Origin: Bacillota bacterium
GTDB lineage: Bacteria; Bacillota; Clostridia; Acetivibrionales; DTU013
Assembly (NCBI GenBank): GCA_029778665.1
Contig: JAKOPX010000234.1
Span: 1-39,440 of the forward strand
DNA: 39,440 bases
Direction of reading: 5' to 3'
The position numbers were made by a program, and so were the translations under genes. Of the stretch, positions 1-39,440 are shown piece after piece. Under the pieces are notes generated by a model. It ran no database searches. It was given only the letters and a program-made list of their open reading frames with translations, and was not told where the DNA came from. How positions within the stretch are numbered: position 1 is the first letter of the stretch; every line of letters begins with the position of its first letter.

Positions 1-129
1 CCGCCGGTAGGTGATCTCTTCCATGATTGGCTCCGGCGCTGATGGTTTGCATTCGGCATCGGCTTCGTTGAAAAGCTGGAGCTGGTTTTCGTCGGTCCGC
101 TCGCTAAAGCGGCCGAAGTGGCACTTCTG
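1..129 (-). pseudogene. IS66-family transposase (TnpC) N-terminal remnant
   Basis: Reading the minus strand in the frame that leaves the window at base 1 gives the signature of the IS66 TnpC N-terminal region: FGRFSERTDENQLQLFNEAD, then an acidic/proline linker ending EEITYRR. The family normally has a coiled-coil of about 40-50 residues before this motif. Here the frame stays open up to an ATG at 237, but residues upstream of about base 126 do not look like TnpC and include a hairpin. I infer that the transposase is truncated at its 5' end by a junction near base 126. The rest of the gene lies outside the window. No TnpA or TnpB is seen upstream, where they would normally sit. The family call is fairly secure; the exact break is an estimate. 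Confidence 0.72.
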
Positions 130-152
130 GCTTATGGTCGTGTAATAAAAAT

Positions 153-180
153 GGGTTTTTAAGGATGGCCTTAAAAACCC
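153..180 (-). terminator. 12-bp perfect inverted repeat, possible terminator
   Basis: GGGTTTTTAAGG (153-164) and CCTTAAAAACCC (169-180) form a perfect 12-bp stem with a 4-base loop. On the minus strand the stem is followed by ATTTTTATT, which fits a weak intrinsic terminator for the recombinase transcript that ends at 397. It also lies at the junction between the IS66 remnant and the recombinase downstream region, so it could instead be an element end. Confidence 0.45.
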
Positions 181-396
181 CGTCGTTATTGCCTTGGCAT
201 AAGACTGCACTCCTAATACAATCACACGATTGAACATAAATTCTGTAAAGGTGTGTGCAAGAACTCCTGACCTAGGGTGCAGAAATTCATAGGGGTGTGC
301 AAAGCCTTACAGTAGAATATTATAACGTATAAATGAAATTTTACAAGGGAACGATGTAGATGTAGATTGATTACGACTGGAGGCTGGAGTCCAGAA
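181..396. other. AT-rich intergenic region, possible attachment-site side
   Basis: I see no gene here apart from the doubtful extension of the IS66 frame. It holds near-repeats of GGTGTGTGCAA (251-261), AGGGTGCAG (274-282) and GGGGTGTGCAAA (293-304), and a short CTGGA/TCCAG inverted repeat near 378-393. It sits immediately after the terminal recombinase gene, where large-serine-recombinase elements often have their attachment site. The att assignment is inference; the other end of the element is not in the window. Confidence 0.3.
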
Positions 397-2001
397 TTAA
401 AGAGCTATGCTCCGCTCTGTGCCGTCTTTCAAGATAAAAACAAAGTTATGATTAGAAGATTCCTGTACAATTACTTTATCAACTAAACTGAGCCAGAGGT
501 TTTCATTAAAGTCCATTTTTTCCCATTTGAGTTTACCTAATGATTCTATGAAATGCTGGCAAGAGAAGCGGCGTTTCTTCATGTTCTCTATGCGTTCTTT
601 TAAACTTTTTGATTCCGTAACTTTCGTCTCATAATCACGAATCAACGTTTCATATGCAGCAAGCTCTTCTTCATTATCGCTGGCACGTTTGGCTCGTTTT
701 GCGAGTTGCTCTTCAAGCTGTGTATAAAGCACATCAATACATTTTTGAAAGCTGTCTTGTTCTTGTTCAAGGGAAGTCGGATCTAGGACCTTCGCAATAA
801 TGTTTTTTGTTGTTATCACGATAGTTTCTTTATCGTAAATCAATTCGCTTACCATTCTTATAAAAGCAGCCTGTATTTCATCCTCTAGCAGGTGCGGGGT
901 ATGGCAAACCTCATTGCCTACATATTTTTTGCCACATTGCCAAACGTAGCGCTTATACTTTGAGTTTGAATGCCAGACTTTCCTGGTAAAAGGTTCCCCG
1001 CAGGAAGCACAGATGATTCTTCCAGAGAAGAAATTTACAGAGGAACCACTTTGTTTGCTCTTGTTTCTGCATTCAATCTCATGCTGAACCAGGTCAAAAA
1101 TTTCATCATTCACAATCGCTTCATGGCTGTTAGTCACATAATATTGAGGCACTTCGCCTTCATTGATTTTTTGTTTCTTAGTCAAGAAGTCAACAATGAA
1201 ACTCTTTTGTAAGAGGGCGTCACCTTTATACTTCTCGTTTTGTAGGATGCTTTTAATCGTGGAACTTGACCATTTCGTCTTTCCACGGGGCGTTTTAATA
1301 TCTTCTCGAGTCAGACTCCTTGCAATTCCGTTATAGGTTTGTCCCTGAAGAAACTCCCGATAGATTCGGCGCACAATTGCTGCTTCCTCTGGAATAACTT
1401 CCGGCTTGCCGTCTTCGCCTTTTCTAAATCCTAAGAAAGATTTATACGGCATAGATACTTTGCCGTCAGCGAATCGTTTGCGTTGTCCCCATGTAACATT
1501 TTCGGAAATGGATCGGCTTTCCTCCTGTGCCAAAGAACTCATGATCGTAATCAGCAATTCTCCCTTTGCATCATCTGTCCAAATATTCTCTTTCTCAAAA
1601 AATATGGTCACTCCATATTCTTTCAGTTTTCTGACATTGGAAAGTGTATCAACAGTATTTCTGGCAAAACGTGATACGGACTTTGTAAGGATTAAATCAA
1701 TTTTTCCGGCTAAGGCATCTTGAATCATCTGTTGGAAGCCCTCACGCTTTTTTGTCATAAGGCCTGAAATACCTTCATCCGTGTAGACCTTCACAAATTC
1801 CCAGTCAGGGTTTTCTTGAATATATTTTGTGTAATAATCAATTTGTGCATCGTAGCTATTGAGTTGTTCATCTTCATCAGTAGAGACTCTGGCATAAGCA
1901 GCAACCCGACGCTTTTTAGGTTTCAGTTCTGCTTGAAACTTACTCTTCCGTATTTTCTTTGGAGGAATGACGGTAACTGTTTTAACTTCCACGACGTTCA
2001 T
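397..2001 (-). CDS. Large serine recombinase with coiled-coil (second of pair)
   Basis: A 534-residue large serine recombinase. The N-terminal resolvase domain has YARVS with the nucleophile serine at about residue 40, and the conserved SRFARNTVDTL helix. A Recombinase domain follows (roughly 200-300). Next is a zinc ribbon (CASC, then later Cys residues in a WQCGKKYVGNEVCH stretch), then a charged coiled-coil (about 405-480) and a short C-terminal beta segment. This is the full architecture of phage and transposon integrases that cut and join attachment sites. Its start overlaps the end of the upstream recombinase by 20 bases and has only a weak ribosome binding site (AAAGAAAGG directly before ATG), so it is probably translated by coupling. 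An in-frame GTG three codons in is an alternative start. Integration or excision is inferred from the family. Confidence 0.93.
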   Translation of the reverse strand: MNVVEVKTVTVIPPKKIRKSKFQAELKPKKRRVAAYARVSTDEDEQLNSYDAQIDYYTKYIQENPDWEFVKVYTDEGISGLMTKKREGFQQMIQDALAGKIDLILTKSVSRFARNTVDTLSNVRKLKEYGVTIFFEKENIWTDDAKGELLITIMSSLAQEESRSISENVTWGQRKRFADGKVSMPYKSFLGFRKGEDGKPEVIPEEAAIVRRIYREFLQGQTYNGIARSLTREDIKTPRGKTKWSSSTIKSILQNEKYKGDALLQKSFIVDFLTKKQKINEGEVPQYYVTNSHEAIVNDEIFDLVQHEIECRNKSKQSGSSVNFFSGRIICASCGEPFTRKVWHSNSKYKRYVWQCGKKYVGNEVCHTPHLLEDEIQAAFIRMVSELIYDKETIVITTKNIIAKVLDPTSLEQEQDSFQKCIDVLYTQLEEQLAKRAKRASDNEEELAAYETLIRDYETKVTESKSLKERIENMKKRRFSCQHFIESLGKLKWEKMDFNENLWLSLVDKVIVQESSNHNFVFILKDGTERSIAL

Positions 2002-3274
2002 GCCTTTCTTTTGTTTTCTGCGCCGCTGTAGCTCTCATCTCTTTGGTCCAACTTTCACTGCGGCTTCTGTCTGCCCAAAACACTTCCTGGCTGCTATGAT
2101 CGACAAATTCAAAGATGAGACGATTCCCGTTATATGCCGTGATAGAAAGGACTTTCGCTTCAAAGACTGTTTCATCAAAAACATCCAGACCTAAGACCTG
2201 AGCAGAGATATCAATGAGCGTTGATTCTGGTATCTGTTTTGAACAACAGCCTCGAAGACCGTCTCTCTTATAGATACGACAAATCCATTTGTATATGCCA
2301 CGGTCATATTTGCGGTTAAACTTTGCACTGCATTCTCCACAAATCACTTTTCCTGAAAAAGCAGTCTTTGTTCGCACACGATGGTGATGGCATCTGGATG
2401 ATTTTTGCTTCTGTGCCTCATCAAACAATTCTTGAGAAACAATCGCCTCGTGACTATTTTCAACATAGTACATAGGCAATTCACCATTATTTCTAACTTG
2501 TTTTTTCGATAAGTAGTCTGTCACGAATGTTTTTTGAAGCAAAGCATTACCTGTATAAAAGACGTTATCCAAAATTTGGTTGATACGATTGGTTTGCCAT
2601 TTGGCTCCGGATAGCGTTTTAATCTCTCGCTGATTAAGATCCCTGCAAATTGCATTAGGTAAATCACCTGCAGCAATTCTGGTAAAAATTTCTTGAACAA
2701 TTTCAGACTCTTCAGGGATAATGATTGCTTCTCCGAGAACAATATTGTAACCATAAACTCTTCTCAGTTGAGCAAGTTTTCCTTCTTTATAACTTTTACG
2801 AACCGCCCACTTGACGTTATCGGAATTCGATTTGCTTTCGGCTTGAGCAAAGGAAGCAAGCAGTGTGAGCATCAACTCGCCGTCACTTGACATCGTGTTA
2901 ATATTTTCTCGTTCAAAAAGAACAGCAATACCAAGTTCTCTTAGTTCACGAATCACATTCAAAAGATCAACGGTGTTCCTGGCAAAACGAGCGATGGCTT
3001 TTGTTAGGATGATGTCTACTTGTCCCGCTCTGCAGGCTCTGATTAATGCTTCAAAACCCGGTCTCTTCTTCGTTGTTCCAGTCTTAGCACTGTCAGAAAA
3101 GATACCTGCAAACTTCCAAGTAGGATTGGCAAGTATTCGGCTACGATAGTAATCAATTTGTGCTTTTAGTGAGTGTAGCTGTTCTTCCTTCCCAGTCGAC
3201 ACTCTTGCATACGCTGCTACTTTGCTACGCTCAATAGCATCCGGTTTTTTTACAGGAATTTTGATAATATCCAA
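1982..3274 (-). CDS. Large serine recombinase lacking coiled-coil (first of pair)
   Basis: A 430-residue serine recombinase. YARVS places the catalytic serine at about residue 26. IARFARNTVDLL matches the resolvase core, a Recombinase domain follows, and a zinc ribbon (CGEC, later Cys-Cys) is present. Compared with its downstream partner it is about 100 residues shorter, because the coiled-coil between the zinc ribbon and the last beta segment is missing; the terminal segment (LIFEFVDHSSQEVFWADRS) is retained. The start appears to be TTG at 3274, preceded by AAAGGAGAG. The pair resembles the paired arrangement of ccrA/ccrB in staphylococcal cassettes in layout. Whether both subunits act together is inference. 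The DNA is visibly more AT-rich than the structural genes. Confidence 0.92.
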   Translation of the reverse strand: MDIIKIPVKKPDAIERSKVAAYARVSTGKEEQLHSLKAQIDYYRSRILANPTWKFAGIFSDSAKTGTTKKRPGFEALIRACRAGQVDIILTKAIARFARNTVDLLNVIRELRELGIAVLFERENINTMSSDGELMLTLLASFAQAESKSNSDNVKWAVRKSYKEGKLAQLRRVYGYNIVLGEAIIIPEESEIVQEIFTRIAAGDLPNAICRDLNQREIKTLSGAKWQTNRINQILDNVFYTGNALLQKTFVTDYLSKKQVRNNGELPMYYVENSHEAIVSQELFDEAQKQKSSRCHHHRVRTKTAFSGKVICGECSAKFNRKYDRGIYKWICRIYKRDGLRGCCSKQIPESTLIDISAQVLGLDVFDETVFEAKVLSITAYNGNRLIFEFVDHSSQEVFWADRSRSESWTKEMRATAAQKTKERHERRGS

Positions 3275-3367
3275 AGTACGAGCTCTCCTTTCCGCTTACA
3301 TGTTTGCTCTAAAAGGCTTTATTATCCAGTCAATTCGAAGCAATAAACCGTTAAGTTTTCTTGTGCT

Positions 3368-3556
3368 TCATAGCTTTTTATCGACATTGTTCACAACCTC
3401 CAAACCGGTGATAGGCGGAGCAAACTGGTGAAGGAGCTCTCGTTTTACCTTGATGAATTCTGGCTCGGTTAGTAAGCCCTTTCTAAAAAAGATAGAACAA
3501 AGATAAAGGGCAAGTTGATAATTCTGTTCTTTTTCCCAAGATTTATTCACAGCCAT
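3368..3556 (-). CDS. Small SHOCT-like protein of the recombinase cassette
   Basis: A 62-residue protein starting at the ATG at 3556 (MAVNKSWEKEQ). The middle (YQLALYLCSIFFRKGLLTEPEFIKVKREL) has the short two-helix pattern of SHOCT-type domains, in which a hydrophobic helix is followed by a GLLT turn and a charged helix. The open frame extends 26 codons further upstream, inside the preceding gene. The start at 3556 overlaps that gene by 14 bases, a spacing seen at several other junctions here. It sits between the Zn-finger/HTH gene and the first recombinase, and I infer a role as an accessory recombination or oligomerisation factor. No function is proven for this family. Confidence 0.7.
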   Translation of the reverse strand: MAVNKSWEKEQNYQLALYLCSIFFRKGLLTEPEFIKVKRELLHQFAPPITGLEVVNNVDKKL

Positions 3557-3935
3557 CACCAGCAAAGCGAAATTTGATGTAACAGCTATGCGAACAGAAT
3601 TTTCTCTCTTTGCGTCCTTTAAATTTCTTGCCACAGTACAAACAGACTTTTTCGTGGCCAGTACGCTTTAATCGACGTTCTTTTTGCCACCATGCTTGAC
3701 GACAACTATCAGAACAGAAGCGCTTGACCTTGCATCCAGGCATCTGTTTTATAGATTCACCACAATTAGGGCAGACACGATTGATAGGCTTTATCGTCGG
3801 TACGTAATCAGCACCCAGTCCATTTCTTTGACAAAAGGACTTTACCGTGTTGAGTGAAATATTATATCGGGTGCTGATTTCGCGGTAGCTAAGGCCTCTG
3901 TCACGACCTTGCCTTATTTTTTGTTGCTGTCCCAT
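3543..3935 (-). CDS. HTH plus double zinc-finger protein, recombinase-cassette regulator candidate
   Basis: A 130-residue protein. Residues 1-45 look like a sigma-region-4 or resolvase-type helix-turn-helix (LSYREISTRYNISLNTVKSF). Two Cys4 fingers follow: CPNCGE...RFCSDSC (about 55-77) and CLYCGKKF...KFCSHSC (about 97-117), separated by a basic linker. Such proteins are often labelled sigma-70-like in Firmicute mobile elements. This one lacks sigma region 2, so I would not call it a sigma factor. It begins the cassette that ends with the two recombinases, and its ribosome binding site lies in the hairpin of the leader at 3944-3982. A DNA-binding accessory role (regulator or directionality factor) is inference. 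Confidence 0.8.
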   Translation of the reverse strand: MGQQQKIRQGRDRGLSYREISTRYNISLNTVKSFCQRNGLGADYVPTIKPINRVCPNCGESIKQMPGCKVKRFCSDSCRQAWWQKERRLKRTGHEKVCLYCGKKFKGRKERKFCSHSCYIKFRFAGDGCE

Positions 3936-3943
3936 ATTTCCAC

Positions 3944-3982
3944 CTCCTGCTATAAGCCAGGAGAGGAAGCAAAATCGGACGC
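3944..3982 (-). promoter_or_regulatory. Conserved leader element, copy A (before HTH/recombinase cassette)
   Basis: Minus-strand leader containing GTCCGATTTTGCT, then the hairpin CTCCTG-GCTTATAG-CAGGAG. The 3' arm of the stem contains most of the AGGAGG ribosome binding site of the gene starting at 3935, so folding should hide it. The same core occurs at 34087-34127 and 39126-39165. It follows the endolysin terminator directly. The function is unknown; a structured 5' UTR or a recombination linker are the two readings I favour. Confidence 0.6.
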
Positions 3983-3986
3983 AAAT

Positions 3987-4029
3987 AAAAAAGCCCTGTA
4001 GTCCAAACTTCAGTAGCTTGAACCACAGG
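3987..4029 (-). terminator. Intrinsic terminator after endolysin
   Basis: On the minus strand GCCCTGTGGTTCAA pairs with TTTGGACTACAGGGC, with small mismatches, followed by TTTTTTATTT. It lies just after the endolysin stop codon at 4043 and ends the lysis and structural transcript. Confidence 0.85.
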
Positions 4030-4042
4030 GCAAATTTTGTGC

Positions 4043-5179
4043 TTAGATTTTCTTCACTCCGTCCAGAGGAACCCAGGATGCAATGCCGTCCGGCCAGCCG
4101 AGCAGGACTTTGTCCTTTTCAATCTGTGAGACGGTATGCGTCCGCTCCTTGACCCAGCCGGGGATAGTCTCTCCGGTTGCATAACGAGAAGCCGTGATTT
4201 TTACTTTGTCACCCACCTTCAGAAAGGCTGACACAGGAAGTTTCAGCTTCTGCCCGGCATAGATGACATTCGAGGTCAGGCCATTTAAGAGCTTGATTTC
4301 CGGATAGCGGCTGCCGTCACCGAGATAAGTTTTAGCAATCTTCCAGAGACTGTCGCCGCTCTTGACGATATGAACCTGTCCGGTTTCGGAAGGCTGTAAA
4401 GCTTCTTCCCTTGGATAAATCTTCGAGCCGTTCTCGGCAAAAACGAAGTAGCCTTTGTTCTCGTCAGCTTTTTTCTTAGCATTGGCAAGTACCCTATACG
4501 CACCGAGCTGACTATTCTTATCCGCCCAAGACTTGCGTACTCGGTAGTAGCCTTCCGTAAGCTTTGCCGGATAGCCCTCACTTGGAACAGGCTTCGGCTT
4601 TTCCTCGTTTCCTGTCTCGCTCATCAAGAGTTTAACATCACGTCTGAAGTCATCCATGTTCTTTCCAAAGCGTGAGAACCAGTGTCTCGGGTCGCCGTGA
4701 TTGGAAGCAATCCCGCGCTGATGTCCCTCATAGTGGCCGATGATTACGCCGTCCTTCATGGGATCGAGTTTGTACAGTTTACAGAGATACGCGCAAAGCT
4801 CCGCCGCTTCTTTCCAGACAGCCTTAAGATAGCTTTCGTCATTCAGACCGTCTTCGCAGATCTCAAAGCTGGTGTGGGTATTGTTCGCCGCACCGCCGGC
4901 GTGCCAGCCCCGGTGATCCCAGGGAAGCGTCTGGTAGGTGGCGATTGTGCCATCCTGTAGCTTCCCGATAAATCCATGTACACAGACTTGTCTGTCCATC
5001 GGCTGGTTCCAGTGGTTATTGTATTGATTCTTCCCGAGCTTACCGTCATCAGGGCCGACGTAGCGTTTCAAGTAGGGATTGTTTGCACCCGTCGAGTGCA
5101 CCATAATGCCCTGCACTTTAATCTTTTGTCCTGCCTTGTAGCAGGCGTTTTCCGTGAAAATCAGTTTATTCAGATTCAT
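4043..5179 (-). CDS. Endolysin: N-acetylmuramoyl-L-alanine amidase with LysM
   Basis: A 378-residue peptidoglycan hydrolase. Residues about 20-170 form an Amidase_2 domain: MVHSTG gives the zinc-ligand His28, FEICED the Glu106 region, and GHYEGHQRGIASNHGDP the remaining zinc ligands (His153 or His161, and Asp163). A SPOR/linker-like segment (about 208-255) follows, then a LysM repeat (about 268-314, HIVKSGDSLWKIAKTYLG) and a C-terminal SH3-like beta domain. It would cleave the amide bond between muramic acid and the stem peptide and release progeny with the holin. The start at 5179 is chosen because GAGGAGGAC precedes it and family proteins start near here. It overlaps the holin end by 14 bases. 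No signal peptide is seen, in keeping with holin-dependent export. Confidence 0.93.
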   Translation of the reverse strand: MNLNKLIFTENACYKAGQKIKVQGIMVHSTGANNPYLKRYVGPDDGKLGKNQYNNHWNQPMDRQVCVHGFIGKLQDGTIATYQTLPWDHRGWHAGGAANNTHTSFEICEDGLNDESYLKAVWKEAAELCAYLCKLYKLDPMKDGVIIGHYEGHQRGIASNHGDPRHWFSRFGKNMDDFRRDVKLLMSETGNEEKPKPVPSEGYPAKLTEGYYRVRKSWADKNSQLGAYRVLANAKKKADENKGYFVFAENGSKIYPREEALQPSETGQVHIVKSGDSLWKIAKTYLGDGSRYPEIKLLNGLTSNVIYAGQKLKLPVSAFLKVGDKVKITASRYATGETIPGWVKERTHTVSQIEKDKVLLGWPDGIASWVPLDGVKKI

Positions 5180-5579
5180 CTTTGTCCTCCTCATTAATTG
5201 CTTCCAGCATATTTTTCAGAGCCTTTGGAATCGGCAGTCCCAGATGCGCCGCATTTTCCAGAATGGAAATGCCCTCGTTAGAGAGATAGAAAAAGATGAC
5301 GGCGGTTCTGATGGCGCTGCCGTCTTTTAGAACAGCGGTGTCGAGGATGTTCCCGATACCGACCAGTGTGAAGATCAAGACCTTTCTAGCGATTCCTTTA
5401 AAACCAACTTTGCTGGAGAGCTGTTTGTCTTCAATGGCGCAAAGAACGCCTGTGATGTAGTCCACTGCAACAAAGGCAATCAGTGCAAAAAGAAAGCCGT
5501 CCAGCCCTCCGATAAACCAGCCGACAGCTCCTCCTACAGCGGTAAATGCCGCCTGAATGGCATTCCAGATGTGTTTCAT
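5166..5579 (-). CDS. Phage holin
   Basis: A 137-residue membrane protein of the toxin-secretion/phage-lysis holin type. An N-terminal amphipathic stretch is followed by hydrophobic segments (about residues 12-45, GGAVGWFIGG and LFALIAFVAVDYITG), a basic loop (KQLSSKVGFKGIARK), another hydrophobic segment (VLIFTLVGIGNIL) and a further apolar region, then an acidic tail. VDYITGVL and the GIARK loop are typical of the family. It forms lesions in the cytoplasmic membrane that let the downstream amidase reach the wall. The start at 5579 has GGAAGGAGG seven bases upstream. An intrinsic terminator lies directly before this ribosome binding site. Confidence 0.92.
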   Translation of the reverse strand: MKHIWNAIQAAFTAVGGAVGWFIGGLDGFLFALIAFVAVDYITGVLCAIEDKQLSSKVGFKGIARKVLIFTLVGIGNILDTAVLKDGSAIRTAVIFFYLSNEGISILENAAHLGLPIPKALKNMLEAINEEDKDESE

Positions 5580-5599
5580 GTTGAAATCCTCCTTCCAAA

Positions 5600-5626
5600 T
5601 AAAAAATGCCTGCACATGGGCAGACA
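5600..5626 (-). terminator. Terminator abutting the holin ribosome binding site
   Basis: On the minus strand TGTCTGC-CCATGT-GCAGGCA (7-bp stem including one G-T pair) is followed by TTTTTTATTT. The holin ATG is only about 22 bases beyond the T run, leaving no room for a separate promoter. Confidence 0.75.
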
Positions 5627-5655
5627 CTTTCTTTCCGTGATTAATATTTATTTGT

Positions 5656-8115
5656 TTAGTTTTGCTTCGGCAGCCAGTCCCAGAGCCTTAAGTCCTCTTG
5701 GCCTAGTGACCACATACACGTTCCTCGAAGTTTCCAGCGATAGGCCGCCTCGTTCATCCAGTAGATGATGCTGTCCACATCCTGGTAGTAAAGGATGGAA
5801 AAACCATCCGAGTCGCCAAGAAACAGCCGTGATATCCAGACGTTGATATCCCTCGGGATAATCTTTACCGGATAGTCGTGTCCGCAGATGAGATTCAAAA
5901 GGCCGGAGTGAAAGAACTCATAATCCAGAGAAATCTCCTCCGTCCTGGTCTCGTGCTCCTCGATATCGGAATCGACTGTAAAAACCTGAAACTCCTCATC
6001 CCAAGTAACGCCCGTCCGATTGATCCGCCCAAAGCTCGTAAAGCTTCCGTCCGGCATCTCTACATCAAAGCGTTCATAGGGTTCGTAGGTATAGGCATCA
6101 CCGACCCGAAAGAGCTGGCAGTGGACAGGGCTGTCCGAGCGAATTCCGGTAAAGCCGCCCGGATCAGATACAGCCGACTGAAACCGCAGCGACTTCGATG
6201 CGCCCGAATAGACTCGGACGTTATTTCCACGCTTTCGCATCTCAATCGTGTAGACATAAGGAGACGCCCTGATCTCTGCTTCCGACGTCTTTTCAAAAGA
6301 GGTCGCAAAGGAATCTTTAAGGACAGAGCCTTCATACAGTTCCACAGCCTGTGCATCATAGTTAAAGCAGCAGAAGAGATCCCCAAGGAAAATACCTGCC
6401 CTGCCTGTAAAGCTTTCAGGAAAAATCATCTGCGCCCGAAGGTGGAGGTCCGTGAAAGACCCATACTTCAAGGCAAGCCGTCCGTAGCCTTCAAGCTGCG
6501 AATACGGTCTGTAGCTATCTTCCTCATCTTGCCAGACGGACCACTCGCCATCAAGCACCGCCCAGTAAGAATCAGGCAGCGGCGGGTCATCTCTGAAATC
6601 CTCATACCAGATAAGAGCGGAGTCTGCCTTTCTTCTAAGCATTTCAAAGGTCAGCTTAAAGCCTTCTCTTGGCCCTAGCATCACACCGTCGATATCTTTG
6701 AATTTTCTCGGCGAGAGCAGGTAGTCTGCTGTGCCGCAGACCGTACTTTCCGTAAAGCTTCGGCAGACCTTAAAGCCATAAACCTGAACGCCCGGTGCGG
6801 ATACGGATACCGTCAAAGTGTGAGATCCCGCCGAAAGCGACACGCCGCTCCATGCTTTTTTCCAAAAGGTCGTCCGCCAATAAGGCCACCAAAGCCTCGT
6901 CTCTTCAAAGAGATGGCTGCTGCCGTCCAGTGAAAGGTAAAGACTGTTCTTGTCCCAGAAGGGAAAGCCGATATTCACGGCGATGTCATAAACACCTGTT
7001 TGATCTATCGTGAAGCGGTAGCTTGCACTTCCGCCGTCGCCCAGCGTTAGCATTTTTTCAGAAACCGAGACAACCCCCGAATAGCTGTCCGGCATGGCGT
7101 TTCGTTCCACGACAATACCCTCAAATTCTTTCTTTTGCGTCTTGCCGTAGGATGTCAGATAGCGCCGCCTTTTATAGACCTCACTCATCAAAGGATAGTT
7201 GTAACTTTCTGCGTCCTGCCCCTCCATGTAGTCATAAACGTGTGGCAGTGCCCAGGGCACCTTGTTGTAATCATCCCAGTAGGCGGCAATCGGTATCTGA
7301 GGGGACGGCGGGTCCGTCTCCTTAAACTGATAAAAGCCCGTCATCCAGTTTTTTGCACCGTAATAGGTATGCGATACACCTCGGTAATATTCCCCTAAGT
7401 TTTCCGGTGTATCGTAAATTTGCCAGTTCCAGCCATAGGCGGGAATGCCAAGATAAATCTTACCGGGCGGCATCACAGCGAAAGCATACTCGTAGATACC
7501 TTCCAGCCAGTCACGGGGAGATACGGGACCCGGAGCAGAACCTGCCCAGGCCATACCGTAGCTCATGATGGATGCCGTATCGCAATATGGAGCGAGGTCA
7601 GCATAAATGCACCAGTTCTCGCCACCGACCGAACCATCCACCGACGTCATGCCGGGAAGACAGATATTAACCCGTTTTGCGGCATTGTAGTTTTTCACCG
7701 TCTGATAGATATTTTGAAACATGGCTGTTGACTTTGGCGCAGTGGAATAATCACCGCCGCCTTCCAGGTCAATGTCCACACCGTCACACCAGGGATATTT
7801 CTCCATGATGCGGACAAGCTCAGATAAAAACATATCCTGCGCACCGTTTGTATTTTCACGGATGGTACGGAAGATGGAGTTATAGCCGTCGTTAGCTACG
7901 GTTAAAAGCCAGCGGATATGTGGCCATTTATTGACATAGGTCATCATGTCGGAGATCGCGACACCTGTCTCGTAGATTTCGCCTGTGGCTTTGACTTTAA
8001 AAGAAAAAAGACCGATCTGACTAATACGGTCTCCATACTTTTGCAGTGCTTCCCACATGCGGGCATTGCCCATGAAGGTCCAAACCATGACCTCACGGCC
8101 CTTTAAAATTTCCAT
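5656..8115 (-). CDS. Tail-associated glycosyl hydrolase family 18 protein
   Basis: An 819-residue protein. Residues about 10-320 form a GH18 (chitinase/endo-beta-N-acetylglucosaminidase type) barrel: DGVDIDLE at about 111-118 holds the catalytic acid glutamate, and SIMSYGMAW and GIPAYGWNW match later barrel strands. The middle (about 345-460) looks like a carbohydrate-binding or beta-sandwich module. The C-terminal half has further beta-rich segments with no family I can name. The position after the anti-receptor and before the holin suggests a tail-tip enzyme that breaks down surface glycan or peptidoglycan during infection. The start at 8115 (ATG) has GGAGGTGAT upstream and overlaps the preceding stop by one base; an upstream in-frame TTG is possible. 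Substrate cannot be read from sequence. Confidence 0.88.
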   Translation of the reverse strand: MEILKGREVMVWTFMGNARMWEALQKYGDRISQIGLFSFKVKATGEIYETGVAISDMMTYVNKWPHIRWLLTVANDGYNSIFRTIRENTNGAQDMFLSELVRIMEKYPWCDGVDIDLEGGGDYSTAPKSTAMFQNIYQTVKNYNAAKRVNICLPGMTSVDGSVGGENWCIYADLAPYCDTASIMSYGMAWAGSAPGPVSPRDWLEGIYEYAFAVMPPGKIYLGIPAYGWNWQIYDTPENLGEYYRGVSHTYYGAKNWMTGFYQFKETDPPSPQIPIAAYWDDYNKVPWALPHVYDYMEGQDAESYNYPLMSEVYKRRRYLTSYGKTQKKEFEGIVVERNAMPDSYSGVVSVSEKMLTLGDGGSASYRFTIDQTGVYDIAVNIGFPFWDKNSLYLSLDGSSHLFEETRLWWPYWRTTFWKKAWSGVSLSAGSHTLTVSVSAPGVQVYGFKVCRSFTESTVCGTADYLLSPRKFKDIDGVMLGPREGFKLTFEMLRRKADSALIWYEDFRDDPPLPDSYWAVLDGEWSVWQDEEDSYRPYSQLEGYGRLALKYGSFTDLHLRAQMIFPESFTGRAGIFLGDLFCCFNYDAQAVELYEGSVLKDSFATSFEKTSEAEIRASPYVYTIEMRKRGNNVRVYSGASKSLRFQSAVSDPGGFTGIRSDSPVHCQLFRVGDAYTYEPYERFDVEMPDGSFTSFGRINRTGVTWDEEFQVFTVDSDIEEHETRTEEISLDYEFFHSGLLNLICGHDYPVKIIPRDINVWISRLFLGDSDGFSILYYQDVDSIIYWMNEAAYRWKLRGTCMWSLGQEDLRLWDWLPKQN

Positions 8116-8690
8116 CAAAAATCACCTCCGTCCTCCATTTCCTGCAGGGTAAAAAGCAGCCTTGCCGACTTTTTCTCGCCCACATCCACGATGTGCTTGG
8201 AATCCCAGGCAGCGCTGTACGGATAAAAGCCCTCCTTTGTGAAGGGCTGACCGTTTTTTGTTGCGGTTCGGTTAAGCGCATCCACTTCCAGCTCGTCTCC
8301 TGCCAAAAGTGCTCCTGGAAAATGTGCCCACTGTCCGCCCACGCCTTGAGCGATGGTCACGCTTCCTTCTGCGAGGTCGGTCTTCGGATAGAGCTTGATA
8401 TCAAGTCCCGCTGCGGTCTTGCCGAGGTTAAAGAGAACCAGCGTTTCTTTTCCTCGGACGATGGCGTTATACCAGACCGGCTCACGCACGGCACCGTCCA
8501 CGCTGTGTTTTTTCAATAAAGTCTCCGTATGTGGCAGAAAGCCTGTCAGTCGGTCGCCTTCCTGGAGCATCAAGTCCGTTAGCCAGACAATGCCTGACAT
8601 ATCTTTTAAGATCGGCTTTATCGTGACCGAAACCACTCGGGACTCGCTTTTTTTATTGACGGTTTCAGAAAGCCTGTAAAATTTCTGCAT
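8115..8690 (-). CDS. Tail-tip accessory protein with TDLMLQ module
   Basis: A 191-residue protein of unknown function. Its N-terminal 50 residues (VVSVTIKPILKDMSGIVWLT, then DLMLQEGD) closely resemble the small protein encoded immediately upstream (8699-8896), so the two share a module. The remainder is beta-rich. The start at 8690 has AGGTGATCGT before it. Its place between the anti-receptor and the GH18 enzyme, with an end-to-start overlap on both sides, makes it a tail-tip or baseplate component by context only. Confidence 0.75.
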   Translation of the reverse strand: MQKFYRLSETVNKKSESRVVSVTIKPILKDMSGIVWLTDLMLQEGDRLTGFLPHTETLLKKHSVDGAVREPVWYNAIVRGKETLVLFNLGKTAAGLDIKLYPKTDLAEGSVTIAQGVGGQWAHFPGALLAGDELEVDALNRTATKNGQPFTKEGFYPYSAAWDSKHIVDVGEKKSARLLFTLQEMEDGGDF

Positions 8691-8698
8691 ACGATCAC

Positions 8699-8896
8699 CT
8701 AACCGTCAAGCGAAAAGCGGATCTCCGAAGGATGTCCAACCCAGCCAGTAGCGACCGAGCCGCCCTGAAGCAGGAGATCGGTCACGAGGATTTTCCCCGT
8801 GCAGTTAGAGATAAAGACCCGCACCGTGATAGATTTTAGTTTCGAACGGTAGCCCTTCGGTTGAATGGTATCTTTTGCCTTTCTGAAATAAGCCAT
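8699..8896 (-). CDS. Short paralogue of the TDLMLQ-module tail protein
   Basis: A 65-residue protein. Residues about 20-47 (KSITVRVFISNCTGKILVTD, then LLLQGG) align with the start of the next gene: the pattern is Ser-hydrophobic-Thr, then a gap, then Thr/Ser-Gly, TDL(L/M)LQ and Gly. It ends two codons before the next ribosome binding site. I infer either a gene duplication followed by loss of the C-terminal part, or a free-standing module. The start at 8896 follows GGGAGGTAGC. Function is unknown; context is the tail tip. Confidence 0.75.
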   Translation of the reverse strand: MAYFRKAKDTIQPKGYRSKLKSITVRVFISNCTGKILVTDLLLQGGSVATGWVGHPSEIRFSLDG

Positions 8897-8907
8897 ATGC
8901 TACCTCC

Positions 8908-11433
8908 CTAATACAGGTCAATAAAGCGCGTTTCCGTGCTGCCATCCTCGTACTCGATGACCACCTCCACGCCGACCTGAGAAACATCTGATAGTTTTTC
9001 CAAATTTTCCGAAGCGATGGCAAGAGAGAGCGTGTAGCTCTTTCTGTTGGAAGGATAGACAGTCTGTGCCATCCACTTCGTAAGTCCCGGCGTGCCCTCC
9101 GCCTTAAAGGCCGCTGTGCCGGAACCGCCCGTTTCTGCGACCGCTTCAAAGCCGGAGTTCGTCCAGTTTGCCATGCCGTCGTCGGCGCGGGAGTTTTTCA
9201 GATGATTGAAGGGCACCATATCGGAGATGTTGCCACCTGAGAAAGCACCTGCGCCCTGCAGCGAATCTGCCACGGTTTCAAGCCGGCTCACAGATGAACC
9301 GAGGTTCTTTAAGGTAGTGGATAATTCCAGCACCGTGTTCCAAGGCTCCTGCAAGTTGTACTCCCGACGGACTATCCTTGTTGTGACGCTGAGTCCCAGT
9401 TCCTTATCCTCCACCCGCACATAATCGCCAAGCGACCAGGCTTCGTGTTCAAAGCCTGTGAGGACGGATAAGTCCATCGCATTTAAGACATAGGAGACCT
9501 TCGGCTTGGCATACAGCGCCAGCCGCATGGCGGTATACTCCTTCATCTGATAGGGGTTCGTAAAGGAGGACAGGTCGAGTGAAGAAATGCGGATGTCATT
9601 TGTAAAGGTGAAGTCTTCCAGATAGGGCTTGCCGCCGTTGATATCGGCAAAGGTCAGTCCGTCCTGCCCTGTGGCATAAAGTCTTGTCACCAGGCTTCTC
9701 GTGTCCACGACCCGCTTGATGCTTTTCATATTCTTCTTGTAGGCAAATAGCGCGCCTGAGTCTTTGCCGCTCACCGTAAAGAGGTGCACCAGCCTGTTCG
9801 GGCAGTCAAAGACGAGGTCTCCGCCGTGGAGATCTGCCACCGCCCTCAGCACCGAGAGCGCATTCTTTTCCGTAGAAATCCAGGTGCGTTTTGTCCTGAC
9901 ACCCACCGTGCCGACACTCCACTCCGTGCCTTCCAGGGCAAAAGCCATCGCCGCTTCCGGTGTCTCTGCGTCAAAGCTTTTCTCAGGCTTTCTGATGCTG
10001 ACATTTAAGTCATAAAACTCGGCTTCTGCATAGACTTCCGTCACCGTGCCGCCCTGCATATCTTTAATGTCGCTCACCGTACGGATTTTATAGATATCAT
10101 CCACGATCTGGATCTTCTTTTCATTCTCCAAAAAGCGGCGCTTGGCATCCCGGAATGGGAGCTTGAAAGAGAGCGTATCTTCGCCGTTGACCTCGCCTGT
10201 GACGATGATCTCGTAGGCGTTTTCCAGCACCGCTTCCCAGGCCCCGTCTCTGTCTAAGAGTACCGGCCTGGCATAGCCAATTCGCTCATAGGGGGCTTTC
10301 GGTATGTCATAGATGCGGATATCCACGAGCTTCGGTGTCTTTTTCGGATCACCCGTCGTAAGGGTTAAGCGAAAGCGAATATATGAACTGCTCCCCGTGG
10401 GGAGCGAACCGTCCAGCGGGAGTGTTTCCCAAGAGCTCCAGCTAAGACGGTCTTCACTTGTTGCTATCTCTACCTTCAAAATATCCGTCACGCCCGCTTC
10501 GTATTCTTTTGTGACAGAAACTCTCCCATTGCCGGAAAGGCTTAAGGGCAGGGCTCTTGTGATCAGCTCGCCGTTTGTAGGAAAATTCCCGTCGACTGCT
10601 CTTAGGATGACCTTGTCGGGTTCGGCCGTGGCATCGACCGTGGACGTGTGAATCCCGCCGTTTGCCGAGAGAGAAGAAAGAAAAAAGTCTTCGACATCCG
10701 CTATCGCAAACTTCGAGGTGGTATCCAAAAACCAGTCATCAAAGCCGCCCGCATACCAGTAGCTTCCGGCGTGCATCCCCATAATGATGTCCGCCACAGA
10801 GCTGCGGTTTAACTCGTCTGTAAAAGAGTAGACGGGCGAAATCCAGTTTTTGCCGTCTGAGCGGTCGCCCAGAAAATACTGTGCCGTCTTCTCGTTTGGC
10901 CTGATCAGGCAGCAGATAAAGTAGGTGCCGCCGTTTTGCATGGCAAAGGACGGTGACGTTGTCCTGTCCAAAATGAGTGAACCCGCTTCGTTATAGAGCA
11001 TGATGCGAGGACGTCCTTGAAAGAGCGACAGATAAAAGATCGGCTGACCCGGACCGTACCGGGTATTAAAGAGCGGACAGTAGGTGTTGCCGACGGAGTA
11101 TATGGTCGGCATCATCCAGCCGCCGACCGCGATGGTGTCGCCGAGGTCCTGAAAGAACGTGCCGTCATTGGCGGCTTTCAGATAGGTTTTTTCATTGGCA
11201 GGATCGTTAAGGTTGATCTCAATTGAGCCGCCGAGACCACCGGAAACAAGGCCTGCCGTCACGCCGATGCGGTTTACGACTTCAAGCTTTCTGTTTTGCC
11301 CGGAGCTGTCTGTCAAAAGACCGTTTTCATCCCAGGCCTCATCATTAAAGCGCCAGAGTCCGGACGTGGCATATTCTTTCGGAAACTCACCCGTAAAGTC
11401 TTCCTGTCTGTTAAGAATTGTTTTAAGTGCCAT
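8908..11433 (-). CDS. Tail anti-receptor / prophage tail endopeptidase-like (Tal) protein
   Basis: An 841-residue tail-tip protein. The N-terminal part (about 20-245) is a LamG/concanavalin-like beta-sandwich (SGLWRFNDEAWDENG and later WYAGGFDDWFLDT). The middle (about 385-720) matches the phage minor structural protein or prophage endopeptidase tail family: GEVNGEDTLSFKLP, EAEFYDLN and SLVTRLYATGQDGLT. The C-terminal part (about 720-841) includes another beta domain. It would sit below Dit and touch the host receptor or cell wall. The lectin-like N-terminus is unusual for Tal proteins, where such domains are more often C-terminal. The start is ATG at 11433 with GGAGGTAGAG before it, overlying the end of the Dit gene region. 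The fold assignments are from motif resemblance. Confidence 0.85.
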   Translation of the reverse strand: MALKTILNRQEDFTGEFPKEYATSGLWRFNDEAWDENGLLTDSSGQNRKLEVVNRIGVTAGLVSGGLGGSIEINLNDPANEKTYLKAANDGTFFQDLGDTIAVGGWMMPTIYSVGNTYCPLFNTRYGPGQPIFYLSLFQGRPRIMLYNEAGSLILDRTTSPSFAMQNGGTYFICCLIRPNEKTAQYFLGDRSDGKNWISPVYSFTDELNRSSVADIIMGMHAGSYWYAGGFDDWFLDTTSKFAIADVEDFFLSSLSANGGIHTSTVDATAEPDKVILRAVDGNFPTNGELITRALPLSLSGNGRVSVTKEYEAGVTDILKVEIATSEDRLSWSSWETLPLDGSLPTGSSSYIRFRLTLTTGDPKKTPKLVDIRIYDIPKAPYERIGYARPVLLDRDGAWEAVLENAYEIIVTGEVNGEDTLSFKLPFRDAKRRFLENEKKIQIVDDIYKIRTVSDIKDMQGGTVTEVYAEAEFYDLNVSIRKPEKSFDAETPEAAMAFALEGTEWSVGTVGVRTKRTWISTEKNALSVLRAVADLHGGDLVFDCPNRLVHLFTVSGKDSGALFAYKKNMKSIKRVVDTRSLVTRLYATGQDGLTFADINGGKPYLEDFTFTNDIRISSLDLSSFTNPYQMKEYTAMRLALYAKPKVSYVLNAMDLSVLTGFEHEAWSLGDYVRVEDKELGLSVTTRIVRREYNLQEPWNTVLELSTTLKNLGSSVSRLETVADSLQGAGAFSGGNISDMVPFNHLKNSRADDGMANWTNSGFEAVAETGGSGTAAFKAEGTPGLTKWMAQTVYPSNRKSYTLSLAIASENLEKLSDVSQVGVEVVIEYEDGSTETRFIDLY

Positions 11434-11435
11434 CT

Positions 11436-12212
11436 CTACCTCCAGCGGCTTTTTGCCTGAATCTTAAGTTCGGTAAATACGGCGTTGCTCGCTTCAATCA
11501 CGATCTCATTGCCACCGACTCGAAGCTCCGGGAAGTTCAGTTCCTGAAGCAGGGGCAGTCCGTTTCTAAGAATCGTGCCGTTTTGAGCTTTGACGTAGGC
11601 CGTCAGGTTCTCGGTGTCAATAAAAAGCGTCTCCCCAGATGAAAGACTGGCATTCACCAGTTTCATCTCTGCGCCATTCACCGTGACAGAGATGAAGTTA
11701 TCCGGTGCTTTTATAAGTTCTCCCTGTAAGGCATAGACCGGGGCGGACTCGATATTGCCAAGTAATCTCGTCACGGTATGTGTGCCTGTCTCTGTCAAAA
11801 TAAAGCTCTCGTCTTCCACGGCATAGGAAAAGGGATCAGGGCAAAAAAACTTCAGTTCAAAGCGTCCTGCTGCCCGGATCACCCGTTCGCAGTCCACCTT
11901 GTCTTTCAGCCTTGCCATAAAATAGCGGTCGGTCACCTCGTCAAAGATGAGCTGCTTTAAGCCGTCTAAAGGCGAGAGCCAGAGAGCAATCTGATCGAGT
12001 TCAGCTACCAAATTTTCAAAACGAAGCTTCGGAAAGATGGAACAGGACACGCTGATCTCACGGCTGTCCAAATCCGCTCCGAAGTCCGCCGCTCCATATT
12101 TTCCAGGGATTGATGTGCTGTAGTTTCGCAGTGCGCCCGATACCTGCCAGGAGAGAAGTCTCGCCTTGACGCCCATTTCCTGTGAGGATATGTCGTTATA
12201 GATAAATCCCAT
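11436..12212 (-). CDS. Distal tail protein (Dit)
   Basis: A 258-residue siphovirus distal tail protein. The opening (MGFIYNDISSQEMGVKARLLSW, then YSTSIPGKYGAADFG and REISVSCSIF) is the N-terminal beta domain that forms the hexameric hub ring. A second domain (about 110-258) starts with FELKFFCPDPFSY. It joins the tail tube to the Tal/anti-receptor protein encoded next. Length is normal for the family. The start at 12212 has GGAGGAGACC upstream. The gene lies 12 bases after the tape measure gene, the usual siphovirus order. Confidence 0.92.
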   Translation of the reverse strand: MGFIYNDISSQEMGVKARLLSWQVSGALRNYSTSIPGKYGAADFGADLDSREISVSCSIFPKLRFENLVAELDQIALWLSPLDGLKQLIFDEVTDRYFMARLKDKVDCERVIRAAGRFELKFFCPDPFSYAVEDESFILTETGTHTVTRLLGNIESAPVYALQGELIKAPDNFISVTVNGAEMKLVNASLSSGETLFIDTENLTAYVKAQNGTILRNGLPLLQELNFPELRVGGNEIVIEASNAVFTELKIQAKSRWR

Positions 12213-12224
12213 CGGTCTCCTCCT

Positions 12225-14732
12225 TTAAGCCGGCACAAAGCGGCCCTGCGCTCTGGAACCTGCCTGCATGAGGTCATAAAGTTCCTGGGAGACCCGCCTG
12301 ATATCATCGTCGCTTCGGACAAACATCTGCTCGATAGTAATTTGGAAAGTCCCTTCTCCGGGGGCAAAACCTCCTGCCACACTGCTGACGGCCGTTTCGG
12401 CATTGACCTTAAAATCAGTAGGAAGGGCTACGCTCATGTCTTCTCCGAGCTGACCCATCACATCGTTGATATCTTTTGCTAAATCCACGCTGGCTTTGAC
12501 AGCATCGCCGCCTGTATGTTCAATGGCACCAGCCAGACCTTCCACCAGCATTTCGCCGATCCAGGCCATCTCCTTGGAGGGAGAGCTGATGCCAAAGAAG
12601 CTCTTGATCCCACCCCAGAGATCGGATGCCCAGCCGGACACCTTATCCCAGATCCAGCCGGCGAGTCCCTTGATACCTTCCCAGAGACCTTTCACGATAT
12701 TGCCGCCGACTTCGACGATCTTGTACATGAGCGAACCGAAAGCGCTGACAATGCCCGCAATAATCTCCGGCACCGCTTTGACAATCTCCACGATGATGGT
12801 CGGGAGGTTTTCAATGAGCGAAACAAAGAGTTCTACTCCAGCCAGAATGATCTTGTCAATGTTTCCGGCAAAGGCATTGACAATGGCAGCGATGATTTCA
12901 GGGATTGCTTTCACAATGGTTGTAATGATCTGAGGCAGAGCCTGAATCAAAGCCACGAGCAGTTTTATTCCGGCATCAATCAACTGCGGGATCGAGTCCA
13001 GAATCGCCGTGACAATGGAGTCGATAATCTCAGGGATGGCTGCTACAATCTGCGTGATGATCTCAGGGAGCGCTTCCACCAGCGCCGTTAGCAGTGCAAT
13101 GCCTGTCTCAATTATCTGCGGGATGGCATCCAGGATAAACGTGATAATGGACTCTATAATCTCTGGCAGGGCTTCTAAAAGCACCGGAATGGCGGCGATA
13201 AGGCCTTCCGCCAGCCCCATGATGAGCTGGAGCGCCGCATCCAAAAGAAGCGGCATATTGTCCAGAAGACCCTGAATAATCGTCATAATGGCCTGTACGG
13301 CGGCAGGGATTAGAGTCGGAAGCGCCAAGCCTATGCCTTCTACCAGAGCCGTTATAAGCTGCATGGCCGCTTCGATTAAAAGCGGCAGGTTTTCAATAAG
13401 GGCGGTCACAATCGTCATCAGTGCATCGACCGCCACGGGGATCAGTTCCGGTAAAAGCTCAAGCAAAGTCTCCAGTACCTGCGTAAAGAGAGCGGTCACC
13501 GTATCAAGAAGTGTAGGCAAAAGCTCACCGACGGCTTTTAGGATTCCGTCCACAGCCACAGGGAGCGCCTTTACCACATTTTCTAGAACGGGCACGATGT
13601 TTTTCACGACCGCACCGAAAGCGTCCACCACATTGGCCGTGAGGTTTTCCATATCGGCATTGGCATTGCCAAGCCCGCCCACAAAGGAGCCGACCGAAGC
13701 TTCCAAAAGACCTAATGATCCAGTCACGGTCTCTGTCGCTTCACGGGCGAAGTTTCCCGCATATTGCTCGGTGTTCTCGAAGAACATCTGCATGGCAACT
13801 TCGGCCTTTTCTGCCTGTGTAGCGGTCGCCCAAGTAAAGTCCAATCCTTTGGCAAGAGCATAGGCTTCGATGTTCGTAGCGTTCATGGCAACACCGAGGT
13901 TATCCATCATCGTAAAGTTGCCCTTGGCCGCTCCTGCCACGGAGTCGAGGGCCATCTGCATATCGATGCCCATGACGGAAGCCATGTCCGCTGCTCTCTG
14001 CATGGCTTTTTCAGTCAGTTCCAGACTCTTTTGCTGCTCAATGCCGGAGCCTTGGAAAAGAGCACCCATCTTGTTGGCCGTCGCCAGATACTGGCTCTGG
14101 GAGACGCCCATGTTCTTGTAGGCTTCCTCGCCGGTCTTTTGAATGGAAGCAGCGTACTCGCCGAAAACGGCTTCAGAGCCGCCGAGGTTTTGTTCCAGTT
14201 CGCCGAACTGCTTGACGACCTCTTTGCCGAGTTTGATGGCTGCAGCACCTGCCGCCACAGCGACTGTGCCCATGGCGACACCTACACCCTTTAAGACGGA
14301 GCCGAGTTTTTTGAACTTGCCTTCCGAGCCTTCCGCAGCCTTACCTGATTCGTCGAGCTTGTCACCCAAGTCGTCCGCACTGTCGGCGGACTCGTCCAGC
14401 TCCCGCTCCATATCATTTAAGGCGGCTTCGGCTTCGTTGAGCTTGATGCGCCAGTTATCTGTCCTGCGGTCGTTTTCCCCGAAGGAGTCGGCCGCATTTT
14501 CAAGAGCTGCCTGAAGCGTCTTGATCTTGTCCTTTTGGGCATCGATTTCTTTATTTAAGATTTTCTGTTTGGCGGCAGAGCTTTCCAGAGAATTGTCGTT
14601 CTTGCCAAACTGCGACTCCACCAGCTTCATCTCCGAGCCTAAGACCCGAAACGAGCGGTTGATTTCCGAGAGCGCCTTTTTGAACTCTCGTTCGCCTTCA
14701 AGACCAATCTTGAGACCGAAATTATCAGCCAT
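12225..14732 (-). CDS. Tail tape measure protein
   Basis: An 835-residue tape measure protein that sets tail length and probably contacts the host membrane during DNA delivery. The N-terminal 130 residues are a coiled coil (ERELDESADSADDLGDKLD). A hydrophobic segment near 150-170 (GVAMGTVAVAAGAAAIKLG) and a PhageMin-type region follow. Residues about 370-665 are a long run of amphipathic hydrophobic repeats with a period of 44 residues. The C-terminal part has a Trp-rich stretch (LWEGIKGLAGWIWDKVSGW) and SSPSKEM. The start at 14732 has AAGGAGGTGGC before it. It directly follows the frameshifted tail chaperone, as in many siphoviruses. Confidence 0.93.
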   Translation of the reverse strand: MADNFGLKIGLEGEREFKKALSEINRSFRVLGSEMKLVESQFGKNDNSLESSAAKQKILNKEIDAQKDKIKTLQAALENAADSFGENDRRTDNWRIKLNEAEAALNDMERELDESADSADDLGDKLDESGKAAEGSEGKFKKLGSVLKGVGVAMGTVAVAAGAAAIKLGKEVVKQFGELEQNLGGSEAVFGEYAASIQKTGEEAYKNMGVSQSQYLATANKMGALFQGSGIEQQKSLELTEKAMQRAADMASVMGIDMQMALDSVAGAAKGNFTMMDNLGVAMNATNIEAYALAKGLDFTWATATQAEKAEVAMQMFFENTEQYAGNFAREATETVTGSLGLLEASVGSFVGGLGNANADMENLTANVVDAFGAVVKNIVPVLENVVKALPVAVDGILKAVGELLPTLLDTVTALFTQVLETLLELLPELIPVAVDALMTIVTALIENLPLLIEAAMQLITALVEGIGLALPTLIPAAVQAIMTIIQGLLDNMPLLLDAALQLIMGLAEGLIAAIPVLLEALPEIIESIITFILDAIPQIIETGIALLTALVEALPEIITQIVAAIPEIIDSIVTAILDSIPQLIDAGIKLLVALIQALPQIITTIVKAIPEIIAAIVNAFAGNIDKIILAGVELFVSLIENLPTIIVEIVKAVPEIIAGIVSAFGSLMYKIVEVGGNIVKGLWEGIKGLAGWIWDKVSGWASDLWGGIKSFFGISSPSKEMAWIGEMLVEGLAGAIEHTGGDAVKASVDLAKDINDVMGQLGEDMSVALPTDFKVNAETAVSSVAGGFAPGEGTFQITIEQMFVRSDDDIRRVSQELYDLMQAGSRAQGRFVPA
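12735..13600 (-). repeat. 44-codon hydrophobic repeats in the tape measure gene
   Basis: Within the tape measure gene, units such as LPEIITQIVAAIPEIIDSIV and LPQIITTIVKAIPEIIAAIV recur every 44 residues (132 bases). At least five related units are visible, the copies nearest the C-terminus being the most alike. Changes in copy number would change tail length in steps. Confidence 0.75.
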
Positions 14733-14750
14733 AAAGCCACCTCCTTCCTG

Positions 14751-15322
14751 TTAAATGTCAAAGGGAATCACCTCATCGATGGAAAGCTCCAGCTTCGGTT
14801 TGGCCATGCCTTCGTACTGCCTGTGGCATTCGATGAGATCTAAAAGTAAAGAAAACGGCATGAGCCACACTTCATCCTGACTGAGGTGAAGGCGGCTCAG
14901 GCCGTAATATAAAAGGCGGGTAAATAACGCCTGGTCACTTACCCGGCCGGCGCGTTTTTTGAGTCGGGCTCACTTTCCACGTTTCGCTTTGTGCCCTTGA
15001 ACAGGGCATCGGTAATGGCATCTTTGTAGCCTGCAAGGTCAAGCGGAGAAGTCAACAGTTCCACTTCCTCCTCGGTTAAAAGATCTTTCGGTTCCTCTTT
15101 GTGTTTCAGGTTGTAGATCAGGATCGACTGATTGGCAAGAAGCGTAATCAGCCAGACGATCTCACCGATAGCCATCTCAAAATTCTCCGCTTTCATGAGC
15201 TTCTCGCCGAGGTTTTCCAGACCGCCGTAGCGTCCGGCGATTTCTTTGGTCGCACGGGTCGTTAGAAGAAGCTCATAGTCCTTATCCCCGACCTTAATCG
15301 TTGTCGTATACTCGTCGTACAT
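14751..15322 (-). CDS. Tail assembly chaperone GT (-1 frameshift fusion)
   Basis: After the slippery site at 14954-14960 the -1 frame is open for 67 codons to a TAA at 14751-14753. It encodes VSDQALFTRLLYYGLSRLHL, then VWLMPFSLLLDLIECH, ending VIPFDI. The predicted fusion is about 190 residues: 123 of G plus 67 of T. This open frame has no start codon with a ribosome binding site of its own near its 5' end and fills what otherwise looks like a 200-base gap before the tape measure gene. The arrangement is the conserved siphovirus G/GT layout. Confidence 0.85.
14939..15322 (-). CDS. Tail assembly chaperone G (zero-frame product)
   Basis: A 127-residue gpG-type chaperone (MYDEYTTTIKVGDKDYELLL, TRATKEIAGRYGGLENLGEK). 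Position between the major tail protein and the tape measure, size, and an acidic C-terminal half match the siphovirus family. Near its end, codons TCA AAA AAC form a -1 slippery heptamer, so a fraction of ribosomes shift and make a longer GT protein. G and GT chaperones coat the tape measure and recruit tail tube subunits before being lost from the virion. Confidence 0.88.
   Translation of the reverse strand: MYDEYTTTIKVGDKDYELLLTTRATKEIAGRYGGLENLGEKLMKAENFEMAIGEIVWLITLLANQSILIYNLKHKEEPKDLLTEEEVELLTSPLDLAGYKDAITDALFKGTKRNVESEPDSKNAPAG
14954..14960 (-). promoter_or_regulatory. Programmed -1 ribosomal frameshift site A AAA AAC
   Basis: On the minus strand the heptamer A AAA AAC is in the correct phase (zero frame TCA AAA AAC) fifteen bases before the G stop codon. 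GC-rich self-complementary sequence (GCGCCGGCCGGG) follows at once and could form the stimulating structure. Confidence 0.85.
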
Positions 15323-15333
15323 AGCGCTCCTCC

Positions 15334-15927
15334 TTAAGGCACAACCGGTGTATAGTTCGGTTCATAGACCGCTTCATACCAGCTGCTGATGGTTTCTTGA
15401 GAGACGCCCGCAGCGCCTTCCGTGACCTCCGCTTTCCAGGGATGACGGCCTTCCGTATCCGCTTTGTTGCGTCTTAGAATCGTGCCCTCAATGGTCGGGG
15501 TGGAAAAGGTAATCGAGTCGCCCTTGGTCTCAAGGTTAGTCGCCGGAATACCGAACTTCACTCGGTAGAGCCAGAAGTAGCGGTACTTGCCGTTGGACTT
15601 CTTTGCCCGAAAGCCCACCGCCACCGGATCACCACCGTCCTCTGATGAGGAGATCAGCACTTTGTTGGCATCAATCACCGCGCCTGTGAGTCCGGACGCC
15701 GTTTCCGCACCGATGTCATCTACACCGAGTGAGAGCGTGCCGGACTTAAATTCTTTTACAATCTCTGATGCACCGTCATCGGCATACAGGATCGCTTCAG
15801 CCAGTTCTACGGAAAGTTCCGCCGAGATCGCCTTGGCGAGCTGTTTCGGTACATCGTAAGTTTCGTCACCGTTTTCTGCTTCGGTGATTTTTGCGTAGTA
15901 GAGTTTATCTAGGCCTATCGTAGCCAT
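15334..15927 (-). CDS. Major tail (tube) protein
   Basis: A 197-residue major tail protein of the phi13 type. MATIGLDKLYYAKITEAENGD, AISAELSVELAEAILYADDG and the GVDDIGAE strand are characteristic, as is the GFRAKKSNGKYRYFWLYRVKF beta segment. It polymerises into the tail tube around the tape measure. Length is normal. It begins at 15927 after GGAGGAATG, a few bases after the tail terminator gene, and ends 11 bases before gpG. There is no extra immunoglobulin-like domain at the C-terminus. Confidence 0.92.
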   Translation of the reverse strand: MATIGLDKLYYAKITEAENGDETYDVPKQLAKAISAELSVELAEAILYADDGASEIVKEFKSGTLSLGVDDIGAETASGLTGAVIDANKVLISSSEDGGDPVAVGFRAKKSNGKYRYFWLYRVKFGIPATNLETKGDSITFSTPTIEGTILRRNKADTEGRHPWKAEVTEGAAGVSQETISSWYEAVYEPNYTPVVP

Positions 15928-15930
15928 AAA

Positions 15931-16275
15931 TCATTCCTCCAATCGGACGTATTCTTTTGCCGCGTCCAGGCTGTAGTGGTAATAGCCCGTCTCATCGTCC
16001 ACACCTAAAAAGCGGCGCTCCGTGATGATGAAGTCCCGCTCCAAAAGTGCATCGGTGAGACGGCGTTTCCACTCTAAATAGTTATCCTTCGTAAAAAGCG
16101 AGAGACGGATTTCCTCTGTCTCCATCTGTGGTTTGTTATCGGCAAAGAGCGTGAGGTCATCAAAGAGCGGCGTGAAGACAAGGTAGGTCGATGGCGCTTT
16201 GCCATGGAAGGAAATCGTGCCGGAAGGAATCCCTAAAGAACCCGCCATCTCTTTTAATTCTGCAAGTGCCGTCAT
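15931..16275 (-). CDS. Tail terminator / tail completion protein
   Basis: A 114-residue protein in the tail-terminator slot between the HK97 gp10-like and major tail genes. It has a mixed alpha/beta pattern (LFADNKPQMETEEIRLSLFT, WKRRLTDALLERDFIITERR). The ends of such proteins cap the tail tube and join the head. I rely mainly on position and size; a specific family name is not certain. It overlaps the upstream gene by 4 bases (ATGA type). Confidence 0.7.
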   Translation of the reverse strand: MTALAELKEMAGSLGIPSGTISFHGKAPSTYLVFTPLFDDLTLFADNKPQMETEEIRLSLFTKDNYLEWKRRLTDALLERDFIITERRFLGVDDETGYYHYSLDAAKEYVRLEE

Positions 16276-16703
16276 AGATCAAGCTCCCGTTTCAGGACAT
16301 CTTCCATACGGGAGATTGCCTTCTTTCTGGCTTTTCTTCTGGCCGGCTTCATCCAGGGCTTGGCAGGCTGACCTGCTTTGCCATATTCCAGTACTTGAGC
16401 CTTTAAAGCGTCCGGTACGCCTTTCTTATCCTTGGAATCTCCCACACCAACTCGTATATTCCATTCGCCTTGCCTGTCCTGCAGGGCAGGCGTAATCCCG
16501 AGGCTTTTCTCCAAAGCACCGGTTGAGCGTGATTTAACTTTCGTGTCTCTTCCGATCACACTTTTGAGATTGTCCTTCATCTGGGAGAGCACGACCTCGC
16601 CGCCTGATTTCAGAACCTTGGGAGCAACAGCATCAAACTTATCGCCGAGCTTGGAGAGCTTATCCATAAACTCATCCGGCAGTTTCATTTCACACCGTGC
16701 CAT
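16272..16703 (-). CDS. HK97 gp10-like tail/head-completion protein
   Basis: A 143-residue protein matching the HK97 gp10 family: an N-terminal helix (LPDEFMDKLSKLGDKFDAVA) and a Lys/Arg-rich end (KAGQPAKPWMKPARRKARKK). It acts in joining tail to head. The open frame extends 25 codons further up, but the start at 16703 (MARCEMK) has GGAGGGGG nine bases upstream and overlaps the previous gene by 14 bases. Confidence 0.88.
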   Translation of the reverse strand: MARCEMKLPDEFMDKLSKLGDKFDAVAPKVLKSGGEVVLSQMKDNLKSVIGRDTKVKSRSTGALEKSLGITPALQDRQGEWNIRVGVGDSKDKKGVPDALKAQVLEYGKAGQPAKPWMKPARRKARKKAISRMEDVLKRELDL

Positions 16704-17040
16704 CTTGAACAACCCCCTCCGTATCAACCTTCTCTGCGAGGATTTCCCAATACAGTCCTTTATGCCGGATGTCCTCAACCGAGAGAATGTTGTACCTGCC
16801 GTCTTCTGTCACAACCACACAGCGGGTATCGAGCTTGATGCCCGGTATCACCCGGATGCGAAAGAGCGTGGTCGCCTTAGAAAAAAGACTGCGGTTCTTC
16901 CACGCTTCACTCCCGTAGCGGTCTTCACGGTAGGCTCTGACACTTGCCAGAAGTTCGTCCCGTTCAGTGGGAAAACCCTCGCTGTCCGTCCCACTCTCCA
17001 CCCGGAAAAGCTCAATAAAGTGCTGCAGTTTGATGCTCAT
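16690..17040 (-). CDS. Head-tail joining (head closure) protein
   Basis: A 116-residue protein of the Phage_H_T_join type. The SPP1 gp16-like pattern is seen in QHFIELFRVESGTDSEGFPT, then FRIRVIPGI, RYNILSVEDI and KGLYWEILAE. It would close the head connector after packaging. It overlaps the connector gene upstream by 4 bases. Confidence 0.88.
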   Translation of the reverse strand: MSIKLQHFIELFRVESGTDSEGFPTERDELLASVRAYREDRYGSEAWKNRSLFSKATTLFRIRVIPGIKLDTRCVVVTEDGRYNILSVEDIRHKGLYWEILAEKVDTEGVVQDGTV

Positions 17041-17354
17041 AAGATCACCTCCCGGTCGCCCTGGAGGAGAAGCTTCACCGTCTCCCAGACCTGCTTTGCA
17101 GCTTCCGGAGAATCGGCGAAAAAGCCGGCTGTCGAGCCGTCCCTGCTCTCATAAAAGAAGGTCGCCAGAACGATGACAGCCTGTTTGGTACTGTCGGTCA
17201 TTACATTGGTTTGGTAGTAATCGGGTCCCTTTTTCTGATAGCCCTCCGCATAGGAAACGGCGGAGGACAGGCAGCGGAGCAGAAGGGCATCGTCCGCGTC
17301 ATGCTCCACTGCCAGATTCTCTTTTAAGGGAACCAGCAAATCCTCCGCCTTCAT
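17037..17354 (-). CDS. Head-tail connector protein (gp6/QLRG type)
   Basis: A 105-residue all-helical protein: an N-terminal KENLAVEHDADDALLLRCLS helix, a central AEGYQK, then KQAVIVLATFFYESRDGSTA. This is the pattern of the HK97 gp6 / phage QLRG DNA-packaging family, which forms the ring below the portal. The start at 17354 follows GGAGGTTTGAGGG. Confidence 0.9.
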   Translation of the reverse strand: MKAEDLLVPLKENLAVEHDADDALLLRCLSSAVSYAEGYQKKGPDYYQTNVMTDSTKQAVIVLATFFYESRDGSTAGFFADSPEAAKQVWETVKLLLQGDREVIL

Positions 17355-17371
17355 CCCTCAAACCTCCTGTC

Positions 17372-18568
17372 TTAGGCTCCGGCTTTCATCTGCAAGAGCT
17401 TCACGGCTTCAGGCAGGATGAGCTTGCCGTCCACACGCTGGGTCGCTCTGAATCCGACCTGTCCGGTAGCGGCAAAGAGCTCATTTAAGCGCTGGAAAGA
17501 CCTGCCCTGACGGTCGGCAATCCAGTAGTAGGAGAAGTCGCCGAAGGCAACGGTAAAAGCGCCGGCTTCGGCCAAAGGCACAAAGCTTGACGTGTAGACC
17601 GGGTGGTTCAGGATGGTATCAGGCGTGCCTGCGGTTAAGGAAGGCTGCCAGAGATACTGACCCGTCTGATCCTTGAGTTTGCGGATCAGTTTCACGGTGG
17701 CGTCGTTCATGATAAAGACGGCGTTCTTGCGGTACGGTGCTCTCAGTGAATAGAAAAGGTCAATCAACTCATCCGCTGTAAGCTCGGCCTCTGCTGCGGC
17801 TGTCACGCCCAATTCGCCGCCGCCCGTGGTATGGAAGATGCCCGTCGGCTTTCCGGTGCCGTCGCCCACGAGGAAAGCTTCCTCCTCTTTGGAGCCCATC
17901 CTGCGACCGAACTCTTTGGCGATATAGCTTTCGAGGTCAAAGACGGAGTCGTTCAAGAGTTCCTCTGAAACCTTGAGCATGGTGGCAAGCTTATAAGCTC
18001 CGATCGAAACCTGACCGAAAGCGGGATCAGACTCAGGAATCGCCGCTTCTTCATCGACCCAGCTCGCCGTGCCCTTGGTCGCTACAACGGGGATCTTGCG
18101 GTCACCGGACGAGGTTTGAATTACATGGGCAAGCTGCCTGAAGATATTCTCTTCTTCGAGGGCTTCGACCAGAGTCTGCTCGAACTCATCCGGGGCAAGA
18201 TAGCCTCCTTCAGAATCCGTGCCGACCTGAAGCGCATTAGTGATGACAGCGTTCTTCTTTCGCATGACATTCCAGAAATCACGGTTGTACTCTTTGCTGC
18301 CGCGTCCGGTCTTGTCCTCTACCTCAGTCATCGGGTCTGTGACCACGGGACGGCTGGTTGCCTGCGAGAGCTTCATGTCCATATCCCGCTGGCGCTCCAG
18401 ACGGTCGATTTCTTTGCCGAGATCGACAACCTCTTGTTCCATCTTTTCGTAGGCGGCCGTGTCTTCAGCCGACACGAGACCGTCCTCGCCGCGCTTTTCT
18501 TCCAGATAGGCCTTGGCCTGGTTCCAGACTTCGTGGCGTTTGTTTCTCAGTTCCTGCAGTTTATTCAT
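17372..18568 (-). CDS. Major capsid protein, HK97 fold
   Basis: A 398-residue HK97-type capsid protein. The first 100 residues are a charged coiled coil (KRHEVWNQAKAYLEEKRGED, then LGKEIDRLERQRD), the delta scaffold domain normally removed by the prohead protease encoded just upstream. The shell domain starts near NALQVGTDSEGGYLAPDEF (about 110) and includes RKIPVVATKGTASWVDE, a long spine helix and the KLATMLKVSEELL P-domain region. The start ATG at 18568 has GGAGGCTATTAACG before it. A cleavage site around residue 90-105 is expected by analogy and was not identified. Confidence 0.96.
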   Translation of the reverse strand: MNKLQELRNKRHEVWNQAKAYLEEKRGEDGLVSAEDTAAYEKMEQEVVDLGKEIDRLERQRDMDMKLSQATSRPVVTDPMTEVEDKTGRGSKEYNRDFWNVMRKKNAVITNALQVGTDSEGGYLAPDEFEQTLVEALEEENIFRQLAHVIQTSSGDRKIPVVATKGTASWVDEEAAIPESDPAFGQVSIGAYKLATMLKVSEELLNDSVFDLESYIAKEFGRRMGSKEEEAFLVGDGTGKPTGIFHTTGGGELGVTAAAEAELTADELIDLFYSLRAPYRKNAVFIMNDATVKLIRKLKDQTGQYLWQPSLTAGTPDTILNHPVYTSSFVPLAEAGAFTVAFGDFSYYWIADRQGRSFQRLNELFAATGQVGFRATQRVDGKLILPEAVKLLQMKAGA

Positions 18569-18570
18569 CG

Positions 18571-19290
18571 TTAATAGCCTCCTTCATGGCTTAATAGTTC
18601 GAGCCGTTTTTTCAGCTCGTCATAGGAAGTGCCCTGCTCCAACGGCGTGGGCACGGTCGGGTACACTTTGTTTAAGACGGCAGTTGCCGTCCGTCTTGCG
18701 GCAAAGGCGACGCTTGCTTCACCAAGGTCGGGGTTATCCCCCTCAGAAAAAAGCAGAGCATCACAAAAGCCGAGTTCTTTTGCTTTCCTGGCATTCATCC
18801 AGGTCTCGTCATCCATCAGTCTTGAGATTTTGTTTCGGGATAGCCCAGTTTTTAATTCATAGGCGTTGATGATGGAAGCCTTGACCTCGTCAAGGACATC
18901 TAAGGCTTTTTCCATCTCGTCCTTCCAGCCGAAAGCGAGCGTCATGGGGTTATGGATCATCATCATGGACGAGGGACTCATCAGAACTTCGCCTCCCGCC
19001 ATTGCGATAACGGAAGCGGCGGAAGCCGCAAGCCCGTCTATCTTCACGGTGACTTTGCCCTTGTGATCCATCAGCATGGTGTAGATCTGGGATGCTGCAA
19101 AGACATCGCCGCCGGGACTGTTGATCCAGACAGTCAGGTCGCCAGGATGGCTGTTTAGTTCGCTAAGAAAAAGAGCCGGTGTGACTTCATCGCCAAACCA
19201 GCTCTCTTCTGCAATGGGACCGTCCAATCTGAGGACGGTTTCTTCGTCCGGAAGATCGTTTAGAAACTTCCAGAATTTTTTATTCTTCAC
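18571..19290 (-). CDS. ClpP-like prohead maturation protease
   Basis: A 239-residue ClpP-type serine protease. LTVWINSPGGDVFAASQIY matches the substrate strand, GLAASAASVIAMAG places the nucleophile at Ser90, and MMMIHNP gives His113; an acidic third residue follows later. It degrades the capsid delta domain during head assembly. The start is GTG at 19290, eight bases after GGAGGTG, and it overlaps the portal stop by 11 bases. The C-terminal 40 residues are less conserved. Portal, protease, capsid is the usual HK97 order. Confidence 0.93.
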   Translation of the reverse strand: MKNKKFWKFLNDLPDEETVLRLDGPIAEESWFGDEVTPALFLSELNSHPGDLTVWINSPGGDVFAASQIYTMLMDHKGKVTVKIDGLAASAASVIAMAGGEVLMSPSSMMMIHNPMTLAFGWKDEMEKALDVLDEVKASIINAYELKTGLSRNKISRLMDDETWMNARKAKELGFCDALLFSEGDNPDLGEASVAFAARRTATAVLNKVYPTVPTPLEQGTSYDELKKRLELLSHEGGY

Positions 19291-20503
19291 TTTCTTTCAC
19301 CTCCTGGCCGGCGAATAGCCCGGCGTCTTTGAGTTTTGTCATGTTGCCGTTGATTAAGTACAAATTGCCTCCTTCCTCATCCGGGATGAGATTCATATTT
19401 TCCAAACGCCGGATATCGTTGGCGCTCATCCAGCCGTTTTGCCTTGCCGTGGCATAGCCCTGCATCCTGCTCTCGTAGTCGCCCCTCAAAAGCCCGTCCA
19501 CATTGAACTCGATAAAGTATCGGGTTCTCTCTTCGGGAAAGAGCAGGGCTTTGTCCATCGCCTGTTCCAGACGCACGAGCCAGGGCCTTATCGTATGAAC
19601 GACAAAGCTGATGCTTTGATGTTCAATATTGGAAAAGGTCGCCTTGTCGAGGTCTGCCACCAAATGGGGCGGCACACGGTAGATGCGGCAGATTTCTTCC
19701 GTCTGATACTTTCTCGTCTCCAAAAACTGGGCTTCATTCGGCGGGATTCCGATCTGCTTATAGGTCATGCCTTCTTCCAAAACAGCGACCCGGTTGGCAT
19801 TGCCCGAACCTTTGAAAAGCTCCTCCCAGCTTTCTCTGACCTTGGACGGGTCTTTCAAGGTGCCGGGGTGTTCCAATATTCCGCCCGGTGCTGCACCGTT
19901 TGAAAAGAAGGACGAGCCAAATTCCTCGGTGGCCATGGCCATCCCGATGGCGTTTCTGGCCATCGCAATCGGTGAATAACCGACAAGGCCGTCAAAGCCA
20001 AGCCCAGGTATATGGAGAATCTCCTCCTGACGGAAAGCAATCTGCTTCATGCCGCTTTGATAAAGGTAGATGAGATTTTTTTCCTCATCCCTTGCAACCT
20101 GCATCCTGTCCGGAAGAAGCGGATAAATTCCTACGATCTCACCGTGACCGTTCCTTAAAATCTGAGCATAGGCGTTTCCCCATAAAAGAAGATGCGTCAT
20201 AAGGGTTTCCCGAAAGATGAAGCTCGTCATCTCGGGGTTCGGTGCATTATGGAGAAGCGTATAGAGAGGGTGACTAGGATCACGCTTCTTGCCCTCATCC
20301 ACATAGCGGTAGAGGTGCAAAGGGAGACTGGCAATCGTCTCGGCGATAACACGCACACAGGCATACACCGCTGCTGACTGCATGGCCGTCTTTTCCGTCA
20401 CCTGCTTGCCGCTTGATGTCGGGGCAAAGAAAAACCGAGGCGTGCTCGGTTTCGTAAGCTCCGGTTTGTCCCGGCTCCTGAATAGATTTTTAAAGATTCC
20501 CAG
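19280..20503 (-). CDS. Portal protein (HK97 family), likely CTG start
   Basis: A phage portal: SAAVYACVRVIAETIASLPL, NPEMTSFIFRETLMTHLLLW, GNAYAQILR, LHIPGLGFDGLVGYSP and VPPHLVADLDKATFSNIE are family hallmarks. The obvious GTG start (20401, 373 residues) would remove the N-terminus. The frame stays open upstream to 20503 and encodes LLGIFKNLFRSRDKPE, exactly how HK97 portals begin. No ATG, GTG or TTG is available there; a CTG at 20501-20503 lies seven bases after GAGGTG. I therefore prefer 407 residues from CTG. It forms the dodecameric DNA channel and docks the terminase. Family certain, start inferred. Confidence 0.92.
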   Translation of the reverse strand: MGIFKNLFRSRDKPELTKPSTPRFFFAPTSSGKQVTEKTAMQSAAVYACVRVIAETIASLPLHLYRYVDEGKKRDPSHPLYTLLHNAPNPEMTSFIFRETLMTHLLLWGNAYAQILRNGHGEIVGIYPLLPDRMQVARDEEKNLIYLYQSGMKQIAFRQEEILHIPGLGFDGLVGYSPIAMARNAIGMAMATEEFGSSFFSNGAAPGGILEHPGTLKDPSKVRESWEELFKGSGNANRVAVLEEGMTYKQIGIPPNEAQFLETRKYQTEEICRIYRVPPHLVADLDKATFSNIEHQSISFVVHTIRPWLVRLEQAMDKALLFPEERTRYFIEFNVDGLLRGDYESRMQGYATARQNGWMSANDIRRLENMNLIPDEEGGNLYLINGNMTKLKDAGLFAGQEVKESEE

Positions 20504-20522
20504 AAGGCATCACCTCAACTTT

Positions 20523-22127
20523 CTAAAAGAGTAAAAGTCCGCGCTCGTCATAGACAGAGCTTTCCTTGTCACTGGCCTGATTTCTTACCGCACGATCCAG
20601 TGCCATGATGAGTGCGACCGCACCATCAATACGCTCAGTCGATTTTTCCTTGTCAGGCTTGATGTTTCCGGCAGGATCGGTGCGGATAAAGATATTGTCG
20701 GCGCACCAGCGCAATACCGGATGTCCGCCGTGGCGGAGTTTTCCTTCCAGCACCAGCTTCATCAGTTCCTTGGACGGCGGACTCATATCCTTGTAGCCTT
20801 GACCGAAAGGAACGACCGTGAAGCCGAGGTCATCTAAGTTCTGACTCATCTGCACAGCACCCCAGCGGTCAAAGGCAATTTCCTTGATGTTGTATTTTTT
20901 GCCCAGTTCCTCAATAAAGCTTTCGATAAAACCGTAATGGACGACATTTCCCTCCGTTGTGAGGATTTGTCCTTCCTTCGCCCAAATGTCATAAGGCACG
21001 TGGTCTCGGTTCACCCGAAGCGGAATGTTATCTTCCGGCATCCAGAAAAAGGGCAGTACATCAAAGGAACCATCCTCTGTTTCAGGCGGAAAGACCAGGA
21101 CAAAAGCTGTGAGGTCGGTGGTGCTGGAAAGATCCAGTCCACCGTAGCAGACACGGCCTTCCAGGGATTCCGGGTCAGTAGCAGTGGAACATCTATCCCA
21201 GGCTTCCATCGGCATCCAGCGCACCGATTGTTTGACCCATTGATTTAAGCGCAGCTGTCTGAAGGTATTTTCTTCGGCAGGGTTTTGCTTGGCTGATTCA
21301 CAGGCAATGTGTAGTTTTTCAATATCGACCGTGATGCCAAGCGAAGGGTTTGCTTTCTTCCAGACATCGGGATCTGTCCAGTCCTCATCGTCTTCTGCGC
21401 CGTAGATCACCGGGTAAAAACTCGGGTCACGTTTTCTGCCGTGCAGGATGTCATCCGCTTTTTGATGGACCTCCCAGCAGATGGAGTGCCGATCGGTTCC
21501 GGCGGTCGTGATAAGAAAGAACAAGGGCTGTTTTCTTGCATCACCTGAACCCTTAGTCATGACATCGTAGAGTTTGCGGTTCGGCTGGGCGTGAAGTTCA
21601 TCAAAGACCACGCCGTGAACATTTAAACCGTGCTTTGAGTACGCTTCTGAGGACAAGACCTGATAGAAACTGTGGAGCGGTTTATAAATGAGCCTTTTCT
21701 GAGAAAGCCGGGGTTTAATCCTGGCCTTTAATGCCGGGTTTTGCTCCACCATCTGAACGGCCACGTCAAAGACGATGGAAGCCTGCTGGCGGTCAGCGGC
21801 ACAGCCGTAAATCTCGCCGCCCTTTTCAAAGTCCCCGCAGGTGAGATACAGGGCAATCGCCGCTGCAAGCTCGGACTTGCCTTGCTTCTTCGGTATCTCG
21901 ATATAGGCGGTGTTGAACTGGCGGTAGCCATTCGGTTTTAGAATACCGAAGATGTCCCGCACAATCTGTTCCTGCCAGTCGATCAGGTGAAAGGGCTTGC
22001 CCGCCCATTCGCCCTTGGTATGTTTCAAGAGGCTGATAAAAGTGACCGCCCGGTCTGCCGAAGCTTTGTCATAGCGGGAAGTCGGCAGCATGAAGCGGGT
22101 CGGTTTATAGTCTTTAAGTTGTCTCAC
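20523..22127 (-). CDS. Terminase large subunit
   Basis: A 534-residue terminase large subunit of the HK97/lambda-like Terminase_1 type. An N-terminal ATPase follows YKPTRFMLPTSRYDKASADR, with a Walker-A-like EIPKKQGKSELAAAIALY segment and VVFDELHAQPN (Walker B). A C-terminal nuclease starts at VCYGGLDLSSTTDLTAFVLV, with EIAFDRWGA and IDGAVALIMALDRA following. It translocates and cuts DNA at the portal. The likely start is GTG at 22127 (MRQLKDYKPTRF), preceded by GGAAGGAGG; an ATG five codons up would have no ribosome binding site. A terminator lies directly upstream. The partner small subunit is 5 kb away. Confidence 0.95.
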   Translation of the reverse strand: MRQLKDYKPTRFMLPTSRYDKASADRAVTFISLLKHTKGEWAGKPFHLIDWQEQIVRDIFGILKPNGYRQFNTAYIEIPKKQGKSELAAAIALYLTCGDFEKGGEIYGCAADRQQASIVFDVAVQMVEQNPALKARIKPRLSQKRLIYKPLHSFYQVLSSEAYSKHGLNVHGVVFDELHAQPNRKLYDVMTKGSGDARKQPLFFLITTAGTDRHSICWEVHQKADDILHGRKRDPSFYPVIYGAEDDEDWTDPDVWKKANPSLGITVDIEKLHIACESAKQNPAEENTFRQLRLNQWVKQSVRWMPMEAWDRCSTATDPESLEGRVCYGGLDLSSTTDLTAFVLVFPPETEDGSFDVLPFFWMPEDNIPLRVNRDHVPYDIWAKEGQILTTEGNVVHYGFIESFIEELGKKYNIKEIAFDRWGAVQMSQNLDDLGFTVVPFGQGYKDMSPPSKELMKLVLEGKLRHGGHPVLRWCADNIFIRTDPAGNIKPDKEKSTERIDGAVALIMALDRAVRNQASDKESSVYDERGLLLF

Positions 22128-22142
22128 GCTTCCTCCTTCCAT

Positions 22143-22168
22143 AAAAAAACGACCCTAAAAGGCCGCAC
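22143..22168 (-). terminator. Terminator-like hairpin abutting the large terminase start
   Basis: On the minus strand GGCC-TTTTAG-GGTC is followed by GTTTTTTTATGG. A small GCCC-TGCG-GGGC hairpin sits just before it (about 22179-22190). Only about 16 bases separate the T run from the terminase GTG. The stem is short, so strength is doubtful. Confidence 0.5.
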
Positions 22169-22215
22169 GATGAGCAAAAGCCCCGCAGGGCTGATGCTTC
22201 TAATTGATTTTCGGT

Positions 22216-22455
22216 TTAGTTGTATTCGTGAAGCAGGATAACGAGCGCCTTTTCTGCATCCTCTGAAGTCGGCCTGATATCCCAGCCCCGGTCAAAATTG
22301 CAGACGACCTCGCCGTCAATTTTAAGCATGAGTTTGGAAATCCTGCCTCTGTCTATCCCGTACACGCTGGGCTTATCAAAATGCTTGAGCCAATATTTGC
22401 AGGCGGTGTAGCCGCCGTCTTCTTTCGGTATGCCGATAGTTCCTTCTTTCCACAT
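22216..22455 (-). CDS. Conserved small phage protein, unknown function
   Basis: A 79-residue protein. GTIGIPKEDGGYTACKYWLK, GIDRGRISKLMLKIDGEVVC and FDRGWDIRPTSEDAEKALVI form a compact beta-rich domain that I recognise as recurrent next to DUF4314 and DUF5049 genes in Firmicute phages. The exact family number is not certain. The start at 22455 is preceded by GGAGGATTAGGCC. It is the last gene of the small-gene run before the terminase; the region between it and the terminase holds a terminator only. Confidence 0.78.
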   Translation of the reverse strand: MWKEGTIGIPKEDGGYTACKYWLKHFDKPSVYGIDRGRISKLMLKIDGEVVCNFDRGWDIRPTSEDAEKALVILLHEYN

Positions 22456-22458
22456 GGC

Positions 22459-22641
22459 CTAATCCTCCGTCTTTCCCGTCAAAATGAAGCGGACATAGGC
22501 TTTGGGATCGTCCTCCAGAAAGCAGACCAGTTCAAAGTAGTCCCGCTCAAAGGCCAGCCGCTGGACGGTATTCACGTCAAACATATTGGTCAGCCCCGTA
22601 TCCCGTATAGCGAGGATTTGCTCTCTGATGGTCTCATTCAT
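22459..22641 (-). CDS. DUF5049 family protein
   Basis: A 60-residue protein (MNETIREQILAIRDTGLTNM, FDVNTVQRLAFERDYFELV) that matches the DUF5049 pattern: a small alpha domain with the NMFD turn and FILTGK end. Function unknown. The start at 22641 has GGAGGATCAGCC before it and overlaps the DUF4314 gene by 8 bases. Confidence 0.85.
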   Translation of the reverse strand: MNETIREQILAIRDTGLTNMFDVNTVQRLAFERDYFELVCFLEDDPKAYVRFILTGKTED

Positions 22642-22861
22642 GGCTGATCCTCCGTACCTGGTCTTCACCATAGGCAACGTTCAGGCTTGACCCATTATCC
22701 CAGCGGACCATGATCGAACCGATGTCATCAATACCGATCACCGTGCCTTTTGTGCCGATGGGTGGAGCGAAGGGGTCATCCATTTTCAAAAGTTCAATGC
22801 GGCATCCTGCAGGATATTCTTTTCTTAAGGCTTCAAGCCTTGCTTGGCTAATTTCTCTCAT
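22634..22861 (-). CDS. DUF4314 family protein
   Basis: A 75-residue protein with GCRIELLKMDDPFAPPIGTK, GTVIGIDDIGSIMVRWDNGS and SLNVAYGED, the hallmark of DUF4314: an SH3-like beta barrel. The function is unknown. It starts at the ATG at 22861, which shares a base with the stop of the upstream gene, so translation is coupled. Confidence 0.88.
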   Translation of the reverse strand: MREISQARLEALRKEYPAGCRIELLKMDDPFAPPIGTKGTVIGIDDIGSIMVRWDNGSSLNVAYGEDQVRRISHE

Positions 22862-23493
22862 CACTTTGCCTCCTTCGGGTTTCGGAAAGCAGAGGAACCT
22901 TCGAGGTTTTTCAGGAGCAGCTTTCTTGCTTCCTTGAACTCGTCGCCAATGTAGCCAAGGCGCAGGAGAAAACAGCGGAAGGTATACTTCTCATTGTCCG
23001 TTTTGGTTTCTTTCTCAAGAACTCTGGTCTGCGCTCCGGCGCTGGCAACGAGCAGGCTGATGAACTCGGTGTAGATTCTCGCTTCATCGGCTGTGAGGAA
23101 CCTGTCAAACCAGGGAAAGTTGACTACCCCGATGTCATGCTCCACGAGGATGCGGTCTGCGCCCAGCGCCTTTTTGATGAGGCTGCCCTTGGAGCGAAGG
23201 ATCAGGTCCAGCTTTTCAAGCGTCTCGGTGGAAATCTTGTCATCCGGAAAGCTGATGGTAAAGCTGTCGGTCAAGGGAAAACCCACCGCTTCCAGCTTTG
23301 CGGTCAGCTCATGGATTTGGCTTTCGCTGAGTGCTTTATCCCAGAAGACCGTGCCGTCACGCTCTAGCGTTGTCTCGCCGATTTGGTGGGCGCAGGTCGG
23401 AACGCCCTGGTAGTTCGCTTTTGTTTCGAGAAGGTCAGCCAGAGTCTCGGCCAGTTCTTTTCGTGATCTCTCTTTGATCGAAAACTTGGTCAT
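22861..23493 (-). CDS. Conserved phage protein of unknown function
   Basis: A 210-residue protein of mixed charge with no signal peptide or membrane segment. It begins with MTKFSIKERSRKELAETLAD. Visible blocks are NYQGVPTCAHQIGETTLERD and RILVEHDIGVVNFPWFDRFL. Similar proteins in Clostridial phages are often labelled virulence-related, a name I would not adopt as a function. The start at 23493 has GGGAGGTAAACGAG upstream. It is coupled to DUF4314 and DUF5049 downstream, and the set follows the methyltransferase island, so a shared role in DNA processing or packaging is possible but unproved. Confidence 0.75.
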   Translation of the reverse strand: MTKFSIKERSRKELAETLADLLETKANYQGVPTCAHQIGETTLERDGTVFWDKALSESQIHELTAKLEAVGFPLTDSFTISFPDDKISTETLEKLDLILRSKGSLIKKALGADRILVEHDIGVVNFPWFDRFLTADEARIYTEFISLLVASAGAQTRVLEKETKTDNEKYTFRCFLLRLGYIGDEFKEARKLLLKNLEGSSAFRNPKEAK

Positions 23494-23498
23494 CTCGT

Positions 23499-23759
23499 TT
23501 ACCTCCCTCTTTCCAAGTCTTGGAACTCGTCCCAGGTAATCAGGCCGTCATCGTAGAGGTCGTAGTTGGCGTTTCCCCGGTAGTGTGCCCGCTCTTTTTC
23601 CTTGGTCTCTTTGGCGAGCTTCAGGTACTCGTTCCAGCCGATTTTGCCTTCGTCATAGAGCTTTCTTTCCGGAAACCTCAGGTAAAAGACATTTTGTTTT
23701 GCCTTACGGTTTCTGGTCGCTTCCAGAAAGCTTTGTCGTTTTAGTTCTTTGTTTGTCAT
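23499..23759 (-). CDS. Small charged phage protein, unknown function
   Basis: An 86-residue, strongly charged protein containing two related segments: LYDEGKIGWNEYLKLAKETK and LYDDGLITWDEFQDLERGR. The shared pattern L-Y-D-(E/D)-G-x-I-x-W-(N/D)-E-(Y/F) looks like an internal duplication. The start at 23759 has AAGGAGG before it. It ends five bases before the next gene. I do not recognise a family; the LYDDG...WDEF segments are loosely EF-hand-like, but the spacing does not fit a calcium loop. Confidence 0.75.
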   Translation of the reverse strand: MTNKELKRQSFLEATRNRKAKQNVFYLRFPERKLYDEGKIGWNEYLKLAKETKEKERAHYRGNANYDLYDDGLITWDEFQDLERGR

Positions 23760-23888
23760 GGTCTTTTCCTCCTTGTTTTTGTATGTACATGTTCGCTCGG
23801 AAAGGGAGGAAAGCCAAGGCCTAAAAGCCTTATTTATCAGGTATTTTGGCCTACTTTACCGACAAATATACAGCCTGAAATTTGTCCC
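23760..23888. other. Intergenic region with two hairpins
   Basis: No gene. GACAAAT (23861-23867) and ATTTGTC (23880-23886) form a 7-bp stem on either strand, and AAGGC-CTAAAA-GCCTT lies near 23815-23830. Neither is followed by a clear T run, so I do not call terminators. The spacing would allow a promoter for the small genes, but I saw no convincing -35/-10 pair. Confidence 0.4.
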
Positions 23889-25130
23889 TTATGTGACGGT
23901 TTTGACAAGCTTGTCATAGGCGATTTTCCTGCCGTCACGTAGGACAAAAACGTCATCGGAAACGCCGTTTTTATATTCCACATAACGCCTTAAAATGACG
24001 GATGCATATTTGTCGTCCAGCTCTGCCATATAACAGATGCGGTCGGTCTGCTCACAGGCGATGAGGGTTGAACCGCTCCCGCCAAATAAATCCAGCACGA
24101 TGGCGTTGGCCTGACTCGAGTTTTGAATCGGGTAAGACAGGAGGTCGATCGGCTTGGAGGTCGGGTGGTTTTCGTTTCGCTTGGGCTTATCGAAATGCCA
24201 GACCGTGGTCTCCGCCCGTCCCGCATACCAGCGGTGCTTGCCTTTTTTCGTCCAGCCAAACAATATCGGCTCATGCGACCACTGATAGGGCGACCTGCCG
24301 AGGACAAGCGAGTCCTTCGCCCAGATGCAGACGCCCGAGAGATGAAAGCCAGACTCTTCAAAGGCTTTTCTGAAAGCAAGCCCCTCCGTATCCGCATGAA
24401 AGACATAGGCGGATGCGCCGGGTTCTGAGACGGCGATCATATTCTTGAATGACGAGAGCAGGAACTCGTAAAACTCCTCGGGCTTCAAATTGTCGTTTTG
24501 GATGGAAAGCCCGGATGCGCTCTTGTAGCTCACGGCATAAGGCGGATCGGTAAGGATGAGATTGGCCCTCTTGCCGTCCATCAGTTTTTCCACGTCTTCC
24601 TTTTTTGTTGCATCTCCGCAGATCAAGCGGTGACGGCCAACTATCCAGATATCGCCCGGCTTCACAAAGCTTGCTTCTTCCAGGGCAGCGGTGAGGTCAA
24701 AGTCGTCTTCCTCGGTTTCCACGTTGCCCAGGAGTTTCTTCAGCTCACAGTCCGTAAATCCCAAAAGATCAAGGTCAAAGTCAGCCCCCTCCAAGTCGGA
24801 AAGCTCCACAGACAGCATTTCTTCATCCCAGCCCGCATTCATGGCAAGGCGGTTGTCGGCAATGATATAGGCCCGCTTCTGCGCTTCAGTCAGGTGTTCC
24901 ACAAAAACACAGGGCAGCTCCGTCAAGCCTTCCTCTTTGGCGGCAAGGATTCTGCCGTGCCCGGCAATGACGTTATAGTCTTTGTCAATCAGGCAGGGAT
25001 TTAAGAAGCCAAACTCCCGGACGGAAGACCGAAGCTGCATGATTTGTTCTTTGGAGTGGGTTCTGGCGTTTCTCGCATAGGGCACAAGCTTATCGATGGG
25101 GACTTTCTCAAATTTACTTGTCATTTGCAT
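23889..25130 (-). CDS. ParB-fused DNA N6-adenine/N4-cytosine methyltransferase
   Basis: A 413-residue fusion. Residues about 5-95 are a ParB/sulfiredoxin-like domain (LVPYARNARTHSKEQIMQLR, NVIAGHGRILAAKEEG, AYIIADNRLAMNAGWD). The C-terminal part is a class-beta methyltransferase with TDPPYAV (DPPY, 195-198) before FGGSGST (349-355), the SAM-binding motif. It would methylate an exocyclic amino group in DNA. The start at 25130 is chosen for the GGGGG ribosome binding site eight bases upstream; a second ATG follows two codons later. It overlaps the SAM synthetase gene by 17 bases. No matching restriction nuclease is seen, so it is orphan. Target sequence cannot be predicted. Confidence 0.92.
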   Translation of the reverse strand: MQMTSKFEKVPIDKLVPYARNARTHSKEQIMQLRSSVREFGFLNPCLIDKDYNVIAGHGRILAAKEEGLTELPCVFVEHLTEAQKRAYIIADNRLAMNAGWDEEMLSVELSDLEGADFDLDLLGFTDCELKKLLGNVETEEDDFDLTAALEEASFVKPGDIWIVGRHRLICGDATKKEDVEKLMDGKRANLILTDPPYAVSYKSASGLSIQNDNLKPEEFYEFLLSSFKNMIAVSEPGASAYVFHADTEGLAFRKAFEESGFHLSGVCIWAKDSLVLGRSPYQWSHEPILFGWTKKGKHRWYAGRAETTVWHFDKPKRNENHPTSKPIDLLSYPIQNSSQANAIVLDLFGGSGSTLIACEQTDRICYMAELDDKYASVILRRYVEYKNGVSDDVFVLRDGRKIAYDKLVKTVT

Positions 25131-26250
25131 GTGTGCCGCCCCCTTTCCGTAAAAGCACTCCGGCAAGGCCGTTTTCCCAAGGTTCAAAAGTGTTGCCAAA
25201 GTGCCCCTTGATGGCAAGTTCCGCATACCCGCCTCGGCGAAGTCGTAAATACTGAATCATGGGAAGAACAGACAAGGGAAAGAGTGTCTCACAGCGTTCC
25301 TTGATTTCCTCAAGGTCACGGGTTTCTGTACCGAAGCAGTCAATATCCCAAAACAGAGGATCAGGTTTTCCAATCGCATAAGCGATGGAGACTTCGCATT
25401 CTTTGGCAAAGCCGGCAGAGATGATGCTTCTGGCCATCAGTCTCGCCATATAGGCCGCCGAGCGGTCCACCTTGGTCGGGTCTTTGCCTGAAAAGGCTCC
25501 GCCGCCGTGGTGTGAAAGTCCGGCATAAGTATCGACGGCAAGTTTTCTGCCAGTGAGTCCCGTATCGGCTTCCGGTCCTCCGAAGACAAAACGTCCGGTC
25601 GGATTGATATAGATATCGTCCTCCGAATAGGGTAATTTTCTATCAAGCACAGGACGGATAACTTCCGCCAAAATATCCTGTCTGAGTTCTGTTACATCAA
25701 GCTTCTCATCGTGCTGAGTGGAGAGAACAACCGACTGTACACGGCTTGCCTCGCTATCCTCATATTCCAGAACAACAAGACACTTGCCGTCCGGCTTAAG
25801 ACCTTTGACAATGCCTTCTTCGCGAACCTCCTCAAGTTTGCGTGTAAGCTTACGTGCCAGCACTTGGGCAAGCGGCAGGTACTCCGGTGTTTCATCTGTA
25901 GCATATCCGTAGACGATGCCCTGATCGCCCGCACCGATGAGACCTTCTAGATTAACCCCTTGAGCAATGTCCGGGCTTTGTTTATGTATTTTCGTCTTAA
26001 TCCGAAAACGGAAAGGGTCATAACCGATGTCTGCCAGAGCAAACCGTGCGGTTTGTTTTACATTTACTTTTGCACTGCTCGTGACTTCACCCGCAATCAG
26101 AATAAGACCTTTGGTTGCCATAACTTCCACGGCAACACGGGCATTCTTATCATCCCTCAGATACTTGTCCAGGATGCGGTCGGCGATATAGTCGCAGAGC
26201 TTGTCCGGATGACCCTTGGTCACGGATTCAGCGGCTTTATAATGTTTCAT
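25114..26250 (-). CDS. metK: S-adenosylmethionine synthetase
   Basis: A 378-residue MetK that makes SAM from methionine and ATP. GHPDKLCDYIADRILD, GAGDQGIVYGYATDET, NPTGRFVFGGPEADTGLTGR and HHGGGAFSGKDPTKVDRSAA are all present, as is GHFG near the end, so all main catalytic and metal-binding blocks look intact. The only oddity near the first is TK where bacterial enzymes usually have SE before GHPDK. It is translationally coupled on both sides: ATGA overlap with the C5 methyltransferase and 17 bases with the ParB methyltransferase. I infer it supplies SAM to those two enzymes during infection. The length is close to the usual bacterial 380-400. Confidence 0.95.
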   Translation of the reverse strand: MKHYKAAESVTKGHPDKLCDYIADRILDKYLRDDKNARVAVEVMATKGLILIAGEVTSSAKVNVKQTARFALADIGYDPFRFRIKTKIHKQSPDIAQGVNLEGLIGAGDQGIVYGYATDETPEYLPLAQVLARKLTRKLEEVREEGIVKGLKPDGKCLVVLEYEDSEASRVQSVVLSTQHDEKLDVTELRQDILAEVIRPVLDRKLPYSEDDIYINPTGRFVFGGPEADTGLTGRKLAVDTYAGLSHHGGGAFSGKDPTKVDRSAAYMARLMARSIISAGFAKECEVSIAYAIGKPDPLFWDIDCFGTETRDLEEIKERCETLFPLSVLPMIQYLRLRRGGYAELAIKGHFGNTFEPWENGLAGVLLRKGGGTHANDK

Positions 26251-27371
26251 TTCAACTCCTCCTCAGCACGTAATAATTCTCGGGCAACCGTCTCCGCTAC
26301 CGTGACGGTGACGGCGTTGCCCGCTTGTTTGTAGAGTTGCGACTCGGAACAGACTCCTGCCGCTTTTTCGTAAAGTTCATCGGGAAAACCCTGAAGCCTA
26401 AAACACTCACGGGGAGTTAATCTTCTGATGGCATAGTGTTTGCCGTCGGAAAGCATCACGCCGTGCCTATCCTGACCTGTAAGGGTATAGGAGGGCTCAC
26501 CGTCCTCTTTGAAGCGGCGGCAGGTGGGGTTTCTTGCCTTATCCCGCTCTGGCGTAAAAACAGCTCTCGCTTCCAAAACGCCTGTCCGCATCCCCTTGTT
26601 GTCGAGCCCGTGCCCGTAGGTGGCGACGATGCAGGTGGACTGATCTCTCGTTTTGACTTTGTCTTTATGAACTGTCATGCCTTCCTGCGAAATCAAATAG
26701 AGCCCGGTTTTTGCACCGAGCCCTCCTGCAGACGATTGAAGTGTGACGGATGTGCCACCCGGATCATAGACCCGATAGCCTTGGCTGCCATCTACAAGCC
26801 TTTTAAGAGTTTTGCCGTTTTCTCCCGTGAAAGGTAGTATTTCGCATCGGCCTCGGCTTCTAAGATGTCCAATAAGGAAAACCCGTTCTCTTGACTGGGG
26901 CACGCCATAGTCTTTGGAGTTGAGCACCTGCCAGAAGACGTCGTACCCTGCTTCGTCCATTTCAAGGAGAACTCGGGCAAAGTCCCATCCTCCATGAATC
27001 CCCAACAGATTTTTAACGTTTTCAGCAACAAGCCATCGGGGTTTATCGCTTTCCTTCTTGCCTTTGACGAGGTCAAGGACTGTAAAATAAAGTCCAGATC
27101 GCTGTGCACAAAGTCCTCTTTGATATCCTGCAACAGAGATGTCCTGGCAGGGAAAGCCGAAGGTCCAGCAGTCGGCAACGGGGATGTCTTCTGATTTAAT
27201 TTTTCTGATATCGTCACCAAACCACTCTCCCTTCGTATTAAACATGGCTTCATATGAGCTTCTGGCAAATTTGTCGTTTTCACAGCTTCCTGTGCATGTC
27301 CAGCCGACTCGTTCAAAGCCGAGCCTGAAGCCGCCAATGCCGGAAAACAAATCAATAAATGTGTGTGTCAT
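26247..27371 (-). CDS. DNA (cytosine-5) methyltransferase
   Basis: A 374-residue C5 methyltransferase. FIDLFSGIGGFRLGFERVGW is motif I, FGFPCQDISVAG motif IV with the nucleophile at Cys75, WLVAENVKNLLG motif VI, QSRERVFLIGH motif VIII, and QAGNAVTVTV motif X. The target-recognition region lies at about 200-310. It transfers a methyl group to cytosine C5 in double-stranded DNA, probably protecting phage DNA against host restriction. It starts at 27371, overlapping the small terminase gene by ATGA. No cognate endonuclease is next to it. The target sequence is unknown. Confidence 0.95.
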   Translation of the reverse strand: MTHTFIDLFSGIGGFRLGFERVGWTCTGSCENDKFARSSYEAMFNTKGEWFGDDIRKIKSEDIPVADCWTFGFPCQDISVAGYQRGLCAQRSGLYFTVLDLVKGKKESDKPRWLVAENVKNLLGIHGGWDFARVLLEMDEAGYDVFWQVLNSKDYGVPQSRERVFLIGHLRSRGRCEILPFTGENGKTLKRLVDGSQGYRVYDPGGTSVTLQSSAGGLGAKTGLYLISQEGMTVHKDKVKTRDQSTCIVATYGHGLDNKGMRTGVLEARAVFTPERDKARNPTCRRFKEDGEPSYTLTGQDRHGVMLSDGKHYAIRRLTPRECFRLQGFPDELYEKAAGVCSESQLYKQAGNAVTVTVAETVARELLRAEEELK

Positions 27372-27949
27372 CGCTCGCCCTCCTCTGTCCGAAGAAGGCG
27401 CTCCATCATGTCATCCTGGGGACTGCCGATAAAGGCGGTCGTCGTGTTCTGCTTAACGATGTCGAAAATCTCATACCAGATGAGATTGGCCTGCTTTTGA
27501 AAGGACTGACTCATGGAGACAAAAGGGCTGGCAATTGCACCGCCCGTCGTCGGATGTTTACCTAAGAGACCATAGGTGCTGATGGCCTGCTCACACTGGA
27601 TATATCGGGCAAAAGCCTGAGAATAGGATTCGAGAAGTCGCGGATTCACAAGCTTTTCACAGCGTCGGTCTTTCAGCCACTTCCAGGTCTCTGTATAGAT
27701 TTCATCCGCACCGAGGGGCTTGCCGTCCTTTTGCCTAGCGGAGAGGTAGTCCGAAGGACTCGGCATCTCTTCGCCGAACAGCTCGGACACATCATCCGGC
27801 TCATCCGGAGCAAAAAGTGCTTCCGGGTCAAAATCACAAGTTTCAAGTATTTTTGCATCTTTTCCGGCAACGATTTTATCGGCAAGTGCGTCCGGTTTAC
27901 TGCCGGCTTTCACTCGTCTGCCACCGCGGTATGTTCCGTCTTTTGCCAC
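27368..27949 (-). CDS. Terminase small subunit, P27 family
   Basis: A 193-residue P27-type small terminase: an N-terminal basic segment (KDGTYRGGRRVKAGSK), a middle acidic region (DPEALFAPDEPDDVSELFGE), then the helical core WKWLKDRRCEKLVNPRLLES and YIQCEQAISTYGLLGKHP. It recognises phage DNA and loads the large subunit for packaging. The start is GTG at 27949, eight bases after AAAGGAGG; 24 more codons are open above it but without a ribosome binding site. Being separated from the large subunit by the methyltransferase island is unusual relative to the standard adjacent pair, though known in some Firmicute prophages. Confidence 0.9.
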   Translation of the reverse strand: MAKDGTYRGGRRVKAGSKPDALADKIVAGKDAKILETCDFDPEALFAPDEPDDVSELFGEEMPSPSDYLSARQKDGKPLGADEIYTETWKWLKDRRCEKLVNPRLLESYSQAFARYIQCEQAISTYGLLGKHPTTGGAIASPFVSMSQSFQKQANLIWYEIFDIVKQNTTTAFIGSPQDDMMERLLRTEEGER

Positions 27950-28119
27950 AAAAGCACCTCCTTTCCGGCTGCTAGGGGTTAATCCCCCCTTTGAATTGAA
28001 GTTTTTTCGTGCGTGACCCACCGCCCGTTGATCGCTTAAAGCGCTGTGGAGATTGAGATCCCCCTAGGGAGGTGCTAAAACTTCGAAGCAAAGGAACAAA
28101 AAACTATGACCACACAAGT
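27950..28119. other. Putative cos / packaging-site region
   Basis: No gene. It lies between the HNH nuclease and the small terminase, where HK97-type cos phages with an HNH protein carry their cohesive-end site. It contains CCTAGG near 28064-28069 and inverted repeats such as AAGGGG...CCCCT around 27972-27993. The role is inference; the nick sites cannot be told from this sequence. Confidence 0.35.
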
Positions 28120-28473
28120 TCAGCCCCAGCGTCCGCCTTCTTTGGCGGTAATCCGGGAGTGACAAGATTTGCAAAGTGCCATCAGGTTCTCGTAGTCGTG
28201 TGTTCCGCCTTCAGAAAGCGGTGTGATGTGGTGGACTTCCTCGGCGGGCGTGTACCTGCCTTGCTTTCTGCACTCCTCACAGAGCGGGTGCGCAGTAAGA
28301 AAAGCCTTTCTGATCTTTCGCCAGCGTCTGCCGTAGCGTTTGGTCGTCTTGGGGTCACGCTGGTGGCGGTTGTAGTGGCGGTCAACTTCACGCTGATGTT
28401 TCTCGCAGTACCTGCCCTCCACCAGCTCGGGACAGCCGGGGAAGGAACAGGGCCGCTTGGGTTTTCTGGGCAT
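28120..28473 (-). CDS. HNH endonuclease (packaging-associated)
   Basis: A 117-residue HNH nuclease. An N-terminal Cys pair (CSFPGCPELVEGRYCEKHQR) is followed by CEECRKQGRYTPAEEVHHIT, GGTHDYENLMALCKSCHSRI: the HH and the later CxxC/N-H give the beta-beta-alpha metal fold. In cos phages, HNH proteins next to terminase stimulate cleavage at the cos site, and that is the likely role here. The start at 28473 has GGAGGTGG upstream. A terminator lies only about 18 bases before its start codon. Confidence 0.9.
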   Translation of the reverse strand: MPRKPKRPCSFPGCPELVEGRYCEKHQREVDRHYNRHQRDPKTTKRYGRRWRKIRKAFLTAHPLCEECRKQGRYTPAEEVHHITPLSEGGTHDYENLMALCKSCHSRITAKEGGRWG

Positions 28474-28490
28474 CGTCCACCTCCGGGCAT

Positions 28491-28524
28491 AAAAAAAGAC
28501 CCGGAGCACAGATGCCGCAGGTCT
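28491..28524 (-). terminator. Terminator abutting the HNH/terminase operon start
   Basis: On the minus strand AGACC-TG-CGG pairs with CCG-GGTCT and is followed by TTTTTTT. The HNH ATG lies about 18 bases further on, with only a ribosome binding site between. Confidence 0.8.
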
Positions 28525-28605
28525 CTATAGTTTTTCATCAGTATAAGAATAACAGGCTTCTTAGTTGCAAAGCACTCACAAACATTACCGGCTTTCTAAC
28601 ATTTA

Positions 28606-29013
28606 TTACCAATCATCGAAATCATTCTTCAAGGCTCTGAAAGCCTCGTTCCGATCTCTTGAAATTGTCATCTGACTGACGTGAAGCTCTTGTTCTAATT
28701 CCTGCCAGGAAAGCCGCCTGACATATAAGCCGTGAAGGATCTCCCGTTGACGCTGTGGTCTGCTCCTGATGGCGTAGTCCAACATCTGCAGTTCCCTCAG
28801 CCGCATTCTGGCATGCTTCATACGGTTTTCGATCCGCTCGTCACAGACGAAATCCAGGGAGCTCTGGATCTGCTTTAAGACCTGTCCCAGCTCATTTAGG
28901 CTGCCGTCAGGCTCCGGTATCGAAAGCTCAAGCATTCCTGCTAGAAAGCAGATGTCCGCTTCCAGTTCACATCTGTATTTTTCATAGGATTCAAACCGTT
29001 CCTGTATGGTCAT
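28606..29013 (-). CDS. Sigma-region-4-like late transcription regulator
   Basis: A 135-residue protein with a C-terminal sigma-70 region-4-type HTH (RPQRQREILHGLYVRRLSWQ, ELEQELHVSQMTISRDRNE) and an N-terminal helical domain (YEKYRCELEADICFLAGMLE). No region 2 is present, so it is not a classic sigma factor; proteins of this type drive late transcription or act with RNA polymerase in many Firmicute phages. The start at 29013 has GAGGAG upstream and overlaps the preceding regulator by 23 bases. The open frame extends upstream but lies in the other gene. It is last before the HNH/packaging operon, so late switching is the best guess. Confidence 0.8.
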   Translation of the reverse strand: MTIQERFESYEKYRCELEADICFLAGMLELSIPEPDGSLNELGQVLKQIQSSLDFVCDERIENRMKHARMRLRELQMLDYAIRSRPQRQREILHGLYVRRLSWQELEQELHVSQMTISRDRNEAFRALKNDFDDW

Positions 29014-29521
29014 CGTCAAATTTCTCCTCATAAAATCCGAAGTATTGATGCTGGTCGGCAAAGGTCTTAGCCATAAGTTCAACGGCTCTGGCCTTCTTGC
29101 GGTTAAGCTCCGAGCCGCTGATATTAAATTTCTGGCAGACCTCACCCCAGCGATGGTCTTCCAAAATCTCAAAGCTCAATAGGTTTCGATAGTATCTTGG
29201 CAAAGTCCGGATGCCGTATTGCACGAAGTCCACCTCACGGGCAACCTTGGCATAGGCCTTGTCCATTTCTTTTTCCGATACGTGATTCAGCAGCCAGGTG
29301 AGCCGCTTATAGGATGTGGCAATATAGAAGAGACGGTTCAAAGACCTCTGTTTTTTAATTCTGACTTGATCATCGCTCTTGCCGGGAAAGCTCAGCATCT
29401 CTAGGACTTCATCTGAAGTGATGGGAACAAAGTCCTTCATTTCCTGCTCCAGACGTTTCATCTCAGCGAGGTTCTCTGGATAGTCCTTCAACATTTGCCG
29501 AATGAGTTCAACATGTGCCAT
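28991..29521 (-). CDS. Sigma-like phage transcription regulator (upstream member)
   Basis: A 176-residue protein. N-terminal helices (MAHVELIRQMLKDYPENLAE) are followed by a helical middle and a C-terminal HTH-like stretch (LPRYYRNLLSFEILEDHRWG, EVCQKFNISGSELNRKKA). It looks like a relative of ArpU/sigma-70-region-4 late regulators. It overlaps the SNF2 gene by 14 bases and the next regulator by 23. Two tandem regulators of this kind may be a relay or alternate RNA-polymerase partners. The family call is by pattern only. Confidence 0.72.
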   Translation of the reverse strand: MAHVELIRQMLKDYPENLAEMKRLEQEMKDFVPITSDEVLEMLSFPGKSDDQVRIKKQRSLNRLFYIATSYKRLTWLLNHVSEKEMDKAYAKVAREVDFVQYGIRTLPRYYRNLLSFEILEDHRWGEVCQKFNISGSELNRKKARAVELMAKTFADQHQYFGFYEEKFDDDHTGTV

Positions 29522-30860
29522 CGCCGACCCTCGCTTTCACAGCCTGCATCAGGTTTTCCTGGGTCAGGTCTTTTTTTGCCAAAGCACGGACCACATCCCG
29601 GTCAATCGTGCCCTCGGCAATCAGACGGAAGATGACCACCGTATCTTTTTGTCCCTGCCGCCAGAGCCGGGCATTGGCCTGTTGGTAAAGCTCCAAAGAC
29701 CAAGGCAGGGAAAACCAGATCACGGTGGAGCCTCCGTGCTGAAGATTCAGCCCGTGTCCCATTGAAGCTGGATGAGCAATTGCCACAGGAATCTCACCCA
29801 GATTCCAAGACCGAAAGTCCTCCGGTGTTTTAATTTCCCAGGCTTCTTTGAAGCATTTTTGAATCCGTTCTTTGTCATGGCGGTAGTTGTAATAGATAAG
29901 AACAGGCTTGCCGTTGGCAGCTTCAATCAAGTCTTCCAAGGCATCAAGCTTTGCGGAATGAAGCTCGGCCACTGCCTTGTTCTCGTCATATACTGCACCT
30001 GATGCCATCTGCAGAAGCTTATTCGTTAAGACGGCGGCATTAACCGCATCAACGGTCTTGCCTTCCAGTTTTGCTACCATCTCACGCTCGAGTTGCTTGT
30101 ATTTCTCTTTGACTGCAGGCGGAAGCTTGACTGTAACATCCCGCTCCAGGCGTTCGGGCATATTAAGGAAGTCCTGGCTTTTCATGGAGACACAAAGATC
30201 AGATATGCGGTTGTAAATCCATTCCTCCGCACGGGGCTTTGGCCGGTAGGAATAAACAATCCAGCCGTTCATGCGGTCGGGTACAAAGAAGTCCGCCCGA
30301 TAGGTGCTGAGAGTCTTACCGAGCCGTTTGCCCTGATCCAAAAGATAAATTTCAGACCAGAGATCCATCAGGCCGTTCGTAGACGGTGTTCCTGTAAGAC
30401 CCACGACCCGGTCAATGCCAGGACGCTTTCTGCGAAGTGCCTTGAAGCGTTTGCTTGATGCGTTCTTAAAGCTTGAAAGCTCATCGATGACCAGCATGTC
30501 AAAGTCCCACTCACCAAGTTCAGCAAGCCAGGCGACATTTTCCCGGTTAATGACATAGATATCGGCAGGTCTCCTTAAAGCTTCAATCCGCTGGGCTTCC
30601 GTACCGAGAACTTTTGATATTCGAAGATAGGTCAGGTGATCCCATTTTTCGAGTTCCTCCGTCCAGGTGTTTTCTGCGACTCGAAGCGGCGCAATCACCA
30701 GCACCTTGCTGATGTCGAAGTAGTCAAACATCAAGTCCCAGATGGCGGACAGGGTAATCACGGTCTTGCCAAGTCCCGGCTCTAAAAAGAGACCACAGGC
30801 TTTCTGCTCGATGATTTTCTGCTTGGCATATTCCTGATAATCATGTGCCTTGTATTGCAT
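29508..30860 (-). CDS. SNF2/DEAD-like helicase
   Basis: A 450-residue superfamily 2 ATPase. LEPGLGKTVITLS (Walker A, 27-36) and VIDELSSFKN (motif II, DELS rather than the usual DEAH) are seen, followed by GLTGTPSTNG (motif III) and QQANARLWRQGQKDTVVIFR (motif VI). Phage proteins of this type are usually encoded next to a VRR-NUC nuclease and remodel replication or recombination intermediates. The start at 30860 follows GGAGGAATATTAA. It overlaps the nuclease by 20 bases and the next regulator by 14. The altered motif II is common in this phage group, but I cannot rank its activity. Confidence 0.92.
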   Translation of the reverse strand: MQYKAHDYQEYAKQKIIEQKACGLFLEPGLGKTVITLSAIWDLMFDYFDISKVLVIAPLRVAENTWTEELEKWDHLTYLRISKVLGTEAQRIEALRRPADIYVINRENVAWLAELGEWDFDMLVIDELSSFKNASSKRFKALRRKRPGIDRVVGLTGTPSTNGLMDLWSEIYLLDQGKRLGKTLSTYRADFFVPDRMNGWIVYSYRPKPRAEEWIYNRISDLCVSMKSQDFLNMPERLERDVTVKLPPAVKEKYKQLEREMVAKLEGKTVDAVNAAVLTNKLLQMASGAVYDENKAVAELHSAKLDALEDLIEAANGKPVLIYYNYRHDKERIQKCFKEAWEIKTPEDFRSWNLGEIPVAIAHPASMGHGLNLQHGGSTVIWFSLPWSLELYQQANARLWRQGQKDTVVIFRLIAEGTIDRDVVRALAKKDLTQENLMQAVKARVGDGTC

Positions 30861-31122
30861 TTAATATTCCTCCGATAGCCTCCGGGTCATCTAGGACAAA
30901 GACCTGAAAGCCTAATTTTCTTAATTGCTCGTGTCGATAAAGCTGCTGTGCTGTCGGTTCTTTGCCGGGTGCTTTTACTTCGACGAAGCCTGTCTTTCCG
31001 CCCAGTAGAAGCACCAGCCTGTCCGGCACTCCATTCCAGCCCGGTGAAATAAACTTCAGACACAAGCCGCCAGAGTGTTTGACTTCCCGTATCAGCTTTT
31101 GTTCAATCGATTTCTCACTCAC
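30841..31122 (-). CDS. VRR-NUC domain nuclease
   Basis: A 93-residue PD-(D/E)XK nuclease. The motif GWNGVPDRLVLLLGGKTGF then VEVKAPGKEP gives Asp and the E-x-K catalytic pair. Such phage nucleases cut Holliday-like or branched DNA and pair with SNF2 helicases encoded downstream. The GTG start at 31122 follows AGGAGGTCATACG and shares GTGA with the end of the possible gene upstream. Confidence 0.92.
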   Translation of the reverse strand: MSEKSIEQKLIREVKHSGGLCLKFISPGWNGVPDRLVLLLGGKTGFVEVKAPGKEPTAQQLYRHEQLRKLGFQVFVLDDPEAIGGILNAIQGT

Positions 31123-31415
31123 CGTATGACCTCCTGAACAAGATTAGGATTTAGAACAAGCAACAAACCCTTGTTCTTGCCAGAAAAGCCTGATTTCTCA
31201 AGCTTTTCACGGCATTTGTTCAGAACAAGTGAACGGAGATTTCCTATACGCGCGAAATGCGTATGTATGTGTGTACGCGCTCTACACATACTCTTTCTAT
31301 TAACTACTTTATTAAAATGTTGTTCTGTTGTTCTTATAGGTGTCGTATAAGCCTGATATAGCGGGCATTCATCTACAAAACAACCGATAAGAACATAGCT
31401 ACTTAAACGTTCCAC
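31119..31415 (-). CDS. Hypothetical short ORF between primase and nuclease (doubtful)
   Basis: A 98-codon frame with a GTG at 31415 overlapping the end of the VapE gene by 13 bases, and an end overlapping the VRR-NUC start by 4. GAGGG lies about nine bases before the start. The protein has low-complexity parts (RARTHIHTHFARIG) and an apolar end (KNKGLLLVLNPNLVQEVIR). The DNA is AT-rich with several GTTCT/AGAAC words and a perfect TTGTTC-A-GAACAA palindrome (31216-31228). The overlap layout favours a gene; the composition favours a regulatory gap. I list it as uncertain. Confidence 0.35.
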   Translation of the reverse strand: MERLSSYVLIGCFVDECPLYQAYTTPIRTTEQHFNKVVNRKSMCRARTHIHTHFARIGNLRSLVLNKCREKLEKSGFSGKNKGLLLVLNPNLVQEVIR

Positions 31416-33724
31416 TTGTACACCCTCTGTCTTCCATAAATGGGGAGATATTCCAACTTGTCACTACGTTCCCAGCCATTGATCTTGGCCATAATGGCAC
31501 CAATCGCATAGCTGTCTTGAGGTCTTAAATCCTCTTTTTTGCGGCCAAAACACTCACACCAGATTTCCATATTGGAAACCATACTGCGTTTCCAGGTGCC
31601 TGAAACATGTAAGGGATCATCTGGATAGTTGATATAATCCAAACGTCTATGAAGGTCATAACTGTCCCAATCTTCCGGCAATAACATGGCAAGATAGGCT
31701 CGAACCAGACCTTCACGATCATCCGTCTCCATGGCTTCGCGCTGGGCATTTTGTGCGAATTGTTCCAGAGCACTGTCCAGATAGAGCGTTTCGCCCGCCT
31801 TAACCATCACGAGTATTTCCGCCCAAATTTGCGAAACTTCCTCTGTTGTTATGTTCCACGGCTTCTTGATTCCTGTGCCGGGCGTATGGATAACCCAGAA
31901 CCTGCGGTTACCCGTAATATCACGGAGGAATCCTGATTCATTATTGGTCGTGCCGATTAGGATGTTTTGTCTTGGATGTGGTGTGACTCTTCTGCCAAAG
32001 CTCGCACGATACTTATCGTCCTGACGGGAAATAAAGGCCTTGACCTTATCGACATCCGCCTTACGCATACCTGCCAGCTCACCAATCTCCAATATCCAAA
32101 AGCCCTGCAGCTTTTCGGCGGCAGTCTTATCGTTCATATCGGATATTTGCAGACTGTCTGAATACCATTCGCCGCCGAGTTTGGCAATCAGCGTACTTTT
32201 GCCGATGCCCTGAGGACCAATCCAGACCGGCATACTGTCAAATTTCATGCCAGGGTTATAGACTCGGTAAACAGCCGCACAAAGTGACTTTCGTGTGACT
32301 GCACGGACGTACGCATTGTCCTCAGCGCCCAGATAAACGATGGGAAGCGTCTCTGCCCTGACCTCTCCGTCCCAAGGTGGCAGGCTCTCCAGATATTCTT
32401 TGATGGGATGATAGGAGCGGTCATCGGCGATCTTGGTCACCGCAGTAAGATAGTTTCTTTGTGAGAATGTTCCATAATTCAAATCAATGTAGCTGATGAG
32501 CTGGGCATCGTCCTGGTCTCGCCAAAACTTGGCCGGATGCTGCCAAGGCAACTCACCTTTGATTTCCATCCCGTCGGCAAGTTGGTTAAATACGATACCT
32601 TTTAGCTTGGGATCAAGCGATAAAATAATCAGCAGATTTCTCAGAGTATTTTTGAGAAGCCCTGTCCGATCCCGCTCTAATTCCTTGTGCCAGTCATCAT
32701 CAAAGTCTAAGTTTGCCTCTTCAGCCTTCTCCTTGAACAAAAGCGCCTTGACCTTGTCATCCTTTGACGCAAACTGTGCCATCTGCTGAAACGACTTCTC
32801 GTCATCGCCAAACCTATGGATACGTACCAGGTCAAATGCGTTTAAAAGTTTGGCCGATGCCGGGTCAGTAGCATGATGTGAATAGACAAATATATCGTCA
32901 TAGATAACGACCCCTGCAGAGGACTCGCCCGGAATGTAGTCATAGCGTCCATCATAAGCTGAAGGGGTATAGACCTTAGGCAAAAACTTCTCAATTGCCT
33001 CTCGTATGTTCGGATAAGCTCGGCAGAAAGCACCAACGATATTTTGCTTTTCCAGCGGATTTTCTACCTCGGTAATCTCACGCCTAACCGCTTCTGATTC
33101 GCGGCTGGAGGTCGGCCATTGTGTAACATCTCGCCAATCCGCATAGCGTGAAAGATAAGCATCAGGGTTTAATAATTTACCGGACTGTTCTTCAAAAACA
33201 AAAACACCGTTTGATGAGCACGAAGCCCAGTACATCATTCGGTTGGCTTCATAGGTGGAGTCATCAAAATAATCCATCCCGATTTGCTTTGCGACCATCC
33301 GCATAACTGCCGGATACTCGTCCTCACTGACCTCACGGGAAAAGGGCATAACAACTCGGTATCGCTGGTGTTTCGGGTTATGACTGTGCGTAGAATAGAT
33401 GAAAAGCTCAACTCCGGGAAGTTCAGTTTTAATCTTCCCAATAAAGTCTTCAGTCTCTGCGATGCAATCAGCATCAAGCAGCCCCAGCGTGCGAAAGGTC
33501 ACTTGACCATTTTTACGTATTCCGCCTGTCAGCCAACCCCCGACAAGGCCACCCACATCTTTGATATCGTCGCGCTGGCTTTTGGCAAGCCTTGGATATT
33601 CCTCCGCAGTCTCCCAAGTACGGACGGGATTTTTATTTCTCGCCTTGATGGCGTCCCACTCCATCTCAATGTTTTTATACCGTTTGTTTGTTCGGCGATT
33701 ACAGACTGCAACTTTAATGTTCAT
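31403..33724 (-). CDS. VapE-family primase-helicase
   Basis: A 773-residue replication protein. The N-terminal region (about 50-200) resembles an archaeo-eukaryotic primase: GLLDADCIAET, SHNPKHQRYRVVMPF and EANRMMYWASCS. A helicase of the VapE/superfamily 3-like P-loop type follows: WIGPQGIGKSTLIAKLGGEW (Walker A, 503-511), WILEIGELAGM (Walker B) and IGTTNNESGFLRDITGNRRF (sensor). Together they would start and drive phage replication. The start at 33724 has GGAGGTGGAAACAAC. It lies next to the DNA polymerase. The primase domain assignment is by partial motifs only. Confidence 0.9.
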   Translation of the reverse strand: MNIKVAVCNRRTNKRYKNIEMEWDAIKARNKNPVRTWETAEEYPRLAKSQRDDIKDVGGLVGGWLTGGIRKNGQVTFRTLGLLDADCIAETEDFIGKIKTELPGVELFIYSTHSHNPKHQRYRVVMPFSREVSEDEYPAVMRMVAKQIGMDYFDDSTYEANRMMYWASCSSNGVFVFEEQSGKLLNPDAYLSRYADWRDVTQWPTSSRESEAVRREITEVENPLEKQNIVGAFCRAYPNIREAIEKFLPKVYTPSAYDGRYDYIPGESSAGVVIYDDIFVYSHHATDPASAKLLNAFDLVRIHRFGDDEKSFQQMAQFASKDDKVKALLFKEKAEEANLDFDDDWHKELERDRTGLLKNTLRNLLIILSLDPKLKGIVFNQLADGMEIKGELPWQHPAKFWRDQDDAQLISYIDLNYGTFSQRNYLTAVTKIADDRSYHPIKEYLESLPPWDGEVRAETLPIVYLGAEDNAYVRAVTRKSLCAAVYRVYNPGMKFDSMPVWIGPQGIGKSTLIAKLGGEWYSDSLQISDMNDKTAAEKLQGFWILEIGELAGMRKADVDKVKAFISRQDDKYRASFGRRVTPHPRQNILIGTTNNESGFLRDITGNRRFWVIHTPGTGIKKPWNITTEEVSQIWAEILVMVKAGETLYLDSALEQFAQNAQREAMETDDREGLVRAYLAMLLPEDWDSYDLHRRLDYINYPDDPLHVSGTWKRSMVSNMEIWCECFGRKKEDLRPQDSYAIGAIMAKINGWERSDKLEYLPIYGRQRVYKWNV

Positions 33725-33760
33725 GTTGTTTCCACCTCCGCTTTATTGATGACCCCAAGC

Positions 33761-34066
33761 TCAGACCTCCTCCGTACTGATATAGCAGACAGGAATTTCA
33801 AGTTCCTGGGCTGCCTTGATTTCCTGCCACATACCGATGCTGATTTCTCTGCTGAAGACCCAGAGTTCATCCATGAGCTTTAGCATCTGAAGTCCCAACT
33901 CCATGCCTTTATTTCTTTCTGTGGCTTCGTCCAGAACCTGCGGATAAAGTAGATGTGGTGCAAATGGCGTATGACCTTGCTGGATAGCAAATCGCATATA
34001 TCGCTTTGCGCTTTTCGTGTTTTCTTCAATATCACCTTGATACGGCGAACAAATAAAAACGTTCAT
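33761..34066 (-). CDS. DUF4406-like nucleoside deoxyribosyltransferase-fold protein
   Basis: A 101-residue protein: MNVFICSPYQGDIEENTKSA, FAIQQGHTPFAPHLLYPQVL, DELWVFSREISIGMWQEIK. This is the Rossmann-like nucleoside 2-deoxyribosyltransferase fold (DUF4406 or relative), in which SPY starts the first strand and the SxGMW-E helix holds the usual catalytic glutamate. A role in nucleotide or NAD-like metabolism is possible. The start at 34066 has AGGAGGTTATT. The leader element (copy B) lies immediately upstream. Confidence 0.85.
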   Translation of the reverse strand: MNVFICSPYQGDIEENTKSAKRYMRFAIQQGHTPFAPHLLYPQVLDEATERNKGMELGLQMLKLMDELWVFSREISIGMWQEIKAAQELEIPVCYISTEEV

Positions 34067-34086
34067 AATAACCTCCTGATTCTTTA

Positions 34087-34127
34087 GTGGCTCTGCTATA
34101 AGCCACACCGAAGAGCAAAATCGGACG
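34087..34127 (-). promoter_or_regulatory. Conserved leader element, copy B (before DUF4406-like gene)
   Basis: Minus strand: CCGTCCGATTTTGCTCTTC, then the hairpin GTGGCT-TATAGCAG-AGCCAC (6-bp perfect stem). The core GTCCGATTTTGCT and GGCTTATAGCAG match copy A, but the stem bases differ and still pair, which argues for RNA structure. It sits between the DNA polymerase terminator and the gene start at 34066. Confidence 0.6.
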
Positions 34128-34132
34128 GGTAA

Positions 34133-34182
34133 ATAAAAAAATCCGTCTACACTTTTCCCTTGGACAAAGCAGACGGATTTGA
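34133..34182 (-). terminator. Intrinsic terminator after DNA polymerase
   Basis: On the minus strand AAATCCGTCT and AGACGGATTT form a perfect 10-bp stem around a loop of about 20 bases, followed by a run of T and then TATTT. It ends the polymerase transcript; the conserved leader element begins just after. Confidence 0.88.
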
Positions 34183-34200
34183 GTAGTAAATTTTTAAGAG

Positions 34201-36195
34201 TTAATCTTTCTGATAGAAGCGGCAGGTAAAGCCGTCGGCATCAAGTTTTAAGCCAAAAGTCCACTCTGGTGTCCGGCTCATCTGCTTACAGACCGCTTCA
34301 ACCGACATACGAGGATCAGCTTCAATCACGATCTCATCGTGGACATGCATGACGATGTCGGAATATTTGAAGGTTTGAAGGGCTGAGCAGAGGATGTCTC
34401 TGGAAATGGCCTGGACGATATTTTCCACGAGCTTTGCCCCGTAGGTTTCCTGACGCTCCCAGCGCCGTCCTGTGCCGACACCTTCATAAGTAATGGACTC
34501 GCCTCCGAAGCGATTCTCGCCGATGCGGGGTTTGACATAGAAAAGCTCTCTACCGGAAGGAAGCGTGATGATGAGCATCCCGCTTTGATAACGAAAGCCT
34601 ATGCCCTGAACTTTTGTTTTTCGCTGTTCTTTGATTGCTGTCTTGGCGGCACTGTCCACATCCCACCAGAAACGTACAATCTTGGGGTTGGAGTTCCGCC
34701 ATGACTGAACAAGCCCCGGTAGCTCATCCTCAGATAAGCCCATCTCCAACGCACCCATCGCTTTGAGGGCACCGACTGAGCCACCATAACCACAGGCAAG
34801 TTCTGATATTTTGCCTTTCTGCCTAAGTTCGCCGTTCACGCCGTGTTTTATGACCGGCACGCCAAACATCTCGCTGGCTGATTGGCAGTAGATGTCACCG
34901 CCCTCAGCAAAGAGTTTCATGCGCCAGCTTTCTCCAGCGAGCCAAGCTAACACTCTCGCTTCGATGGCGGAGTAGTCGGCAACAAGAAAGATACGTCCTT
35001 CCTTGGGTATAAAGGCGGTGCGGATAATTTCCGATAATACCTGCGGAACAGAGTCAAAGAGGACTTCCAGAGCATCAAGGTCGCCTTGCCTGACGAGAGT
35101 TCTTGCTTCTTCCAGATGATCCATCTTGTTTCTTGGCAGGTTCTGTAATTGAATCAAACGGCCGGAAAAGCGCCCGGTACGGTTTGCCCCATAAAACTGA
35201 AAAAGACCTCTCGCTCTGCCATCACGGCAAACGCAGTCCATCATGGCCTGATACTTCCTAACGCTGGACTTGGCAAGCTCCTGCCTCGTTTCGAGGACAT
35301 CTTTCACTTTGCCTGAAGCGGTCTCCAGAAGCTTTTTGACCGCCTTTTTATCGAGGGAGTCGGTCTCGATACCCCGACCAGCTAACCAGTCTTTTAACTG
35401 CATAACGGAATTGGGGTTTTCTAAGCCTGTCAGCATTCGGAGCTTTTGCAGGGCATGTGTCCGTACTTCCCTGTCCATGCGGATGGCTTTTTCTGCCAGC
35501 TCTTTATCAATCAGGATGCCAAGATCATTAACCCTCTGGTCTCTATGGTAGTTCTCCCATTCCATATCCGGCATGGGAAAGCTCTCGAGTCTTTCCTGTA
35601 TCGCCATTTCCGTTTCTACATCCCGTTTGTTGTAGGCTTTATAGAGCTGCCATTTTTCCGGATCGTGCTCTGGTAGATTCCTCGTCCTGCCCCCATTTGT
35701 TTTGGTCGGGTTACAGGGCATGGAGAAATAGCGTATGAGGTCTTTTCCTTCTTTTAGCTTTTGCTTGTCAAGACCTAAGACTAATCCGACCTGTTCCAAA
35801 GAAAGCGGAAGCCCCAGATAAGCTGACCAGACCATGGAACAGCGCCAGCTTTCTGGGTCAAGATAGTTCAGGTATTCCGGCTCATGGCCAAAGGGCACGG
35901 GCCGCTCCAAAACATAGCCCTTTCGCTTCAGCCACTCGGTAAGACAGATTCGTTCAAACTGGGCGTTAAAAGCCCACTTGATCACATCGTCCGAGAGGAT
36001 AGCTGAGATGAGTTCCATCGGCATCGCTTCGCCCTGGGCAAGGTCAATGGTCTGCACTTCGCCGCCGTCAATGGCATAAGAGATGAGGAGAATATCAAAA
36101 TCAGGAGCCTGAACATAGCGGTAAACGCCCGCTTTACTCAGGTCCTCTGAGGAAAAAGTTTCAATGTCGCAACTGATATACTTTATTTCAACCAT
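34201..36195 (-). CDS. Family A DNA polymerase
   Basis: A 664-residue phage polymerase. The N-terminal 3'-5' exonuclease has ISCDIETFSSEDLSKAGVYR (DIET motif) and WAFNAQFERICL. The polymerase motifs are VADYSAIEARVLAWLAGE (A, about 404), RQKGKISELACGYGG (B) and MHVHDEIVIE (C, about 615), all with the catalytic aspartates. It copies the phage genome and probably proofreads. Start at 36195 follows GGAGGACTTTTGC; this ribosome binding site lies in the last codons of the HNH gene upstream (13-base overlap). It is shorter than host PolA and lacks the 5' nuclease domain, which is usual for phage enzymes. Confidence 0.95.
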   Translation of the reverse strand: MVEIKYISCDIETFSSEDLSKAGVYRYVQAPDFDILLISYAIDGGEVQTIDLAQGEAMPMELISAILSDDVIKWAFNAQFERICLTEWLKRKGYVLERPVPFGHEPEYLNYLDPESWRCSMVWSAYLGLPLSLEQVGLVLGLDKQKLKEGKDLIRYFSMPCNPTKTNGGRTRNLPEHDPEKWQLYKAYNKRDVETEMAIQERLESFPMPDMEWENYHRDQRVNDLGILIDKELAEKAIRMDREVRTHALQKLRMLTGLENPNSVMQLKDWLAGRGIETDSLDKKAVKKLLETASGKVKDVLETRQELAKSSVRKYQAMMDCVCRDGRARGLFQFYGANRTGRFSGRLIQLQNLPRNKMDHLEEARTLVRQGDLDALEVLFDSVPQVLSEIIRTAFIPKEGRIFLVADYSAIEARVLAWLAGESWRMKLFAEGGDIYCQSASEMFGVPVIKHGVNGELRQKGKISELACGYGGSVGALKAMGALEMGLSEDELPGLVQSWRNSNPKIVRFWWDVDSAAKTAIKEQRKTKVQGIGFRYQSGMLIITLPSGRELFYVKPRIGENRFGGESITYEGVGTGRRWERQETYGAKLVENIVQAISRDILCSALQTFKYSDIVMHVHDEIVIEADPRMSVEAVCKQMSRTPEWTFGLKLDADGFTCRFYQKD

Positions 36196-36710
36196 GCAAA
36201 AGTCCTCCTCAGTTTGATTTTTGAGATGGTGCCTTGGCTTACTCCATACATTTCAGAAAGTTCTTTCCCTGTGAATCCGCAATAGAGAGCAAATCTAATA
36301 GTTTCAACATCATCGATTGATAGTTTTCTCCAACGCCCACCATCCTTATAGACATCTAGTATGTTTTCCGTGCGCGTTCCATATCTCAGATTTTCAACCC
36401 GATTATCTTTTAGATTGCCATTGCCGTGCAGAACCTCGCAATTTTCGGGACACACACCTAGAAAGGTACGTGCTACAAGCTTATGAACAGGTTTTCCAGG
36501 CGTTCCTTTCTCAAGAACCACAGAGATATGCCCAGATTCACAGTACTGGCCAGGCTTCAGCACTCTGCCTTTGATCTTTCTGTAAAACTCTTTGCCGGTA
36601 AAATGACAAACACCACGAACAAATCTATCTAAGCTGCGAATGCGTCCACATGTGCTTGCCTGATATTTATCTTCATATCCGGGGATATCTTGCCAAACTT
36701 CATGTTTCAT
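36183..36710 (-). CDS. NUMOD4/HNH homing-type endonuclease
   Basis: A 175-residue nuclease. The NUMOD4 part is EVWQDIPGYEDKYQASTCGR and IRSLDRF; the HNH part is KLVARTFLGVCPENCEVLHG and NGNLKDNRVENLRYGTRTEN, where the usual first His is replaced by the LHGNGN form. A C-terminal HTH (LSEMYGVSQGTISKIKL) would bind DNA. Such genes move by cutting intron-free or intron-bearing alleles. The start at 36710 has GGAGGTCATCA upstream. It lies between the small membrane-protein gene and the polymerase, and its 3' end supplies the polymerase ribosome binding site, so it is well settled or the site was rebuilt at insertion. Confidence 0.88.
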   Translation of the reverse strand: MKHEVWQDIPGYEDKYQASTCGRIRSLDRFVRGVCHFTGKEFYRKIKGRVLKPGQYCESGHISVVLEKGTPGKPVHKLVARTFLGVCPENCEVLHGNGNLKDNRVENLRYGTRTENILDVYKDGGRWRKLSIDDVETIRFALYCGFTGKELSEMYGVSQGTISKIKLRRTFAWLK

Positions 36711-36765
36711 TGATGACCTCCATGTATGAGCAAAGGGACGAGGTTTTCGACCCCGCCCCCGGCAG

Positions 36766-36906
36766 TTACTTTTGCTGTTCTTTGACTCGCTTCCAGACTG
36801 CCTTGCCGAACTGATAGACGGCGTAAAACGGCAGGACGGCTGCCAGTCCGCCTAAGATGAAGGCATTGAAAACGATGTACACTTCCTTAAAAAGCTCTGC
36901 AAACAT
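36766..36906 (-). CDS. Small single-pass membrane protein (46 residues)
   Basis: Minus-strand ATG at 36906, preceded by AAGGAGG with an 8-base spacer, opens a 46-residue frame. It begins MFAELFKEVYIVF, crosses the membrane once (about 10-32: NAFILGGLAAVLPFYAVYQF) and ends with a basic tail (KAVWKRVKEQQK, positive inside). It starts 13 bases after the DUF2815 stop and ends 56 bases before the HNH gene. Function unknown. The tight ribosome binding site and codon layout make a real gene likely. Confidence 0.7.
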   Translation of the reverse strand: MFAELFKEVYIVFNAFILGGLAAVLPFYAVYQFGKAVWKRVKEQQK

Positions 36907-36918
36907 CGGCACGCCTCC

Positions 36919-37482
36919 TTACGACAGGAAGTCGTCATCGTCGCCCAGGTCGCCGAAGTCGGACTCAGCACTGGCACGGCTTCCGAGCGGCTTGCCATCA
37001 CGGATTTTCTGAAGATTGTTTAGCCCACAGGCGATACCACGATTGCCGTTCGAGTTGAAGGCATAGAAGGTAATGGACGCTCTGCCGTATACTCCGCTGT
37101 AGACTTCCGAACGGTCGAGAATCGGGTTCACATCGGCGTCGACAATGCCTGGTGCTGTGGCCGAGTTGGCATTGACAAAGTAACTGTTGGTATAGGCTTC
37201 ATCGTCAGGGCGCTCCACATCACCGTCACGAAGTGGCAGTTTGATAGAATTCAGAGCTGGCACCGTGCGGCTGTTGCCCTTGAGTTTGGCTTCGCCTTCC
37301 TTGTAGGCGGCTTCAATAGCTTTCTTGATGGCATCCAGTGTCTCTTTATTGGATTTCGGAATGATAAGTGAGACTGAGAACTTCGGCGTACCGCCGTTAA
37401 TGGATTTTGCTTCCCACACGTTGGCATAGCTCCAGCGTGTATCTTTGCCTGTGATAACTTTCATCGGATTTGATTTACTCAT
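36919..37482 (-). CDS. DUF2815 family single-strand DNA-binding-like protein
   Basis: A 187-residue protein. MKVITGKDTRWSYANVWEAK, SVSLIIPKSNKETLDAIKKA, LPLRDGDVERPDDEAYTNSY and VYSGVYGRASITFYAFNSNG are the DUF2815 pattern, thought to adopt a single-strand-binding type OB fold. The end is highly acidic (DFGDLGDDDDFLS), typical of phage ssDNA-binding proteins that recruit replication partners. The start at 37482 is chosen for AAGGAGG upstream and overlaps the DUF2800 end by 8 bases; the frame has eight codons more above. It probably coats single strands for the neighbouring nuclease and polymerase. Confidence 0.88.
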   Translation of the reverse strand: MSKSNPMKVITGKDTRWSYANVWEAKSINGGTPKFSVSLIIPKSNKETLDAIKKAIEAAYKEGEAKLKGNSRTVPALNSIKLPLRDGDVERPDDEAYTNSYFVNANSATAPGIVDADVNPILDRSEVYSGVYGRASITFYAFNSNGNRGIACGLNNLQKIRDGKPLGSRASAESDFGDLGDDDDFLS

Positions 37483-38608
37483 GAGTGGTTTCCTCCTTAA
37501 ACTCATCTAAAATTGTTGTCATTTCCGGTCTTTTATCGCTGTCCGGTACCAGCGTCGGTTTGCCTTGCGGCTTGATGACGAGATCTCCTAAGATTTCGCT
37601 GAATTGCTTTCGTCCGAGGAGAGATGTCATGGCCGTGATGCCTAAGAGCTTCTTTTCATAGGGATCAAAGCCAGCTTGTTCTACTGCTTGGGCGACTTTT
37701 ACATTGTCCAGATACTTGCGGTTTGACCTGCCCTCGACCAGCTTGAAGCCGAGCCATTTCTTGCCCGACTTGGCAGCAGTCAAGGCGTAGTCTTTAATGT
37801 CGTTTGCCCAGGAGGTCAGCTCATCGAGTTGCCCCAGGATTTCCTCAATCTCCGTGTCGGAGAGCAGAGGTGGTCTTGCAAACTCCAGCTTTGCCAGCTC
37901 CAGGTTGACTTCCGCCCGCTTGGCGCAGGTCGCTTTGACCTTGCAGAACCTGCACCAGTCACCGGCTCTAAAGTCCCCCTTGCCGTCAAAAGCAAGAGCG
38001 GCAATTGGTCTCACTGTCTCATCGGCCCATGTGTAGAGGTCCTCTTTCTTCATTGTGAAAGAGCTGTAGTTGTCCCGCCTGGGCTGAATGATGGTCATCC
38101 TGACTTCATCGAAGTCGTAGATGCCGTCAAAGAGCTGGAGACAGCCGAGGGCGTAGAGCATGAGCTGCGGGTTTTCCTTGGCATCGACGAGGACGCCCGT
38201 TCCGTACTTCATGTCAAATAAATGAAGTGTTTTGTCTGCAAGAATGACGCAGTCTGCTGTGCCAAAGCCGCCCGGTACATAGTCGGAAAAGTCCAGTCGC
38301 TGTTCGATAAGGACAGCGGGATCCGGCGTGGTTTTCCTGACTTCTTCTAGGGCTTCCAGAATTTGGTCGACATATTTCTCGGCGGCATCTTCCATTTCCT
38401 GTGAATACAGGGAAAGGCCATGTATCGGATCTTCCGTCTCCATGCCCAGTGCCAGCTTCAGCCGGAACTCACAAAGGGCATGAGCCTCAGACCCCTCACG
38501 GGCATACTCCGAAGTAAAGTCTGCTACTTTTTCGTTCAGCCTTGCTGACGGTGGGCAGTGGAGCCAGCGTTCAGCACTGGATGCAGATAAGATTGCGTGC
38601 TTTGTCAT
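37475..38608 (-). CDS. DUF2800 RecB/Cas4-like exonuclease
   Basis: A 377-residue PD-(D/E)XK nuclease with a probable iron-sulfur cluster. ILSASSAERWLHCPPSARLN holds Cys18 and the WCRFCKVKATC stretch (about 218-228) the other three cysteines. GGFGTADCVILADKTLHLFD, DMKYGTG and QLMLYALGCLQLF make up the nuclease core. It would resect double-stranded DNA ends for recombination or replication, beside the ssDNA-binding protein encoded next. The start overlaps the end of the gene upstream by one base (TAATG). Confidence 0.9.
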   Translation of the reverse strand: MTKHAILSASSAERWLHCPPSARLNEKVADFTSEYAREGSEAHALCEFRLKLALGMETEDPIHGLSLYSQEMEDAAEKYVDQILEALEEVRKTTPDPAVLIEQRLDFSDYVPGGFGTADCVILADKTLHLFDMKYGTGVLVDAKENPQLMLYALGCLQLFDGIYDFDEVRMTIIQPRRDNYSSFTMKKEDLYTWADETVRPIAALAFDGKGDFRAGDWCRFCKVKATCAKRAEVNLELAKLEFARPPLLSDTEIEEILGQLDELTSWANDIKDYALTAAKSGKKWLGFKLVEGRSNRKYLDNVKVAQAVEQAGFDPYEKKLLGITAMTSLLGRKQFSEILGDLVIKPQGKPTLVPDSDKRPEMTTILDEFKEETTHE

Positions 38609-38901
38609 TAGCTCAATTCCTCCGCATCCTTCAAAAGTGCTTCATAATCTTCTGGCTTCACGTCGGACAGACGCTCCGCATCGTATTTCTGAATGAGTGC
38701 CTTCACTCCTTTGATAAAGCCCGCCTGTGATTTCTTGGCCAACACGCCCCTCACATCGGATAGAGTTAGCTGTGGTGCCGGTTCTTCTGTTTGTACAGTT
38801 TCTTCATGGTCGCTTGCGATGGCATTAGCCAGTGCAGTAATACTTTCTGCAAGCCCTCTCATGTCGTCTGCAACATTTTTTAGTAATATGATTTGACTCA
38901 T
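38608..38901 (-). CDS. Conserved early phage protein, unknown function
   Basis: A 97-residue, alpha-helical protein. A helical start (MSQIILLKNVADDMRGLAES) is followed by an acidic linker (SDHEETVQTEEPAPQ) and a compact end (LTLSDVRGVLAKKSQAGFIK, GVKALIQKYDAERLSDVKPE). The C-terminal part is widespread in Firmicute phages next to DUF2800; some annotation sets name it rRNA biogenesis protein rrp5, which I do not trust. The start at 38901 has AGGAGGCAAGCA upstream. It is coupled to DUF2800, so a role in recombination or replication is likely but unproven. Confidence 0.8.
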   Translation of the reverse strand: MSQIILLKNVADDMRGLAESITALANAIASDHEETVQTEEPAPQLTLSDVRGVLAKKSQAGFIKGVKALIQKYDAERLSDVKPEDYEALLKDAEELS

Positions 38902-38911
38902 TGCTTGCCTC

Positions 38912-39088
38912 CTATTCCTCCCGGATTGCGATTGTCTTAACGGTGTTGCCTGGGATAATCACAGTGACTTCCTCCGTCTTGCCAAATAACAGGCGGAGCA
39001 AGCGCTCTCGAACTGTGACTTTTCGACACCGGACAATTCCATTTGTTTTTTCCGATTGTCCGATACCGATTTTTAATCGATGCCTCAT
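38912..39088 (-). CDS. Small basic early phage protein (58 residues)
   Basis: A 58-residue frame: MRHRLKIGIGQSEKTNGIVR, CRKVTVRERLLRLLFGKTEE, VTVIIPGNTVKTIAIREE. It is basic at the start with a short beta segment at the end. The start ATG at 39088 follows AAGGAGGTTTTAAG, an excellent ribosome binding site, and it ends 11 bases before the next gene. It is the first complete gene of the early operon and lies just after leader copy C. The function is unknown. Confidence 0.78.
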   Translation of the reverse strand: MRHRLKIGIGQSEKTNGIVRCRKVTVRERLLRLLFGKTEEVTVIIPGNTVKTIAIREE

Positions 39089-39125
39089 CTTAAAACCTCC
39101 TTCCCAGTGGGCTGTTTTGTGTTGC

Positions 39126-39165
39126 CCTCTGCTGTAAGCCAGGAGGAAGAGAGTTTTCGGACGGG
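39126..39165 (-). promoter_or_regulatory. Conserved leader element, copy C (before early operon)
   Basis: Minus strand: CCGTCCGAAAACTCTCTTC, then CCTC-CTG-GCTTA-CAG-CA-GAGG, a hairpin with a small bulge. It shares CCGTCCG and GGCTTA(T/C)AGCAG with copies A and B, although the middle reads AAAAC rather than TTTTG. It lies between the cut sigma-like gene and the 58-residue gene. Confidence 0.55.
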
Positions 39166-39166
39166 G

Positions 39167-39241
39167 TCATGAAAAATCAGCGAAAATCTTTCTAAGCTCG
39201 GCCTTGGCTCGATTGACACTTCTGCGGATAGCAGATTCATT
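39167..39241 (-). pseudogene. 3' fragment of a sigma-like gene cut by IS21
   Basis: The last 24 codons of a minus-strand gene (NESAIRRSVNRAKAELRKIF, then ADFS and TGA). This reads as the recognition helix and end of a sigma-region-4-type HTH. The reading frame runs into the terminal sequence of the IS21 element at about 39241, so the 5' part is missing from the window and the gene is presumably disrupted. It stood at the head of the early operon. The short length limits certainty. Confidence 0.65.
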
Positions 39242-39255
39242 GTGTACGGTAATTT

Positions 39256-39301
39256 AAAAGTTGACCACTTTGAGGGGTAATGGTAACGAAAAGTTGACCA
39301 C
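39256..39301 (+). repeat. Tandem subterminal repeats of the IS21 element
   Basis: AAAAGTTGACCAC occurs at 39256-39268 and 39289-39301 in direct orientation. These are the usual transposase-binding repeats at IS21 ends. Confidence 0.85.
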
Positions 39302-39365
39302 CCCAAGACTCCCATCCTGTAAACTGGATGTATCACGCAACATACCAGGGACAGGAGGAAAGGAA

Positions 39366-39440
39366 GTGCTCGAAGTGGTCGATATAGAGTATATCAGAAA
39401 AAAGTACTACGTTGAAGGATGGTCAATTCGCAAGATCAGC
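39366..39440 (+). CDS. istA: IS21 transposase IstA, N-terminal part
   Basis: A plus-strand GTG at 39366 after ACAGGAGG opens a frame of 25 codons to the window edge: LEVVDIEYIRKKYYVEGWSI, then RKIS. This is the HTH start of IstA-type transposases (IRKKY, GWSIRKIS pattern). It is the only plus-strand gene in the window and is opposite to the phage genes. The gene continues outside the window. Confidence 0.75.
   Translation, partial: MLEVVDIEYIRKKYYVEGWSIRKIS

Follow-up and report, generated by a model that had tools for sequence, protein, structure and literature searches.

The DNA stretch analysed here (the window, 39,440 nt) is an entire contig (C425) of a 562-contig, 2.43-Mb assembly and includes the left end of a prophage, where the minus-strand genes follow each other in the order holin, endolysin, HTH/zinc gene, SHOCT_2 gene and two large serine recombinase (LSR) genes, denoted rec1 and rec2. 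The last four, transcribed from position 3935 to 397 as close or overlapping frames, were described in the first-pass annotation as a four-gene cassette with two unequal serine recombinases, and the open reading frames, Pfam matches and AlphaFold models all confirm that description. The features are as follows.

5166..5627, minus strand: holin (Phage_holin_4_1 domain match)
4043..5194, minus strand: endolysin (Amidase_2 and LysM domain matches), directly upstream of the four-gene set
3543..3935, minus strand: HTH/two-zinc-motif protein, 130 aa (PHROG 2308, E=4e-34)
3368..3556, minus strand: SHOCT_2-domain protein, about 62 aa (PF20612, E=5e-7)
1982..3274, minus strand: rec1, large serine recombinase without coiled-coil, 430 aa (Pfam domains, alignment, AlphaFold model)
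2777..3220, minus strand: rec1 catalytic (Resolvase) domain (PF00239, aa 19-166)
2393..2716, minus strand: rec1 Recombinase DNA-binding domain (PF07508, aa 187-294)
2075..2359, minus strand: rec1 zinc domain, no coiled-coil insertion (PF13408 and AlphaFold model, aa 306-400)
397..2001, minus strand: rec2, 534-aa large serine recombinase carrying a coiled-coil, with Ser40 as catalytic residue (Pfam, alignment, AlphaFold)
850..1029, minus strand: rec2 zinc ribbon (PF13408, aa 325-384)
532..777, minus strand: rec2 coiled-coil helices, aa 409-490 (AlphaFold)

The endolysin gene, by its position, identifies this as the late end of the prophage. The gene at 5656-8118 encodes a late phage protein of 820 aa in which a domain of glycosyl hydrolase family 18 is recognized (E=1.7e-13). 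The SHOCT frame can be read from 3634 (3368-3634 in the first-pass annotation); the conserved protein begins at the ATG at 3556, and with this start the gene shares the last 14 nt of the HTH/zinc gene, while rec1 and rec2 overlap by 20 nt. Between rec2 and the contig end 396 bp remain, and there a minus-strand fragment just past rec2 (1-150), inside which the contig stops, may belong with IS66 TnpC, which it resembles by eye. The same genome carries a second, distant set on contig C358 (L003), consisting of a SHOCT gene (68 aa) and a recombinase gene (519 aa), with another recombinase beginning at the contig end.

Recombinases with and without a coiled-coil

Resolvase, Recombinase and Zn_ribbon_recom matches, all above the Pfam cut-offs, and the catalytic Ser/Arg residues that together characterize LSRs are present in both rec1 and rec2, whereas the coiled-coil typical of LSR integrases is found in rec2 only. 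As the first-pass annotation had claimed, rec1 keeps the catalytic serine and the zinc ribbon: its key residues are Ser26, Arg96 and Arg99 in the catalytic domain and Cys312, Cys315, Cys332 and Cys343 in the zinc domain, and these, together with Tyr22 and Arg24, are invariant in 15 aligned rec1-type proteins, the corresponding residues being likewise invariant among the aligned rec2 proteins. The further claim that the coiled-coil is missing in the first recombinase and present in the second is borne out by the AlphaFold models. In the rec1 model (mean pLDDT 81.5), helix alphaJ (350-360) is followed almost immediately by alphaM (368-374) and then by the final strands, whereas in the rec2 model (mean pLDDT 77.6) two long helices (409-438 and 444-490) separate alphaJ from alphaM (500-506); the low pTM of both models (0.38 each) makes the relative placement of domains unreliable, while local helix content is reliable. 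In LI integrase, the coiled-coil is inserted between alphaJ and alphaM (PMC3783163), and rec1 therefore lacks exactly that insertion. Sequence and models show rec2 to be a complete integrase with a catalytic domain, two DNA-binding domains and a coiled-coil, and rec1 a complete catalytic recombinase minus the coiled-coil alone. The best fold matches of rec2 are the SPbeta and phiC31 integrases, and its domain order, coiled-coil included, is that of the single LI, A118, phiC31 and SPbeta integrases with a recombination directionality factor (RDF); these, however, act as one enzyme and none is known to have a coiled-coil-less partner.

Relatives, co-inheritance and targets of the pair

The order HTH/zinc, SHOCT, coiled-coil-less rec1 and coiled-coil-bearing rec2, which the first-pass annotation had proposed to look for in other genomes, recurs in many divergent loci on genome contigs, viral contigs and in named phages, with dozens of carriers among divergent Clostridia genomes, gut phages and phages of streptococci. 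Because so many divergent loci show the identical gene order, chance is excluded; the module is real, conserved and mostly unannotated. A survey of a sample of the class (391 genomes) retrieved 20 coiled-coil-less rec1-type loci with flanks outside the window: rec2 adjoins rec1 on the same strand in all 20, and the SHOCT and HTH/zinc genes are each present in 16, some of the other loci being cut by contig ends. One contig of metagenomic viral origin shows 97.6% identity across 11 kb. Many gut Clostridia phages carry the module, with its genes mostly annotated as hypothetical protein or DNA invertase; Ca. Heliusvirales gut phages (PV0364xx records) have the identical four-gene order after the endolysin, with 43-46% identity to rec1 and with the module genes annotated solely in those two ways, although three of these phages, unlike the window, carry a rec1 with two zinc domains.

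The closest published counterpart is in streptococcal phage phi1207.3, in which the lysis genes are followed by orf55 (53 aa, matching the SHOCT profile), orf56 (412 aa) and orf57 (521 aa). The window has the same layout of lysis genes, SHOCT-like frame, coiled-coil-less recombinase of about 400 aa and coiled-coil-bearing recombinase of about 520 aa with close or overlapping frames, and rec1 and rec2 share clades with orf56 and orf57, respectively. As in the window, the module follows the lysis genes in phi1207.3, phi-SsuSH0918_comEC, phi-SsuJS7_SSU0237, Javan95 and Javan255, where it forms the right end, with a SHOCT-like 53-aa frame and recombinases of 402-412 and 520-521 aa that fall into the same clades, but their recombinase sequences are far diverged and their host is Streptococcus. 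According to a 2014 paper (PMC4260502), the phi1207.3 recombinases overlap, probably cooperate in excision and integration, and resemble ccrAB and phi-m46.1, and the element (Tn1207.3) inserts at a GA dinucleotide in comEC. The two-recombinase module is therefore of a known kind, and the first-pass suggestion of an undescribed variant finds no support. Neither the accessible text of that paper nor other searchable papers mention the coiled-coil asymmetry, which seems to be unstudied so far.

The resemblance to ccrA/ccrB noted at first pass extends to the layout: in SCC and the Enterococcus cassette chromosome, CcrA and CcrB (447/547 aa; PMC3068701; model lengths 442 and 542) are likewise adjacent serine recombinases, the shorter before the longer, with neighbours different from those of the window. 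The window pair cannot be assigned to CcrA/CcrB, as the scores against the two models (61.7/115.8 bits for rec1 and 69.4/149 bits for rec2) lie far below the curated equivalog cut-offs of 700 and 900 bits.

A tree restricted to the catalytic and Recombinase domains places 22 rec1 proteins in one clade (support 90) and 22 rec2 proteins in a separate one (99*), indicating that the pair is ancient and co-inherited; streptococcal and gut subgroups repeat in both clades, and the pairwise divergences of rec1 and rec2 are correlated (Mantel r 0.60, p=0.0002, 24 pairs). These data bear on the possibility that the phage integrase is rec2 alone, rec1 being either a separate enzyme that acts at a site of its own, for example an invertase, or a duplicate in decay. 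The faster divergence of rec1, two streptococcal rec1 proteins without a zinc domain and the dispensability of the GirA/GirB pair in gin (PMC5595907) are in its favour, but the invariance of the catalytic and zinc residues of rec1, the adjacency of rec2 throughout the class survey and the long shared inheritance with both active sites kept argue against a dispensable partner and render this explanation quite improbable.

The divergence of rec1 is greatest in DNA binding: identity in the Recombinase domain is 37% for rec1 versus 57% for rec2, compared with 65% versus 77% in the catalytic domain. Within the comEC phages, similarity is about equal for the two proteins (0.71-0.97 for rec1 and 0.72-0.93 for rec2), whereas between comEC and SSU0237-site phages it is 0.48-0.50 for rec1 and 0.59-0.62 for rec2, a comparison covering few phages with known sites (three comEC, one SSU0237); the difference may simply reflect a faster evolution of rec1. 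When the 396 bp between rec2 and the contig end were compared with eight genomes of the host family, no match appeared outside the window, and thus no empty site; no att site was located for the window prophage, and flank searches for two relatives yielded no empty site either. A 50-bp repeat beside the rec2 gene of one relative looked att-like at first and was rejected as a terminator-type hairpin (AAGGCTCA...TGAGCCTT).

Architecture series and the small proteins

Among the related sets, from which near-duplicates were removed in part only, 52 have the coiled-coil in the second recombinase only, to which L108 with a third recombinase after the pair can be added; 24 sets, triplets included, have it in both recombinases, and 13 in neither (the L098/L101 type and rum phages). 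The first-pass idea that only one subunit would sense direction is thus not general across relatives: doublets with the coiled-coil in both or neither occur. The sets L098, L101 and L133-L144, rum-type streptococcal phages included, are doublets of about 400-430 and 470 aa, with neither a coiled-coil nor a SHOCT gene.

Within the rec1 clade, the number of zinc domains is 0, 1 or 2, and no member carries a coiled-coil. In Javan422 and Javan261 (L130:2088-3029 and L132:2085-3002), rec1 stops after the Recombinase domain, rec2 being complete, whereas three rec1 proteins (L060:4492-6288, L061:4465-6252 and L062:4489-6249) have two complete tandem zinc domains without a coiled-coil, each with two Zn_ribbon_recom stretches. 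The latter, at 586-598 aa, had been considered as coiled-coil-bearing versions, which was rejected, as the extra length consists of the tandem zinc domains.

The triplets contain a middle member of approximately 270-296 aa (L014:8040-8906, L015:9007-9816, L016:5593-6483 and L044:7060-7941) that matches the Recombinase domain and has no catalytic domain; possibly, it is a dedicated DNA-binding subunit. The serine integrase triplets of streptococcal ICEs (PMC4701971) likewise comprise adjacent recombinases in position-specific clades that form one module at the element end, but with three genes against two in the window; the triplets in the present analysis have a non-catalytic middle member of about 290 aa.

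Of the two small proteins, SHOCT alone tracks the module. Upstream of rec1, at a distance of up to 1.5 kb, 46 of the 52 second-only sets and 16 of the 24 sets with two coiled-coils carry its gene (none was detected in the other 8); overall, about 60 of 77 coiled-coil-bearing sets have an adjoining SHOCT gene, compared with 0 of the 13 sets without a coiled-coil; in L005 and L006, it is located about 3 kb upstream. The HTH/zinc gene is confined to window-type sets and neighbours the recombinases in 40 of these 52. It stands beside the window pair and is present in the SSU0237, Javan95 and Javan255 phages, but is not beside the recombinases in phi1207.3 and the other comEC phages, and in rum phages its homologues are located far from the recombinases. 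In L092, the HTH/zinc-SHOCT pair occurs twice upstream of the recombinases.

These patterns could be read as showing that both small proteins are ordinary late-phage products without a functional link to the recombinases, since many phages carry HTH/zinc homologues at other positions, and in comEC phages the pair has none as a neighbour. However, SHOCT stays adjacent to rec1 even in sets without the HTH/zinc gene and also adjoins triplets, leaving this explanation a serious, if somewhat doubtful, possibility. For the HTH/zinc protein, we infer an optional regulatory role in the phage, outside the core module. The SHOCT protein, by contrast, is a candidate RDF, given its co-occurrence with coiled-coil-bearing sets and its absence from 13 of 13 coiled-coil-free sets, a contrast that amounts to approximately one independent event because the coiled-coil-free doublets form a single clade. 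The candidacy also draws on known RDFs not binding integrases without a coiled-coil: without the coiled-coil, binding of the RDF by phiC31 integrase is lost, and the same requirement holds for A118 integrase and its RDF (PMC5814800). A literature search returned no paper linking SHOCT, recombinase and prophage.

A proposed two-subunit integrase

The best explanation of the module is that it serves integration and excision of a temperate phage. We consider it moderately probable (about 0.6) that the pair is a two-subunit large serine integrase, with rec2 as the coiled-coil-bearing core and rec1 as a coiled-coil-less partner reading part of the site. The two proteins would assemble mixed complexes on attachment sites, in which rec2 would provide the coiled-coil contacts for joining phage and host DNA (synapsis) and rec1 would bind the half-site or half-sites unreadable by rec2, while the SHOCT protein, made just before rec1, would reset the coiled-coil for excision. 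The site-reading role of rec1 is suggested by the greater divergence of its DNA-binding domains and by the comparison of comEC and SSU0237 phages. CcrA offers a direct precedent for such a specificity role, as Misiura et al. (2013) reportedly found CcrB to be always required and CcrA for one half-site only. Furthermore, LI integrase deprived of its coiled-coil binds att sites normally but loses intermolecular joining and becomes intramolecularly promiscuous (PMC3783163); hence, a coiled-coil-less enzyme would need a partner that has one.

The same LI variant recombines attL x attR intramolecularly (PMC3783163), and CcrAB requires no RDF for either direction (PMC5595907), so that the window pair may need none either. 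This would accord with a switch by subunit exchange, whereby rec2 homomers integrate and rec1-rec2 complexes excise, rec1 lifting the coiled-coil lock on attL x attR with no separate RDF. Such a switch is unlikely, however: the overlap of rec1 and rec2 in one apparent transcript leaves little room for separate control, most sets retain a SHOCT gene, and doublets with coiled-coils in both recombinases persist.

What is new here is that rec1 lacks the coiled-coil in all members, whether they have 0, 1 or 2 zinc domains, that SHOCT is associated with the coiled-coil, and that the HTH/zinc gene is optional. The two-subunit reading can be extended, tentatively and with considerable doubt, to a widespread phage integrase that splits direction control (rec2, switched by SHOCT) from site reading (rec1). 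If so, SHOCT proteins would make up a novel family of RDFs that act on the coiled-coil, and the permanently coiled-coil-less rec1 a tunable site reader, the number (0, 1 or 2) and sequence of its zinc domains following the target.

Large serine integrases are genome-writing tools, and the setting of direction by coiled-coil and RDF is an open mechanistic question. The occurrence of the coiled-coil in both, one or neither subunit provides a natural evolutionary series for testing its function, and partners with 0, 1 or 2 zinc domains could reveal how integrases change target. Collectively, although ordinary as a kind, the module is a useful natural experiment on the direction control of integrases.
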